Part shown: in pieces, positions 1 to 64,000 of the stretch
How positions within the stretch are numbered: position 1 is the stretch's first letter
Layout of the letters: the number at the start of each line of letters is the position of its first letter
Origin: Leucosporidium creatinivorum
Taxonomy: Eukaryota; Basidiomycota; Microbotryomycetes; Leucosporidiales; Leucosporidiaceae
Length of the DNA: 64,000 nt
Assembly: GCA_001600635.1 (NCBI GenBank)
Contig: BCKL01000006.1
Span: 915,875 to 979,874 of the forward strand
Reading direction: 5' to 3'
Position numbers and translations under genes: made by a program
Notes under the pieces: generated by a model
Seen by the model: the letters and a program-made list of their open reading frames with translations, nothing else
Told to the model about the DNA's origin: nothing
Database searches by the model: none

Positions 1-496
1 CTGGCATCACGCTGTAGCTTCTCAGAGGGCTTCCAGCCACTCAAACCTATCCTCTCCTACCTTTTGCACCTCCCTGTAGCCTGCCAACCGCACGGAAATC
101 TGACCGTGATGCGCGAAGAGCGATCTCGGCGCTTCGGCGAAGGCAAGAGGCCCGAGCGCTTCGTGTACAAGTGCTAGTGAGGCTAGTTTGTGCATCGCCA
201 ACAGCTTTGAAAATATTGTCTGACCATTGCTGCACCGCATTGCCCTGTCTTGATGTCCTACAGATCCCCATTCCGAGCTTTTTCTATACCCTCGGCTACG
301 ATCCACCTCGGTGTTTGGCAGTTTACTTACTCTCTGTTACTCTGTACTTACTCGAATTGCAATTCGAATTACAAGTGACATCACACGTCTTCGAGACCGT
401 TGAAAGGCCTTCTCGCGTGCGTCCAGGTCCGCTGGGGCGAGTTTGGTGGCTCACCTCCCTGTTTCTCGCTCGTCCCTCGAACGACGTGCAAAGGCC
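1..496. other. Upstream region of KRE6-like gene, no gene recognised
   Basis: I found no spliced or unspliced coding sequence here that resembles a known family. The last 200 bases are C/T-rich and precede the KRE6-like start, which fits a fungal promoter and 5' leader. The first 300 bases could be the end of a neighbouring gene's untranslated region, but nothing supports that directly. Confidence 0.4.
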
Positions 497-3400
497 ATGA
501 GCTCGTCGTCTTCTTCGTTGAACCACATCAAGCCGACACCAGGACCTTCGCGCCCCCTCACTCCTACTACTACAGCACCAGCAGCAGCAGGATCCAGCTC
601 AGCAGGCCCTTCTTCTTCGACGCGTCCCTCGCAACCGCGCTTGCAACTGCAGACCAGCAACAGCTCACCGCGCAAGCAGCCTGGATCGCCTGTTGACGTA
701 CAGCACTCACCACTAGGCGGCTCCCACGCCATTTCTTCTTCCTCCTACCGACAAGGCTCCGCGGGCCATCTTCGCCAGCGCTCCGTTCACACGCCCCAAG
801 GAGAGCTTCACGACCCCTTCACCGACCAGGGAGCAGCTTCTGCTACGAGGCCTGCACGCAACGAATCGATGCCTCACCGCATCAACACGGCAGATTTGCC
901 CAAGGCGGCGATGATGGGCAGCGCGGACCCGTTCGCCGACCAGTCGGATGCAGGACACTCGGCTCACAACATGCGAAACGACCGACCAGAATGGGTGAGT
1001 ACGCGTCTGTAGGCGGTAGGATTAATCTAAGAATGTGTTGCTAACGCTACATTGCTCTACAGACGCCGACGCAGCAATACCTCTACTCCGAGTCCGCTCT
1101 TTCCCACTCGACGACCGGTCTCGCACCTCTTCCCTTCTCCGGACCCATGTCCGCTCGCTCTTCACCACGCGGCTCTCCCTCTTCTTCTATTGGCGACCAC
1201 TCGAGCTCCCAGCACCTCAACGTCGTCGCCGACCCCGCGCTCTTGCAAGCCTACTCGGCGCTCGCCTACACCGATGAGGTTGACGACGCGCTGCACGATG
1301 CGGGACCACCAGCAAAGCGCTTTGGTGCAGATAGGAGGATCATGGAACCAGCAGAGTTCAAGGGGCGGTCAACGTGGGCTTCGAGTCGAGGATTCCTCAA
1401 CATGGGAGCGGTGGTGATTCTCGGGATGGGGCTCATCATGCTGTTCGGAGGACTACCGGTCTACACGGCGTTCTCAAAAGCGTCGTTGAGCAACTTTGGA
1501 GCTTCGGGATTGGGAGGAACGAACTCGACGGGACAGGTGAGTTCGAGAAGGCGCTGCTCGGCGTTGAGTTGCGCTTTTCGGAGACTGGACCCTCTTCCCC
1601 TCTGCGCAGGTTCCCGATATCCCCAGCTTCCGAGGACTCATCGACAAGGACACGCCCGACAACGTGCTGACCAGGACGGGCTACGATGGGAAGGTGAGTT
1701 CTCGCTTCGCTTGACCCGAATCGTTGCGAGATCGCCTGCTGATTCTACGCTCTCCTCACAGGCCTACCAACTCGTCTTCTCGGACGAGTTTGAGCAGGAT
1801 GGTCGCCTATTTTCGCCTGGTAAGAGGGCTCTTCAACAGGCATGCTCGGCGGAGCTTTCGCTCCTCGTGGGGTCACAGCTGACGCGTCTTTGCCCTTCAT
1901 CACAACAGGTATGGATCCTTACTTTGAGGCCGTCGATCTCCATTACTGGTGAATACCCATGTCTCGCTCCTCCAGCGACAGAGCGTCGAGCTCGGGCGGT
2001 TCTCTCGTCGCGCGTTCAGCAAGGCTAACCTGCTGCTTCCCCGCTCCTAGGCAAACCGTCAACATCGAATGGTACGATCCCGATAGTATCACCACCAAGA
2101 ACGGCGCTCTTGAGATCAGCTTGACGAAGGAGACGAACGCCAGTTCTCACGGCCGAGGTTGTGAGTCGCTGTCCCTCGACGCGATTCTGAGGCTGTGGCT
2201 GACCTTGTCGCTCTCCCGATCGTTCACTTCAGACCTCGGCGGCATGCTGCAGTCGTGGAACCAGTTCTGCTTCACCGGAGGATACATCGAGGTCGCCATC
2301 TCCCTTCCCGGCGACACCGAGACTCTTGGTCTTTGGTGCGTTCTCCGCTACTACCACCACTCGCTTGAGGAGACTAACATGCGTCACCTCGCAGGCCTGC
2401 TGCTTGGACAATGTCGAACCTCGGTCGTGCTGTGAGTGTTTGAGCTCGGCGACTGTTCGCACTCGGCGCCTCGCTCCAGCTTCTAATTGACCCTCTTCAT
2501 TCCTAGGGCTACGGTGGATCGCTCGATGGAACTTGGCCCTACACCTACGACGAGGTGAGCTGTTGTGCTCGACTCCTGTTTGTGTTCTTGTGCTGATCCG
2601 CCCTTCTCTTCCCAGTGCGATGTTGGTACGCTTGCGCCTACGCCTGAGTCCCGCAGAGACGAAAGCTGATCTTGCATTGCCTCACAGGAACGCTCAAGAA
2701 CCAGTCGGATCCCGTCACCGGCCTGCCCAAGGTCGTCAAGGGCACTGGAGACAAGGTGAGCTTGCTGATCTACTCGCTCTCGTCAACAGCATCGACTGAC
2801 CTCTCCTCCATACGCAGTACAACGACGATTCGCTTTCCTACCTCGGAGGTCAACGTCTCAGCGCCTGCACTTGCCCCGGCGAGGATCACCCGGGCCCCGT
2901 GAAGCCTGATGGCAGCTTCGGCGGACGAGGGGCCACCGAGATTGATATCTTCGAGGCGTGAGCATCCTTCTCGATTATCGGCGAGCATCTCGAGAGAATC
3001 TCGCTGACTCCTTGCTTCTGCAGAACCATCACCGACGGCGTGGGAGAGGTCTCCATGTCGGGACAGTGGGCGCCGTTCAACCCGTCTTACGAATGTACGT
3101 TCTGGCCTCCTCGCTCTTGTACTGAGACATCGAGCTGATCGGTCTACCCTTGCTCTCCACCCTCGCCTCCCTCGCCCTTCCAATCCCCTTCGACTCCCCC
3201 TCCTCTCCTTCCCACTCCACCTCGCCTCTCTTCTCACGTCCAGACGTCAACACGTCGAGCAAGTACGTCGAGTTCTTCGACAACAAGTACAACACTCGCG
3301 CCAACACGTACCTTGGAGGAGCCTACCAGCAAGTCACCTCGGGTCTCGCCGAGACGGATCCTACGACCTGTGAGCCGAATTGTCAACTCGACAAGAGACC

Positions 3401-4264
3401 AGCGCTGATTCTCGTCTCCTCCGCAGACAACTCGACAACCAAGTACAACGACTACGGCTTCGAGTACAAGCCGAGTTACGTCGACGGCTACGGAACCGGT
3501 CACATCACTTGGACCCAAGGCGGCCAGAGGATGTGGAGGGTGGGTCTCATCGCTTCTCGCTTCCTTACGACCGAGCTCATGTCTCGCGCCTCCCGACAGA
3601 TCAGCGACGAGGCGATGCAGGCCAACGCCGCCACAAACGTCAGCAACCGAGGCGTGTCGGGCGAGCCCATGTACATGCTCTTCAACTTGGGCATGAGTGA
3701 GAGTGAGTAGCGTTGTTTCACTCCGATGAGGAGCTCGTCTCTGACCCTTCTTCCCTTCCCAGACTTCGGTTACGTCGATCTCGAGCACCTTGTCTTCCCC
3801 TCCGTCATGCGCATCGACTACATTCGCATCTACCAGGACTCGGATCACATCAATAGTGAGTTTGTCCCTGCTTTTGCGCACTCCGCTGGTTTGCTGGAGG
3901 GATGGAAGCGAGCCTGGTCGGCGCCGAGAACCTCGTGCTGATGTTTCTCTTCCTCAGTCGGATGCGATCCCCCACTCTTCCCTACCGCCGACTATATTAG
4001 TAAGCTCGGCTTCTTCGGCCCTCTCTGAAGCTCGTACTGACCCTCATTCCCCTACAGAGAAGCACCCCGACCTTTACACCGTGCGCCGAGGAGTCTCCCG
4101 TCGATCCGAGCCGAGCTGATCTTTCCCACATCCCACAGAACCCCAACATCACCGTATTGGCCGACGTCGGCTTGGTAAGTCTCGGTTTCAGCTCACTCGG
4201 CGCTCGCTCGCTGACCTCTCGCTTTCAGTCTCCGCCCAAGAACAGGCTCATCGACAAGTGCTAA
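497..4264 (+). CDS. KRE6: Beta-glucan synthesis-associated protein, KRE6/SKN1 family (GH16-like)
   Basis: This is a type II membrane protein of the secretory pathway needed for cell-wall beta-1,6-glucan formation in yeasts. The Ser/Pro-rich cytosolic N-terminus (first ~200 residues) is followed by one membrane anchor (around MGAVVILGMGLIMLFGGLP). The lumenal GH16-like domain begins at YQLVFSDEFEQDGR and contains the catalytic-type segment ATEIDIFEA (E-x-D-x-x-E) near 2935-2960. The C-terminal end (PPKNRLIDKC) is typical of the family. The gene is cut by a dozen or so short introns with clear GT-AG borders, for example after MRNDRPEW at 993. The ATG at 497 starts the long Ser-rich exon and is the first ATG in frame. 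Whether the protein acts as a transglycosylase is not settled for the family. It is followed 640 bases later by a sugar transporter on the same strand. Confidence 0.93.
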
Positions 4265-4905
4265 ATTATACAGACACTCATACACGATGATAGACCCTTA
4301 GCATCCACCTGCAATATTTCGATACCCCCCCCCCCCCCCCCCAAGCTTCAGGCCGACGACTGGCGCCGAATGATGGGGGAGCATCACTTCGAGTCTGTGG
4401 AAAACCGAATCCGCTTCTTGATCTTCGCCTTCCCTGTGCTCGCGCTTCGTCGCCTTGCGACGCTTCGCCCGCTTTCTGCTCTACACTTCTTCCAGCTGCT
4501 ACAGCCTCTCTTCGCTTCCCCTCTTCGGTCGCCGTCCCCACCTTCGATTCTGCGCCGACTTCACCGAATTCTGGCGAACCGCGAGGCTCGTACTCATCAC
4601 GAGGTCGTTTCGATGCATGATCTGGTTTAAGGCCGAGTTTCCTGTCGAGAATCCGACTTTAGCGTGACGCATGCTCAGCAAGGAAGCTAGTCGGGGTTCA
4701 CGGGCCGCCGCAAGTGCAGCGAGTGCGAGGTCGAGCTGCAGGTTGGCTCTTGAACGGACACAGCTCGCTCAAGAAGTTGTGAGCTATTGCCCTGCACTTT
4801 CGACCGAAGTTGGGCTGACCCGTGCGTGCAGATCCATTCAATCCACCCTTTTCGGCCTCCGATCTTCACCCCGACCGCCTCGCCACCTCTTCGAGCTCGT
4901 TCATC
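4265..4905. other. Intergenic region with an 18-base poly-C run
   Basis: The region lies between the KRE6-like stop and the sugar-transporter start. It holds an uninterrupted run of 18 C at 4325-4342, just past the KRE6 stop. No coding sequence was recognised. The second half is presumably the promoter and leader of the transporter. Confidence 0.5.
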
Positions 4906-7799
4906 ATGGGTAGCGGACGTGCAGTACTCTTCTGTGTCTTCATCGCCTTCGGAGGGTGAGTCTCCTGTACTCTATCATCGTTTTCGGCTCGTCGTTTGTG
5001 TTAAACTTCGAGCTGACCGGGCGTTCTTCGCTCGATGCCTTGCATTACACCACAGGTTCCTATTTGGATATGATATCGGTATGTAGCTGTCGCTTTGACG
5101 TCGAAGAGACGTGAGGGGCTCGGATGAGTGACAACCCATCGCCGACGTCCGCCGAAGGTGGCATTCTGTGGCTCACCAGGTCACTTCGCAGGCGTCATCT
5201 CGAGTGTACTCGTCGACAAAGACTTCATCCATCGCTTCGGCGAGAATGACACGCTTTCCAGCGTACACCAATCAGAGATAACTTCTCTGCTCTCGGCCGG
5301 AACATTCTTTGGTGCATTTGGACAAGCCTTTACTGCCGATTCGCTTGGTCGGAAGGGTTCCATCATTGTGAGTCTCTTGATGCAAGAGCTACTCTGCCGA
5401 GGCTGCTCGTCCGAAGCTGCTCGGCTGAGCATGCTCGGCCGGGGCGGCTCGGTCGGGGCTGTCGAGGCGTGTATGTCCCCTTTGACTTACGCTTGCCCTC
5501 CCTCACTTGCACAGCTCTGGTCTATTATCTTCACCATCGGCGTCATCATTCAGACCGCCTCCGAGACCTCTCGTCCTCAGCTGCTTGTCGGCCGTCTCGT
5601 CGCTGGTCTCGGCGTCGGCGCTCTTTCAGGCTTGATTCCCCTCGTCTGCGGCGAGCAGGCACCTCGTCATTTACGTGGAACGGTGCTGACGGTGTACCAA
5701 GTATATTTAAAATCGTGGTACCGAGCTGAAGACCACTATATATCTGACCAGCACTCTTCTACGCCAGACTATGATCATTGCCGGCCTCTTCAGCTCGTAT
5801 TTGATCGACTGGGGGACCCACACGCTTCCAAATTCGGCCAGCTGGAGGGTGAGTTCTAGTACCGCACCGCCGAGCCGCCCTTCGGCGCACATTGGGACAG
5901 CCTGAGTGCACCATCGCTGACGCCTCATCTACACACGCTCAGATCCCCATCGGCCTGCAGATCCTCTTCGGACTTGTCCTAATCTTCGGGGCACTGTGTC
6001 TGCCCGAATCTCCTCGCCATCTTCTCTTCAAGGGCCACACGGAGAAGGCCCGCGCCGCTATCGCTTCTGTGAACAAGTGCAGCTCTTTCCTCGATGATGA
6101 CCTACCTCGTAGCCAAAGCTGACTTCTCGTACGGATCACAGCTGCCCTCCCGACTCGCCCCTCGTCGACGACATCATCGCTGAGCTTGCGGAGGGATTGA
6201 GGGCCGAGAATAAAGGAGGAAAAGCAACTTGGCTCGAATGCTTCTCGCCAGCAGTCCGTGGTCGAACTATCAATGGTATGATTTTGATGTTCCTTCAACA
6301 GTGAGTACACTAGGCTGTCTGCCGCCTCGCCTTCTTTCCCCCTTTTCCCGTTCGAGCTCCTTCATTGCTCTCGAATCGACGCCGAGCCGCTGCAATTGGT
6401 CTCGAATCGAGGCTGACCTTGCCGCTCCTGCCAACAGGTTCAACGGACAGAATTTCTACTACTACTGTAAGCTCTCATGCGCCTCCTCTTCCCCTCGCTA
6501 TCGAACAGCGATACTGACTTCGGCGCTCGGCGCTTTGCAGACGGCGCCGTCTTCTTCAACTCGGCCGGAACCGGACTCGAGTGAGTCATGATAGCTTAGC
6601 ACTTTATACAGGAAGTCTGAGGTCGTCTCCCACCAGCTCTTACGAGATCCAAGTCATCCTCGGAGGAGTCTCGTGAGCCTCCGCATCGATTGCGCTCGCT
6701 CAGCTCTTCGCTGACAACCTGTACAACAGCTTCGCCCTCGTCTTTCCCGCTTTGTACCTCATTGAGACTATGGGTCGTCGCAGGAGTCTCCTCACCGGTG
6801 CCCTCGTCGAAGCGGTTCGTCCTCGGCGCATGGCTTCCGCCGAAACACAGCTGAGCTGATTCCCCTTGTGCCATACAGGTGTTTGCTCTTGTCGGTGGTC
6901 TTGTTGGACACTTCTTGCTCGCTCCCGACGGCACCCCGGCCGAGCAACTCACGTCGAAACAGCAGCTCGCCGGTAAGCTGCTGATAGCGATGGCCGTGGG
7001 ACAAGTTGGAGCTTTCAGCCTGTGGTGGGGCCCTACTCGTGAGTACTGCTGCCTGTGTATCCTTTCCAGACACTCTCTAACACGCCTGCTACCCTCAGCC
7101 TGGGTCTACCTCGGCGAATCGTTCCCGATGCGCGTTCGGTCGAAGTGCATCGCTCTTGGTGTAGGTTCCTCATTATACAGTCTCGGGATTTCAACCTTGT
7201 GGCACAGAGCTCCCTCTCTGCTTCTCCCCCTCCCGCTCCTCCCACTCCTCCCGGCCCGAATCCCTTCCTCTCCTCCCCGCCCGAATCTCTTCCTCTGATC
7301 CTCGCATCTCTTGTTTCTTTCTGACCTGTTACCGGTTGCAGGCTGCTACGAACTGGTTCATGAACTTCATCTTAGGATATTTCTCGCCACGCATCGCCAA
7401 GGACATTGGACCGGCCATCCTTTTGATCTTCTTCGGATTTCTTTTGCTCGCTGCGCTGTCAGTCCCTCTCGGGCTCACTCAGGCTCAGGATAGCACGCTC
7501 ACCCCACCTCGTTGTACAGTTACACCTACTTCTTCATCCACGAGGTCAAGGGACTCAGCCTGGAGCAAGTTGACGAGCTCTACAAGAGCGACACTCGCCC
7601 ATGGCATTCGGCTTCCTGGCAGCCCACACTCGGGGCGTCAAGGAAGAAGGCCTTCCAGCGCACCCTCTACGCTTCGGAGCAGCAGACGATTGACACCGAG
7701 GAGGCCAAGTTCGACGCCGCCAGGATCGAGGCGGCCAAGCAGCACACTTTCGCCGAGAAGGACGGCAAGGGTACGGTCGAGATGAAGGAGCATGTTTGA
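4906..7799 (+). CDS. MFS sugar transporter (sugar porter family)
   Basis: This is a twelve-helix plasma-membrane sugar:proton symporter or facilitator of the major facilitator superfamily. After a short first exon (MGSGRAVLF), splicing 5078 to 5192 yields the family hallmark FGYDIGVISS. Further hallmarks are RLVAGLGVGALSGLIPLV with ERAPRHLRGT-like spacing, CLPESPRHLLFKG after helix 6, a GRRRSLLTGAL loop, and YLGESFPMRVRSKC in the second half. The C-terminal tail is hydrophilic and acidic/basic (ends VEMKEHV). There are about nine short introns. The substrate cannot be told from sequence: hexose, pentose and quinate porters share these motifs. It sits just downstream of the wall-glucan gene on the same strand, but nothing shows co-regulation. 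Confidence 0.9.
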
Positions 7800-8173
7800 G
7801 TCGTTGGTCTTGCTATTCGTTTTCTCGTTTCATTAGTTAAATCTTTATACGCTCGCAAGCCATCAGTACCCCTCTTCACCTCTGCTAGCACTTCGCTTGC
7901 CTTGAACTTGTTCTTGGCGCGCTCGTCTTCGCTGTGAGGGCAAAGCTGAGCGTGCCCTCGATCTCGCTTCTGCTCTCCTACGACACAGTGCTCTCTCTGA
8001 CGATTATTCCGCCTCGCTGTCGACCGTTTAACCTTCCACTCGCGCAGCCCGTTTCCCGGCTCCGAAGGCTCGCAACTCGACGATCGACACGCCCGCTTCG
8101 GGAGAAGACGCTGGGAGACATAGAGGCTCCGGTACACTCAAAGTAAGTGTTGCGTATGCTGCAAGCCTACAGC
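7800..8173. other. Convergent intergenic region
   Basis: The region lies between the 3' ends of the sugar transporter (+) and the queuosine salvage gene (-). It should hold both 3' untranslated regions. I saw no other gene or repeat. Confidence 0.5.
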
Positions 8174-9511
8174 TCAATAGTACACACTCCTGGTGCGATG
8201 ATGCGGCAGCTCGGCGCGCTCCTCCTCAACCTTGGCCAGATCCCACAGCAAGAAGTCGAGCAGCACCGCATTGGGCAGCTCCATACCCTTCCGCTGGTCC
8301 AACCTAACAATCTCGCGCCGAATCTCCTCGATGGCGACGATGGAGAGGCAGCGGATCTCGATTTCCTCTTGTGAGCCGTTGGGGAGGTTGGCGTGGGAGG
8401 TGAGGAGTGTGGTGAGATGAGGGGAGTAGGAGATGGTGGAGAGGGAATGGAGGATTTGTGGAACGCTGAGGAGAACGAGGGGGGAGAGAACGAATGCTCG
8501 GTCAGCGAAGGTGAGCAGGACGGCGAATTAGATAGACAGTGAGCTCGGCGCTCAACTCACCGATAATCCGCAAACATGGTCAACTGATCAATGTCGTCGA
8601 AGCGACCTGGTCCCTTGCCGTCAGAGGCAGCCCACGTCTCGGCGACCAAGATCTGAGCCCGTTTCCGAATGTAGACCGTTTGGGAGGGAGTGACTGATGG
8701 CGAGGAGGACGATGGTACAGGGTAGAGGGTCCGGTCGTCGTAGCAGGGAAAGTTGGAGACCACAAGCTCGACGAGGGCGACGGCCGAGTGGTTCGCTTGC
8801 TCGAGGAGGTTGGCGAAGGAGCCATCGAATTTCTGCGAGGGTCGAGAGTGAGTGAGCGTACGAGAGAGACGACACCAGACAGCTCACATCACACAGCACG
8901 CCTCCCACCTCTCTCAGCACCTTGATCCTCTCCCCCAGCAGCGGAATCTCCTCCTCTTGATCGCTCCTGAACACCCGCTTCAACGCCTCCTCATCGGCCG
9001 TAGCATACCACCGAGGGTTGGTGATATCGACTCCTTCCTCCCGAGCCCTGTGCAAGGCGCTGATGAGACTCCAATAGCCCGTGTGGACCTTCGTCTCGGC
9101 GACTCCTCCAGCGCCGACCGTCTCCTTGCCATCGACGCCAGTCTTCCACTTGACTCCATAGCGCTTGTCGGAGGGCAGGTCGGACCAGAAGGAGAAGTTG
9201 AGCGAGCTGACGAGGAAGATGAAGTTGAGGAGGTCGGCGGGAGAGTGAAGGGAGGGAATGGGATGCAGAGGGACGAGCGACCAGTCCGAGGTGGTGTAGG
9301 GCTTCTCGAGTAGGTTGTTGTAGAGCTGTAGAGAGTCTCCCTCTGTCAGCAGGACGCCCTCACGGCCTACAACTCGAGGAAGAGCCCAACTCACCTTTGA
9401 CGCTGCACTAGCAATCCCCTCGCGGTTCAGATGGACATGTTCACTCTGCTCAGCGACATAGTACGCTGAAGAGAGCACCGGGTTGTTCGAAGAAGCGCTT
9501 GGAGTCGACAT
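8174..9511 (-). CDS. QNG1: Queuosine 5'-phosphate N-glycosylase/hydrolase (Q salvage, DUF2419)
   Basis: This family releases queuine from queuosine 5'-phosphate so that the base can be reinserted into tRNA by TGT. The chosen start gives MSTPSASSNNPVLSSAYY, matching the usual N-terminus (NP-x-LSSA-x-Y). Family blocks follow in order: SEHVHLNREGI, NFSFWSDLP, GYWSLISALHRAREEGVDI, RWYATADEEALKRVFRSD, PLLGERIKVLREVGGVL, KRAQILVAETWAASDGKG, FDDIDQLTMFADYRVPQ-like, and a C-terminus reading NAVLLDFLLWD then HHRTRSVYY-stop at 8174. Introns interrupt after EGIASAASK and after GGVLCD among others. An upstream in-frame ATG at 9631 exists but would add a leader not usual for the family. Length (~370 residues) fits eukaryotic members. 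Confidence 0.9.
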
Positions 9512-9986
9512 GAGAGGAGCGAGCAAAGTGCAGAGGTCGTCAAATTTGAGCCCACTCAGCTCGTCAAATTTGACGAAGAGCCCGTCTCGCTTTCGTTGCT
9601 CGCTTTGCCACGGCTTCGCGAAGGTACGCATGTCGAACGGTCCTTTCGTGCGTGCACTCCACCAAGACCTCTATCTCACACTTACACTGGACTAGCTGAG
9701 CATCAAGAAGGGAGGCAGGAGCTACAGGGAAAGGTTGAAGAGGCTGTGGAGGGCGGATGAAACGAGTGGTGCTCTCGACGAATGCAACACAGTTAGAGGG
9801 AAGGGAAGAGTAGACTACGCTAGACCGCGTCGTATAAGCTGGGCCAGGTCGGCGCCGTTGGTGGTGGAGGGCACTCGGCGCAGCTCTTCCCTCCCGCTCT
9901 CCACTCTTTCGGTCTTCGTCTAGCTTTCATATCCTCTCAGAGGGCCGAGTTGATGGTAAATACATGCCCTATAAGTTTCGTCTCCT
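9512..9986. other. Intergenic region
   Basis: The region lies upstream of QNG1 and downstream of the small gene at 9987-10479, both on the minus strand, so it should contain the QNG1 promoter. An ORF extends QNG1 upstream to 9631 but shows no family similarity. Nothing else was recognised. Confidence 0.4.
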
Positions 9987-10479
9987 CTAATTGTACTCAC
10001 GACCACTACGAGTCGCGCGGGAGCGTTTCGGCGCACGAAGAGGAGAGGGAGGGGATGTTGAGACAGGAGGAGGGGAGGGAGCCTGTGAGGAGGGGAGAGA
10101 GACAGAAGAAGGAGAGGAAGGAGGACGAAAGGGAGTAGAAGGACGGGAGATGTGGGTGCTAGCAATCCACGCGCGAATGGCCTCGAGCTCGGCCTCGTGC
10201 TGAGCATCCTCCTCCTCCTTAGCCTCCTGCTGCCTGTCAAAGTAGTTCTTGAAGTAAATGTCCATGTTGGCGTGTGTTGTCGCCACCAGACCGTATCGAA
10301 CGCCTGCAGAGGGAGAGCGGGTCAGCGGAGCATCGCCAAAAATCGGCACCGAACCCACCGTCAAAGTCCTCAACCCAGTGCTCAAGCGCTGAAAAGAGCA
10401 TGTATCGTGTATTCAAGTCGGCACTGAAGGAGAGGAGCTGCCTCGTTATCCTCGCATGCAGTTCAAGCAGGTCGAGCAT
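9987..10479 (-). CDS. Small unassigned protein, weakly Ask1-like (DASH complex)
   Basis: Two exons are joined by a clean GT-AG intron (donor after HWVEDFDG, acceptor before VRYGLVATT) and give a protein of ~140 residues. The N-terminal two-thirds is helical (LLELHARITRQLLSFSADLN, then MDIYFKNYFDRQQEAKEEE), and the tail is Ser/Pro-rich and basic. The order of an I-T-x-x-L block, a D-x-N, a V-x-RY and a W/Y-F-x-x-(F/Y)F block weakly recalls Ask1, a kinetochore DASH subunit that is diverse between fungi. That assignment is a guess from pattern. The end is uncertain because a possible donor overlaps the stop. Confidence 0.45.
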
Positions 10480-10668
10480 CCTTCAGTACTGCTTCTGAGT
10501 TCTCGCCTTCGCATGCTCGGCCAGCGATTCTCGGCGGCTCGTAGGGCAATTCTTCAAACTAGCAGTCTAGAAGTCGGCGTATCGTTCTCCTGAGCGCCGT
10601 CTCGACTCTCCCCACTGACCGCCGCGTTCAAGTTTGACGATGATTACAGGCAGCTCGGTCGGCCACAC

Positions 10669-12576
10669 TCATGCTCGGAGGGACTGAGCCCTCAACGCCG
10701 CGTGGACAGCGTGCTCCTGTGCGGGTGCAGAAGAAAGACAGATCAGCTCTGCACGACGAGCGAGCGGTAAAGCACTACAGCTCACCTTGGCGATCAAGTG
10801 ACAGCTCTTCTCAATCAGTCCCATCAGCTTTCCAACGTCCGAACTCCACTCGTTAAGGACCTGGTCGCCAGACATGGGCGCCTTGAACGAGACGATGCCT
10901 GCTGGCCGGTCGATCTTGGCGTAGACGGTCTTGGACGAGACGAGGGAGGAGAGGAAGGCTTCGGTTTTGGGCTCGGTGAGGTCGAGCAGTTGCGAGAGGC
11001 GGGTGACGGTGATGCGGGTGTAGTACTTGGAGATGGTGCGGATGTTCTGTCGTATATCGGAGGCGTCAGTGGAGTTCGGCGGCGTCAGACCACAAGCTCA
11101 AGACGTACGTGCTCGACGACTCGGTCGTGAAGAACCTCCCATCGCTTCTCTCCCTGCGCATCTGCCGTCTCCTCCTCGATATCTCCAGGGACTCCCGCAA
11201 TGCCCTTGGGTCCGAAGACCTTCGTTCCCCGCAGACTAGCACCGTACAGGCCCTCGATCCCCGGCCAGCGCATGAGCTCGGGCGTTGTGAAGCATTTTAT
11301 CAGGTCGCTGTGGGTCGCAACGAGTCAGCGAGGTACCCTGGAGATGAATCAAGAACACTCACTAGGACTCGGTAACCTTAAGCAGCTTCTCGTCCTTGAA
11401 GACACGCTCGAGGAGGTCGGCCTGCTCGTTGTCGTAGGGCGCGAGGACGACAAAGTAGACAATGTTGCGCAGCACGGCGGCCCAGCTCTTCTCATCCTCC
11501 TGGATTGATGGCGTGTCGTAAACCTGGCGGTAGTACTTGCACACCTCGAGGTACTTGCTCTCGTGCAGTCCCCAGAGGATCATGAGAGCGTAGAAGCGGA
11601 GCTTGAGATCCTGTAGCGGCGCGCAAGCGAGCAGAGGGTCAGCTCATGTACCGGGAGACGGTTCGAGCTAGCTACAACGCACCTCGTGGTCCTTCTCGGC
11701 GAGCCACTTGATGTTGATGCGCTTGGCGACGATGCCGAGCTTGTCCCAGTCGCCGAGGAGCTTGAGCAGCCTCATCTGCTCCAGAATGAAGTCGACCTTC
11801 TCCCTCCTCTCCATCGAACCGAACGTCTCGACCTGGAGATCCTGCAGCAAGTCGGACGCCTGCGTTACGTCTCCCTCCGCCTCCCTGATAGTCGCCAGCT
11901 GACGGGTAACGCGAGCGCGAGGGACCTCGAGGTAGATCTGCAGCATTATACATCTCGTTAGCTCTCAGCGGTCTCGGTCAACGAACGCTGACAGCTGCAC
12001 TCACCTTGCCCTCCGTCACCTCCCTGAGCGTCTCAATCAAGTCCAGCTTGCGCTTGCCCTCGAAGCCGTCGAGATAAGTCATGGCCTCGTCCACCATCTT
12101 CTGAGTCGCCTGCCTCAGCTGTCCGTGCTTCTTGGAGAGGAGCGAAAGGTGCGAGTTGAGCAGGTCCCATTGCTCGTGCTTGTGTAGGATCTGGAGGGCC
12201 GTGATGAGGACTCGGGAGGTGGAAGCGAGGTCGGCAGCCTAGTTGGAGAGGTACAGAAGTCAGCCAGGCTGCAGCGGGGGCTAGGCGAGACGAGCGAGGC
12301 CTCACGTTGCGCGTCTGCTTCTCCAACACCATCAGCTTGTCGAGCGCATCCTGGATCTTGCCGGCCTGTAGCGAGATATGTTAGCGGTGCAGCCAGCTTC
12401 AGAGACCTGCCCCGACTCACGTCGGCGAGCGACTCGACGACGGGAAGGATCTGAGGAGGGGCGAGAGGTGGTCAGCTCGACGGCGTCGTCAGCGGTGGCT
12501 CATTGGAGCTGTAGGGCTTTACCTCGTCGCACTCCTTGGTCAGATCTGCTTCCTGCTTTCTTGGTGCTGTGCTCAT
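10669..12576 (-). CDS. RPN5: 26S proteasome regulatory lid subunit Rpn5 (PCI domain)
   Basis: Rpn5 (PSMD12) is a scaffold subunit of the proteasome lid. The start gives MSTAPRKQEADLTKECDEV. Conserved blocks include ARVTRQLATIREAEGD, LQVETFGSMERREKVDFILE, ICKYYRQVYDTPSIQ-like YYRQVYDTPSIQEDEKSW, FVVLAPYDNEQADLLERV, then the PCI-domain region near RITVTRLAQLLDL and a C-terminal helix ending GLIEKSCHLIAK. Splicing out the last intron joins this to EHAVHAALRAQSLRA-stop, matching the usual K-E-x-x-V-H C-terminus. Several introns carry the typical CTGAC branch site. Housekeeping gene, no sign of transfer. Confidence 0.95.
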
Positions 12577-13023
12577 GGTTTAGTCGAGGTGAGGTTGAAG
12601 TGTAGAGGAGAAGTTGGAGCTGACGCGGCGGCGGGAGGTTCGAGAGGAAGGAGAGGGGGCGCTTCAGCAGGTCACTCTTTGGCGGATGAGAAGCTGCTCA
12701 GTCTGAAGTTCAGTAAGTTTCAAGTCTCTCTGAGATCAGTCGACCCCGCGCAAGTCGCTAAGAAACTCAAGCGACAGCTGCTCGGCGAAGGCTCGCGCGA
12801 GCGCTCGCTCTCGGCTCGACCTTCCACGACCCTGTGAGGTTTCTGTTACCTCGAGATGCAAGAGATTGCTCTCCAAGCGGTTTCCCGAGCAGCTGAGGTC
12901 TCTCGTATACTCTTGCCGTCGTGAAAGAGCTCCCCAAGCCTTTCGCCGAACTGCTGCTCAGCCTTCACTCCCTTCGCTCGCACAAAGACACGTCCAACTT
13001 CTCTTGCAATGTCTATCTATACT
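12577..13023. other. Promoter region of RPN5
   Basis: The region lies between the RPN5 start and the stop of the upstream DUF3445 gene, both on the minus strand. No gene was recognised. I looked for a PACE-like proteasome element by eye and did not find one I trust. Confidence 0.4.
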
Positions 13024-15024
13024 CTAAGCCAAGTCTGCGGATACGAAGGGGTACTTGGGCTCTCCCACCACCGCTCCCTCGTCGTCTAGCTCGACCACCC
13101 CGAGCGCCAACTGCTCGGCGTGCAGGGCGTCGAGTTTGGGGAGCATCACGCCTGCGTACAGAGGGCCGCCCTTGTACAGCGAGACGTCGTCGGGCCAGCT
13201 CTGTAGGCGATAACGAGGTAGGTCAGCTCGAGTGTGTGCAGAAGGAGAGGAAGCGCAGCGCACCCTAATCGCCGAGGCCATGCGACCGGGCACTCCCCTC
13301 TCATTGGCGATATCGGCGACCTTGTGGAAGTAGGTACTGCAAGAGAAGCAATGTGTCAGCGTCGTGCAAACGAGACGGCAAGAGTGGCGCCTTACCGGAT
13401 CGTAAAGAGGATGCAGCCGGTCTTGGGCATTCGGCGAAGGGTTTGACGCTCGGTGCGGAACCAGATGTCCTCGAAGCTGCAGTCGAGTAGGTGTCAGTTA
13501 GCCCTATAGACGATATACTATCCGTGCAAGACGGCTGAGGCCACTCACTTGCTAGTCGGCGCAGGAGCCTTCCAAGTCGGATCTTCCGAAGCCTTGAGCA
13601 GCTCAGCGACAGGTCCCTTCTCGCCTTGGTGGAAGATCTCCTCCGGTCCATTCGTATTGGAAGACCATGCAAGCTGATCGTCAATCTGGAAGAAGTACTG
13701 CGAGGGAGGAAGCCATCGTCAGCTTGCTCGGCGCCGAGCTGGGGAAGCGTCGAGGTCGACCCACGTTGTTGCGCTGCACGGGCTTGTCGACCTTGAGCTT
13801 CTGGAAGAAGCGTTCCATGGAGAACTTGAGCTTGTCCTTCCATCCTGGCACGACACCGCGAGAGTGGATGTCCTCCAGCGAAAGGCCGATCTTGTCCTGC
13901 AGTCGCCAGAAGCCTGCGAGGGGAAGGAGAGGGTCAGCGGGGGTTCAAGTCGATGCTGATGGAGAGACCGCACCAGCAGTACATATGGAGCCGGCTTGAA
14001 AGCTGTCAGAGCGCAAACGATGTCAGCGAGAGGGAGGAAGAGCGAGAGGTGAGCGCCGAGCTCACAAGTATTGACCGTCGGTGCCCTCGACCATCACGGC
14101 GAGGTCGTCTTGGCCGAGCACTAGCAAGAGATACACAGTAAGCTACGGGATGCCGAGCACGGAGCAAGTTGGACTCACGACCAGCGTAGTACATCGGGTT
14201 CCAGTCGGCGCCCTCGCGCTGCTCGATCTCGACAAAGTCCCACAGCTCGTCGGTGATCTTGTTGTGGATCGAAGTCACGGCTCCGCCTTGACTTCCGACT
14301 AGTGAGTCGCCGTGAGTCTCGGGCTTGGCGGCGTCGTAGGTAGCCCGAGTGACGACGAAGAGGTCGGGGTGGCGGAAGGAGAGGTAGGAGCAGATCTCGT
14401 GAAGGCATTCGAGGGCTTGGGCGCGGTAGCCAGGTAGAGTGCGAGATGCGAGCTCTCCCCGAGTGGTGGTGCGCTCGAGACGAATGGCGTGTGTCTTGCG
14501 GTAGCTGCGACGCGAGCGATAGTTTAGCGCCGAGCTCGGCTCTCGTCGCCTCGCTGTCGGACTCACTCAGAGTCGAGCTCAATCCAGTTCTCCCATCCCA
14601 TTGGTCGGATTCCCATGTTGATAGGGTACCTACGTGCGAAGGCGAGGACGAAGGTCAGCTCGCGCTCCCTCGCGGCAACGAGAAGACCACCTCGGCCGGC
14701 CTATAGACAACTTACGAGGGACCCCAGCGGAAAGGGCGAAATGGGATGGGCTTGGTAGCATCAACATCAAATCCAATCCATCTTGAAACGCGAGGATAAG
14801 CGAACTTGACGGCGTGCCAAACTGGCGAGTGGGGTGAGGGGTTGCGAAGGTCAGCTGTAGCTCTGCAACATTGCGCTGGGCTTTGGCTCACCTCCGAATG
14901 GTCGAGCCTTTTCTTCTACCTTCTCTGCTGGTGCAACAGGCTTTCTCGAAGGGAGAGGAGTGAAGAGAGCCTTGTGGAGAGCGAACGCTATCAGCAGCAA
15001 AGCGCCGATGATAAGGGGAAGCAT
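13024..15024 (-). CDS. DUF3445 family protein (haem-dependent oxidative N-demethylase-like), copy 1
   Basis: Characterised bacterial DUF3445 proteins are haem enzymes with a PAS-like fold that oxidatively demethylate secondary amines. Whether the fungal members do so is unproven. The start MLPLIIGALLLIAFALHKAL encodes an N-terminal membrane anchor. The family core follows: FRPFRWGPSYPINMGIRPM, WIELDSDYRKTHAIR, HPDLFVVT, ITDELWDFVEI, GQDDLAVMVEG, IGLSLEDIHSRGVVPGWKD, a His/Asp-containing QIDDQLAWSSNTNGPEEIF, and the signature RTERQTLRRMPKTGCILFTI. It ends PKYPFVSADLA. About nine introns interrupt it. One intron contains the palindrome CTCGGCGCCGAG at 13727. A second DUF3445 gene lies 4 kb away with a 2OG oxygenase and a cupin between them. 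Confidence 0.85.
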
Positions 15025-15710
15025 GGCGTGCAGGAGAGCTGGCGGGTGCTGTTGTAGCGTATCAAGTCAATTCAGATGGTAGGTAAGAGACGAGAGAAGG
15101 CGAGGAGCGAGTGAGCGAGGACCTGAAGCTCGAACGCGCAAGGAGCCGATTCCCCCAGCTCCCCAGCCGCGATGCGCTGGTATTGGCTAAGGAAACCCTG
15201 GTTATCGTCCGATAAAGGCTGGGAGGTGTTGGAGTGTATCGGGAGCGGTGTCGCGAAGTCGCCTTCGCAATTGCTGCACTACAGCCGCCTCCGTAAGTCA
15301 GCCGCCGCTCGGGCAGACCGCCGAGCTTGCTGCCACCTCGGTAGATGCATCTCCAGCAGTTCGAGAGCTGCAAATACGTCAGATGGAGGTGAAATCTTTG
15401 TTCTGCGCTCCCTAGGAGACGCCAACTGCAGCGAGCGACTTTTCAAACGAACGCCGAAGCTGCTCGGCGGACCCAAGAGGGCGACCTTGCTCACTTCGCA
15501 CACTCGGCCAGAGAAGTCCGACATCGATATCACTGTCCATGGAATTGCTCAAGAGAAGCAAGGAATACTACTAAGCAGAATTGGGAAACTATAGCTCGCT
15601 CTACAACCTGTCCAGACCCCTTACAACCTCATTCCGTCGTTTCTGGTACCCACACAACACTCGATTTTGGGAAGGGAGAAGAGAAATGATATAGCCCGGC
15701 GCGAGACCGA
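15025..15710. other. Intergenic region
   Basis: This stretch of about 690 bases lies between two minus-strand genes and would hold the promoter of the first DUF3445 gene and the 3' end of the oxygenase gene. The short ORFs on both strands show no family similarity and no convincing introns. I see nothing else. Confidence 0.4.
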
Positions 15711-17453
15711 CTAGACCATGTACTCGGTGCGAGTGCAGGTCAGATATTCAATCTGCTGGTCGATCCACTTGCTCATGTCCTCGACGTTGACCTGTGAATC
15801 GACGAATGATTAGCGAGGAAAAGCGAGTACAGGCGCGACAGAGCGACTCACAATCTCGGATCCTCCCTGGCCGTCGGCATCGTCGTCAACGCCGAGCAGC
15901 GCCTTCTTCTCCTCAAGCTTGCCGGCCATGGCCTGGAAACGATCCGAGAGAAGCTTCATGCGGTATAGCCTGGTCGATAGAACGCGTCAGAGGTCAGCTG
16001 GGGGCGCTACAGTACGAGAGAGAGACGACGGAAGCACTCACGTCCACTGGTAGTTGATACGGTTCTTCTTAGTGATGGGGTGGATGGTGGAGAGGACTGA
16101 AGACACCAAAAGAGGGTCAGCGATCTTGCTCCTATGTTACGGAGCCAAGCGGAGAGCTAACGCACCCGAGCCGTCGTGGACGAGAGGATCCCTGGCGCGG
16201 AAGGAGGTGACCATCGTGATGCGCTCTCCAGCGTTGTAAGCCCTCAATGCGGCGTGCTTGATGTGGCGTCCCTGCATGACAACACAATGTCCAACTCCGG
16301 GTCCACGAGCCTTCTTGATCGTGCCGTCTCCGCACTGCGAGAAAGGTCAGCGCCGAAAGTCACGACTGAGAGAGGACGATGGGGCTCACCTTAAGAGCAG
16401 TCTCGCCTCCGATCATGCCGGAAACGTCGGAAAGCATGAGTACGCAAACGAAGGGGTAGCTGTCGTAGTGGAAGTGGACGACCTGTGCGAGAACAGCGCG
16501 GAAGTCAGCTCGGCGATAGCGACAGCCTCCAATCGACGGTAGCAGAGGGGACAGAGTCGAAGCTAAAGGAACAAGAGACATAGTAGCAAAACTCACGTTA
16601 TCGTCAGCCTCGCCCTTGTCGGCGTCGGCCATCTCCTGGAAGTGCGCGAGATCTGAAACGGTAACGCCGAGCTGCTGGGGCTCGGGCGTGATGGAGGTGA
16701 GACGAACACCGTCCTTTCCGAGCTCTCCGAGCTGGTAGTTGGTGTGGCTTATTGAGGTGGAGAAGAGGAGAAGGCGGCGAAAGAGTGAGGAGGGCGAATC
16801 AGCTCGGAGCGGTAGAAGGCGGCTGCAAGACAAGGCTCCAACTCACCCGAGCTCGATCTCCATGCTGCAGGAAAGGGTACTGGTCAGCTCGATTGATTCA
16901 CGGATAGATCCGCGAGTGCATCAGACTCACACAGGGACGAGGTCAATGCCAGCAGCCTCGCTGACGGCGCGAATGACCTCGGGCGAAGTCCAGGCGGCGT
17001 GAACAAAAGGAGCGACGTCCTTGGTGAACTCGCGACCTGGTGTGAAGCAATTCAGAGAGAATAAGACAGAGGTCAGCGAGCCATCCCGCGACGAGCGCAG
17101 AGCCGAGAACGACGGCACGGCGCGCCAACTCCGAGTGAGGGCAAGCTCACCTTGGAAGGCCGAGATGTAGGAGGAGACGGTGAACTTGTCGAGGACCTCT
17201 TGGGAGAGGATGTTGCGACGAAGCTCGGTGACTCCCTCGCGAGTGAAGAGAGGGAAAGGAGCCGTCACGCCGATGGGAGAGATGCCGTCGTCCTCGAGAG
17301 CGAGGTCCTTCATGGTGAAGACTGACTCGGGTTTCTGTATTGATAGAGCTGCCAGTCAGCCACGCGCGGTTGTCTACTGTAGGAGAGTCAGGGAGCGCTC
17401 ACCTGGTAGCAGAGGTGGACCGCAGGGTCGAAGGCGTTGGCAGTGTCGGGCAT
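15711..17453 (-). CDS. 2-oxoglutarate/Fe(II)-dependent oxygenase-like protein
   Basis: The protein begins MPDTANAFDPAVHLCYQ and is assembled from about nine exons to a C-terminal end LTCTRTEYMV. The double-stranded beta-helix is recognisable from an HxD motif within VVHFHYDSYPFVCVLML, a distal histidine in HCVVMQGRHIKHAAL, and a downstream Arg in GERITMVTSFRARDP that would bind 2-oxoglutarate. The C-terminal ~70 residues are helical (RMKLLSDRFQAMAGKLEEKK). The substrate is unknown. Similar uncharacterised oxygenases are common in fungi. The position between two DUF3445 genes and next to a cupin suggests oxidation of a small N-methylated or amine compound, but that is inference from context only. 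Confidence 0.75.
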
Positions 17454-18059
17454 GGTGAGGAATCGACGAGAGGTGTGTGAAGAGAAAGCAAGGAAGAGAC
17501 AGGCGCAGCGAAGCAGATGAGTGCAGGAGGGAAAGAGAGGGCGAACTAGCTGCTCAAGAGGGCGGGAGCTTGAGTCGAAGCGAGACCCAGCGCGCGGAGA
17601 CGACTCGCTCCCTTATCTCGACCGAATCAAGCTTCTTGGAGGCCTCGGAGCTGTTGGAGAGGCTAGGGTGAAGCTGCAGGGGTTTGATTAGGATAACGGA
17701 TATAGCTCACAACCTGTGTAGCTCATTATATAGCCAGCAGAGGTGGTGCAGAGGCGTTGAGAAACCCGCCAACTGACGCCTCCCCGCTTCCCCAGGCTGG
17801 GAATCAAAGTCTATCAATCTAGACCTCGTCATGAGCCTCGTATCGATATATCGCCCTGCAATCTGGCGGGATATTTGCTGCACAAAGGGAGGAGAGGGAG
17901 CCCTTAAGGAGGCTTTTCGCGCCTGTCGTTTCAGCCTCGCTTCGGCGCCGAGTTTCCAAAGTCATCACTAACAGTTTGCAGAGCTCTCGGGATGCTTTCT
18001 TCGAAGTCTCATGGATCTGTCGACTATGATTGGACTGCAAATTGGATACATTTCTCTAT
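17454..18059. other. Intergenic region
   Basis: The region lies between the oxygenase start and the stop of the cupin gene, both on the minus strand. It would contain the oxygenase promoter. A short A/T-richer patch lies around 17690-17740. No gene was recognised. Confidence 0.4.
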
Positions 18060-18827
18060 CTAAAAGTCTCTGAGCGTCCGCTGCCCCACGTAAAACGCTC
18101 GGCCGCTATAGAGGAACGAGTCAGCAATTGCCTCTTGAGCGTTGTCGAAAGAGTAACATACAAGTCAGGAGATGAGAACGAGACCTCGGTTCCCTTGGGG
18201 ACTGCAGGATGAGCAGGCAAGGTCAGCTCGGCGTCGGCTTCGGCGGGCGAGATGAAGCGGAAAGCAGGCTGGTAGCAGCCTGGGAAGGGCATAGGCAAGA
18301 GATAGGATAGTTGACCTACTCTTGATGACATCGCCAGCCTGACCAGTGATCTCAACGCCGGTAGCCGTGTCCACCAGCGAGATGGTGCCCTCGAGGATGA
18401 TCTTGAGCTCGTCGTACTTGTACTTGTAGACCTGTAAGGCGCCATCAATGTTCAGCGAGTGCTTTCACGTGATCAGCAACAACTGCCAACACTCACAAAG
18501 GGTGCATCCGCCTTTTGAACAGTAAAAATGCCGCCCGAAATGGCGGAAGAGCCCTCTCCTAGGGAGTAGACATCATCTAATGGTAGAGAACAAGAAAAGC
18601 GTCAGTCTGAGTACCTCAACCACCTCAAGGTGCGCCTTTCGAAGCTACATCGGCGCTGGGCAGCTCCCTCAGCTCTCCTGCAGCTGTAGCGACTTACCGA
18701 TGGCAGATCCATTGCCGAGCTCGATGAGCTTGGTCTGCTTGGCAGCATCCTTGACTACTTCGAGAGTCACTGCAGCGAGTGGGAAGGTCAGCGACGAGCG
18801 TGGGGTAGAGCTAGGAGCCGGCTCACT
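18060..18827 (-). CDS. Small EutQ-like cupin protein
   Basis: This is a single-domain cupin of ~115 residues related to the ethanolamine-utilisation protein EutQ. After splicing, the order is MTLEVVKDAAKQTKLIEL, DDVYSLGEGSSAISGGIF, VYKYKYDELKIILEGTISL, TGQAGDVIKIPKGTEVSF, SSPDFGRAFYVGQRTLRDF-stop. The G-x-x-G-D-V-I-x-I-P-K-G strand and the FYVG C-terminus are typical. The intron phases are exact at each join. The start codon is itself split: A at 18827 is the last base of exon 1 and TG (18769-18768) opens exon 2. No other in-frame ATG exists upstream. The upstream exon is a 5' leader reaching toward the divergent DUF3445 gene. The ligand is unknown, and metal-binding histidines of classical cupins are not evident. 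Confidence 0.8.
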
Positions 18828-19083
18828 GATAGTTGAATAGAGATGTAGGAGAGGAAGAGCAGAGGGCGAGCGAGCGAGATAGGGAAGGCGAGATGAGACG
18901 AAGATGGAGGAAGGAGAGAGAGCGAGTAAAGCGAAAGATGCGGGACAGGGAGAACGGCGCGCTTGGATGCAGCCGCCCCTTCGCGAACTCGCGTCTCCCC
19001 ACCTCTCGCGAGTATCTCGTCGACTATCGTCCTCTCTTTCGTTCGTCTATATCTGCCTCCAGACACGTCTCAGTCACATCGCC
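18828..19083. promoter_or_regulatory. Shared divergent promoter, cupin / DUF3445 copy 2
   Basis: Only about 255 bases separate the split cupin start (-) from the DUF3445 start (+). Part of this is the cupin 5' leader exon. It is purine-rich on the + strand. A shared bidirectional promoter would co-express the two genes, which is inference from spacing. Confidence 0.45.
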
Positions 19084-21051
19084 ATGTCAATCGCCCTGCC
19101 ACTGGGCTTCACGCTTTCCCCCTTCGCGCTCGGCGCTCTCCTTCTCACGCCGCTTATCCTTCTCGTAATCGCGTATCAAAAGGCGGTCCCTTCCTCACTC
19201 GTCACTTTAGCAAAGCAGGTTGGGTGGAAGTTTCAAGAGACCGAGAAGAAGGTGGTAGAGGCCATCACCAAGCTGCCCGACCCCTCGCCGGTGCAGAACT
19301 TCGACCTCAAGACGGCGCGCACGAGGGATCACATCTACGCCAACAAGCAGCTGAGGTATCCTTACAATCAGACGATGTGAGTCAAGCCGCGTATGGTAAC
19401 TTGGACCTGGAGAAGCCGGGGAGAGGAGATGGGAGCGCTCGCAGGCCGCGACGACCGCCCAACGAGGCTCTCGTCCACCTCAAGCTGCGCTGAGCGGCCG
19501 TGAGAGCATACAGAACTCGTGCTCACATTTAAACACACCTACAGGGCCCATCAGCCGATGCACATCGACAGTAAGTCTTCTTATCGCGCCGCTCGAAGCA
19601 TCGCCGAACCTCTCGCTGACCGCTCGCGCTTTCTACAGACTGGATCGAGATCGACTACAACTACGAGCGCGATCTTCGTCAGAAGAAGGAGGTCATCGAC
19701 GAGCACGGCTCCAAGGTTCTCACCTCCATGCCCGAGAATGACGCCGCCGCCGGCGAGCTGCTCGAGACTCTGGTCGACTACCTCCCCAAAGTGCGGCTTT
19801 CGCCGACTGTTCTCGACGCCAAGCTGACGTTAATCTATGATGCAGCGCTATCCGACCCTCTTCGAGAGGATTCCCGGAGGTATCTGGAACAAGGTGACCG
19901 ACGAGCGCTTCGCCGAAGCCGACTCGCTCATCGGCACTCCCGCTCTCATGATCATCTCGCGTTTGGTTCAGGACGACTTCCTCATGGGTCGAGAGAGGGA
20001 GGATGGCCACATCTACTTTGTCGGAGGAGTCGTGGCGCACCCTGGTGAGCTTATCCTCTTACCCTTCGCCGCATGCGCCGAGGTCGTCTCTCAGCGGCTG
20101 ATTGAGGCGAACCTTTTCGCTGACTCTGCGTTCGTGCGCTGCAGGCTTCTACGATTTTGCGCAAAAGATCAACAAGTCAATGGAGCAGATCCACGTCGGT
20201 GTACCTCACTTCAACGAGAAGATTCTCAAGTCGGTCGAGCGGACTTTGAAGCGCTTCGAGGCGCACCAGCCCTTTGAGCGTTCCAGTTGGGAGATGGTCG
20301 ACGACTACAACCTGTACCATCGTAAGCTGAGCATCGGGTATAACGCTGTAGCCGAGCTGACATATCTTGATGTCTCCCTCGCTTCACCGACTCTCCCCAC
20401 CTCCCTTCCCTCGGTCTCGCCGGTGCAGACAACATCGCCGACCTGCACGAGGGAGGCCACCTCCCTGATGATCTGCATCCCAAGGACTACTATTTCCGGT
20501 ACGCTCTCGCTTTCTCTGTAACGATCGAAGCTATAGGCTCACCTGCTTTCTCCTTTCTCGGCACCAGCACCGACCACCAAACCTTCCGCAAGATGCCCAA
20601 GTCTCGCGGTATCATCTTCGGGTGAGCTCAGATTCAGTCAAGACAAGGTCTCCTTGCTGATCTGGCCTTCCACCACAGCGTCCACCCCATCCTTCGCCGA
20701 CTCGAGGAGTTCGCCGACCTGCCTCTTGTGCCCGCCCTGCTCGCCACGATTCACGAGCAGTCTTCCGAGGATCTCATGAAGTACAAGCTGGCACCACTGT
20801 GTGAGTATAACACCCAACGCTCCATCCGAGTCTCGAGACAGCTCGAGCTGACCGCTGCTTCTGCTACCCTCGGCGCCGAGCAGACCAGGACAAGATGCTG
20901 CCTTACCTGCGTGAGCTCACGCAGAGCCAGATCGACCGAGGGCTCATCAAGTGATTAGACGTCGACTCTACCCCCTACGAGCTATACTGACCGCTCTTCG
21001 CCTCGCAGGGGTGACGAGGATGTCGCCGATTTCCGCGATTTGGTGAAGTGA
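19084..21051 (+). CDS. DUF3445 family protein (haem-dependent oxidative N-demethylase-like), copy 2
   Basis: This is a second member of the family present at 13-15 kb, clearly diverged from it. The start MSIALPLGFTLSPFALGALL gives an N-terminal membrane anchor, as in copy 1. Core blocks are RYPYNQTM, AHQPMHIDNWIEIDYNYERD, YPTLFERIPGGIWNKVTDE, RLVQDDFLMGREREDGHIYF, GGVVAHPGFYDFAQKI, IHVGVPHFNEKI, and the signature FRTDHQTFRKMPKSRGIIFG-V, followed by an EQSSEDLMKYKLAPLY helix. Splicing the last introns gives GDEDVADFRDLVK-stop. The intron before QDKMLPYLREL ends in CTCGGCGCCGAG plus the acceptor. Substrate is not determinable; amine demethylation is extrapolated from characterised bacterial relatives. 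Confidence 0.85.
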
Positions 21052-21378
21052 GCTATGCAGGGGCGAATGGACCCTAGGAAGAATTTGTGCCGAGTAGTGA
21101 AGCGTACTCTCGAAGCCTCGTGCAATGATTACTTTGTACAGCAACCAATCAGCCGCTTCAAGCTTCGCCGAAGATGGCGCTTCCTCGGTTGTCGCGCTTC
21201 GCAGAATCCAAGACGGCTTGACGAGGCGCTCGCAACTCTCCACTTCCACATCTGCTGCCATAAGACGATACACCGGATTGCACTCGCCCCCTGCATCCGC
21301 ACCCCACACCCAGGCGACGCTCGTAGCCGCCTCGCCAACCTCGGCTCCTCCTCTCGCTCCACCGGAAGACCAGCCCAT
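21052..21378. other. Convergent intergenic region
   Basis: The region lies between the DUF3445 copy 2 stop (+) and the SDA1 stop (-). It should hold two 3' untranslated regions. ORFs here run into the SDA1 antisense strand and are not credible genes. Confidence 0.45.
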
Positions 21379-24366
21379 CTAACCTCCGTTGGCACGACGT
21401 CCACCGCGCTTGATGCTGTTGAGAAGAGAAGGAGAGGTCAGCGCGCGAGCGAGAAGGGAAGAGAGCCAAGGCGAGAAGCCCGAATGAGAACAGACGTACC
21501 GGTCGATATGCTTGCGAAGCTGCTGCGACTTCTGCTGCAACGACGACGTGTTCTTCTTGCGCACATTCCTCGACGCCGCGACCATAGCGAACGCCTTGCC
21601 CTTCCTCTTCTCCTCGTTCGTGGTCGAGTGCTCCTTCTCCTTGAGCTTCTTGCCCTTCATACTGCTGAACTTCTCGCGGCCCTCGCGGCCCTCGGCGATG
21701 GCGGCCATCCTCTCCTCGTACGAGGCCTTGGCCTTCTTCTGCACTCCGATGATGATGCCTTCGGTGAGGAAATTGTCGGCGTCGCCAACGTTGTTGGCCT
21801 TGCGAGCGGCGGCGAGGGCGGCGAGCTTGCGACGAGCGGCGCCTCCTCCGCCGTTGTCGGCTTCCTCCTTGGCCGCGGCGGTGCGGAGCTCGTTGATCTT
21901 GGCAAAGTCGGCGGGAGTGAGGATCTGGAAAGCAGGCGAGCGGCGAGGTCAGCGAGGTAGCGCAGAAAGCGGAGAGCAGGAACGCACCTTGGTCATGGCG
22001 AGCTCGGCAATGTTGGACCCCTCGAGCACCTTGGTCGCGCGAGTCAGGCTCATCTCGTCTCCCTCATCGGCGTTGACCTCTTGAGGCTTCTTCTCGCCCT
22101 TCTCCTCCTCCTTCTCGACCTCCTCCTCCTCCTCGGTATCGGCATCGCTACCATCCTCCGAATCGGATCCAAAGTCAATCTTATCATCCGTGACCGTTCC
22201 CGCGACCTCGACGACCTTGCCTCCAGCCGCGCCGCCGTTCTTGAGCTTCCTCTTCTCGGAGAGGGTAAGCTTAGGCTTCTTGCGGCTCTTCTCCTCGTCA
22301 TCGTCGTCCGAGTCGGAGATGTCAAAGTCTTCTCCCTCCGACGAGACGTCGTTCCAGCCGCCCGAGGAGTCGGAGTCCGAGTTGGACTCGACCTCCCACT
22401 CGTTCCATTCGGCCTCCTCGTCGACTTCCTCGCCGTCCTGCTCGCGCTCGGCGAGATGCTTGGCGAGAAGCTGTGGAGTAGAGACAAGTCAGCAGGTCGA
22501 TCGAGAGGAGAAGCGAGAAAGCGAAGACTCACGTCGAGTCCCTCGATACCGGTAGCGTCGTCCCTCGACTGCCCGTACGCGAGCGGCTCGGGGTCGTCGC
22601 GCATGGAAGCGACCTTGCCTCGCTCCCTCCGCTTGAGCATGCCCGGGTTGACCTCGCGGTACAACGACAGCAGTCCCCTCGAAGCGACCATGACTCCCTT
22701 ATCCTTACTCATCTTGTAATCGACGAGGTCCTCGAGCAGGTCGCGATCCATGCACCAAGGCTGACGGCGACAGATCTCGGTGATGGCGTTGAGACCGGCG
22801 GCGTTGACCTCGGCGGCGACTCCCGAGTGGACAAACTCGCCGGCAATCTTGCGGATCACGGGGGTGAGCTCGTCGGGAGGGGTGAGGTCGTGGACGGATT
22901 GGGCGAGGCAGACGAGGATGGCGGTGATTTGGAGTTGGTGGTGGGTGAGGTACTTGACGATGTACGAGTAGAAGCTCAGGACCGTGAGCTTGTGGGAGCC
23001 GCAGACGCGACCGAAGAGCGACATGATGAGGACCTTGTGGTCGAGCGTGTAGGACCGGTCGTACTTGACGAGGGACTGGTACAGCTTCTCGCCGAACGTC
23101 TGCGGGTCGTTGAGCAGTTGCAGCGCCGAGAAGTTGACGGCGGGCTCCTTGGCGGCAATCTCGCGCTGACGGCGCCTCTGGTTGGCCGTCTTGATCTCCT
23201 TCTTGGCCCTGCGGTCGGACGACTTGCGCTTCTTGTTGATCTCCTGCCTGTGCTTGACCGTCTTGATGTCGGGTCCTTCGTTGTCCTCGTCGTCCGAATC
23301 GACCTCCTCCTTGCCGGCCTCCGGCGTGACGAGGAAGAAGTGGATCGCCGCCGACTGGACCTTGGTGTCGGGGTGGAAGCACGCCGAGGCGACGATGGAG
23401 ACCGTCTTGGCGTCGCGCCAGATGTTCTTGCGCCAGAGCTCGGTGGCAATCTTGACGGCCCACATGGCCTCGCGAGCGCCGACAATCTTGACGTCTCCTC
23501 GGCGCGAAGGCTTGACTCCCGTTCCGAGACGCTCGGCCTCGGCGTCGATGCCCTTCTCGATCATGCCGAAGAGGAGCCCTTGAACCATGCGGTTGAGCTT
23601 GTGATTCTTGGTCTTGAGGTTTGCGTTCTTGATGTCGCCGAGGATCGTCTTGAGGATGAAGGAGCGGAGGTTGGGCGAGGTGGTCATGGAGAGGAGGGGG
23701 AAGAGGACCTTGAGGAGGCTTTTGGGGAAGTGCGACGGTGGTCAGCTTGCCTGCTCGATCTTTAACAAGGCGGAGGTAGAGAACTCACTCGACACCGCTA
23801 ATCACTTCCCTGCGACGAAGCAGTACGAGTCCCTGCATCATCGTCTTCCTCGTCTCGGGTCCGAGAACGACTCCGCCTCCACTAGCGGCAACTCCTCCGG
23901 AAGCGGCGGCAGACGAAGTCGAGGCGGCGGGCGCCGAGGTGAGGAGGAGGCTCGAGAGGGTCGCGGGGAGTCCCTTGGTGAGCGAGGGGTAGAGGTTGGC
24001 GACCTAGGCTAGATGAAATGAGTTCTTGAGCCTTCTGTAGCTTTGACCCATGCCACTCACCTGGCAGACGAAGTTGGTGACCTCGCGAAGCTTCTCCTCG
24101 TCTCCCTTGGCTCCGCCGAGACCGAGCTGTACGATCTTGACGAGGGAGGTGAAGCGATTCCACTGGGTGATGAATTCCTCGGTGTAACTCTCCGGCGACC
24201 GCTTGATCACGTTCTGAAGAGCGGGGAGCGAGTCGAGGAGCTGAGCGCCCCTGCTCGACTTCTGCTGCTCGAGGGACTTAGGTGCCATCTGTTGGCGCGC
24301 CCTGGTGTTGCTAATCTCCTGCTTGAGATTAGGAGGCGCTCGTCGCCATGCTTCCTTGCCCGTCAT
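21379..24366 (-). CDS. SDA1: SDA1 homologue, 60S ribosome biogenesis factor
   Basis: Sda1 is a nucleolar/nuclear protein needed for 60S subunit maturation and export, and in yeast also for passage through G1. The start MTGKEAWRRAPPNL leads to the NUC130/133-like N-terminal block (LPALQNVIKRSPESYTEEF, RFTSLVKIVQLGL), then MTTSPNLRSFILKTILGDIK, ACFHPDTKVQSAAIHFFL, a charged linker with KKRKSSDRRAKKEIK, TFGEKLYQSLVKYDRSYTLD, and LMISLFGRVCGSHKL-like MSLFGRVCGSHKLTVLSFY. An acidic DSDDE-rich stretch and basic C-terminal repeats follow, ending RGGRRANGG. The body is one long exon with a few introns near each end. Long ORFs on the opposite strand are by-products of GC-rich codon use. Confidence 0.95.
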
Positions 24367-25027
24367 GTCGGGTAAGGGAGAGAGAGCGAGTTGTTCGGAT
24401 GGAGAGAGGGAGGAGTTGACGGCGAGAGAGAGAGAGAGAGCGAGTAGGGGCGTGTAGTAGAGTGCTAGTACAAGCTAACAGGCGTGAGAGTTCGACGGCC
24501 GAGGTTGGAGACGCGAGACGAGGAGCTGGGAGGAGCGAGAGCAGTGCGACTTCTTCGCAGGGCGCAAAACCGCGAAAATTGAGGGCCCCTGACGAAAGCT
24601 GATATGCTACAGATCTGACCAAACGGCTTTTAAGGTATCTGAAATTTAATCTGCCAATTCCTAGACGACAAAATGGCCTGGAAAGAGCTGCGAGGGATGC
24701 CGGTCAGGGAGGAGGGTCCGGTAGCAAGTCGCCGAGACTCTTTCCTTTCTCCCGCTCACTCGCTCTCTTCCGCCTCCCGACTTGAACGCTACAATCACCT
24801 ACAGCGAGGCTCGGCTTTGCTTCATCAGCACATCGCCGACTCACCCCGTCCCTTCCCCGCTTCGCTTCCACTTCCCTCGCTCTTCCTCTCTCAACGCTTC
24901 CTCTTCGGCTTTCTCGTCTCTAGACTCGATACAGGACACCGGCAACGCTCAGATACAACTCGGAGCGACCACTAGTACACCTCTCACTCAACCTCACACG
25001 ACTAGGCCGCTTGGGGCACCTCGAAAG
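24367..25027. promoter_or_regulatory. Divergent promoter region, SDA1 / pantothenate kinase
   Basis: This 660-base region separates the start codons of SDA1 (-) and the pantothenate kinase (+). It contains a GA-repeat patch near 24430-24455 and C/T-rich tracts before the kinase start. No gene was recognised. Confidence 0.45.
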
Positions 25028-27098
25028 ATGCAGGACTCGCAACTCCCTTCGCCGCTCGGGACTCAGCTACTCGTAGACGTTCGAGGCGCCGAGATCATCT
25101 CGAGCAACTCGGATGACCCTTCGGTCCTGCTGCCGCATCATGAAGAAGGTGAGCTACAGCATCTCGCACCAAAAGGCGGTGGGGTCGAGCGCTGACCGAC
25201 TTCCCTTTGATGGCCAGTGATCTCGCACATTGCGCTGGATGTGAGCTTGAGCAGGATAGCTTACAGAATGTCGAGCTAATCCGTATGCTGCTACAGATCG
25301 GAGGATCGTTGGCCAAGGTCGTCTACTTTACCCGAGCACCTCGAGGCAGCAGCGCGAGCCCCGCGCCGACGAAAGCTCGCTCCGCCTCACCACCAACAAC
25401 AGGCAGCAGCGAAGGTCTCCCAGACCCCTCTACACCACTCCGCAAGCCTCGCACTCCTTCCCCTCCCTCCTCGCCCGCCCAACCGAATGGCATCCTCGAC
25501 CCCAAATCCCTCTCCCAACGGCCCTACACCTCCACCTCCGGCGCCTTCCAATCGCACCTCCGAAGGCGGAGTTCTACCTCCCGTATCCCCTCGGGAGGCA
25601 GGCTCAATTTCATCAAGTTCGAGACGTCCAAGCTCAGCGCGTGCATCTCCTTCCTCGAGACCCTCATCTCCTCCTCGGCGGCTTCGAACCGAGTACCTCT
25701 GGACGTCATGAAGCGCAGTGTCAAGATTATGGCGACGGGGGGAGGAGCGCACAAGTTCCACGATAGGCTGCGGAACGAGTTGGGCGTCGAGGTGGTGAGG
25801 GAGGAGGAGATGGAGTGTCTAGTCCTCGGCCTCGGGTTCGTCATGGAAGTCCCGAACGAGGTCTTCTGGTACTCGGACGAATTGGTGCAAGCCATCTCCC
25901 ACCCGCACGGCAACGCCCCGCTCAAGCCCTTCCCCTCGCTCGACCCCGACGCCGACCCCTTCCCTCGCCCTTCGCCCAACCCGCCTCAGTACTCCCTCTC
26001 TTTCGACTCGAACCCTCCTCCAGCGCAGTTCCCGTGCCTGCTCGTCAATATTGGCAGCGGAGTCAGCATCATCAAGATTGATGATTATGGCAAGTATGAG
26101 CGAATTTCGGGAACCAGTCTCGGAGGAGGGACGTTGTGGGGTCTGTTGAGCTTGTTGACTGGCGCCAAGAGCTTCGATGGTGAGTTCGAACTCCCTTCTT
26201 GTCCTCCACAAGCTGTAGAGCTGACACCTTCCCGTCTTGCTCCCTTCGGCACTCCCTCAGACATGCTCTCTCTCGCCGACAAGGGCGACAACTCGTCGGT
26301 CGACATGCTCGTGGGCGACATCTACGGCCAAGGTTACGAGAAGATTGGCCTCAAGTCGAGCACCATCGCCTCGTCTTTCGGCAAGGTGTTCCGCAAGGGC
26401 GAGGATGGGACCATGAGCGAGGAGGAAGAAGAGGAGCAGAAGAAGGCGTTCAAGCCCGAGGATATCTCGAGGAGCTTGCTGTATGCTATTAGTAACAATA
26501 TTGGGCAGATTGCGTGAGTTCTTGTGCTCGCTTGGGCTGTTCGCTTGCTCGGCCGACGCTGACCCTTTCCTTTTCTCATTTCTCCCCTCCCGCCATTTCA
26601 CTGCACGATCACCTCTCACCTACCTCCTCCCTCTCTGCCCCATCTCTGCGCCCTCACAGCTACATGAACGCCGAGAAGCACAACCTCGAGCGCATTTACT
26701 TCGGCGGAGGGTTCATTCGAGGTGAGCTGGTTCTTGCCTCCTACCGCCCTGTGCCTCTCGACTAACCCTCTCGTCGTCACACAGGCCACGCCGCAACCAT
26801 CTCGACCCTCTCCTACGCCATCCGTTTCTGGTCCAAAGGCTCGAAGCGCGCCCTCTTCCTCCGACACGAAGGCTACGTCGGCGCCATCGGCGCATGGCTC
26901 AAGAACCTCTCGGAGAACGGAGGCAACACACCGATAAGGAGGGATGTACCGCTACCGAAGGAGCCGGTAATGAGGTCGACACCACCAGCAGCGGGAGCGC
27001 CGGCGGAGCAGCTGGCGGATGAGCTCGAGAAAGTGAGGTTGGATGGGTTGGGAGCGGGAGAGGCGGTAGAGGTGGATGATGAGTCGGATGATCGGTGA
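25028..27098 (+). CDS. CAB1: Pantothenate kinase (eukaryotic type II)
   Basis: The enzyme phosphorylates pantothenate, the first committed step of coenzyme A synthesis. The first exons splice to MQDSQLPSPLGTQLLV, then HHEEVISHIALDIGGSLAKV, where DIGGSLAK is the ATP-binding loop. A Ser/Pro-rich insert of ~70 residues follows the first strand. Then come LNFIKFETSKLSACISFLE, KIMATGGGAHKF, and INIGSGVSIIKIDDYGKYER-I-SGTSLGGGTLWGLLSLLTG, the acetyl-CoA and substrate-binding region. Next are DMLVGDIYGQGYEKIGL, SRSLLYAISNNIGQIA, and IYFGGGFIRGHAATISTL. The tail is acidic (VEVDDESDDR). The insert and extended C-terminus make it longer than yeast Cab1. All blocks are intact. Confidence 0.95.
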
Positions 27099-27224
27099 CA
27101 TGCTACTTAGGACGCATTGTGCATTATCTCTCGAGCGAGGAGCGGGGACAGGAAAGCTTGGACTTGGCGAAACTCTCTGCGCGCTGCTGCGAAAGCTCAA
27201 CAAATGCTTCCAAACTACTACTAG

Positions 27225-29694
27225 CTATGCCTCCATCGGTACTGCCTCCCCCTCCTCCTTCCCTTTATCAACCACATCCTCCTCCTCGACCTCCCCCCTC
27301 TCGGCCCTCTCCCTCATCCTAATCGCCCTCCGACAAGCCGTCACGACCTCCAGTACCTCCCCAAGGATCTTGCCCAACCCATGATCCTCAACCGTAGTCC
27401 TCATCAACTTGATCTCCAACCCCATGAGCGCCTCGGCCCCTCCCTTCGCTTCGGCAAAATCAATCTTCTCCAACCTCGCCGTCACGCCGTCTTTCTGCTC
27501 GGTCCCCTCGCTCGCAGCCTCGATGGCTTCGAAAATGCTCATCTCCCCCATAGCTAATGAGTTGATGGACGCTCCTCCTGCGGGGTTCCCGATGGCGACT
27601 CGGACTGTTCGGGCGACGTTCCTCAAAACGAGGCAAGCGAGGAAGCCCAATCCCGTCGCTTCGCCCTGCTCGTCCTGTTGGGCGTGGTAGCGTTCGTGGT
27701 GCATCGTGACGAGCGGGTCGGAAAGCCCTCCTTGTGAATCGAGGAAGGGTTCTGGGGGGTTGCCGTAGCCGGGTGGTGGGTGGTAGGAAGGGATGTGGGT
27801 GCGGGCGTGGAGGGTGAGGTCGGCGGTGAGGAGGGAGGGGGAGCTTTGGGAAGAAGTGTAGGTGCAGGTGGACCAGGCGCATTTGGTTGGTGGTGGGGAG
27901 GAGGCGAGGTGGGTGTGGTGCAGGTGCCAGTAGAGGGTGGAGGGGGAGGAAGGGCCGAGAGGAGCGGGGCAGCCGCCCCAGCGGCAGATGTAGACGGTGC
28001 GCATATCTAAAGGGTATCAAGAGGTCAGCTGTTGCCTCTTCGAAGAGTCACAGGCGACTCACCCGTCCTATCGCGAATCCTCATGCCACGGATAACGAAT
28101 CGCTTCTCGGGCTGCTCAATGACCATCGGCAGAGCATCCGCAAAGGCCTCGGACGACATCTTGATGACGTCTGAAGCTGATGCGAGCGCGCCAGTGACCT
28201 TAAGGGTGACGAGAGGCTCGAACTCGGCGCGATATGCCTGCCAGAGAGAGACCTGGGTGACCTCGGCTTCGGGGGCGGCTTCGTAGACGGTCTTCAGCCT
28301 GCGCGTCGAGAGGCGACGATCAGCTGGATCCTGAAGAAGCTCTACCGAGCAAGACGTACCATGCCAAAGTCCGAGCTGGCTCGGATAATGCCGCCAGTCG
28401 CGAGATCTCATCCCCCTCCAGCTTGGCCGTCAGCTCCCGCTGCTGACTCAATCCAATATTCCGCTTATGCCGTGGTGCTTGCGCCTTCCACCAGTCCTCC
28501 GCTTCTGACCCTCTCATCGGCAGCGCAACCTCAAGCGTCTCCTTCCTTGCGCCGAGATGGAGCTTCGTGCAGATGAGGCGTAGGATCTGCAGTAGGTCTG
28601 GCCGAGCGCAGAAGAGGACGGCGTTGGCGGGGAGGAGGGTGTGTTGGTAGATGTAGTCGAGGACGACGGCGCCAAGGTCGGCGTCGGCGATGGGGAGGAG
28701 TTCGATGGCGGTTTGGATGGGGTGTGGGAGAGGTTTCGGTAGCGGGTCGGTGGATTCGTAGGTGAGGAGGGCGAGAGCGGCGTCCGAAGCGTCGTTGAGA
28801 GCGAGGGCGGTGAGGCAGCGGTAGGAGGCGATTACGAGGGCGCGGTCGGCGGAACGAGTGAGGGCGACGAGGAGGGGGAAGAGGCGGACGGCGGGCGAGG
28901 TAGAGGCTCCAGTGAGGGGGACGATGGCTCCAGCTTTGTTGGAGCGAGCTTGTTGAGTCGGTAGAGCCAGCGGAGTCTCCTCGGCGATGAACTCGAGAAC
29001 TTCGAGGAGGTAGACGCGCAACTCGTTCGTATCCTCGCCTCCCTCGAGCCCTCCCTCCTCCAGTACATCGGCAATCAACGGTCGGACCTTCTTGCTCTTT
29101 GACACGCTTCCGACGTTGTGCTTGTCGGTCGTGAGGTTCCTCAGCACGAGCGCCGCCTCACATGCGCGTCGCCTCGCTGTCTGCTTGACCTGATCCTCCC
29201 AGAGGCCGAACGAGCTGCTGGACCTGTCCTTCGCCCGTGCATCCAAGAACGCTCGGATGAGCTCGAGGAGCCCTTCGAGTAGCCCAGGGAGCTCGATGAA
29301 GCGAAGGAGCTCAGGATCCTGTCCCGAGACTTGGAGCAGCCGCTCGAGGGCAAAGTCGATCTCGGCGGGGACCCAGGAGCGGATAGAGAGTACTAGGCGG
29401 TTTGTAGGTCCTGCTTCGAGGTGGGCAGCTGCGACGTCGAAGCGTCAGCTCTCGCGCGCCTCAAGGAAAACAGCCGGGAGCTGCAGTTGAGCAGATGCAA
29501 GACGTACAGCCACCAAAGATGCGAGTCCACTTGTCCCTAGCGATAGTTCTTGGGCTCAAGTAGGTGTTCTGGCCCGCGCGACTGCCTCCTGCTCGCGCTG
29601 AGCTGCCGGGAGCTGGGTAAGGCTGCTGGCCAGCGCGAGATGATCCTGGTCGGCCTCCTGCTGGCGTCGCTACCCCTTGCGAGCGAGTCGACAT
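27225..29694 (-). CDS. RSC9: RSC chromatin-remodelling complex subunit Rsc9-like
   Basis: Rsc9 is an armadillo-like, DNA-associated subunit of the RSC/PBAF remodeller. The start MSTRSQGVATPAGG leads into a disordered Gly/Ser/Arg segment, then RSWVPAEIDFALERLLQVSG, ELLRFIELPGLLEGLLELI, a long helical-repeat region (RRRACEAALVLRNLTTD, LIASYRCLTALALND-like), and the Rsc9 block SDVIKMSSEAFADALPMV ending KRFVIRGMRIRDR. The last exon begins MRTVYICRWGGC and carries a C2H2-type finger (C-x4-C, H-x4-H), followed by LRNVARTVRVAIGNPA and an acidic C-terminus ending EAVPMEA. The finger matches the ARID2/Rsc9 family layout. The start is the first ATG of the exon that continues into the conserved part. 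Confidence 0.85.
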
Positions 29695-30076
29695 GTGCTG
29701 TAGTGTAGCTGTATGCGAAGCTCTGAGACCCCTTTGCTGTCGAAGTCGAGTTGTCGAGGCGATTCCAAGTGAGCGGAGGAACCACAGCGAGGTTGGTCCC
29801 TTCGGCGAGGTTTCGAGTGAAGTCCGGGGTAGCCAAGACTCTCTCCTTTGCCTTCGCTTCTCTCGCTCTTTGCTTCTGCTGCTTCTGCTACAGCGCTTCA
29901 AGCTCCCGGTACAGCGTACAGGATAGCCCACAGCGCGCCCTGCGCCGCTCCAGCATCTCTGAGCACCTCGAGCACCTCATCGTGAGCTGCTCTCCTTCTT
30001 CGCTGCACGTGCGAATAGCCCAGCTCACCTATATCAAATTGCCGGATTGCTAGGACACTCGCATCGACTACAAAAG
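29695..30076. promoter_or_regulatory. Divergent promoter region, RSC9 / CHR transporter
   Basis: The region separates the starts of RSC9 (-) and the CHR transporter (+). It is C/T-rich with several CTTCTGCT-type words near 29870. No gene was recognised. Confidence 0.4.
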
Positions 30077-32446
30077 ATGTCTACACCTCAACATCCGGGT
30101 CGTCGGTCTCTTACAGCTCGCTTGGTCGAGACGGTTCGCTTCTACGGCCTGCTCGGCTTCACCTCATTCGTGAGTGGCCTTCAGGTTCCACTGAGCAGCT
30201 ACAGAGGCTGATTGACTCTTGGCACACTAGGGAGGACCATCGGCCAATATTGTGCTCATCCGCAAGGTTCGTCCAAGCCTCTGCAGCCGCCCGCCGAGAC
30301 TGGCCGGCTCACGTTCTCTGGCCCCCACCTGCAGATTTTCGTACAGCAGCAGCAATGGCTCGACGACAGTACATTCAATGATCTCTTGGCACTCGGCTCA
30401 AGCTTGCCGGGTCCGGCGTTCTCGCAAGTGAGCTCAATTTCTCGCTGGCCGATCAAGCTCGAGCGTCGGCGCTGTGCTTCGCTGTGCTTCGCTGTGCTTC
30501 GCTGTATGAGGCTGAACTATCTTCACTTCTACAGCTCGCGTTCTCGATCAGTGCATTCCGAGGCGGTATCTTGGCTGCTCTACTCTCCTTCGTGCTCTTG
30601 ACGTGAGTCGCTCTTGTGCCGAAGCGATCGCCGAGCTCGTCGCCGAACGCCGCCACGTCTGCGCACGAAGCTGACACGTATCTCATAGCGCCCCAGGAGC
30701 TATCATCATGATCGGACTCGCCTTCGCCGTCAAACGTATCCCCGACACGCTCCCTCCCGTCGTTTTTGGGCTGTTCACGGTGAGAGAGAGGGCTCTACGG
30801 CCATCGCCGCTCTCGACCTACACTCACCTGTCCATCACCACAGGGTCTCAACGCCTCCGCCGTCGGACTGATTGCTCTGGCTGCGTACCAGCTCGCCAAG
30901 AAGGTCATCACCGACAAAACCACTCGCCTTCTCCTCTTCCTCTCGGCCGCCATCGCCTGCTGCTACGAGTCGCAGTGGCTCTATCCTACGCTCGTTTGCG
31001 CGGGAGGAATCACTACGCTAGTCTTCGATGAGACCATGGCCTATCGCGCACGTCGATCCGCTCGCAAAGCACCTCAACTTCGCACCGAAACGCCCGAGCA
31101 AGTTGAGACGCCTCCGACGCAGGACATCGAGATGGAGCTTGCCAGGCCTCAACCCGCTGCTACCAAGAGCAACTCGATCGCCAGTGGAGTGGATACGAGC
31201 GCCAACGTCTTGCTGAGGAGGACGACTACGCGCGACTCGAAGCGGTATCCGACCCCTCCCCTCGAGAACGAGTCGAGGCAGCAGAGTAGGCAGGAGACAA
31301 TCTCGTCGATGGAGCATCAGGTAGCGCAGGAGGAGGAGGTGTACTTCACCCTCGGTGTCAAAGGCGGACTCGCTATGTGAGTGGAGCAGTTGACGCTCGA
31401 CGATGACTCTGAAGCTGACATCCAGCTCGCCTCTCCAGTGGAGCGGCCTTCATCGTCACTCTCATCATCATGCTCGCTGTTCGTGGCTCTATTGCTCACA
31501 ACCGAATTCTCGACTTCACCACCAACCTGCTCCTCGCTGGAACGATCATCTTCGTGAGCTTGGGCCTCGCTGCTCTCGCTTCGCTGCTGACCTGTTGTCT
31601 TCTCGCTCGCAGGGAGGAGGACCTGTTGTGATTCCTCTTCTTCGCGGTTACACCGTCGACAAGGGCTGGTGAGCTCCTCCTCGTTAGAGCTCAGATCCTC
31701 GGCGACCTTTGCTGACCTGCTTTTCGCTCAGGGTCACTCCTCGAGACTTCCTACTAGGCTTTGCTCTTCTCTCTGCGATGCCTGGACCGCAGTTCAACTT
31801 TGCCGGATTTCTCGGCGTGCTCGTCATAACGGAGGCGCCCATTGCTGGAGGTCTGTCGTCTGAGTCGGTAGCCGAGTTGTCGACGGGAGCTGATGCGATC
31901 TGAGCAGGTATCCTCGGGCTCGTTGCCATCTTCGCGCCCGGTATCTTGTTGAAGCTCGCATTTCTTCCGCTCTATCAGCGCTGGAAGACGGCCACCAAAG
32001 TTCGGTCGATCCTACGAGGTACGTTTAACTCGTTAGTATCTGGCTCTCGGCGCGAACAAAGTGCTAGCTGATACTGACTCATGTGTGAACAGGCCTCAAC
32101 GCTGCAGCTATCGGCCTTGTAAGCTCAGGCGCTTCTGTTCGGCGTTTGCTTCTATCGCCGAGCGCGCGCCGAATCGACTCCCATTGCTGTTACTGACCTA
32201 CTCGCTTCTCGCTCTCAACAGATCTTCTCCGCCACTTACCGCCTCTTCCGCGTAGGCTTCATACAAGCCGATCCGACAGGCCTCACGCCCGCCACCTTCA
32301 GCTCTCTCGACCGAGACGGCTTCTGGGTCTCGACGGTCGCGGCTGCGTTTGTCGCCTGCGAGTCTTTCGCTTGCCCTACACCTTTAGCTATCTTAGGAGG
32401 AGCGCTGGGAGGGATGGCTTGGTACGGAGTGCAGACGACGAGGTGA
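30077..32446 (+). CDS. CHR-family chromate/anion transporter
   Basis: CHR (ChrA-type) transporters are two-domain membrane proteins. Characterised members expel chromate, and many have unknown anion substrates. The first half begins MSTPQHPGRRSLTARLVE, then RFYGLLGFTSFGGPSANI, DLLALGSSLPGPAFSQLA, RGGILAALLSFVLLTAPGA. The second half repeats the pattern with LLAGTIIFGGGPVVIPLL, VTPRDFLLGFALLSAMPGPQ, FNFAGFLGVLV, and ends with LGGALGGMAWYGVQTTR. GGP and MPGPQ/LPGPA are the family signatures in each half. A hydrophilic loop of ~110 residues (RRSARKAPQL to QEEEVYF) joins the two halves, probably cytosolic. Around ten short introns, one with a 10-base tandem repeat (30471-30500). Confidence 0.9.
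30471..30500 (+). repeat. Intronic tandem repeat, three copies of a decamer
   Basis: Three exact copies of GCTGTGCTTC plus a partial fourth lie inside an intron of the CHR transporter gene. It would change intron length without touching coding sequence. Confidence 0.8.
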
Positions 32447-32759
32447 CGAAGCTGAAGGGACAGGGCAACGCCGAGCTCGGCCGCGGAGGGCTGAAGGGAC
32501 TTAGAAAGGCGCTAGCCAGGGCGTGAATTGATGTTGAACACCTCAATGAACCAGTATGCTATCTCAGAGCCCTGTCGAGCCCTGCGAAAGATCTCTCCAA
32601 GTCTCTCCCTCGCCCAAGAAGCGCGAAGGTCAGCCTGCCGCTCCTTGCCCTCCTGCTCTCACCTCGCATCTCGCTTTTTCGACTCAGCAGCAGCACCTCG
32701 AGCACTTGGAGCACATCCGACTACTCTACAGCCCTACAGTACCCTCCTACCGCAGCAGC
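32447..32759. other. Intergenic region, CHR transporter to THG1
   Basis: This tandem spacer holds the CHR 3' end and the THG1 promoter. Just before the THG1 ATG is a CAGCAGCA stretch. No gene was recognised. Confidence 0.4.
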
Positions 32760-34045
32760 ATGGCGGGCTCGCGCTACGCCTACACTCGCACCTTCGAGCT
32801 TCCCGACCCCTTGCTGCCGACCACCTTCTTCGTAATCCGGCTTGACGGCAAAGGCTTCCACGGCTTTTCCAAGGCGCACGACTTCGACAAGCCCAACGAT
32901 GTCAAGGCGCTCGAGTTGATGAACATGGCTGCGAAACGGACGATGGAGGGGAAAGAGCTGGCGGGGGAGTGTGTGGTGGGATTCGGGGAGAGCGATGAGT
33001 ACAGGTGAGCTCGAGAAGGCTGTAGTTGAGGCTGCAGGGAGCTAACGAGCTGTTTGAACCGCTACAGCTTTGTTTTCAAGAAGACCTGCAAGCTGCATGG
33101 CCGGAGACAGAGGTAGGAGGGTGTGTAGAAGCACGATCGAGCGCTCACTAACATGAGACACCTACAGCAAACTCGTCACGCTCGTCACATCGCTCTTCAC
33201 CTCGGCCTACGTCTTCCTCTGGCCCTCGTACTTTCCCAATTCGCCTTTACTGCTCAATGAGCTCCCTGTATTCGACGGACGGTGAGTAGCGGAGGTGCTT
33301 GCGTTAGGGATCGGACGCTGACCCGCTTCGACCGAGCAGGATAGTGCAATACTCGACCGAGCTCGAGGTCAAGGACTATCTCCGATGGCGCCAGGTCGAC
33401 AGTAAGTCCCGTGCCCTCCACTACACGACTATAGCTGATCCTGTCCTTTCGCAGCGCACATCAACAACATGTACAACACCTGCTTCTGGGCGTTGGTTGA
33501 GCAGGGCGGCATGACAGCGCAGGAAGCGAACAAAGAGCTGAGCGTAGGTCCCTCCTTTCGCTTGCTGGAGAGCTCGAGTGACACTCTCTGCACCTCGAAC
33601 AGGGCACAATCTCGAGTCAGAAGCAGGAGCTCCTCTTCTCCCGCTTCGGCATCAACTACAACCACCTGCCGCCGATGTTTCGCAAGGGCTCGGTGCTCGT
33701 CTGGGAGGATGAGCCGACACCAGCGCCGGTCGAAGCTGAAGCAGAGCCTGCAGCTGTCGAAGTACGTCTCTAATTTCTGTTGATCCCCCTGGAGCTGACT
33801 ACTGCTCCTTCTTTGCTGACTCCTCGCCTTGTTGGCAGCCTTCAACTCCATCCACCTCCGCCGAGCCCTCCCCCTCCGCATCACCAGCTCCTCTACTAAC
33901 CCCCGATGGTCGACCACGGCGGAACAAGAAGCTGGACAAGAAGATCGCCAAACCAAAGCGGCGGGTTGTAGTCGTGCACGAGGATCTTATTGGCGAGTCC
34001 TGGTGGGAGGAGGGAGGCAGGGGGGCGGGCATCTTGCAAGGCTGA
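32760..34045 (+). CDS. THG1: tRNA-His guanylyltransferase Thg1
   Basis: Thg1 adds the G-1 residue to the 5' end of tRNA-His, which histidyl-tRNA synthetase needs, using a reverse (3'-5') polymerase reaction. The start gives MAGSRYAYTRTFELPD. The palm-domain metal motifs are both present: FFVIRLDGKGFHGFSKAH and VVGFGESDEYSFVFKK after splicing at 33004-33067. Further blocks are KLVTLVTSLFTSAYVFLWP, PVFDGRIVQYSTELEVKDYL, RQVDTHINNMYNTCFWALV, NYNHLPPMFRKGSVLVWE. A Pro/Ser/Ala-rich insert of ~40 residues precedes the C-terminal strand (RRVVVVHEDLIGESWW), and the protein ends GAGILQG. About six short introns. Length (~300 residues) is slightly more than yeast because of the insert. Confidence 0.95.
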
Positions 34046-34198
34046 GGTTTGTTGGCCTATCGGAGCTTGAAGGGAGAACTGGCGAGTCCTTGAAGGGCTG
34101 AGCCGAGTTTGAAGAGTAGGCGAGCTTCACATCTCGCTACCGGCTCGGCGCCGGCGAAGCCCTCTCTCCCGCTCTCCGCCAGCGACTTCAGCATGGAC

Positions 34199-34605
34199 TC
34201 AACAGCAGTTACCGAGGCCTCGCCAAGCTAGATCTTCCTCGTCGTGTGTATGTGTGTGCGAATGCGAGTGGCCGTGTGGACAGGCGTGAGGCGATGGAGG
34301 AGCGGAGGAGAGGGAGGAGTCGGCGCTCTGTAGGCAGGCAGAGGCGATGAGCGAGCTGCAGCGATACGCAACTGGCTTGTGCGAGCTCGCGTACCCCTTC
34401 AGAGCTCGTGGGTTGACCTGCCGCTGTCGGCGGAGCTGGAGAAGGAGGGCGTGGGGGAGCGGAGGTCGATGCTGGGGTAGAGGACCTGGGAGGGGATGGG
34501 TGAGCAGCAGCAGAGTTCCAGCATGTCTTCGACCTACATGCTGCTGTGCCGAAGACGAAGAAGAGCAGCGAGCCGGAGGAGGGCAAGCTGCGAAGCGGCG
34601 AACAT
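34199..34605 (-). CDS. Possible small His-rich protein
   Basis: A three-exon reading frame can be assembled with two plausible GT-AG introns (34486-34537 and about 34320-34392). It begins MFAASQLALLRLAALLRLRH, which resembles a mitochondrial presequence. It continues through a Pro/Ser/Thr-rich middle (TSAPPRPPSPAPP) and ends with CPHGHSHSHTHTHDEEDL and WRGLGNCC-stop. The His run could bind zinc or copper and the final CC could be lipidated. Both are speculation. I recognise no family. It is divergent from the methyltransferase gene at 34805. The opposite strand has similar-length ORFs, so this may not be a gene. Confidence 0.3.
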
Positions 34606-34804
34606 CAAGCTCTCCTTCGCTCTTCGCCTCGGTCTGTAGGCCAGTGGACGTCTGTTCTGTCGAATCGAAACAGTTCACCTAAAGCTATCCACCTCTTCTC
34701 TCGCCGACCCCTGAGCTCGAGGTGTCACTTGACCGGCTCGCTGATCTCTGCCAGACAACTCGGAGCGCCTCTCACCCTCCGACCACATTTCGCAAGACGA
34801 AAAG

Positions 34805-35709
34805 ATGTCGACCTTCCCTTCCAATTACCTCGCACCAGTCGCCTGGCATGGCTTGAGCCCTACCGAGCCTTTCATCTACAGCGCGCCCCTCCGAGCCGAC
34901 TCGCCGTTCGAGCTTCCTCTTCGTTCGCCGCCCAGACGACACAAGGAGCTTCACGCCGACTTGGTCTGGTCGAGCTCAATCTTGCTCGGCGACGCCATCA
35001 TCGCTGGAGAGCTCGAGGTCAAGGGCAAGAGGGTTTTGGAGCTCGGCGCTGGAGTGGGCTTGCCGAGCTTACTCGCGGCGAAGAAGGGCGCTGAGAAGGT
35101 GAGTGCTGGCTGACGGGTCGAGTAGAAGCTCTCTGCTAAGCCTTGACGAGAACACAGGTCACCATCTCCGACTTTGACGACGAGGAGATGCTCCAGGATC
35201 TTCGGGAGAACCTCGGCCGAACCCTGCCTGCTCCGCTACAGTCCAAGGTCGGAGTCATCGGCCATACTTGGGGAGGTGATATTACGAAGCTGCAGAGGTA
35301 TGCCTTCTCTTCCCGGCCCAATCTCTTCAAGCTGATCTACCTTCTCGGCGTTCGCAGTGCCGGCCCCTTCGACCTCATCCTCGCCGCCGACCTGGTCTGG
35401 GTGCGCTCCTCTCATCCCCTCCTGATCGCAACACTCTCTCGCCTCCTCGAGAGCTCTCCTTCCGCCGTCGTCCACCTCGCCTGTGGCTTTCACTCGGGCA
35501 AAGCTGTCGTCCGAGACTTCCGGGCGAGCGCCGAGGCAGCCGGTCTTGTTCCCGCCAAGACGTACGAGGGCGATGGGAGGTGGTTCGAGATTAGCGTTAC
35601 TGGTGAGAAGAAGGAATGGAGCAAGTATGGTCACTGTGGCGAGCAGGAGCTGTCGCAGGAGGAGAGGAATCGTTGGACTCTTGTAGCGGCGCTGCAGAGA
35701 GGTTGGTAG
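34805..35709 (+). CDS. EFM7: EFM7/NNT1-like protein N-methyltransferase (seven-beta-strand)
   Basis: The family (lysine methyltransferase 16) includes yeast Efm7, which methylates the N-terminus and adjacent lysine of eEF1A in the cytosol. The start MSTFPSNYLAPVAWHGLSP follows the usual SAM-independent lead. Then come RRHKELHADLVWSSSILLGD and the SAM-binding motif I VLELGAGVGLPSLLAAKKGA. Post-I is VTISDFDDEEMLQDLREN, and the GHTWGGD segment matches the family's G-x-x-W-G. Motif II reads FDLILAADLVWV. The C-terminal part contains HLACGFHSGKAVVRDFRAS and YEGDGRWFEISVTG, and ends VAALQRGW. Two introns interrupt it (after KKGAEK and after KLQ). Assignment to EFM7 rather than another METTL21-like enzyme is probable, not certain. 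Confidence 0.82.
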
Positions 35710-36012
35710 TCTACCTACAACGAGTGAAATTGATTTCGAGCTGCAATTCCTCACTTCCTGTGGTACTGAATCCGTCTCAGAGCTCTGCTATAAAGTCAAT
35801 TTCTGTCGCCCCTTCGACGCGCCGAAGCCGGCTCACTTCTTGACTTTCGTCCGATTCGTCGCGTCATCGGCAAGGAGTAGGGAGAGCTACAGAAGGCGCT
35901 CTATCACCTGCTACAGGCCTACGCTACCCTCACCAATCACCTACAAGCTCACACTTCGTCACTCAACCCCGCTCCACCAGCACCTCGCTCAACTCGCTCG
36001 ACTCAGCTCGAC

Positions 36013-38456
36013 ATGGCGCGCGGGGGCTTCCTGTACATCGACTACGAGGTGGGAGAAGCTGTAGGAGGACTCAAGCTCACCGCCAACTCTTCCTACGAGG
36101 TCAGTCCAAGCTGTGTTGTTTCGTGAGTGAACGGAGCTGATCTCGTTTCAACAGGACGCCGAGCGGGATGTCAGGAGCCACTTGAGCTCGCATCTCGACA
36201 GCAGCCATATCGTGCGCTTCAACCAGCTCGACACTCGCCGCAACAAGGCCTACACCTTCCTGCCCTCGAGTTGGTGTTGGGATCCGGCAGAGGACGTCGA
36301 CCTCCAGCTCGTCGTGGTCAAGCGTCCCGAGCAGCAGCAGCCAGACGCCAAGAAGGAGACGAATACGCCTAGCCTGGGACGCTCCACCACCCCCGCCTAC
36401 AGCCCTCAACCTCCCGGCGTCCCAGCACCGCCGGGCAAGCTCCCTCGCGAGCCAGTCGGCGCTACTCCTCCTCAATCCCCTCCGTCTACCACTCAATCAC
36501 TACCCATCATCGAGGACGACGCTGTCGTCCCTGCTACACCGACTAACAGCGACGACTCTTCGGACGACCACGACCTCGGCGCTGGAAGAGCAGGCGATCC
36601 CTCGCAGGAGTCGACCAGCGGGTGGGAGAAGGGAGCAAAGGGCAACAAGCGGACTCAGCCGAGGACTCTCTCGCGAGAGCAGATCGCTCGCGAGGCGGAT
36701 GGAGAGCGCCTTCTCTCCCCTCGTCAAGCTCGCGCCTCGCAAGGGGCCTTCGGTTCCCTCCCCACCGCCTCTAGCTCGCTCCCCACCGCCTCCTCCTCCG
36801 GTATCTCTCCTCTTTCCCCTACCGAAGCATCTTCCAAGACCGGCTCTCGCATCAGCGATGCCCCATCTCCCGCCTCGGCCTTCGCCCACCCTTACCACTT
36901 CCTCCGGCCCTCAATCCTCGCAAGACGCCCATGCTCTACCTCCTCCTCACCAGCAAGCGCTCAACTCTTCGCAAGGCAGCAATGTCTCTTCGGTCAGCGC
37001 GACTCGCTCGGAGCTGGCGGGAAGAGGTCGTCACGAGGCGCCGTCGCCATTCCGAGGGACCTTCAACGGTACCCACGAGGAAAGGAAGCAGGCGATCAAG
37101 TGGGGGAAACGGAGGGAGGAGGACCTTCCTGCGCCTGCTGTCGCTTCAGTACCTGCACCGAGGTCCTCTCCTCGTCGCTCGAGCGTAGGAAGCGATTTCC
37201 AAATCGGTCTCGTCGGCAACGAGATCGCCTTCGTCGCGAGATCACCTGCGCGACCGCCGAGGAGTAGCCAGCGGGAGGTACCGGTCGGTCAGGGCTCGAG
37301 GCAGAACGGAGGACAGGCAGCGCAGGACGTCGAGATGGAGGAGCCGTCGTCGCTCGAGTCGGCCGAGGGCAATATCATCATCAAGAAGGAGCGACACTCT
37401 TCGCCTACCCTCTTTCGCCAACCTACCACGTCGGGCTCAGGCTCTGACGCCAGCAGGAATCGCGCCCTCAAGCATCACTCCTCGGCGTCGGCGTCGGCGT
37501 CGGGCGGCTCGATCTCTCTCGACCCTCGTCCCATGACGGACGTACAAGCTCGTCAGGCTATCCTCCAGAGCCTAGGAGCCGAAGTCCCGCCTGAGCCCAT
37601 CGCACCGTCCCCTCGCGGCACCAAGCGCAAGGACACCTCCACTCCTCGACACTCACCTCGCCGAGAGGCTACCCGCTCTCCCAACAAGCGCGCGAGGCTC
37701 ACCGACTCTGCGCCAGCCGCTTCCACCTCTGCCGCCGCTCGACCTGTTGCTCGAGGACCGAGTCTCGAGGAGGGCGAGTCTTCGCCGAGGCAACGAGCAG
37801 CTCACGCCAAGGAAGGCCGACCAAGCCTCGCCTCACCTTCTCAACCTCGTCCCTCCACCCCTCTCGCGACAAAGAAGGCTCCCGCCAAGGCCAGGCTCGC
37901 TACCAAACCTCGCCATTCTCTCCCCGCCATCCTCCCTTCCGCCTCGCAGTCCACCCCCTCACAACTCGTCGCCCGTTCCTCTCTCCCTCCACCGCCATCC
38001 AGCTCTCGTCGCTCCTCCCGCTGGAACTACATCATCCGACTCCCCACCTCTCCCATCTCTCCTCGTCAAGCCGCCCAACACAGGCCGAAGTACCACTTCA
38101 CCGAGCGCTCGGTCAACGGCGCGACCGAGGGCTTGACGCTGCAGTTCGTGTTCAAGCGGGTTGAAGAGGTGACGGGGTGGAAGAGGAAAGATCTGCGGAT
38201 CCGATGCAGGTGTGGAGCAGGGTCCGGCGATGGCGAGGAGAGTCAAGAGACGGCTTCGGCGAGGAGCGCAAGTGAGGGGTCGAGTTTGGGGAGCTCGCAG
38301 AGTGAGGGTGGAGTGGTCGAACGGATGGCGTGGGGGAGCGACCATATGTATATCGGGTTCAGGGATCTCGAGGAGTGGGGTCTGAAGAGTGGGGATGTTG
38401 TGGACGTTGACTACATCCCCTTTGATCCGCTGAGGCCGTTTGACGCCGAGGAGTGA
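36013..38456 (+). CDS. Unassigned protein with conserved-looking ends and a disordered middle
   Basis: I do not recognise this protein. Exon 1 gives MARGGFLYIDYEVGEAVGGL. A short intron then leads to DAERDVRSHLSSHLDSSHIV and YTFLPSSWCWDPAEDVDLQL, a compact, ordered-looking N-terminal domain of ~95 residues. A central ~550-residue stretch rich in Ser, Pro, Arg and Ala contains basic patches (TKRKDTSTPRHSPRR, NKRARL) that look like nuclear localisation signals. The last ~120 residues again look folded (YHFTERSVNGATEGLTLQFV, WKRKDLRIRC, YIGFRDLEEWGLKSGDVVDV), ending PFDAEE. A 55-nt GT-AG intron at about 36799-36853 is needed to keep one frame. A nuclear regulatory role is a guess from composition. 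Confidence 0.7.
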
Positions 38457-39033
38457 GCTTGGTAATCGAGACTTGGTTGCGTACAGCCTCGAGAAGCCGA
38501 GAGGATGTGTAGTAGAGCTGGGAGATGTGAGAGAGTGAGCTTGCGAAGGCTTCGGCTGAAGTTCGGACTCTCATCGCAGTCTAGCTCGCATCGGTCGTAT
38601 GAGTCAGGTTACGTAATGCACAACTGGTTTCATCTACATTGAGCTATCCGGCTCGTCAACCCTCTACACCCGCTTCTCACCGGCAGGCGCCTGCGAAGGT
38701 GAGTAAGGGAAGTCAGCTCGGCGCCTCCAACCGGGCGAAGAGGAGCCATTTGACTTCGCCTCTCCGCCGAAAGTGCTGTCGTTCTCGCGATCATGATTGA
38801 TGTAGGAGAGCAGTCTGAGTCTCGAGATTGTGTTGAACTCGGTTCGCGGGCGGAACCTCCAACGCTCGGCGCCGAGCAAGCTGAACTGCTCGCTGTGCTC
38901 CCCAGTTTGCGATGGGGTAGAAAGCTGGAAGGAGTTCATTGAGCTGCGTCCTTGTAATGAGTTACTGAGTCACTAGACTGCTGTGATGTATGTTGTCGAA
39001 GCCGGGAGCGGACTGAGTCCATCGCTGAGCTGC
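38457..39033. other. Convergent intergenic region
   Basis: The region lies between an unassigned + strand gene and the glutathione transferase (-). It contains one exact copy of the palindrome CTCGGCGCCGAG at 38865-38876. ORFs on both strands are short and unlike known families. Confidence 0.4.
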
Positions 39034-40492
39034 TTAGGCCTTCGCCGCCTTGGCTTTGGCGATGAATGCCTTGGTATCCGCGACGACTTGCTCCTCGGCG
39101 AAGGTGAGCTATTGGGTCCAAATAAAAGAGGTACGAGGTCAGCATACGTCGTCCGAGAGTCGGCCGGCGCGATCGCCGAAACTCACAGGCCAGCTCTTGA
39201 GGCTGAGCAAGGTCTTGTGATAGTCACGGAACGCAGCGTAGGTAATGTCGGTGGTTACCGTTGTGTAGACGTCTCCGGTGAGCGTATCTGTAGATGAGAG
39301 CGGATGTTTCGGCGTCAGCGGATGCTCGGTCTCTGCTCAGCCAGCTTTTGCTGGCGAGGCGGGCGCGGGGCGGATGGAAAAGCTAAAGAAAGGAACTCAC
39401 CAGCCGCGCCCATCGCGAAGAAACGACCAACAAAGGGTGCAACGCCAAGATCCGCGGCGCTGACCTTGTCGCCGAGAGCGAAAGGGCCGTCGTACTTGGC
39501 GAGAAGACCTTGGATCTCACTGATGCCTCTGAGGATAGAGTCTGAGGTGTCTTGACCTTGAAGGAGGTTGGTGAAGAAGGGAGTGGTGACAATTTGGTTG
39601 AACCTGAGCGCCGGCGACGGCGAGCCGAGTGGCGAAGGAGGGCGAGGGAGGCGGAAGAGAGGCGGAAGAGCGAGCGAGTGGTTTGGTAGGATTATTTGAC
39701 GGGTTCAGTGAGCGGTAGATGAGCACGAGGTGGGGAAGGGAAAGCCGAGTCAGCGTCTGGCACACCTCGACGATGCTCAGTGAGCCTGCGTCTCCTCACT
39801 CGAACTCACCTCTCGATGAAGTACCTCGCTTCGGCGCGTTTGAGGGGATCATCGGGGAGTAGCTTGCCAGGAAAGAGGTCGCTGACGAGCTCGAGGATGA
39901 CATGCGACTCGGGGATCTTGGTGCCCTCCTCGTCGGAGCCGACTTGGAGGACTGGGACCTTGCCGGCGGGGTTGACCTTGGTGGTGTACCCTGTTGATTT
40001 GATAAGCGATGCTGTCAGATGAGCTCGAACGACAACAGCCTGCTCCGAGAAGGCAGGCAAAGGGAGAGACGAGCTGATGTGGGGCGAATGCGAGCGTAGA
40101 GACGTACAGGAAGGCTTGTTCTTGAGATCAATCTCGATGCGGTTGACCTTAGCGTCGACCTCGTACAGAGCAAGGTTACCACGCTGAGCCCAAGGGCTGT
40201 AAGGGAGGACAAGCGCGGTTAGGTCAGCGCTCAGCAACGAGCGATGAAGAGCTGTAGCGTTTCAGACCTCGCCGAAGCAGGGGCTCAGAGCTGAGCTACT
40301 TACCAGCCGGTCGAGTAGTAGAGGGTGAGCTCGGGAGTGCTGGTCATCTTGCTGGAGAGGCTGTTGAGAGCGTAAGCTTGCGCGAGGCGAGAAGTGGTGC
40401 TGTAGGTGAATTGGCGGGTGGTCCGGGAAGTGAGAGTTCTAGTTGATACTCGAGTGGAAGTGCTGAGGCTGCTGACTAACATGTGGTAAGCG
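39034..40492 (-). CDS. Glutathione S-transferase
   Basis: This is a soluble GST with a thioredoxin-like N-terminal domain (LTLYYSTGWSPWAQRGNLAL, NRIEIDLKNKPSW, VNPAGKVPVLQVGSDEEG, IPESHVILELVSDLFPGKL) and an all-helical C-terminal domain (RAEARYFIERFNQIV, GDKVSAADLGVAPFVGRFFA, LTFAEEQVVADTKAFIAKA), ending KAAKA. The G-site signature K-V-P-V-L and P-E-S are present. The residue after the first strand is Ser-Pro-Trp, so a Ser rather than Cys or Tyr may act. Two in-frame starts exist. The ATG at 40347 gives the bare enzyme (MTSTPELTLYYSTGW), and the ATG at 40492 adds ~48 residues rich in Ser/Thr/Arg with no acidic residue, typical of a mitochondrial presequence. The exact class is not clear. Confidence 0.82.
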
Positions 40493-40696
40493 AGAAAGAA
40501 AGCTGACTGGTCGCTTCGGGGAGTTGGACATTCGGACTTCTGGCCCCGCTTTCGGTCACAATGGCGGGGCTCTGCAGCGTGTTGTACACAAATAGAGTGG
40601 TCGAGTGAGGTCGAGTTCCAGCGGTAGCTCGCCTCTGTACAGCTCCCGGGGTGACAGAGAACAGCCTTCGAATCTCGGCTCGGCGCCGAGCAGCTC

Positions 40697-41427
40697 TTAA
40701 TGCGCTCGCTCTGCGACCTTTCTGGCGAAGAAACTTGTCGAAAGCAAGAATATGTAAGAGGTACGGCTCGAGATGACGCTGTAGCGCGGCAGCCGGCGAG
40801 TAATGGGCGATTTGGCGGTGCGTGAGAGCTCGCCGACTCCCTCGGCGCTGTCACGTCGGAGGAGGATCTCGCGGGCGTTCGAGATGAGCCAAGAGCGGGT
40901 GGTGGTAAGATCCCCCTTCCAGCGGGAGAGGCCAGTCGCAGGCCAGATGTCCTGCAGAGGCCAGTGAGATCAGCTTCGGCGGAGAGGTTCATAGCTCGGC
41001 GTAAAGACTTGCACTTCGAGCAGTCTCCTGAGACACATACGGGAGGACCCAATCGTTCAAGCTACCGGATCTGGAGGACTCGTCTGCAGAGGAAAGATCA
41101 GCTGAGCCCTAGCTTGCAGCTCCATCGACTCACACTCGTTGCCGACCTCAGCCAACTTCTCGAGCTCTCCTTCGGTGAGATCCTCCTCATGCCACAGCGT
41201 TAAGCCAGTCGCACAGTACTTCTTATGCACGGGTCAGACCTGTAGTCGAGTACAGAAGCGGTCAGCGGATTTCGGAGCCGAAGGGCAAGGAGTCCTCAGC
41301 CTGAGACGGCGAACGAAGGGCCGAGCTCACCAGTTTTGCGTGTTCTGCACAGCAATAGAAGGCTTCCTTGCCCTGCCGCAAGCCTTGACTTCGGTACAGG
41401 GCAGACGGCGCACTCCCTAGCAGTCAT
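40697..41427 (-). CDS. MYND-finger-type protein, minus-strand copy 1, C-terminally shortened
   Basis: This is the minus-strand partner of a divergent MYND pair. The start MTARECAVC leads into the finger, but the reading frame that continues the finger (KEAFYCCAEHAKL, then IWPVHKKYC-like after an intron) is out of phase unless a 25-nt GT...AG stretch is removed. Downstream exons read cleanly (LTLWHEEDLTEGELEKLAEV, YESSRSGSLNDWVLP, then LSRWKGDLTTTRSWLISNAR, EILLRRDSAEGVGELSRTAK). After TAKSPIT the sequence diverges from copy 2 at 48.6 kb and ends soon after in ARKVAERAH-stop. In-phase indels relative to copy 2 suggest that both were once under coding selection. It may be a truncated relic. Function unknown; MYND fingers mediate protein contacts. 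Confidence 0.45.
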
Positions 41428-41588
41428 AAACCTTAGCAGCGAGTTTGCAGTCGAGAGACGAGCGACAAGGAAGAAGGAAGAGAGACGAAGTCGCTCCGGA
41501 CTCCTTGCCCTCTTACGCTTCACCTCGTCTCTTCAACTCGACTCGGGATGGAAGCGTTCAAGGACAACGAGTGCATCGTCTGTGGTGC
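40805..41588. repeat. Segmental duplicate, copy 1 of the divergent MYND promoter block
   Basis: This block is nearly identical to 48908-49690. It covers most of the minus-strand MYND gene, the ~120-base bidirectional promoter and the first ~13 codons of the + strand MYND gene. Differences are a few substitutions and small indels, several a multiple of three in coding parts. Confidence 0.9.
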
Positions 41589-42521
41589 AGCGACTACTAA
41601 GCGCTGCTCAGGCTGCAACAAGCTCGCCTTCTGCGGTCCAGCTCATCAGAAGCTGGTGAGCTCGACCCGCTTGCACCGCTTCGTTTGCGTGTTGTTGATT
41701 CGGACTTCTGATCTACTACAGCTTTGGGTCACGCACAAGCACCTCTGCGGCAAGGCAGAGTTCGTCTCGCCGCCGCTCATGCCTACAGAGCTCGACTGGG
41801 CGTTCGAGCACCCCGGTTAGTTCTCTCAGTTGCCACGAAACCCACGTCGACTTGCACGCTCATCGTCTCCGTAATCGCAGATGATACCTTCTCTGACCTC
41901 TTGAAGCCGATCACCGCCAACTTCGGTCTCGCCGGTCGCGAACTGCTGGTGGTGAGTTGGCTTGCCCGGCGGAGCGGCCCCAGGTCGTCGCTGACCTCAC
42001 TCGTCATGCAGTCGGACCAAGCCCTCGTCAGCAGCTGGGGCATCCGCTTTAGAGCCGTCGTGCGCGCCATCTGCTACACCACCGGCGGGACATCGCTCTA
42101 CTTCCACCCCGAATGCACCATCGCCGAACTCAGCTTTGCCGCCGTCTCCCCCACCGAACTCATGGTGCGGGCCCGATTCCCCGACGAGCTCGAGTCCCCC
42201 TGCCCGATTATCTACCAAGAGATGCTCTGCGCGGTAGTCTATGCCTTGACTCTCGCGTACCAGGCTGAGCGTCTTCAGCAAAAGCGCCGAGACGACCCGT
42301 CCATTTCGGACGAGCGGTGGATCAGACTGGTACAAGAGGAGGCCTCGGTGCTTGAGCTTGCGTTCAGTCGGATGAAAAGGGTGGAACAGATCATAGACCA
42401 CTTAGAAGAGGGGGTACTTTCCTCAGTAGAAAGGGAGTCGATCAAAGAGATCTTCATGGCCAACAGGGGAGCGGCGGAACAGCAGCTGCGGCTCACGGAA
42501 GCGGTACTTCGCCCGCGCTGA
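41548..42521 (+). CDS. MYND zinc-finger protein, plus-strand copy 1
   Basis: An N-terminal MYND finger is complete: ECIVCGAATTKRCSGCNKLA then FCGPAHQKLLWVTHKHLC after removal of an intron at 41655-41722. It is followed by a helical body (DDTFSDLLKPITANFGLAG, WGIRFRAVVRAICYTTGG, CTIAELSFAAVSPTELMVRA, YQEMLCAVVYALTLAYQAER), ending LTEAVLRPR. Three or four introns. No catalytic domain such as SET was seen. The finger presumably binds a protein partner. The paralogue at 49650 shares the start and promoter almost exactly but the bodies are very different. Confidence 0.8.
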
Positions 42522-42716
42522 GCAATGTAGAGGAATTGTACACTCTCTTGCTATGCTTGAGGATTGAGGCCAAGGCGAGACCGAAAGCAAAGTCCGAAGC
42601 TCGGCGAAGACGGCCGCTCCCGCGACCAGCTTGCTACTTCGCGATACTATAGGGGTGCTCCGTGCTCTGGGACAGGGCGATCTCAATCGCTACCCTAGTC
42701 TACCTCCCGCTCCTCT

Positions 42717-43148
42717 TTAAAGCTCCCTCAGCGCCTCCCCCTCTGCAACCCACTCGACGCACCCCCCCTCCTCCACGCTCCCCAACTCCCCCTCACCCAA
42801 CCAAAACCTCTTCAAACACCCAGGCAACCTAACCCTCGTACACTCGCCCGTCTGCTCATCCAGTACAGCCCCATTCTCCACCAACGCGACGATCAACCGG
42901 GGGATAGCGGCGGCCGTGGCGTTGAGGGTGTGGGTGAAGAGGGTTTTGGGCGCTGGGGAGGAGGAGGAGGGGGAAGGGCGATAGCGGATGGAGAGACGAC
43001 GGGATTGGTAGTCGGTGCAGTTGGAGGCGGAGGAGAGCTGTGGCGATGTGGAGTGCAAGGGGGAGTGAAGGGCGGCGAGGGAGGTGGGAGAGGGAGGGTG
43101 TAAGGAGATCAAAGCGAGTTGAGTTGGAAAGGGAGTAGAGGTTTGCGA

Positions 43149-43188
<40 letters not shown>

Positions 43189-44604
43189 GAGGTCAGCAAA
43201 GCGAAGCGAAGCGAACGAGAAATGCGAGCCGAGCCCGAGCTTCGGCGCAGCTAGCGACCAAAAATTGGCGAACGAAACGCACCTCTCCCCACTTGCCGCG
43301 CCCCGGCATCCACGCCTCGATATCATACTTGCGATGAGCGGAAGCGCCCAGCTCCTGCGTAGGCATATCGAGGACCCTGCGCGCGAGCGAGTCGAATCAG
43401 CTCTCGGCGCTCGCTGGACGAACAAAGAACAGGACAGAGCTCCCAAAGAACCTCACCTCAAGCTCAACCCCAACCCCTTCAAAATCTCCTCCTGCGTCTC
43501 CCTCAAGTCCTCCAACAACCTCCCACTCTGCTCCTCGGTGCAAATGACGACCATCTCGACCTTGGAGAACTGATGGACCCTATACAGTCCCCTCGAATCG
43601 GCGCCCCTCGCTCCCGCTTCGGCGCGAAAGGCCCTCCCGAGCGCTACATGCTTGAGCGGGAGGTCCTTGGCGTCGTAGATCCTGGCTGCCGACATGGCGA
43701 CGAGGGGGACCTCGGCCGTTCCCGCCAAGACGAGACCCGCCTCCTTGGCCCCCTCGGCCGTGCCATCAGAAAGGAAATACGTCTGCTGCGCCTCTCCATC
43801 TCGAGGGCGGAAACCACAACGCTCTGCTACCTCTGCTCGAACGACGTCGGGAGTGAGGACGGGGGAGAAGCCTCGGCGCAAGGTGAGGTGCAAGGCGTAT
43901 TGCGTGAGTGCTAGTTCGAGGAGGGCGCCCGAGTTGAGGAGGAGGGGCCAGGAGGGCCCGGAGGTGAGGGTCGAGGAGGGGAAGTCGGTCCATGGTAGGG
44001 AGGAGAGGGAGCCGGAGGGAGAGGTGAGGGTGAGATGGTCCCTCGAGGCGATGGGTGCTGGTCGAGGGGAAGAAGGGATCAAAGGCCCAAAAGTGTGGAC
44101 GAGGCGAGCTCGGTCCTCCCCTCCTACTGGTACATCCTCGTGCGAAGTGTTGGGCAGCTCAAGAGCCAAGAGGTGTAACTCGTTCTCCAACCCTGCGAGT
44201 CTCGGCTCCAACCCCTTCAACAACTTCTTCACTTGGGCTCCTTCCTTCCTTGCTTCTGCTGTCCCCTTGCCCTTGCCCCCAGCAGCAGCGAGGTTGCGCC
44301 GTTCTCGAGCGGCTTGGAGCTGTTTCCTGACTGACCTCGCCTCTGTCTCCAAAGAGGTGATGTGATCGACTAGAGCAGGATCCAAAGGGTAATTGCGGTC
44401 TACCAGGTTTTGTTTGATTCGTTGTGGGTTTGAGAGGATGGGAGAGAGATCGAGAGAGGGAGGAGGGAGGGTCGTTGGTCGTGAGGAGGTGGAAGAGGCG
44501 CTGGTGGAAGAGGCGGAGCGGGAGCGAGAGAGGCACAGCGGACAGCTGTTGAGAAGTAATGTGCGCCGAGTTGGCTGCAGCCGCTGGGCGACGAGACGGA
44601 GCAT
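42717..44604 (-). CDS. DIA4: Seryl-tRNA synthetase, mitochondrial type
   Basis: This class II synthetase charges mitochondrial tRNA-Ser. The N-terminus [20 protein letters not shown] is an Arg-rich presequence. A coiled-coil arm follows ([39 protein letters not shown]). The catalytic core shows motif 1 ([19 protein letters not shown]), the TAEVPLVAM substrate block, motif 2 ([20 protein letters not shown] then [13 protein letters not shown]), and motif 3 ([20 protein letters not shown]). The intron between GRGKWGE and [14 protein letters not shown] carries a long AG/CT dinucleotide repeat. Motif 3 has NATAA where NGSGL/NGTAL is usual. It ends [11 protein letters not shown] separate cytosolic enzyme is expected elsewhere. 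Confidence 0.9.
43151..43187. repeat. AG/CT dinucleotide microsatellite in SerRS intron
   Basis: An uninterrupted (AG)n tract of 37 bases on the + strand lies inside the last intron of the mitochondrial seryl-tRNA synthetase gene. On the transcribed strand it is (CT)n, upstream of the acceptor, so it may act as an extended polypyrimidine tract. Confidence 0.9.
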
Positions 44605-44914
44605 GTCGAGAGTAGAGACGAGGAGAGAGCGAGAGAGAGACGCGTCCCAAGTTGGCCAGTCTTGAGGAGAGCGTCAGGGGTTGGAGATTGGTAAAGGAGC
44701 AGTGGTGGCTCGTAGATTGAAAGTGAAGGACTTTTTGTAGCTCTGCGATACCGCAGAAGCTAGTCTCAACGCCGAAGACTCCACCTCACAACCTTCGCCG
44801 AGCTGAGCTCCAGCGGCTTCCTCCTCCCCTTCTCACAGCTGCTGTAGCTATTCAAAGAATCCGTTCATTCATCATCACCTGCACACTGTCTACTACTGCT
44901 ATCTCTCCATCCCT
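44605..44914. other. Intergenic region
   Basis: The spacer lies between two minus-strand genes (seryl-tRNA synthetase start and NDUFA11 stop). It should contain the synthetase promoter. No gene was recognised. Confidence 0.4.
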
Positions 44915-45712
44915 TTACTCCTCCGCAACCGCCTTCTTCTTAAAGAAGCTCTCCCTCTCCTTCTCCCTCTCGCTCCTCGGCTTCTTGCCACTCTCCCACC
45001 CCAGCTGTCCTCCCGCCAAATCATACGTCCCGACCATCGAGCCCATAAACGCGCACATGCCCACAGCTTTAGGGATCGACCCCGAGCGGATCCCAGAGAC
45101 GAACCCCGCGGCGCAGCCTCCAGAGGCGCCCGCGATGCCGTTGTCGGAGGATTCGATGAGGTTGGCCACGGTGTGGTCTACGGCCGCGAAGGCGAATCCG
45201 GCGGCGGCTGTGCGAGTGTAAGACGAGAGGTTAGCGACTTGTTTTAGAGCCGGAGAGCTGCTGCTGGTTCGGCGCGGCGCGCGAAGGAGAGCTGCAGAGC
45301 GACAATGGCGAGGGAGGTTATACAGTTGTAGCCTGTAGCTCAGAGCCCCTGCTACCCCCCTCTGCACCCTCTTTGCTTTCCCCTACACCCCTTCCCAAGC
45401 CCTCTCTCTCCCAAGCTCCCAGACTCGACGCAAGCCTCCAAACTGACCAAAGTAACCGGCAATCCACCCAGTCCTAGTAAACACTCCCATAGCTCCCTTG
45501 TTATGAGGTTCCAACGAGTTCTTGATGGCCGAGATGAAGAATCCCACTCCAGCGGAGGTGATTCCGACGTTGAAGGCGGGCGCTAGGACGGGAGAAGGGT
45601 GGTAGGCGTGCACTTGGTGGGAGGCGGAAGCGGAAGCGAGAGGAGCGAGGAAGGGTCGTGGTGGGAGGGTGACGTCCAAGTCTGCGCGAGGTGCTTCGTA
45701 GGGACCCGACAT
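44915..45712 (-). CDS. NDUFA11: Complex I accessory subunit NDUFA11/B14.7 (Tim17 family)
   Basis: This is a small inner-membrane subunit of mitochondrial NADH:ubiquinone oxidoreductase with four membrane segments and the Tim17/22/23 fold. The start gives MSGPYEAPRADLDVTLPPRP. The first exon carries PAFNVGITSAGVGFFISAIK and NKGAMGVFTRTGWIAGYF. The intron is removed between GYF and AAAGFAFAAVDHTVANLIE. The second exon continues SSDNGIAGASGGCAAGFVSG, IPKAVGMCAFMGSMVGTYDL and a charged tail ending KKKAVAEE. Glycine-rich helix motifs fit the family. An upstream in-frame extension lacks a Met near the conserved start. Confidence 0.85.
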
Positions 45713-46049
45713 TGCTACAGAATCAGAGGGAGAGGGAGAGGGAGAGGGTGAGGATGAGCGTTTCAAGCGAGAAGATGATTGGCGTTGCAAAGGCTGGTGG
45801 TGTAGGGGTGTAGGGCTGTAGCTGGGGCTCAGCAGTGCAGAGCTTACCTCCTTGTAATCGACTTTGGTACAGAAACGAGCGCAAAAGAGGGGAGAGCACA
45901 AGTCGTCTTTGGGCGAGCTTGCAACTTGGACTTGGACTACTTGGGTCGAACTCTCGGCGCTGTCCAGCTCTCTCCCTCTCACATCTCACCTCGTTTCGCC
46001 GAAGCTGCAGCGTATCACTCGTCTACAGCTCTCTACACTCTCGCGCACC
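45713..46049. promoter_or_regulatory. Divergent promoter region, NDUFA11 / MDR reductase
   Basis: About 340 bases separate the two start codons. There is a GGGAGA repeat patch near 45727-45752, directly upstream of the NDUFA11 ATG. No gene was recognised. Confidence 0.4.
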
Positions 46050-47580
46050 ATGTCCACCACTACTGCTAGGACTATGAAGGCCGTCTACATCTCCAAACAA
46101 GGGAGGGACCTCGTTGAACGGCCCATCCCTACCCCCGAGGCTGGCGAGATCTTGATCAAAAGTGAGGTTATAGTGCTACATCATCTCTGCTACCTCCCCG
46201 AGCTCGCGCAAGAGCTCTACACGAATACAGAGCTCCAGCCCGACGCGATTCAACGCGCTGCTGACGAATGCCCACCTCATCTTCCTGTTACCTCCTCCCA
46301 CCCGCTGACTTTCCTCTGTTACTTCCCACTCTAGACGTCGCCATCTCCTCCAACCCCAAAGACTGGAAGCTCCCCTACTACCTCGCCCCCTACGCCGCGG
46401 TGGAAGGGAACGACGTTGCTGGCTATGTGGAGCAAGTGGGAGAGGGCGTACAAGACTATAGGAAGGGGGATAAGGTCGCTGCGTTCTCCAAGATGAGGAC
46501 GGCCGACAAGTATGGTGCTTATGCCGAGTACACGGTGCGTCGAGTTGGGAGTTGGAGTTGGAGGGGGGACGAGTCGGACCGACCGACCGAGCGCCGAGGG
46601 AGGCTTTTGTCCTTGCTGATGGATACGCTTGCTCCTGTCGCCCGCGATACAGATCTCGCCGGCCAATACCGTCATCCCTCTCGGTCCCAAGACCTCCTTC
46701 GAAGGTGAGCCGAGCTGAGCTCCAACTGCCAAGCGCCATCCGTCGCCGTCGCCGCCGCCGAGCTGAACCCATCTCTTTTCTTCCCCTCGCCCTTCCCTTC
46801 CTTCCCCCTGTCTCCCCCCCTTCCAACGACCGATAGGCGGCGCGGCCCTCCCCCTCGCCTACATGACCGCCTGTATCGGTCTCTTTCTCCGCCTCGGTCT
46901 GCCAACGCCGCAAGATCCTTGCCTCTCTCAAATCCCGATCCTCATCAACGGCGCGTCCACCACGGTAGGGATCTACGCCATCCAACTCGCCAAGAAAGCG
47001 GGTTTATGGGTCGTAGGCATCGCGGGCAAGAGCAGTGATGTAGCCTGGGCTTATGGCGTCGATGAGATGATTGATTATCGAGGCAAGACCAAGGAGGAGT
47101 TGACGAGGGAGATTCGCATGGCTGCGCAGGGCAAGTTGCAGTACGCTTTTGATGTCGTTAGTGAGGAGGGGAGTTTGGAGTGTATTGCTCAGGCGTTTGA
47201 GAAGGAGGGGGGAAGGATTAGTGAGTTTTGCTCTCGACTCGAGGCTCGGTCGAGCTCGTGAGGCTCTGCTGACTCGCTCCCTCTTCTTCGCAGCCTACAC
47301 CCTCACCTACCCCGACTCGATCCTCTCCACCCTGCCTCCCTCCGTCACCCCAATCCGCACCCTCGTCGGCACGGCCCACACAGCCGAAGACAGCGCCTTC
47401 GCCCGCACATGGTATCGCCAGCTCGGCGCGTGGTTGGAGGAAGGCGAGTTTCGCCCGATGCGGACGACCGTCATCCCTGGTGGACTGGGGGGAGTGGAGG
47501 AGGGATTGAGGAGGCTCAAGGAGGGGGAAGTGAGTGGGGAGAAGTTGGTCTATAGGGTGGGGGAGACGGAGGGGTTGTAG
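46050..47580 (+). CDS. Zinc-independent MDR-family reductase (quinone oxidoreductase/enoyl reductase-like)
   Basis: This is an NAD(P)H-dependent medium-chain reductase. The start is MSTTTARTMKAVYISKQGRD. Family landmarks are the PTPEAGEILIK strand, the SSNPKDWKLPYYLA segment, GNDVAGYVEQVGEGV, GDKVAAFSKM, and GAYAEYT joined by splicing to ISPANTVIPLGPKTSFEGGA. The nucleotide-binding fold reads PILINGASTTVGIYAIQLAK, then WVVGIAGKSSDVAWAYGVDE and YAFDVVSEEGSLECIAQAF. It ends VYRVGETEGL. The catalytic zinc ligands of alcohol dehydrogenases are not seen at the usual Cys/His sites. This resembles fungal trans-acting enoyl reductase or toxD-like proteins, but no polyketide genes are nearby. Substrate unknown. 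Confidence 0.85.
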
Positions 47581-48557
47581 ATGTGGGTGGAGGGGAAACG
47601 GACAGGGTATGTTCAAGATGGGCGATGTGGACAGGGCCGTGGGAGAGTCGAGGGAAGGCGTTTCGGCTCGATGGGTTGGCTTCTCGATCGGCTCGCTCGC
47701 TTCTCGGTCGGCTTGCTACGCACAGCGGAACATTCTTCGAGGCTACCCGGGCACACCCATCGGTCCGTAACACTTCACGCTACGTCTGTACGCCATCCCC
47801 ATCCTCTTTTCTCTCCTCCACCCTCCTCGTCCTCTCTCCGCCCAGCTCGGCGCTCCGAGTCGCTCCTTGCTCGATCCCCTGCTCTCGCAACCCCGTCAGC
47901 GGCCTCGGCACGCACGTTCTTCATCGCCACCGCCCTCTCCCTCTCTCCCTCCACCACTCCCTCTCCACCACCTACCACCTGCGCCGGCCCCTCCTCACGC
48001 CTCCTCGCCCTCGCCCGGCGCCGTCCCCTCCACTCAAGCCACATCTCCCACTCCGGCTTGCCTATCATCACCCACACACAGCCGCATAGAGCTAGAGCTC
48101 AGATCGCCCAGTAGATGGTGGACCGGATGGAGTCGCTGTCCTGGGAGGAGCGCCCATGGTGGTGAAGGTCCGAGGAGAGGTTGGTGGTTAGATTGGGGGG
48201 TGCAGGATGAGGAGAGAGGTGGGGCAGCCATTGATGGTGAGTGATTGGGAGGGGTGGGGAGCGAGGCCGCGGAATCTGGCTTGCAGGTGGTTGAGAAGCT
48301 GAGTTGGAGGAGAGGGCGGGAGGGAACGCCGAGCTTTTGCGAGTCGAGCTGGTCAGAAGGCCGAGTACTAGCAGGCAGGGACAGAGAAAGAGAACGAGGT
48401 AGAAGAGCACACGACGCAAGTGAAGGGAGGTTTCAGAGCCTTGCGAAGGTGGAGCCTTGCTCGGAATGTGAGAGCGATCACCGACCCGCTCGTTCTCGAC
48501 GCTGAGGCTTCAGTGCTCGTTATCGACACGCCTCTGTAGTACACCAACAAAGATTTT
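47581..48557. other. Long convergent spacer, one doubtful ORF
   Basis: About 1 kb separates the MDR gene (+) and the second minus-strand MYND gene. A minus-strand ORF at 48099-48419 starts MRRVLFYLVLFLCPCLLVLG, which looks like a signal peptide or anchor, followed by a Ser/Pro-rich low-complexity tail ending IRSTIYWAI. A further minus-strand ORF at 47775-48077 contains PEWEMWLEWRGRRRAR. I could not join these with convincing splice sites or recognise a family, so neither is called. Confidence 0.3.
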
Positions 48558-49537
48558 TCACAGCCCTACTGCTCCTTCCCCCTTCAGCATCTGCTCTCGG
48601 CGGTCTGACCTCTCGCGAATGACGGCGCGGCGCCGGCAAAGGTTGAGCAGCTGGGCAGCTAGCAAGGGGTGGAGACCCGCCGAAGGGGGGATTTTTATCA
48701 CAAGTAGACATCTCTTCCCTAGCATGACCTCGTTGTCCTTCTCCGAGGGTTTGAGCGGCTTGGGGGAGAGCGGGATGACCTCGGGCTCGACGAGATAGCT
48801 GAAGATGGCGCATTGGGAGGAGAAGTTGGTGCGAGTGCTGAGGTCAAAGGGAGTGAGGTTCCGGTCGCGGTCGAAGGTGCTGACTCTGTAGAAGAGTGGG
48901 CGGCAGGTGGTGGGCGATTTGGCGGTGCGTGAGAGCTCGCCGACTTCCTCGGCGCTGTCTCGTCGGAGGAGGATCTCGCGGGCGTTCGAGATGAGCCAAG
49001 AGCGGGTAGTAAGATCCCCCTTCCAGCGGGAAAGGCTAGTCGCATGCCCAATGTCCTGCAGAGGCCAGTGAGATCAGCTTCGGCGGAGATGTTCAAAGCT
49101 CGGCAAAAAGACTTGCACTTCGAGCAGTCTCCTGAGACACATACGGGAGAACCCAATCGTTCAAGCTACCGGATCTGGAGGACTCGTCTGCAGAGGAAAG
49201 ATCAGCTGAGACTGAGCCCTAGCTTGCAGCTCCATCGACTCACACTCGTTGCCGACCTCAGCCAACTTCTCGAGCTCTCCTTCGGTGAGATCCTCCTCAT
49301 GCCACAGCGTTAAGCCAGTCGCACAGTACTTCTTATGCACGGGCCAGATCTGTAGTCGAGTACAGAAGCGGTCAGCGGAGTCCGGAGCCGAAGGGCAAGG
49401 AGTCCTCAGCCTCAGACGGCGAACGAAGGGCCGAGCTCACCAGTTTTGCGTGTTCTGCACAGCAATAGAAGGCTTCCTTGCCCTGCCGCAAGCCTTGACT
49501 TCGTTACAGGGCAGACGGCGCACTCCCTAGCAGTCAT
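48558..49537 (-). CDS. MYND-finger-type protein, minus-strand copy 2
   Basis: This is the fuller of the two minus-strand MYND genes. It shares with copy 1 the start MTARECAVC, the out-of-phase finger continuation (KEAFYCCAEHAKL) and the 25-nt GT...AG stretch between them. After that, exons join well: IWPVHKKYCATGLTLWHEED, LTEGELEKLAEVGNEYESS, RSGSLNDWVLPDIGHATSL, RWKGDLTTRSWLISNAREIL. Unlike copy 1, the frame continues into TCRPLFYRVSTFDRDRNLTP, FDLSTRTNFSSQCAIFSYLV, EPEVIPLSPKPLKPSEKDNE and on to LKGEGAVGL-stop. The second Cys pair of a normal MYND finger is missing if the 25 nt are removed. Either the finger is decayed or the gene model at its 5' end is different. Function unknown. Confidence 0.5.
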
Positions 49538-49690
49538 AATCCTTAGCAGCGAGTTTGAAGTCGAGACGAGCGAGAAGGAAGAAGGCAGAGAGACGAAGTC
49601 GCTCCTTGCCCTCTTACGCTTCACCTCGCCTGCACAGCTTTGACTCGGGATGGAAGCGTTCAAGGACAACGAGTGCATCGTCTGCGGTAC
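48908..49690. repeat. Segmental duplicate, copy 2 of the divergent MYND promoter block
   Basis: This block matches 40805-41588 in the same orientation, with a few substitutions and small indels. Similarity stops abruptly about 13 codons into the + strand gene, although both downstream genes encode MYND proteins. Confidence 0.9.
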
Positions 49691-50565
49691 AGCAACGTCG
49701 ACGCGTTGCTCGGGCTGTAGGAGAGTCGCCTTCTGCTGTGCCGGCCACCAAAAGATTGTGAGTCGAGCTTGCACCGCTCAGAGTGCGTCTTACTGAGATA
49801 GCATTCGCTACAGATGTGGCCAGTACACAAGTGCTTCTGCGGCAAAGAAGGCTACACACCTCTCCCGCTCACCAAGGAGGAGATCAACTGGGCGCTCTCT
49901 CATCCTGGTCAGCTCCTACCGTCGGTTGCGCCCGTTCGCCAGCTGACCGTCCTCGGCTGGCACAGATCCTGAGCCCGCGAGAGATGTCCCATTCCTCATT
50001 CGCCTTCTCAAGGCCCAAGATCCTTCGAAGGAGCAATTGGTGAGCCGCCCGATTTTCTCGCCAGCGCCGAGCGCCAGCTGATCCACGTCCACGCTCACAG
50101 TCGGCCTACAACTTTTGCCTCCTACCCCTTCCCATCGTTCACGCCTTCGTTCGCAACTCCTGCCATGCCACCTACTACCCTGGCTACACGCAAGGCCTTA
50201 CCCCTCCCCTCGTGCTCGCCGTCTTCGCCTGGATCTCTCACCCCGAATCGAGCTGCTACAGCAACCCTCAGACACCCAAGGACATCTCGAAACACCTTTT
50301 GCTCAGCCAAGTCTTCATTCGCATCGCTTACACGGCCGCCTTGGTCCTTCGAGCTTCTTGGCGGGCGCGAGTCGGAGGGGATGCGACGGTGCAAGAGCAG
50401 AAGGAGTGGGCTCAGACGAGTCTGAGAAAGCTCGAGAAGATGATGGATGATCTCGGGGCTGGATTGGAGCCCAATTCAGAGCCGCTGAAGACGTTCACCG
50501 GGAGCCTGAGAAGCTTCCTGGAAACGCCGAGGTGGCTCGTCGATGCTGGGTGCTGTGTAGCTTGA
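49650..50565 (+). CDS. MYND zinc-finger protein, plus-strand copy 2
   Basis: The first codons (MEAFKDNECIVCG) are the same as in the gene at 41548. The MYND finger is complete: ECIVCGTATSTRCSGCRRVA, then FCCAGHQKIMWPVHKCFC once the intron at 49759-49813 is removed. The body (GYTPLPLTKEEINWALSHPD, FLIRLLKAQDPSKEQL, FCLLPLPIVHAFVRNSCHAT, LLLSQVFIRIAYTAALVLRA, LRKLEKMMDDLGAGLEP) keeps the helical layout of copy 1 but shares little sequence. It ends VDAGCCVA. Function unknown; likely a protein-interaction module. Confidence 0.78.
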
Positions 50566-50754
50566 GTTTAGTGAGGAAGCCGCGGCGTAGATAATCAGAA
50601 GCAACGGGCTAGCTTGCGCTACTCGAGACCGAAACCAGCGCTGAGCTCCTCGAGTGAGAATTCCTTGCTTTGGCGACATCGCCGAACAGCTCTCAGCTTT
50701 CTTTTGCGCAACAGTCCAAGACACAGCACAGCTACTCATATCCATATCACAAAA

Positions 50755-51561
50755 CTACACACCACCGGGCTGCTTGGCTGCCAAGGCGTACGCAGGCGGC
50801 TGCTCGACTCCTGCTTCGGCCGACGCCCCTTGCTCGGCGATGACTTCTTGAACGGCGGGGCGTGCTTGAGCGACGGGGGCTGGCCGTTGCACCCTCACGG
50901 CGCGGATAATTGTAGCATTGCTCTGCTGTCCGCCGACTCGAACCGTCGGTGCGACTGCAAGATCGGCCCGAATAGCAGCCGTCATTTGAAGCCTCGCCGC
51001 CGTCTCCTCCTTTCTCGCCCGCTCTGCTCGGGTTTTAGGATCTACACAGCACCAGAAGATGATGAGGAAAGCACCCAAGATTCATCTCACGCATATGCCC
51101 AAGATCTGCTCGCGAGTGTAGCGCGGCGCTCTGGGAAAGGAGCGATCAGCTCGGCGCCGAGCAGGAAGCGAAGAAAAGAGCTCACGAGCATCCATCGATC
51201 CCGTTAAGACCGTCTTGGGCTTGCTGAGGAGGAAGATAAACCACTTCCTTGTCATCGTCGCTGACCTGGAAGCGAATCCATTGTCCCGACTTGACGAACT
51301 TGCTGGCGTCAAAGTTCGACTGGCTCGAAGTCCGAAATGAGCCTACGGGCTCATATTCTTCGAGAAGGGTGCCGTTCCAGTCACCTACACCATCATAATA
51401 AGGCGCTACAGTGTACTCAAATGGAACTTGCCGTGCGAAAGCGAGAGGGAGCCTGTAGTGCTGACGGGCGCGATGGATATAGAAAGCCCGTTGGTGCTGT
51501 TGGTAGCTAAGGCTCGTCGGTTGAGCGGAAAGAGCATGGGTAGAAGGCCGGTGGGAGCCAT
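50755..51561 (-). pseudogene. Decayed member of the PPxY/GGV-tail membrane protein family (member 1)
   Basis: The layout equals the intact relatives: start MAPTGLLPMLFPLNRRALA, an Asn/Ser/Thr-rich lead, the ectodomain strand TTGSLSLSHG, SGQWIRFQVSDDD, GLNGIDGCS, an intron, a membrane segment (around ILGAFLIIFWCC) and a basic tail ending EQPPAYALAAKQPGGV-stop. Two defects are seen. About 14 residues around the first ectodomain Cys are missing, with a frame change between LSHG and FEYTVAP. There is also an in-frame stop just before the membrane segment. The tail motif is still perfect, so decay looks recent. A missed intron could explain part of this. Confidence 0.65.
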
Positions 51562-51847
51562 TGCTGAGGCGGCTTGCGAGCGAGGGACGATCGCCGAGGT
51601 GGCTTGGGCTCGGTTTGTGAGATTGTGCAGGCGCTATGCGAGGTTGTCGGTGCTTCAATACAAGCTGAGAGGGTGCAGTCGACGAGCGCAAAGTGAGAAG
51701 AGGCCACAAAGCGACGCAGAGAGAAGAGCGAGGCGTCGCGAAGCTTAGCTGTCCCTTTCGGCAGCCCTCTGGCTGCCTCGCTGAGTATGACGTCGAGTGT
51801 GGATGATCGAGAGATGAAGTATCGGACTGATTGCACTGATACAGAGT

Positions 51848-52656
51848 CTACACTCCTCCTGCAGCCTTCCCGCTCAGCTGCGCCTCGTAGCTCGGCGGGG
51901 TCTCCTCCTCAATTCTCGCTCCACCTGTCCCCGCCTGTCCGGCTCCACCAACGCGAATCGTTTCTCGAGTGACCGCACGCTCATTCGTTTGCACTACACG
52001 CGGCGCTTGAGGCGTCTGACGAGTGACGACCAGCTCGGCGGGGACTTGGGCGTTGATTCGGCGCCTACGCCGCTCCCCAAGGTTGGCCACAATGCTAAGG
52101 ATTCCCGCGAGCCCAAGAAATCCCCCAAAGAAGCAGAGGAAGATGTAGCCGAGGGACCAGTCGTTGCTCTGCGGGATGCTGTGGTATGAAGATCAAATCA
52201 GCGCGAGTACGAGCGCACTGGAGGGGAGGAAGGTCACCTGCACCCATCTACCCCATCCGTCCCATTCTTGACCTCGCGCACCGAATCAAAGCTGATCGAC
52301 CCTCCTCCGTCCTGCACTCGGAGCCGAACCCAGCTCTCCTCCGGCAAGCTCGCTGTAACATTCCACCCGGCCGTTCCCGCTTCGGGATATACGCCGAGAG
52401 AGCCCTCGAGAGGAGGATTATAGAACGAGCCGTTATAGTGCGATGTGGGCGGGTAGGCTTGCCACGAGAGTTGGAAAGGAGGAGCAGAGCCGCCGTAGGA
52501 GACGTTGGCGGGTGTACAGGTGATGTCGCCGTTGGAGATGGAGAAGAAGGGTTGTTTGAGGGCGCTGCCAATGAAGGGGGTCGAGTAGTTGAGCGGAGCG
52601 CGCGTGTTGAGAGATGCGTAGTTCGGCGAGAGGGCGAGAGGTGGAGCGGGAGCCAC
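51848..52656 (-). CDS. PPxY/GGV-tail single-pass membrane protein (member 2), start codon GTG
   Basis: The ectodomain is complete: FFSISNGDITCTPANVSYGG, APPFQLSWQAYPP, two N-glycosylation sites in YNGSFYN and WNVTASLPEE, SWVRLRVQDGGG, ending NGTDGVDGC. Removing the intron joins it to SNDWSLGYIFLCFFGGFLGL, a membrane helix, then RRRRRI, and a tail ending ETPPSYEAQLSGKAAGGV-stop. Where members 1 and 6-type relatives have ATG-GCT-CCx (Met-Ala-Pro), this gene has GTG-GCT-CCC at 52656 and no in-frame ATG upstream before a stop. Either the start is lost, initiation is elsewhere through an unseen exon, or the base is a sequencing error. Function unknown; probably a surface protein. Confidence 0.6.
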
Positions 52657-53080
52657 GGCGAGAGGTGCAGGAGAGGCGAGTAGCTCGAGGGTGGGAGTTG
52701 ATGAAAGCGATGCAGTACGCTGAGAGGTTGTGGTTGGAGGAAGAGAGGCGAGGAAGTTTTGCGTCAGAGCGCGGGAGCGCTCTCGGAGCTCTCCTCATTT
52801 GACGCCAGCGAGCACCTCCTAGCTTTAGATGGCGCCGACGCTGAGTCGCTTCGATGGTAGATTTCGATGAGGACGAGCTCGCGCGATGGGAACGAGGAGG
52901 GCCGAGAGCCGATGCGAGCCGGTGTGCGGGCATGCGCATCTGCGAGAGTCGAGCCGAGGTCAGCGAGGCGCAGAAGGGAAGAGGGCGAAGCTACTAGCGC
53001 ACTCGCCGATTACATGAAGAAGTCCAGCTCCTTCTACAACCATTCGAATCGAAGCTCTACTCGACCTCGGCGCGGACCCC

Positions 53081-54098
53081 CTACGTCCCTCCGGCTTGCG
53101 CATGCCACTGCTTCATGAATGCCTCGGCCATCTTCTCCCGCTCGATATCCTTCTTGGCACTCTCCTCGTCGCTGAGCGAGCACCACGAGCACTGGCATTC
53201 AAACCTCCACTGCGAAGAGCGAAAGCAAAAGGGTCAGCTCGGCGCTCACGGCACGGCGTCGGAATCCAGGCAAAGAACTCACCTTGACCAGCAGCTCTTC
53301 TCTCCGTTCCCTCCGCTTCTGAAACGGCACAATGTACGTCACGCAAAGCTCCTCGCCTGCCTTGACCGCCCTCGTCGTCCGAACGCCGAGCTCGAATCGC
53401 TGCCAATCCCACTCCGGTCGAGCGTTGGCGTCGCATGCATGGTTCAGACGACTGTAAACTGGGAAGACGCCGGTATAGGTGACCGGGTCGGCTGCGTCTC
53501 CAGCGCCTTCAAAAGAGATTACAGGTGCTCCGTTCGTTTCGATTCGACCGAAGATGGTCTCCGAGCCAGCGAAGCAATTGCTGAGGTCGAGGAATTGGCG
53601 TTGATGGTCGAATTCGAGGTGAGAGAGGGCGTGGGTGAAGATGTCGTTGGCTTCCTTGCGTGAAGGTCCTCGGTCGGAGGGATCAAAGACGAGAAGCGGT
53701 CGGTCGACGAGGACGAGCGAGTTGGGCGGTAGATCCCGCTTGGCGAATAGTGCGAGACCCTTCTTGGCCGTGGAGCGGATCTCGTACGCTGGTGAAACGT
53801 TGGCTGAGCCGAGGAGGGGTGGAGGTGGCCGAGAGGCGAGGAGAGCGCGAGAGGCGGCGGTGACGAGGAGTCCCGTGCTGGCGGTTGGTGAGGCTGGAGT
53901 AGGTGCGGGCGAAGCAGGGAGGAAGCTCCAGTGCAATGTCGACGGCGAGTCTCGAGGTGAGCTGGCCCAGCCTGGCGGTGCCGCAGCGAGAGGAGGGATG
54001 GGCGCTGCTCTTGAGGTTGCTGGCTGTTGGGCTGCAGCTGGGGTGGGCTTGGGCTGAGCAGGCGCAGAGCTCTTGCCGCTCAAGAATCCTCGTTTCAT
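53081..54098 (-). CDS. SET-domain protein
   Basis: This is a putative protein lysine methyltransferase. The start MKRGFLSGKSSAPAQPKP opens a Pro/Ala/Ser-rich lead of ~90 residues. The SET domain runs from YEIRSTAKKGLALFAKRDL through LVLVDRPLLVF, a diverged insert, then VFPVYSRLNHACDANARPEW, where R-x-N-H-x-C-x-x-N is the AdoMet/pseudoknot signature. GEELCVTYIVPF is the second half of the pseudoknot. After one intron (removed before WRFECQC), the post-SET zinc motif FECQCSWCS is present, and the protein ends HAQAGGT. No MYND finger is inserted, so it is not a classical SMYD protein. The substrate is unknown. A TTG further upstream is not needed as start. Confidence 0.85.
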
Positions 54099-55062
54099 GT
54101 CGGTCGAGACGGGCGAGTGATGTGTAGGAGGGGAACTTTCTACGCGTCCCAAGCTCTTCCTCTAACGTCTCGCTGCTCGGACCTCGACTCGCCTACACCT
54201 TCTACAGAGGCTCTCTGATACATTGGGCAGTATCTACTTAGCTCCTGCTGCTCTCTCTACCGGTCAATTGGCCCGCTCGGGCCTTCAGCAGCTCCGCCGT
54301 CGAAGGAGCTCAGTCACAGCTCGCTCTACCTCTCCAAATATAATTGCAGCGGATGGCGCCTGTGAGTAGGCAGTTATCTTCTCTGGGCTTAGCTCAGGGC
54401 ACACGCCCCCATCTACTCCGTCGCCGAAATCAGCTCGGCGAAGGGGGTTGTTCACCGCTTCTGAGGAGCTAGCAGGAGCTCGGCTCACTGCCAGCTCCTA
54501 TTGAGCCACACATCTTTGCCCTCAACATATGTGGGCACCGCCAGATACCCCTCAACCCGCCCCCTCGACAGCTCGGCGACCCTTTCGCCGAACCTTTCCT
54601 CGCCGAATAGCAGCTGAAACACGGTGAGATCGACGGGGAACCTGCCAGTATGTACTGCAGCGGAGCGCTCAAGATCACTTGGCCTACTCGCCCCTCCTGG
54701 ACCCAATCACGGCCGAAGGAAACGCTGCGACGGGTCAAGCCTCGAGCGCCGAGCGCCGAATACATCTCAGCTCGGTCTCTGAAAGCTTTGATGGGCTCTA
54801 CGTGGTCTTGTGTAAGTCTTCTAACAGCTCTTGACTGTCGACGGTGGCCGACCAGCGCTTGCAGGACGCAGCTCGAGTCGAGACTCTCAGAGCAAGATCG
54901 GTCGAAAGCGCTTCCGCTGACGCTTTCCTCTCTCCTCCTCACTTCTTCGACAGCCAGATCAGGTTCCTGCTCGTACTTCCGGCGAGCTTCACTCGAAGCC
55001 AGAGCCCTCAACAACTAGCAGCGCTCCCACCGCTCTTCGTCTCAGCTGCTCACCTCAGCAGC
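54099..55062. promoter_or_regulatory. Divergent region, SET gene / surface protein member 3
   Basis: About 960 bases lie between the two starts. A minus-strand ORF at 54485-54706 contains VDLTVFQLLFGEERFGERVA and GYLAVPTYVEGKDVW, which reads like a protein fragment rather than random sequence, but it has no recognisable partner exons. The part before 55063 holds a likely 5' leader with a C/T-rich tract. Nothing else was recognised. Confidence 0.35.
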
Positions 55063-55792
55063 ATGGCGCCCGCATTGCTCGCCCTCCCCGTCAAGATGGC
55101 CGACATCCTTACTGCAGCAACCTCCAACCTTGCTCCACCCTATCTATTGATCAAGCCATTAGACTACAGAGTGTCCGATCCAGTTGACCACAGCTTCCTC
55201 TGGACTTCGCACGACAACGTCGATTGTCCATCGCTCAAGCTTGTGTACGGCGGTCTTCACCCTCCTTTCACTATCCGTATCAGCAATCCTTACGCCACCT
55301 CTCAAGCTGTCAACGCCTCGGTGTCCTTCTCGGCGGAGCTCGGCCCTTTCGAGAACAGCGGGGACGTCGATTGGAAGGTCATCTCGCCTCCAGATCTATG
55401 GCTTCAGGCTACTATTATCGATGCGGTGGGATCTGAAACTGCTAAACCCCCGATTTGGGTCCGGGAGGGCACCTTGAGCAAGCCCTTTGCTAGTAAGCTT
55501 GGGGCTCGCCGAGGTCCCGACCAAGCTTTTGCTAACCCTTGCTCTTCGTAGGAACGCGTCGCTGATAACGGGGAACTGGATCGGGGAAATTCTCATCTAC
55601 TTTCCCTTCGTTGGACTTGCCTTGATTGGCATCATCTTGGCGGGTGAATGGGTCCAGCAGCGGATGCGGGAGTTGGCGCTGCAAGGACGGTTCGGAGCGC
55701 GCAAGCAGATGGAAGAGCAGGGGAGGAGAGCAGAGGAGGAGGCTGAAGAGGTACGGTGGAGAGAGCGGGAAGGAAGCCGTGAGCCCGCGTGA
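55063..55792 (+). CDS. Single-pass membrane protein, subfamily without PPxY (member 3)
   Basis: The start MAPALLALPVKMADILTAAT recalls the Met-Ala-Pro start of members 1 and 6. The ectodomain has SHDNVDCPSLKLVYGGLHPP, FTIRISNPYATS, AELGPFENSGDVDWKVISPP, DLWLQATIID and PPIWVREGTLSKPF. One intron (55491-55551) is removed before RNASLITGNW. A membrane helix (IYFPFVGLALIGIILAGEWV) and a ~45-residue charged, coiled-coil-prone tail follow (KQMEEQGRRAEEEAEEVRWR), ending GSREPA. The Cys-x-V-x-Y-GG-x-x-PPF pattern and the W-x(V) strand match the PPxY members, so a common origin is likely. Function unknown. Confidence 0.7.
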
Positions 55793-56331
55793 CGAGATGT
55801 GCAAGCGTAGCCTTGGTCGAGTCGGCGCAATCGAAGCTCGGCTTTCTCGGCGCTCATCTCGACGAGGGTAGACTTATCTGTGGCAGTTCCGATGCTGTCG
55901 GAGATAACACAAAGAGGTCACCAAGATCGGATACTAAGGAAGCCAAATGCTCGAAGCAGCTATGTCTGGCGCTTCCTCGAAGCTCAGCGACCCTTCGCCG
56001 AGATGCTGCCTCGCGAATTCGATGGCTGGAACACTACACAGTGCGACCGCGATGTAAAAGAGCGGTTTCTTTCGCTCTCCGAAAAGCTCGGGCGCGCTCC
56101 TGCTCCCGCCTGCGCCCGTCCACGACTGAGGCCCGAGGGGTTGAGCTCTGAGAGCGGCGCGTCTGAAGCTTGCCTTGCGTCCGCCTCTCTGCTCTCTTCC
56201 ACCTTTTGATCGCACAGTACAGTACCGCACATCTATCGCAACGCGCTCGTGTGGCTCAGTCTCGCTCATATTACAGCCCTTGAGGATCAAGAAGCTCGGC
56301 TCGATCCTGCCCTTCAGTTCAGCCCAGCATC
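55793..56331. other. Intergenic region between paralogous surface genes
   Basis: The spacer between members 3 and 4, on the same strand, would contain the promoter of member 4. ORFs here show no family similarity. Confidence 0.4.
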
Positions 56332-56991
56332 ATGGCGTGGCAATGGCTCGCCTCGCTCATGCGAGCCACCGACATCCAACAACCCTCAGCAGCCGACCTT
56401 GCTCCCCCTTACCTTTTCCTCAAATCGGAGCGTCGCTTCCTCTACACTTCGCATGACAATGTTGCCTGTCGTCCTTTGCGGCTCAGCTACGGCGGTCTTC
56501 ACCCGCCGTTCACTATTCATTTGCGTAAGCCATATGCTACAGCTCTGCCTGCCAACGACTCGACGGCGACTTACGCTGCCCTCGGACCTTTCGAGGAGGA
56601 CGGCGAGCTCGAGTGGACCGTCGTTTCCCCTCCGAGCCTATGGCTGCAGGCTACTATTGTAGACGGGAAAGGGCTAGAAAGCTCGATACCGTCCTTGTGG
56701 GTCGTGAAAGGGACCACTCGTTTCGTCTCGGACGGAATCTGCTGGTGAGCCCCTACGCCGAGCTGCCGCCCGACCGAGCTTTCGCTGACTCTCGACCTCG
56801 CTAGGGATTCATCGCTCATCACGGGCGACTGGGTCGCGGAGGGTTTCCTCTACTTCTTAATCGCAATGCTGGCCCTCCTCCTTGGTGCCATTGGGATGTG
56901 CTGCTGGGAGGACGCGAGCGATCGACGAACGCTCCGAGCTAAGCGGCTGGAGAGGGAACGGGAGGGAAGGAAGGCAAAGGAGGCCGAGTAG
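56332..56991 (+). CDS. Single-pass membrane protein, subfamily without PPxY (member 4)
   Basis: This is the closest paralogue of the gene 1.3 kb upstream. The start MAWQWLASLMRATDIQQPSA is followed by ADLAPPYLFLKSERRFLYTS, SHDNVACRPLRLSYGGLHPP, FTIHLRKPYATALPAN, EWTVVSPPSLWLQATIVDG and SLWVVKGTTRF. Removing the intron 56746-56803 gives CWDSSLITGDW, followed by a membrane helix (FLIAMLALLLGAIGMCCWED) and a basic tail ending REGRKAKEAE. Length ~200 residues. Tandem duplication with member 3 is evident from shared SHDNV, YGGLHPPFTI and SLITG-x-W. The cytosolic tail is short and lacks PPxY. Function unknown. Confidence 0.7.
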
Positions 56992-57188
56992 TGTGGGAGA
57001 TGCGGTATGCGCGAGCGTGAGCATGGAGCAGTAGTAGTCGGCGTAATCGAATTCTCATCACCGAGCTCCTCTCGGCGCTCGTCTCCTCGAGAGATATATC
57101 GTCCATGGCGATACAATTGCCATCCGCAAGAACAAAAGAGAGAAGTTACCAATACTACACGAGATCTACACCGCTCGACCCTGCACCG

Positions 57189-60100
57189 TCACCCCGTCCC
57201 TCGAATCCTCCTCCCCGTCCGTTCCCTCTCCCTCTCCCTCCACATCCTCCAACAAACGACCGTCGACAACGCCGCCGAAACGCCTCCAATCCTAAAGATC
57301 ATTCCCAATGCATCCCAATCCTTCCCTCCCTCCTCCTCGACCGCAGCTCGGAAAGCGAGCCTCGCGAATTCGCCTAAGCGATCGTCGACGAAGGTCGTGT
57401 TTGGCGGTGTGAGGGGGACGGTAGAGGAGGGATGACCGCCTGAGGAGATTACCGAGTGGTGAGGGGCGAAGAGGGCGAAGATGAGGGAGGAGAGGGCGGT
57501 GACGAGGAATTGGGGGAGGACGAGGTAGATGTTGTGACAGCTGTAGGAGTCAAGGAGAGGGGGAGGGTTAGCTGAGCTCGGCGCAGTAGGAAGAGAGAGA
57601 GAGACGACAACGAACCCGAGAATCACCCCCGCCTGATCGCCCGCCCCATCTCCCTCCCCTCCTCCATCATCCATCTCCCCCTCCCCCTCCCACTCATCCT
57701 CATCACTTCCCCCCTCCCCACCTCCAAACGTAATCCTCGGCGGCTCAGCATACCCCCCACCATACACAGCCCTCGCACTCCCCGCGCTGCCCCTCCTACT
57801 CTCCCTCCCCTCGTACCCACCCTTCTCGCTCCCCTCCTCGCTACTCCCCCCGTCCGACCGCTCGAACGTATCGTCCGAATGCCGGATCTGCAGGACTGTA
57901 GGCGTCGTCCCTCCTCCTTGCTGTCCTTGCGCTAGAATCGTCGAAGTCGAAGCGAAAGAGTACGGATCATTATCGCCGAGACTGAGGTTCGAGGCATAGG
58001 GATCGTGGTTCGGTGGGTACTCGTAAGGGTGGGAGGACTCCCTCGATGCTGAGTTGTATTGTCGAGGTGACGGCGAAGGAGAGGGAGACCGGCGCTTCCT
58101 GTCGTCCAGCTCATCGGAGGAACGAGGGAAGGTCGACCGCTCGGGAGTGCCCCCGAGCGAGGTGGTGTCAAAGTACGCGCTCGTAGCGCTCGGCGGGGTA
58201 CCCACCATACTCTCCTCCCCTCCTCCACCATCTTCCCTCCTACCCTCCGGCCTCGGATCCGGGAAGCCCCAACTCCCTCCCTCCTCGCCCCCTACCCCTC
58301 CCCCTCGCCGAGCTTTCGGCGTGTCCATCAACGGCGTCTTGCCGTTCGACATGGAGGGCTCGTAGTCCGACGCTTCCTCCATGATGGGAGAGAGGGCTGA
58401 ATGAGAGTTATCGGCCCAGTGGGGGGAGTGGGAGTGGAGGGCGTGCGAGGAGGGCGAGGAGACGCCGATGCGGAGGATGAGGTCGCCGAGCTGCGAGCTC
58501 AAACCAGGTCAGCGAGCGCGCGAAGGAACAGGCGAAGTGAAACGTACGATGGCGAAAGGTGCCCAGTTGGTCACAGCCCACGAGAAGCCAGCAGCAGCGA
58601 GGATGAACGACGCGCCAAACACCGAGGTAGCGAACCAAGTCCCGATGAGTAGGGTAGCGAAGAGGGCGTTCGAGATGGTCCACAGCAGCGGTAAGCTGAG
58701 CCAAGCGACCGGCATAGTCGGTAGCATGGACTTGATCCTCTCCGTCAGAGTCTCGCCTTGGCCGAATCCCGTCGAGGAGCGAACGTAGGGCGAGTTGGGC
58801 TTTGAGCTGCTAGGCGAAGAGCTGGAGCCGGCGATGAAAGGGGGCAGGAGGATGGAAGTAGCGAGAGAGACGATAGCGTGCCATAGCATCGCTCGAGTGC
58901 CGGCTCGGGTCGCTGCGTCGCGGATGTCGAGAGGGGCAGAGGCGAGGTCGGAAAAGGTGGAGGTCGTTTGGACGTAGATTTCGGCGACCCAGGTGGTGCC
59001 GAAGAAGAGGACGGGGAACCAGCCGATCCAGGAGGAAAACTGTCGCGATCCTAGCGGTCAGCAAGAGAAGCGAAGCGCGTCAAACGAACGCCGAGTCGAG
59101 AAACGAACCTGGACGTTGAGGACCTGCTGGATCGGTCGAGGGAGGGTGCGCAGGGTAGTCCAGATGTCGAACATGGCTTTCATAGCTGGGCTCGAATCGT
59201 CGTCGGGTGTTCGGGTGTCTTCTCTCGAGATGAGGACTCGTTCCCGAACGCAGACTACCGTGATGGCGTGGGCTCCGCAGAGGAAGAAGGAGGTGAAGAA
59301 GGTGAGGACCTGTGAGGCTCGAAGGTTAGTTATAAGCTCGGCGCTCGAGAGAGATTGAGCTCACCTTGAGCTGCTCTCCGCCGAGGAAACCGCCGGTGAG
59401 GTAGACGAGGTCGAGTCCGCCGACCCAGTAACCGAGGACGGCTGGTGAATTCACAGTCAGCTGAGCCTCGCGGAGCACGATGTAGAACATCAGACTCACC
59501 TCCAATGCCATTCATCCTCGAAGCCCAGGCATTCGCAGCGGGTTGGAGGTGCGGCGCAATCACGTCGACGATGAGCGAGCGGTCCATGGCTTGCACGACG
59601 TTGATGCTGAAGTCGCTGTGGATCGAGAAGAGGGTTAGCCTAGTGTAAAGTTCAGCGAGAGCTCGAACGTACATCACGTAGACCGAGAGGATAGCGAGAG
59701 CGATAGTAAGTCGTCCGTGCTGCGAAGCGGTGCGCCGAATGAGCTCTGGTCAGCGAAGGCCCAGAGCCGAGCAAGACAGGAACACTCACAATAGCACCTC
59801 CGCTCTCCGCTACGAGCCCAGCGACCTCCTTTGACCATCCGAGCAAGAGGACTGCGAAGCTCGAGACGACACACCCTCCAATGATGAAGGGACGTCTGCG
59901 GCCGAGGGACAACCTACAGCCGTCGGAGAGGACTCCCACGACAGGCTGTACGATCAAGCCGCTGAGCGGTCCTATTGGCGTGAAGAACCGAGGGTTAGCG
60001 AACAACGGGACGGGCTCTCACGAGGCGGGGCGCCAGCTGCCAGCTAGCCTGCTGCCAGCTAGCCTGCTGCCAGCTACTCACCTGCAAGGAAGACGATGGC

Positions 60101-60341
60101 CATATGAGATTTTGATACGCCGAGGGAGAGCAAGTAAGGGGAAGCTTGGGCCATCTCACAACTCCACACGAGCTGTAGACCGAGCATTGAGATGGTGAGA
60201 GCTAAGAATCGGCAGAACTGCGGCTAACGGAGGTAAATACACATTCAACCGAATCCTAGATATGCTGAAAGGTAGTTACCTGGGGAGCGTGAGGCGCTTG
60301 AGGCAAGAGGACGGCTCGACCGACCCAGCGAGAGCGGCCAT
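57189..60341 (-). CDS. Sucrose/alpha-glucoside:proton symporter (SUT/GPH-type MFS)
   Basis: The transporter resembles fission-yeast Sut1 and plant SUTs and would import maltose or sucrose with protons. The first exons give MAALAGSVEPSSCLKRLTLP, then LTISMLGLQLVWSCEMAQAS, and the signature GPLSGLIVQPVVGVLSDGCR then RRRPFIIGGCVVSSFAVLLL. Middle exons include ITSTMSERSMACTT antisense to real exons, and the plausible helices of the second half. A large cytosolic segment (~280 residues, Ser/Gly/Glu-rich, from SHSPHWADNSHSALSPIMEE) precedes the last two helices (SCHNIYLVLPQFLVTALSSL; IFRIGGVSAALSTVVCWRMW), ending RRIRGTG. About nine introns. One near 60033-60077 contains repeats of CCAGCTAGCCTGCTG. 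The long loop is bigger than in characterised SUTs. Confidence 0.85.
60033..60077. repeat. Intronic tandem repeat in the SUT gene
   Basis: Tandem units of about 15 bases (CTGCCAGCTAGCCTG and close variants) lie inside a short intron near the 5' end of the sucrose symporter gene, next to the donor site. Confidence 0.7.
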
Positions 60342-60539
60342 GAGGGGAAGAGGGGAAAGCCGAGAGTCCCGTCATTGAGGAAGGGAGCTAAAGGGCTACA
60401 GAGCCCTCCACCTAATAGCGCAGAGTCGAAGTTGGGAGACGACTGGAGACGAGCCCAGACGAGCAGACGGTAAGAGCCCAAGCGTCGTCGCGTTCAACTC
60501 AACTCTCTCGCTCTTCCCTTACGCTTCGCATTTCTCAGC

Positions 60540-61663
60540 ATGGGTATGTAGTCACTTTATGCACTCATTCGAGCACTAGCTAACCCTGCTCTACTTCTAC
60601 AGATCAACAGGTACGCTCCTGCAGCTTCTCAGCCTCTACCTTCAACCTGGAACTGACCTCTCCCTCTGCAGAACCGAGTCGGCAGCAAGTTTGGAGGAGG
60701 AGGAGTAGCAGGAGCATCAGAGCAGGCCATCGACCGAAGGGAACGGCTAAGGAAACTCGCCCTAGAGACTATCGACCTGGCAAAGGTGAGCTTCCAAGCC
60801 CGCCGCTCTCATCTCAGCGCCCGGCTAACGCTCTCTGCACCTCAACCAGGACCCCTACATCCTCCGCAACCATCTCGGCGGTCTTGAATGTCGACTGTGC
60901 TTGACCCTCCACACCAACGAGGGTTCCTACCTCGCCCACACGCAGGGAAAGAAGCATCAAACCAACCTCGCCCGTCGAGCCGCTCGTGATGCGCATGACC
61001 CGAGTCAGTATGCCCAGCAATTGGCGGCGCAGCAGGCGGCGCAGAAGGTTCAGGTGCAGACGAAGAGCTTCATCAAGATTGGTAGCCCAGGGTACCAGGT
61101 GCGTTTCGCTGACTACCGCTTTCGGGGTGGTGAAGGGGAGAGCTGATGCTGAATGGTGATGCTACAGGTCACCAAGGTTCGCGATCCTATTACTGGACAG
61201 CTCGGCCTGCTGTTCCAGGTGCACTACCCCGAGATCAAGGAGGGCGTCAAGCCCCGGCATCGGTTCATGTCGAGCTTTGAGCAGCACGTCGAGGCCCCCG
61301 ATCGGACATGGCAGTACTTGTTGGTGAGTGGAGTGTGCTCTTGATGCTGACAGGTCGTAGCTAGGTGGTGGAGTAGATCCAGAACTGACTTCACCGACCG
61401 AACGCCTCGCAACAGATCGCCGCCGAGCCATATCAGACCATCTCGTTCAAGATCCAGTCTCGGGAAATCGACAGTACGTTCGCTCATCCCTCGTCCACTT
61501 CTTTGCCCAGCCCTCTTGCCCTCTACCGCGCTCGCTCGTGGCTCGCCGAACCCGCGCTGACCTCGCCTCCCTCCAAACAGGCGCCGAAGGCATGTCGTGG
61601 GAGCACTGGGATACCGACACCAAAACCCTCTCCTTCCAATTCCTCTTCGCTCAGCAGCAGTGA
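60540..61663 (+). CDS. PRP11: Splicing factor 3A subunit 2 (SF3A2/Prp11)
   Basis: SF3A2 belongs to the SF3a complex of the U2 snRNP and helps branch-site recognition. Coding begins with a 4-nt exon (60540-60543, ATGG), then an 8-nt exon (60603-60610, ATCAACAG), then the third exon, giving MDQQNRVGSKFGGGGVAGAS. Family blocks follow: DRRERLRKLALETIDLAKDP, the C2H2 matrin-type finger LECRLCLTLHTNEGSYLAHT with GKKHQTNLARRAA, FIKIGSPGYQVTKVRDPITG, LFQVHYPEIKEGVKPRHRFM, WQYLLIAAEPYQTISFKIQS, and EGMSWEHWDTDTK, ending FLFAQQ. The Pro-rich tail of the human protein is absent, as in most fungi. Very high similarity in all blocks. Confidence 0.95.
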
Positions 61664-61905
61664 GCTTGCTCGGTCGATTCGGTTCGGTCGGCGCGGGAAG
61701 GAGGGAGGGAGCAGAAGGAGGAGGATTGGAGCAGCAGGAGGAGTGGAGAGCCATGCGTAGACTGGCTAGCTATAGTGCCAACGATAGTGTGTACTTGTTT
61801 TCTCATCTCTTCGTCGTCCCTCATCTCGTTTCGTCTCTCGGCTCGACTCGCCGATTCGGCGCAAGATCCTCCATTCGACAGCTCGGCCAACTTGTCAAGC
61901 CTCAG

Positions 61906-62784
61906 CTAAACTCCACCAGGCCTCTTATGCTCCAAAGCAGCGGCATACCTCGGTGGATGATCCTCCTCGACCTCTGCCTCCCGCTGCTCCACCCTCGCCT
62001 CGGCGATGTCCTCCTCGCGCTCACCCATTCTTCCCCAGGGATTGAAGTCCTCCGGCTCATCTCGCACGATCAGGGGCGGAGGAACCACCGGCATTGGTAC
62101 GGGCGCAGGCTGCCCCCCTTGCCCCGCCGGCGTCTTCTGCTCGACCGCCTCGAGCCTCCGCTTGCGCTTGCGATCACTCCAAGTGCAGAAAGCCCAGATG
62201 AGCAAAGCCGCGGCCAAGCAGCTTGCTATATAGATGCCGATCTTTTGGCCGTTGGTGAAGCGCGGTCCTCTACGAGCGAGAGGTGAGGATAAGTTCAGCT
62301 CCAAGCTCATCGCCGAAGGGGGGTAGCAGGGTCGTTTGCGACCTGCGTTGTCGAGCGAGATCACTCACGTGCACCCGTCTACTCCTCGCTTCCCGCTTTT
62401 CACCTGCCAGGCTCTATCATACGCCGCCTGCCCCAGGGTATCATCCGTCACCATAAACCTGACCCACCTCCCCGATCCCACAGCATCCAGGTCAAAGTCC
62501 ACCGTGTTCTCTCGGAGATAGTAGCCTTGCGGTTGCTCGGCGGGAGGTAGACTATCGTCACAGCCGTCGCCCTGTCTGTAGGACGAGGGAGCGATGCTAT
62601 AGGAGACGATGAGCGGCAGGTTTTGGCCGTGCAGCGAGACGGGGATGAGGGGGCAGGACACGCTGCCGGCGTTGATAGAGATGTGCCCTGAGGTCGAGGG
62701 TCGGACAGCTATAGATAGTGAGGAGGTGCTGTTGGACACTGGCGGCGAGAAGTCGCGTTTGTGAGCGAGGGCTGAAGGAGCCAT
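61906..62784 (-). CDS. PPxY/GGV-tail single-pass membrane protein (member 5)
   Basis: This copy is intact. The start MAPSALAHKRDFSPPVSNST opens a Ser/Asn-rich lead. The ectodomain reads GHISINAGSVSCPLIPVSLH, LPLIVSYSIAPSSYRQG, YYLRENTVDFDLDAVGSGRW, VRFMVTDDTLGQAAYDRAWQ, ending KSGKRGVDGCT. One intron is removed between C-AC and A-GGA. A membrane helix follows (IGIYIASCLAAALLIWAFCT), then the basic SDRKRKRRLE and a tail with PAPVPMPVVPPPLIV, an acidic stretch (EDIAEARVEQREAEVEEDH), and PPRYAAALEHKRPGGV-stop. No cleavable signal peptide is obvious, so the single helix would orient the N-terminus outside. Function unknown; PPxY suggests WW-domain (Rsp5-type ligase) binding. Confidence 0.75.
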
Positions 62785-63182
62785 TTCGGATCGGAGGGGG
62801 CTCGGCGAAGATGAGAGGGTGGTGAGTTGACGGCGAGGCTGCTGAGCTGTTGGGCAGTGCTATGATATAGTAAAGACGAGCGGAAGGAGTCGAAGGGTGA
62901 AGACGTCGAGGCAGAAGCCGGACAAGCAGCGAACACAACGTCAAGTTCGATCGACGCCGGGTTTTGCCTCTTGGAGTCTTTCGAAGTGCTGGCGTTCAGC
63001 AGGGATGTCACTCGCTACAGGAGGCTCTCTAGCAGTCTGAAGTGGTCGTTGAACCTCTGAGCAGGCTATTCTCGATGAGCTGCCCCTGAAATGAAGCTCG
63101 GCCCAAGCTTCGGCGCTGGGAAAAGGATAGGTCCAGTACAGTTGTGAGGGGGATTATCCGCAACTAGAGTCTTCACCAATCT
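62785..63182. other. Intergenic region between members 5 and 6
   Basis: Promoter side of member 5 and 3' side of member 6, both on the minus strand. No gene was recognised. Confidence 0.4.
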
Positions 63183-64000
63183 CTATACACCTCCTGGTAC
63201 CTTTGGATCGATACCATAAGCTGGTGGTTGCTCCTCCTCCTCTCTCCTCGGCGCCTCGACGATATCGGGCTCCTCCCTCCGAGTCGGCGGCTCCTCGACG
63301 ACTACAGGCGGCTGCTCCATTTCCACCACTGGCGCAGGGAGAGGAGGAACAAACACCGGTAGTTGATAGGCGTGATGAACCACCGGGGGAGGGGCTGCGC
63401 CCTTGGCAAGCTTTCCCCTCCTTACTCTCGGCGCCCGCTGCTTGGTGCAGCACTGGCAGCACCAGCCGAGGAAACCGCAGAAGCACCAACCGAGGATGAC
63501 AGCGGTGAAGGGGAAGACGAAGACGCTGAGCCAGATCAGAGCGGTCTTCACGGCTGCAGAGATGCGAGGCTTGCTGCTCGGCGAAGGGATCAGCTCGGCG
63601 ATGTGAGGAGAGCGACAAGGGAGCTCACGTGCAGCCGTCCACGCCTTTCGATCCAACCTTGAGCTGATAGGGTACAGAGTAGGCTTCTGCCTTGCTGCTG
63701 TCCTGCACTACGAACCTGACCCATCCGCCTTTCAACGAGCTGAGAGCAAACTCGGCGGTGCCGTTCCGATCAAAGGAGCCTTGCGGATCGTCCTTGGACG
63801 GTGTGGTACCATTCCACGGCTCGGAAGGGTCGTACGCCCGCGTGTAGGTGTATTCGACGACGAGGGGGAGGAGATCGCCAGTGTAGGAGACGGTGCTGTT
63901 CGGGCAGGAGAGGGAGCCGGAGGATATGGAGAGGTAGCCAGTGCTGGAGGGGGTGAGCAGGGTGATGCTGAGGTTGGTGGTGAAGTTGGTGACGGCGAGT
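63183..64000 (-). CDS. PPxY/GGV-tail single-pass membrane protein (member 6), 5' end outside the window
   Basis: The gene is cut by the window edge. The visible ectodomain reads LAVTNFTTNLSITLLTPSST, GYLSISSGSLSCPNSTVSYT, DLLPLVVEYTYTRAYDPSEP, GSFDRNGTAEFALSSLKGGW, VRFVVQDSSKAEAYSVPYQL, ending VGSKGVDGCT. It has several N-glycosylation sites. One intron leads to the membrane helix (ALIWLSVFVFPFTAVILGWC) and a juxtamembrane Cys cluster (CFCGFLGWCCQCC). A Pro-rich tail with repeated PPVVVEEPP-type words follows, ending EEQPPAYGIDPKVPGGV-stop. Best matches within the window are members 5, 2 and 1. Function unknown. Confidence 0.75.

Follow-up and report, generated by a model that had tools for sequence, protein, structure and literature searches.

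Paralogous single-pass membrane proteins, four with a conserved PPxY tail, in a partly decaying gene array of Leucosporidium creatinivorum

The PPxY motif is a known ligand of the WW domains of Rsp5/Nedd4 ubiquitin ligases. Among fungal HECT genes RSP5 is the most conserved, and Puccinia graminis has a single copy of it (PMC5913265). Among the closest described systems are membrane proteins with such motifs and membrane adaptors of Rsp5. In Sna3 a C-terminal cytosolic PPAY binds Rsp5 and one tail lysine, K125, is ubiquitylated, and a Sna3 form truncated by 24 residues at the C-terminus, with the PY motif retained, was still sorted normally (PMC2171029). Bsd2, Tre1/2, Ear1, Ssh4 and possibly Rcr1/2 are membrane adaptors of Rsp5, and Ear1 and Ssh4 are fungal proteins that serve it in this way for cargo (PMC2810449). 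Comm, Rcr1/2 and PRRG4 are short transmembrane proteins with cytosolic PY motifs that alter the surface levels of other proteins; the effect of Rcr1 on chitin is nevertheless independent of Rsp5, and that of Comm on midline crossing independent of Nedd4 (PMC5578492).

The locus described here occupies the last 13 kb of the window, the whole 64,000-nucleotide stretch of DNA that was analysed, and holds six homologous copies, A to F, in three adjacent pairs (A/B, C/D and E/F) with genes unrelated to the family between the pairs (Table 1). Copies A, B, E and F resemble Sna3 in the tail, where K125 of Sna3 lies after its PPAY; Sna3, compared here by description, is not known to have a large folded ectodomain. 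The likeness to Comm, PRRG and Rcr1-Rcr2 is likewise one of description; the tail here has one PPxY and always closes with K-x-[P/A]-G-G-V, and those proteins have other sorts of ectodomain, such as Gla in PRRG, not beta-sandwiches. Certain uncharacterised basidiomycete membrane proteins may share the Cys-framed C...(W/Y)xGG-P-(Y/F)...C ectodomain pattern and short PY-like tails. Ear1 and Ssh4 are set apart by their SPRY domains (PMC2810449), of which Pfam detects none in the family here.

Table 1. Copies and C-terminal tails in the array, in window positions
Feature	Span	Exons	Strand	Remarks
Copy A	50755..51561	exon 1 51561-51186; exon 2 51130-50755	-	probable pseudogene; ectodomain halves in different frames, both matched by B/E/F profile
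Copy B	51848..52656	exon 1 52656-52238; exon 2 52178-51848	-	whole ectodomain, helix and tail; GTG as start-position codon
Copy C	55063..55792	exon 1 55063-55492; exon 2 55552-55792	+	helix not in frame with the ectodomain; late Cys also out of frame
Copy D	56332..56991	exon 1 56332-56744; exon 2 56805-56991	+	apparently intact, 199 aa; tail short and charged, no PPxY
Copy E	61906..62784	exon 1 62784-62369; exon 2 62269-61906	-	looks intact
Copy F	63183..64000	exon 1 (beyond 64000)-63629; exon 2 63573-63183	-	intact up to the window edge; 5' end beyond it
A tail	50758..50799		-	PPAY-x4-K-QPGGV, C-terminal
B tail	51851..51898		-	PPSY-x6-K-AAGGV, C-terminal
E tail	61909..61956		-	PPRY-x6-K-RPGGV, C-terminal
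F tail	63186..63227		-	PPAY-x4-K-VPGGV, C-terminal

Homology of the six copies

Sequence comparison identifies A to F as a paralogous family, and the six related copies that the first-pass annotation had placed here were recovered with held-out profiles and by matches to a profile built from B, E and F. The five readable ectodomains (B-F) each scored 68-95 bits in leave-one-out profiles, whereas the best scored shuffle reached 12.9 (406-473 of 500 shuffles per copy scored). Among 1755 window fragments the B+E+F profile matched D (E 1.2e-7), C (E 1.7e-6) and two pieces of A lying in different frames (E 1.2e-13 and 0.0027). With an E/F profile neither C nor D rose above shuffles, and E was not recovered with a profile of C and D; the C/D branch is tied to the other copies mainly via B. 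Eight columns are invariant in the B-F ectodomain alignment, and a profile search of the window found no seventh copy. The proposal of one intron just before the membrane helix holds for A, B, D, E and F, which share an intron of 55-99 nt at the same position and in phase 2, within the codon that follows the late Cys; in C a donor lies at the matching position, but in-frame joining is lost. The acceptor assigned to F yields a segment like the PR-x-[TS] segment of A and E.

Beyond the window, no Pfam family was matched above cut-off by nine family pieces (DUF5131, E 0.096, and LapA, 0.3, were disregarded), and the best matches of a PDB sequence search had E values of at least 1.3. Pattern searches of IMG/VR gave 1 match with D and 12 with F, and one of GTDB with the C/D alignment gave 19; none was confirmed as a relative, which is unsurprising for collections of viruses and prokaryotes. 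The five-row alignment offered no segment of sufficient conservation for a search of this kind. Among the papers listed by literature searches of an open-licence collection, none was recognised as treating this family.

Topology, tail and ectodomain

Every copy has a single hydrophobic stretch (mean 2.2-2.5 over 19 residues), in agreement with the annotated single membrane helix, though that of A holds a TGA. Lys and Arg in the 15 residues flanking the helix number 3-6 after it versus 0-2 before it in all six copies; on this charge-based sidedness the tail is predicted to lie inside and the ectodomain outside.

Copies A, B, E and F end in PPxY, four or six residues, and then K-x-[P/A]-G-G-V. 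In these four of the six tails PPxY begins 14 or 16 residues before the C-terminus, with a chance of 0.001-0.016 per tail by shuffling, and the GGV end of the same four has a chance of 0.00025-0.00135 each. Among window frames of at least 100 aa, only 4 of 287 end in GGV, all four being A, B, E and F; PPxY can also arise by chance and occurs 9 times in 44,098 residues, those of A, B, E and F included. The exon-2 proteins of E and F are only 32% identical, yet the tail end is retained. This evidence comes from paralogues within one window, one of them (A) a probable pseudogene. PPxY on the predicted cytosolic side of the membrane is a feature of A, B, E and F and not of C and D, whose tails have no PPxY and are quite unlike the others; because C and D are clear relatives, the family as a whole is not defined by the PPxY tail. 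The conserved PPxY-K-GGV tail is the strongest functional clue to be read from the sequences, and it points to ubiquitin-controlled trafficking. The tail motif went unmentioned in the first-pass annotation.

The ectodomain is bounded by an early and a late Cys, with 18-51% identity between copies. Not every copy fits the layout first described. The V-x-Y-x-G block is found by eye only in B and F of the five copies B-F (C and D have L for V, and E has L for Y), and the W-(V/L)-x-(F/A)-x-x-x-D block in four of the five, B having L. A Ser/Thr-rich N-terminus, as Ser/Thr before the first Cys in B-F, is confined to E (33%) and F (45%, incomplete), the values being 20% in B and 13% in both C and D. 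Met-Ala-Pro starts occur in A, C and E; D begins MAW and B VAP, and the start of F lies outside the window.

Two ectodomain models are all-beta (mean pLDDT 56 and 65, pTM 0.49 and 0.60); they are not independent, since the same five sequences lie behind both. They are similar in size to Ig-like, FN3 and PKD domains. Their Foldseek matches, to domains of the sandwich type, were weak, with best E values of 5e-2 and 4e-3 and none at E <= 0.001 for either model, and with probabilities up to 1.00 for the D model against Ig-like, FN3 and PKD beta-sandwiches. By sequence, no significant match to an Ig or FN3 family was found in Pfam or the PDB. The common ectodomain is, with modest confidence, probably an Ig-like beta-sandwich.

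This much of the earlier interpretation stands, at modest confidence; its other part, that the proteins form a surface recognition or adhesion system, gained no support specific to it. Under that explanation the ectodomain would bind a ligand or another cell and the PPxY would serve only the protein's own turnover. The beta-sandwich models are compatible with it, as are ectodomains that have diverged around a conserved framework and the N-glycosylation sequons of B and F (five each, above shuffles at p 0.0045 and 0.0005; C, D and E have one each, not above chance). It was originally drawn from layout alone, however; Pfam gives no known binding domain, and the ectodomain is small, without a long stalk. 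Nor is fast evolution of the ectodomains, in the sense of positive selection, supported, and that reading was rejected: dN/dS is below 1 in all five pairs compared (0.29-0.75, with dS near saturation), being ~0.33 for C/D and ~0.50 for E/F at a dS of ~1.2, a rough estimate. We regard a family devoted to recognition or adhesion as unlikely.

Lesions in copies A, B and C

That all six copies are genes, as first annotated, was not upheld. Copy A has 11 nt (51419..51429, minus strand) between shared anchors where E and F each have 60, and the 49 nt missing remove the early Cys and shift the ectodomain frame; the anchors bounding this gap were picked by eye, and a MAFFT DNA alignment distributes the gaps otherwise. 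An in-frame TGA (51082..51084, minus strand) lies within its membrane helix. Copy B has GTG (52654-52656) where A, C and E carry ATG, and no Met anywhere in its frame. A start in an upstream exon was rejected for B: among 49 models with one intron of 35-300 nt, none combined a GTNNG donor with a YAG acceptor.

In copy C, 11 of 104 single-intron models had consensus sites at both intron ends (GTNNG donor, YAG acceptor). Two of these kept the helix and lost both ectodomain motifs checked, most of the ectodomain being spliced out, and the other nine did the reverse. With none of the 11 retaining ectodomain and helix together, C was rejected as a working gene. For D, 2 of 55 such models had these sites, and both retained the ectodomain motifs and the helix. 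Copy C has 25 nt ahead of the donor versus 35 in D, and the frame matching D meets a stop split TA/G at the exon junction.

About half of the six copies thus look broken, whereas D and E look intact, as does F up to the window edge; the family is an old, partly decaying set of paralogous single-pass membrane proteins. An extension of this, that the whole array is a remnant of little present function, its duplicates drifting to pseudogenes in a duplication-prone region, gains from the state of A, B and C and from a segmental duplication of 0.9 kb, one copy of which, the closer, is ~1 kb away from copy A. The apparently intact copies speak against it, as do the dN/dS values below 1 and the C-terminal motif kept in four copies with otherwise divergent tails, and we think it distinctly unlikely. 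The opposite explanation, in which all six copies work and errors of sequence or assembly account for the lesions, or an upstream exon of B has been missed, is very improbable: the lesions are known from one assembly, a single-base error could yield the TGA or the GTG, and one-intron start models do exist for B, but A has two independent lesions, a 49-nt loss among them, C combines a frame difference with the junction stop, and no start model of B has both consensus sites. The lesions are a warning against scoring all six as genes in copy-number studies.

A possible link to Rsp5-driven trafficking

The best reading, held tentatively and at somewhat below an even chance, is that of a membrane cargo or adaptor linking an outer domain to Rsp5-driven trafficking in the manner of Sna3, Rcr1 or Comm/PRRG, and not primarily an adhesin. 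The ectodomain would form an Ig-like beta-sandwich on the outside, where its early and late Cys may be bonded so as to close it, with the tail in the cytosol; since hydropathy reveals no clear cleavable signal peptide, the membrane helix itself would probably act as ER signal. In the A/B/E/F branch, the tail PPxY would bind the fungal Nedd4-type ubiquitin ligase Rsp5 at its WW domains, and the lysine near the motif would accept ubiquitin. The tagged protein might then travel alone, or hand over a partner held by its ectodomain or helix, to endocytosis and vacuolar sorting. The disulfide, Rsp5 binding, ubiquitination, adaptor role and partner are all inferred. In favour of this reading are the family homology, the shared intron, the charge around the helix, the tail statistics, the sequons of B and F and the PY-motif precedents. 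Against it, Rcr1, Comm and Sna3 show that the ligase is not always what matters; the lack of PPxY in C and D, its chance occurrence elsewhere, the sequons of C, D and E at chance level, the origin of the tail evidence in paralogues of one window and the low to middling confidence of both structure models also count against it.

Wsc/Mid2-type sensors of cell-wall or membrane stress, which signal to Rho1 through their tails, would share the single helix, the predicted cytosolic tail and the Ser/Thr-rich N-termini of E and F, but are a poor and very doubtful fit, given nine family pieces without a Pfam match to WSC or Mid2, no clear signal peptide by hydropathy, no Ser/Thr richness in B, C or D, and a probably folded domain in place of a rod-like stalk.

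The trafficking reading can be taken further, to a proposal that we consider speculative and unlikely: Ig-like-fold surface receptors would recruit Rsp5 via the PPxY-K-x-P-G-G-V end, and an outside ligand or partner would select the membrane proteins to be removed. The family would then be the fungal equivalent of Comm/PRRG, equipped with a separate sensing domain, and would evolve as copies are duplicated and lost. To our knowledge, few fungal membrane receptors with a folded ectodomain are well described. For a family with few other clues, the tail motif allows a precise prediction in which one short motif is changed. If the trafficking reading is true, a beta-sandwich ectodomain and a docking tail for a ubiquitin ligase are united in one Pfam-unmatched family, which would offer a testable link from the cell surface to membrane-protein turnover.

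One family in three adjacent pairs

The six copies (A-F) of a single-pass membrane-protein gene form a real family: in leave-one-out profiles the held-out copy scores 68-95 bits, against a maximum of 12.9 bits for shuffles (406-473 of 500 shuffles per copy were scored). Between the branch with a PPxY-K-GGV tail (A, B, E and F) and that without it (C and D), homology is, on profile scores, weaker but real. A B/E/F profile finds C at 26.6 and D at 29.0 bits, where shuffles reach no more than 6.6. A C/D profile recovers B with 27.4 bits and F with 13.3, both above its shuffles (at most 7.6), and misses E (-0.9 bits). Because B/E/F finds C and D and C/D finds B, whereas E/F without B places neither C (7.2 versus 7.3 for shuffles) nor D (4.5 versus 4.7) above shuffles, B bridges the branches. 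Beside the profiles, independent support for one family comes from the position and phase of the intron, whose donor in each of A, B, D, E and F lies two bases past the codon of the late ectodomain Cys. The family is without a match in Pfam, and no description of it was found in the literature searched.

The copies were originally annotated as one array; six members do occupy the right-hand 13 kb, with the array broken into three adjacent pairs. No seventh copy was found with a five-ectodomain profile among six-frame fragments of the window, where the next match after the six had an E of 0.98. The D-E interval holds a transporter-like gene, with MFS-type family matches in one of three pieces scanned and BT1 alone over its cut-off, barely (22.5 versus 22), and a zinc-finger gene (zf-met match), which we take to be SF3a2-like.

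Family copies and the interposed SET-domain gene
Feature	Position	Strand	Remark
Copy A	50755-51561	minus	
Copy B	51848-52656	minus	
SET-domain gene	53202-54098		between B and C; domain match E 4.1e-10
Copy C	55063-55792	plus	
Copy D	56332-56991	plus	
Copy E	61906-62784	minus	
Copy F	63183 to beyond 64000	minus	

Near the copies lies a 0.9-kb segmental duplication (40804-41693 and 48911-49791; 91% identity, 300 nt of it 98%), a recent duplication or gene conversion. It extends into the beginnings of two similar genes, which both open with MEAFKDNECIVCG; the gene at the second duplication copy (48911-49791), the one tested, has a MYND-finger match. The short word CTCGGCG/CGCCGAG is dispersed over positions 1-64000 and strongly over-represented (146 on both strands; mean 27, largest 40 in 30 order-1 simulations), AGCTCGGCG occurs 34 times versus 2.0 expected, and the 12-base palindrome CTCGGCGCCGAG occurs five times, once within the copy A intron.

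Broken and apparently complete copies

The ectodomain of A is split between two frames, its N-terminal portion in one and the remainder in the other, and a TGA (51082-51084) falls within the helix of exon 2. Between common anchors A has 11 nt and E and F 60 nt each, so that A lacks the early Cys and 49 nt, a figure that depends on the two anchors, gaps being placed otherwise in a MAFFT DNA alignment. In C, the stretch ahead of the donor is 25 nt versus 35 nt in D; its frame fails to reach the helix, and the D-matching frame would give TA|G at the junction. A GTNNG donor and YAG acceptor occur in 11 of 104 single-intron models of C, and C was rejected as a working gene: two of the 11 give the helix without ectodomain motifs, nine the reverse and none both. 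Both of the passing models of D (2 of 55) retain motifs and helix. The B frame is entirely without Met; its GTGGC aligns with ATGGC of A, C and E, and GTG is a poor start codon in fungi.

Because of these lesions in A and C, the missing Met in B and the passing splice models in D, it was concluded that A and C are probably dead (sequence error could mimic the lesions), that B is doubtful as a gene, and that D and E look complete, as is F, to judge from its sequence, as far as the window reaches. The first-pass annotation's "six genes" thus stand as six homologous copies, and the gene count must shrink.

C/D ectodomains share 51% identity (dN 0.40, dS 1.21), E/F 42% (0.58, 1.17), B/E and B/F 31-32% (0.82, 1.10 and 0.75, 1.15) and B/D 27% (0.88, 2.99). 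Since synonymous sites are near saturation, the duplications look old; they appear to be under net constraint, and a recent burst is disfavoured.

Ectodomain and topology

Eight columns are invariant in the B-F alignment (A2, C44, G53, P57, Y69, G87, W107 and D114, E numbering). Exon 2 starts just outside the predicted helix, and its first residues past the split codon are APRYT (A), GPRFT (E) and KPRIS (F). A single hydrophobic stretch is present in every copy (19-residue mean 2.18-2.47; that of A contains the stop), and in all six Lys/Arg number 3-6 in the 15 residues after it and 0-2 before, so the N-terminus is predicted to lie outside. Hydropathy judged by eye gave no clear signal peptide in A-E (best 11-residue mean near the start 0.55-1.51), F starting beyond the window. 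Five N-glycosylation sequons occur in B (52240-52656), five in F (63631-63999) and only one in E (62371-62784). The Ser/Thr-rich N-terminus, once proposed as common to all, holds for E and F and is to be cut back for B, C and D.

AlphaFold2 predicts an all-beta domain for both E (7 strands, mean pLDDT 56.3, pTM 0.49) and D (9 strands, 65.4, 0.60), the two models sharing one set of five input sequences. Foldseek against the PDB gave no match at E <=0.001 among the matches listed, the best 50 of 877 (E) and of 1680 (D) up to E 10. Sandwich domains appear among those listed, with other proteins interspersed: the IL-7 receptor for E (5.4e-2), and for D an S-layer protein from Deinococcus and complement C5 (4.2e-3), followed by PKD and FN3 modules. 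The models suggest that the ectodomain is probably an Ig-like beta-sandwich.

The PPxY-K-GGV tail

The tail is the most informative feature of the family. The C-terminal ends are PPAYALAAKQPGGV (A), PPSYEAQLSGKAAGGV (B), PPRYAAALEHKRPGGV (E) and PPAYGIDPKVPGGV (F); when each tail was shuffled 20,000 times, PPxY within the last 22 residues had p 0.001-0.016 per tail and the GGV end p 0.00025-0.00135. Among the window's 287 frames of at least 100 aa, the four ending in GGV are A, B, E and F, and PPxY occurs nine times in 44,098 residues, these tails included. C and D tails are shorter, charged and without PPxY.

Excerpts of PMC2171029 state that PPxY is a ligand of group I WW domains, among them those of the ubiquitin ligase Rsp5, and that Sna3 lacking its last 24 residues and retaining PY sorts normally, so that in Sna3 the PY motif outweighed the tail end. 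RSP5 is described in part of PMC5913265 as the most conserved fungal HECT gene. Like the Sna3 result, two reports in passages of PMC5578492 call for caution: the chitin effect of Rcr1 is independent of Rsp5 and, for Comm, Nedd4 is dispensable for midline crossing. Adhesion, the role suggested by the first-pass annotation, is an unlikely function and ranks below the best, still tentative, explanation, that the family may be ubiquitin-linked membrane cargo or adaptors.
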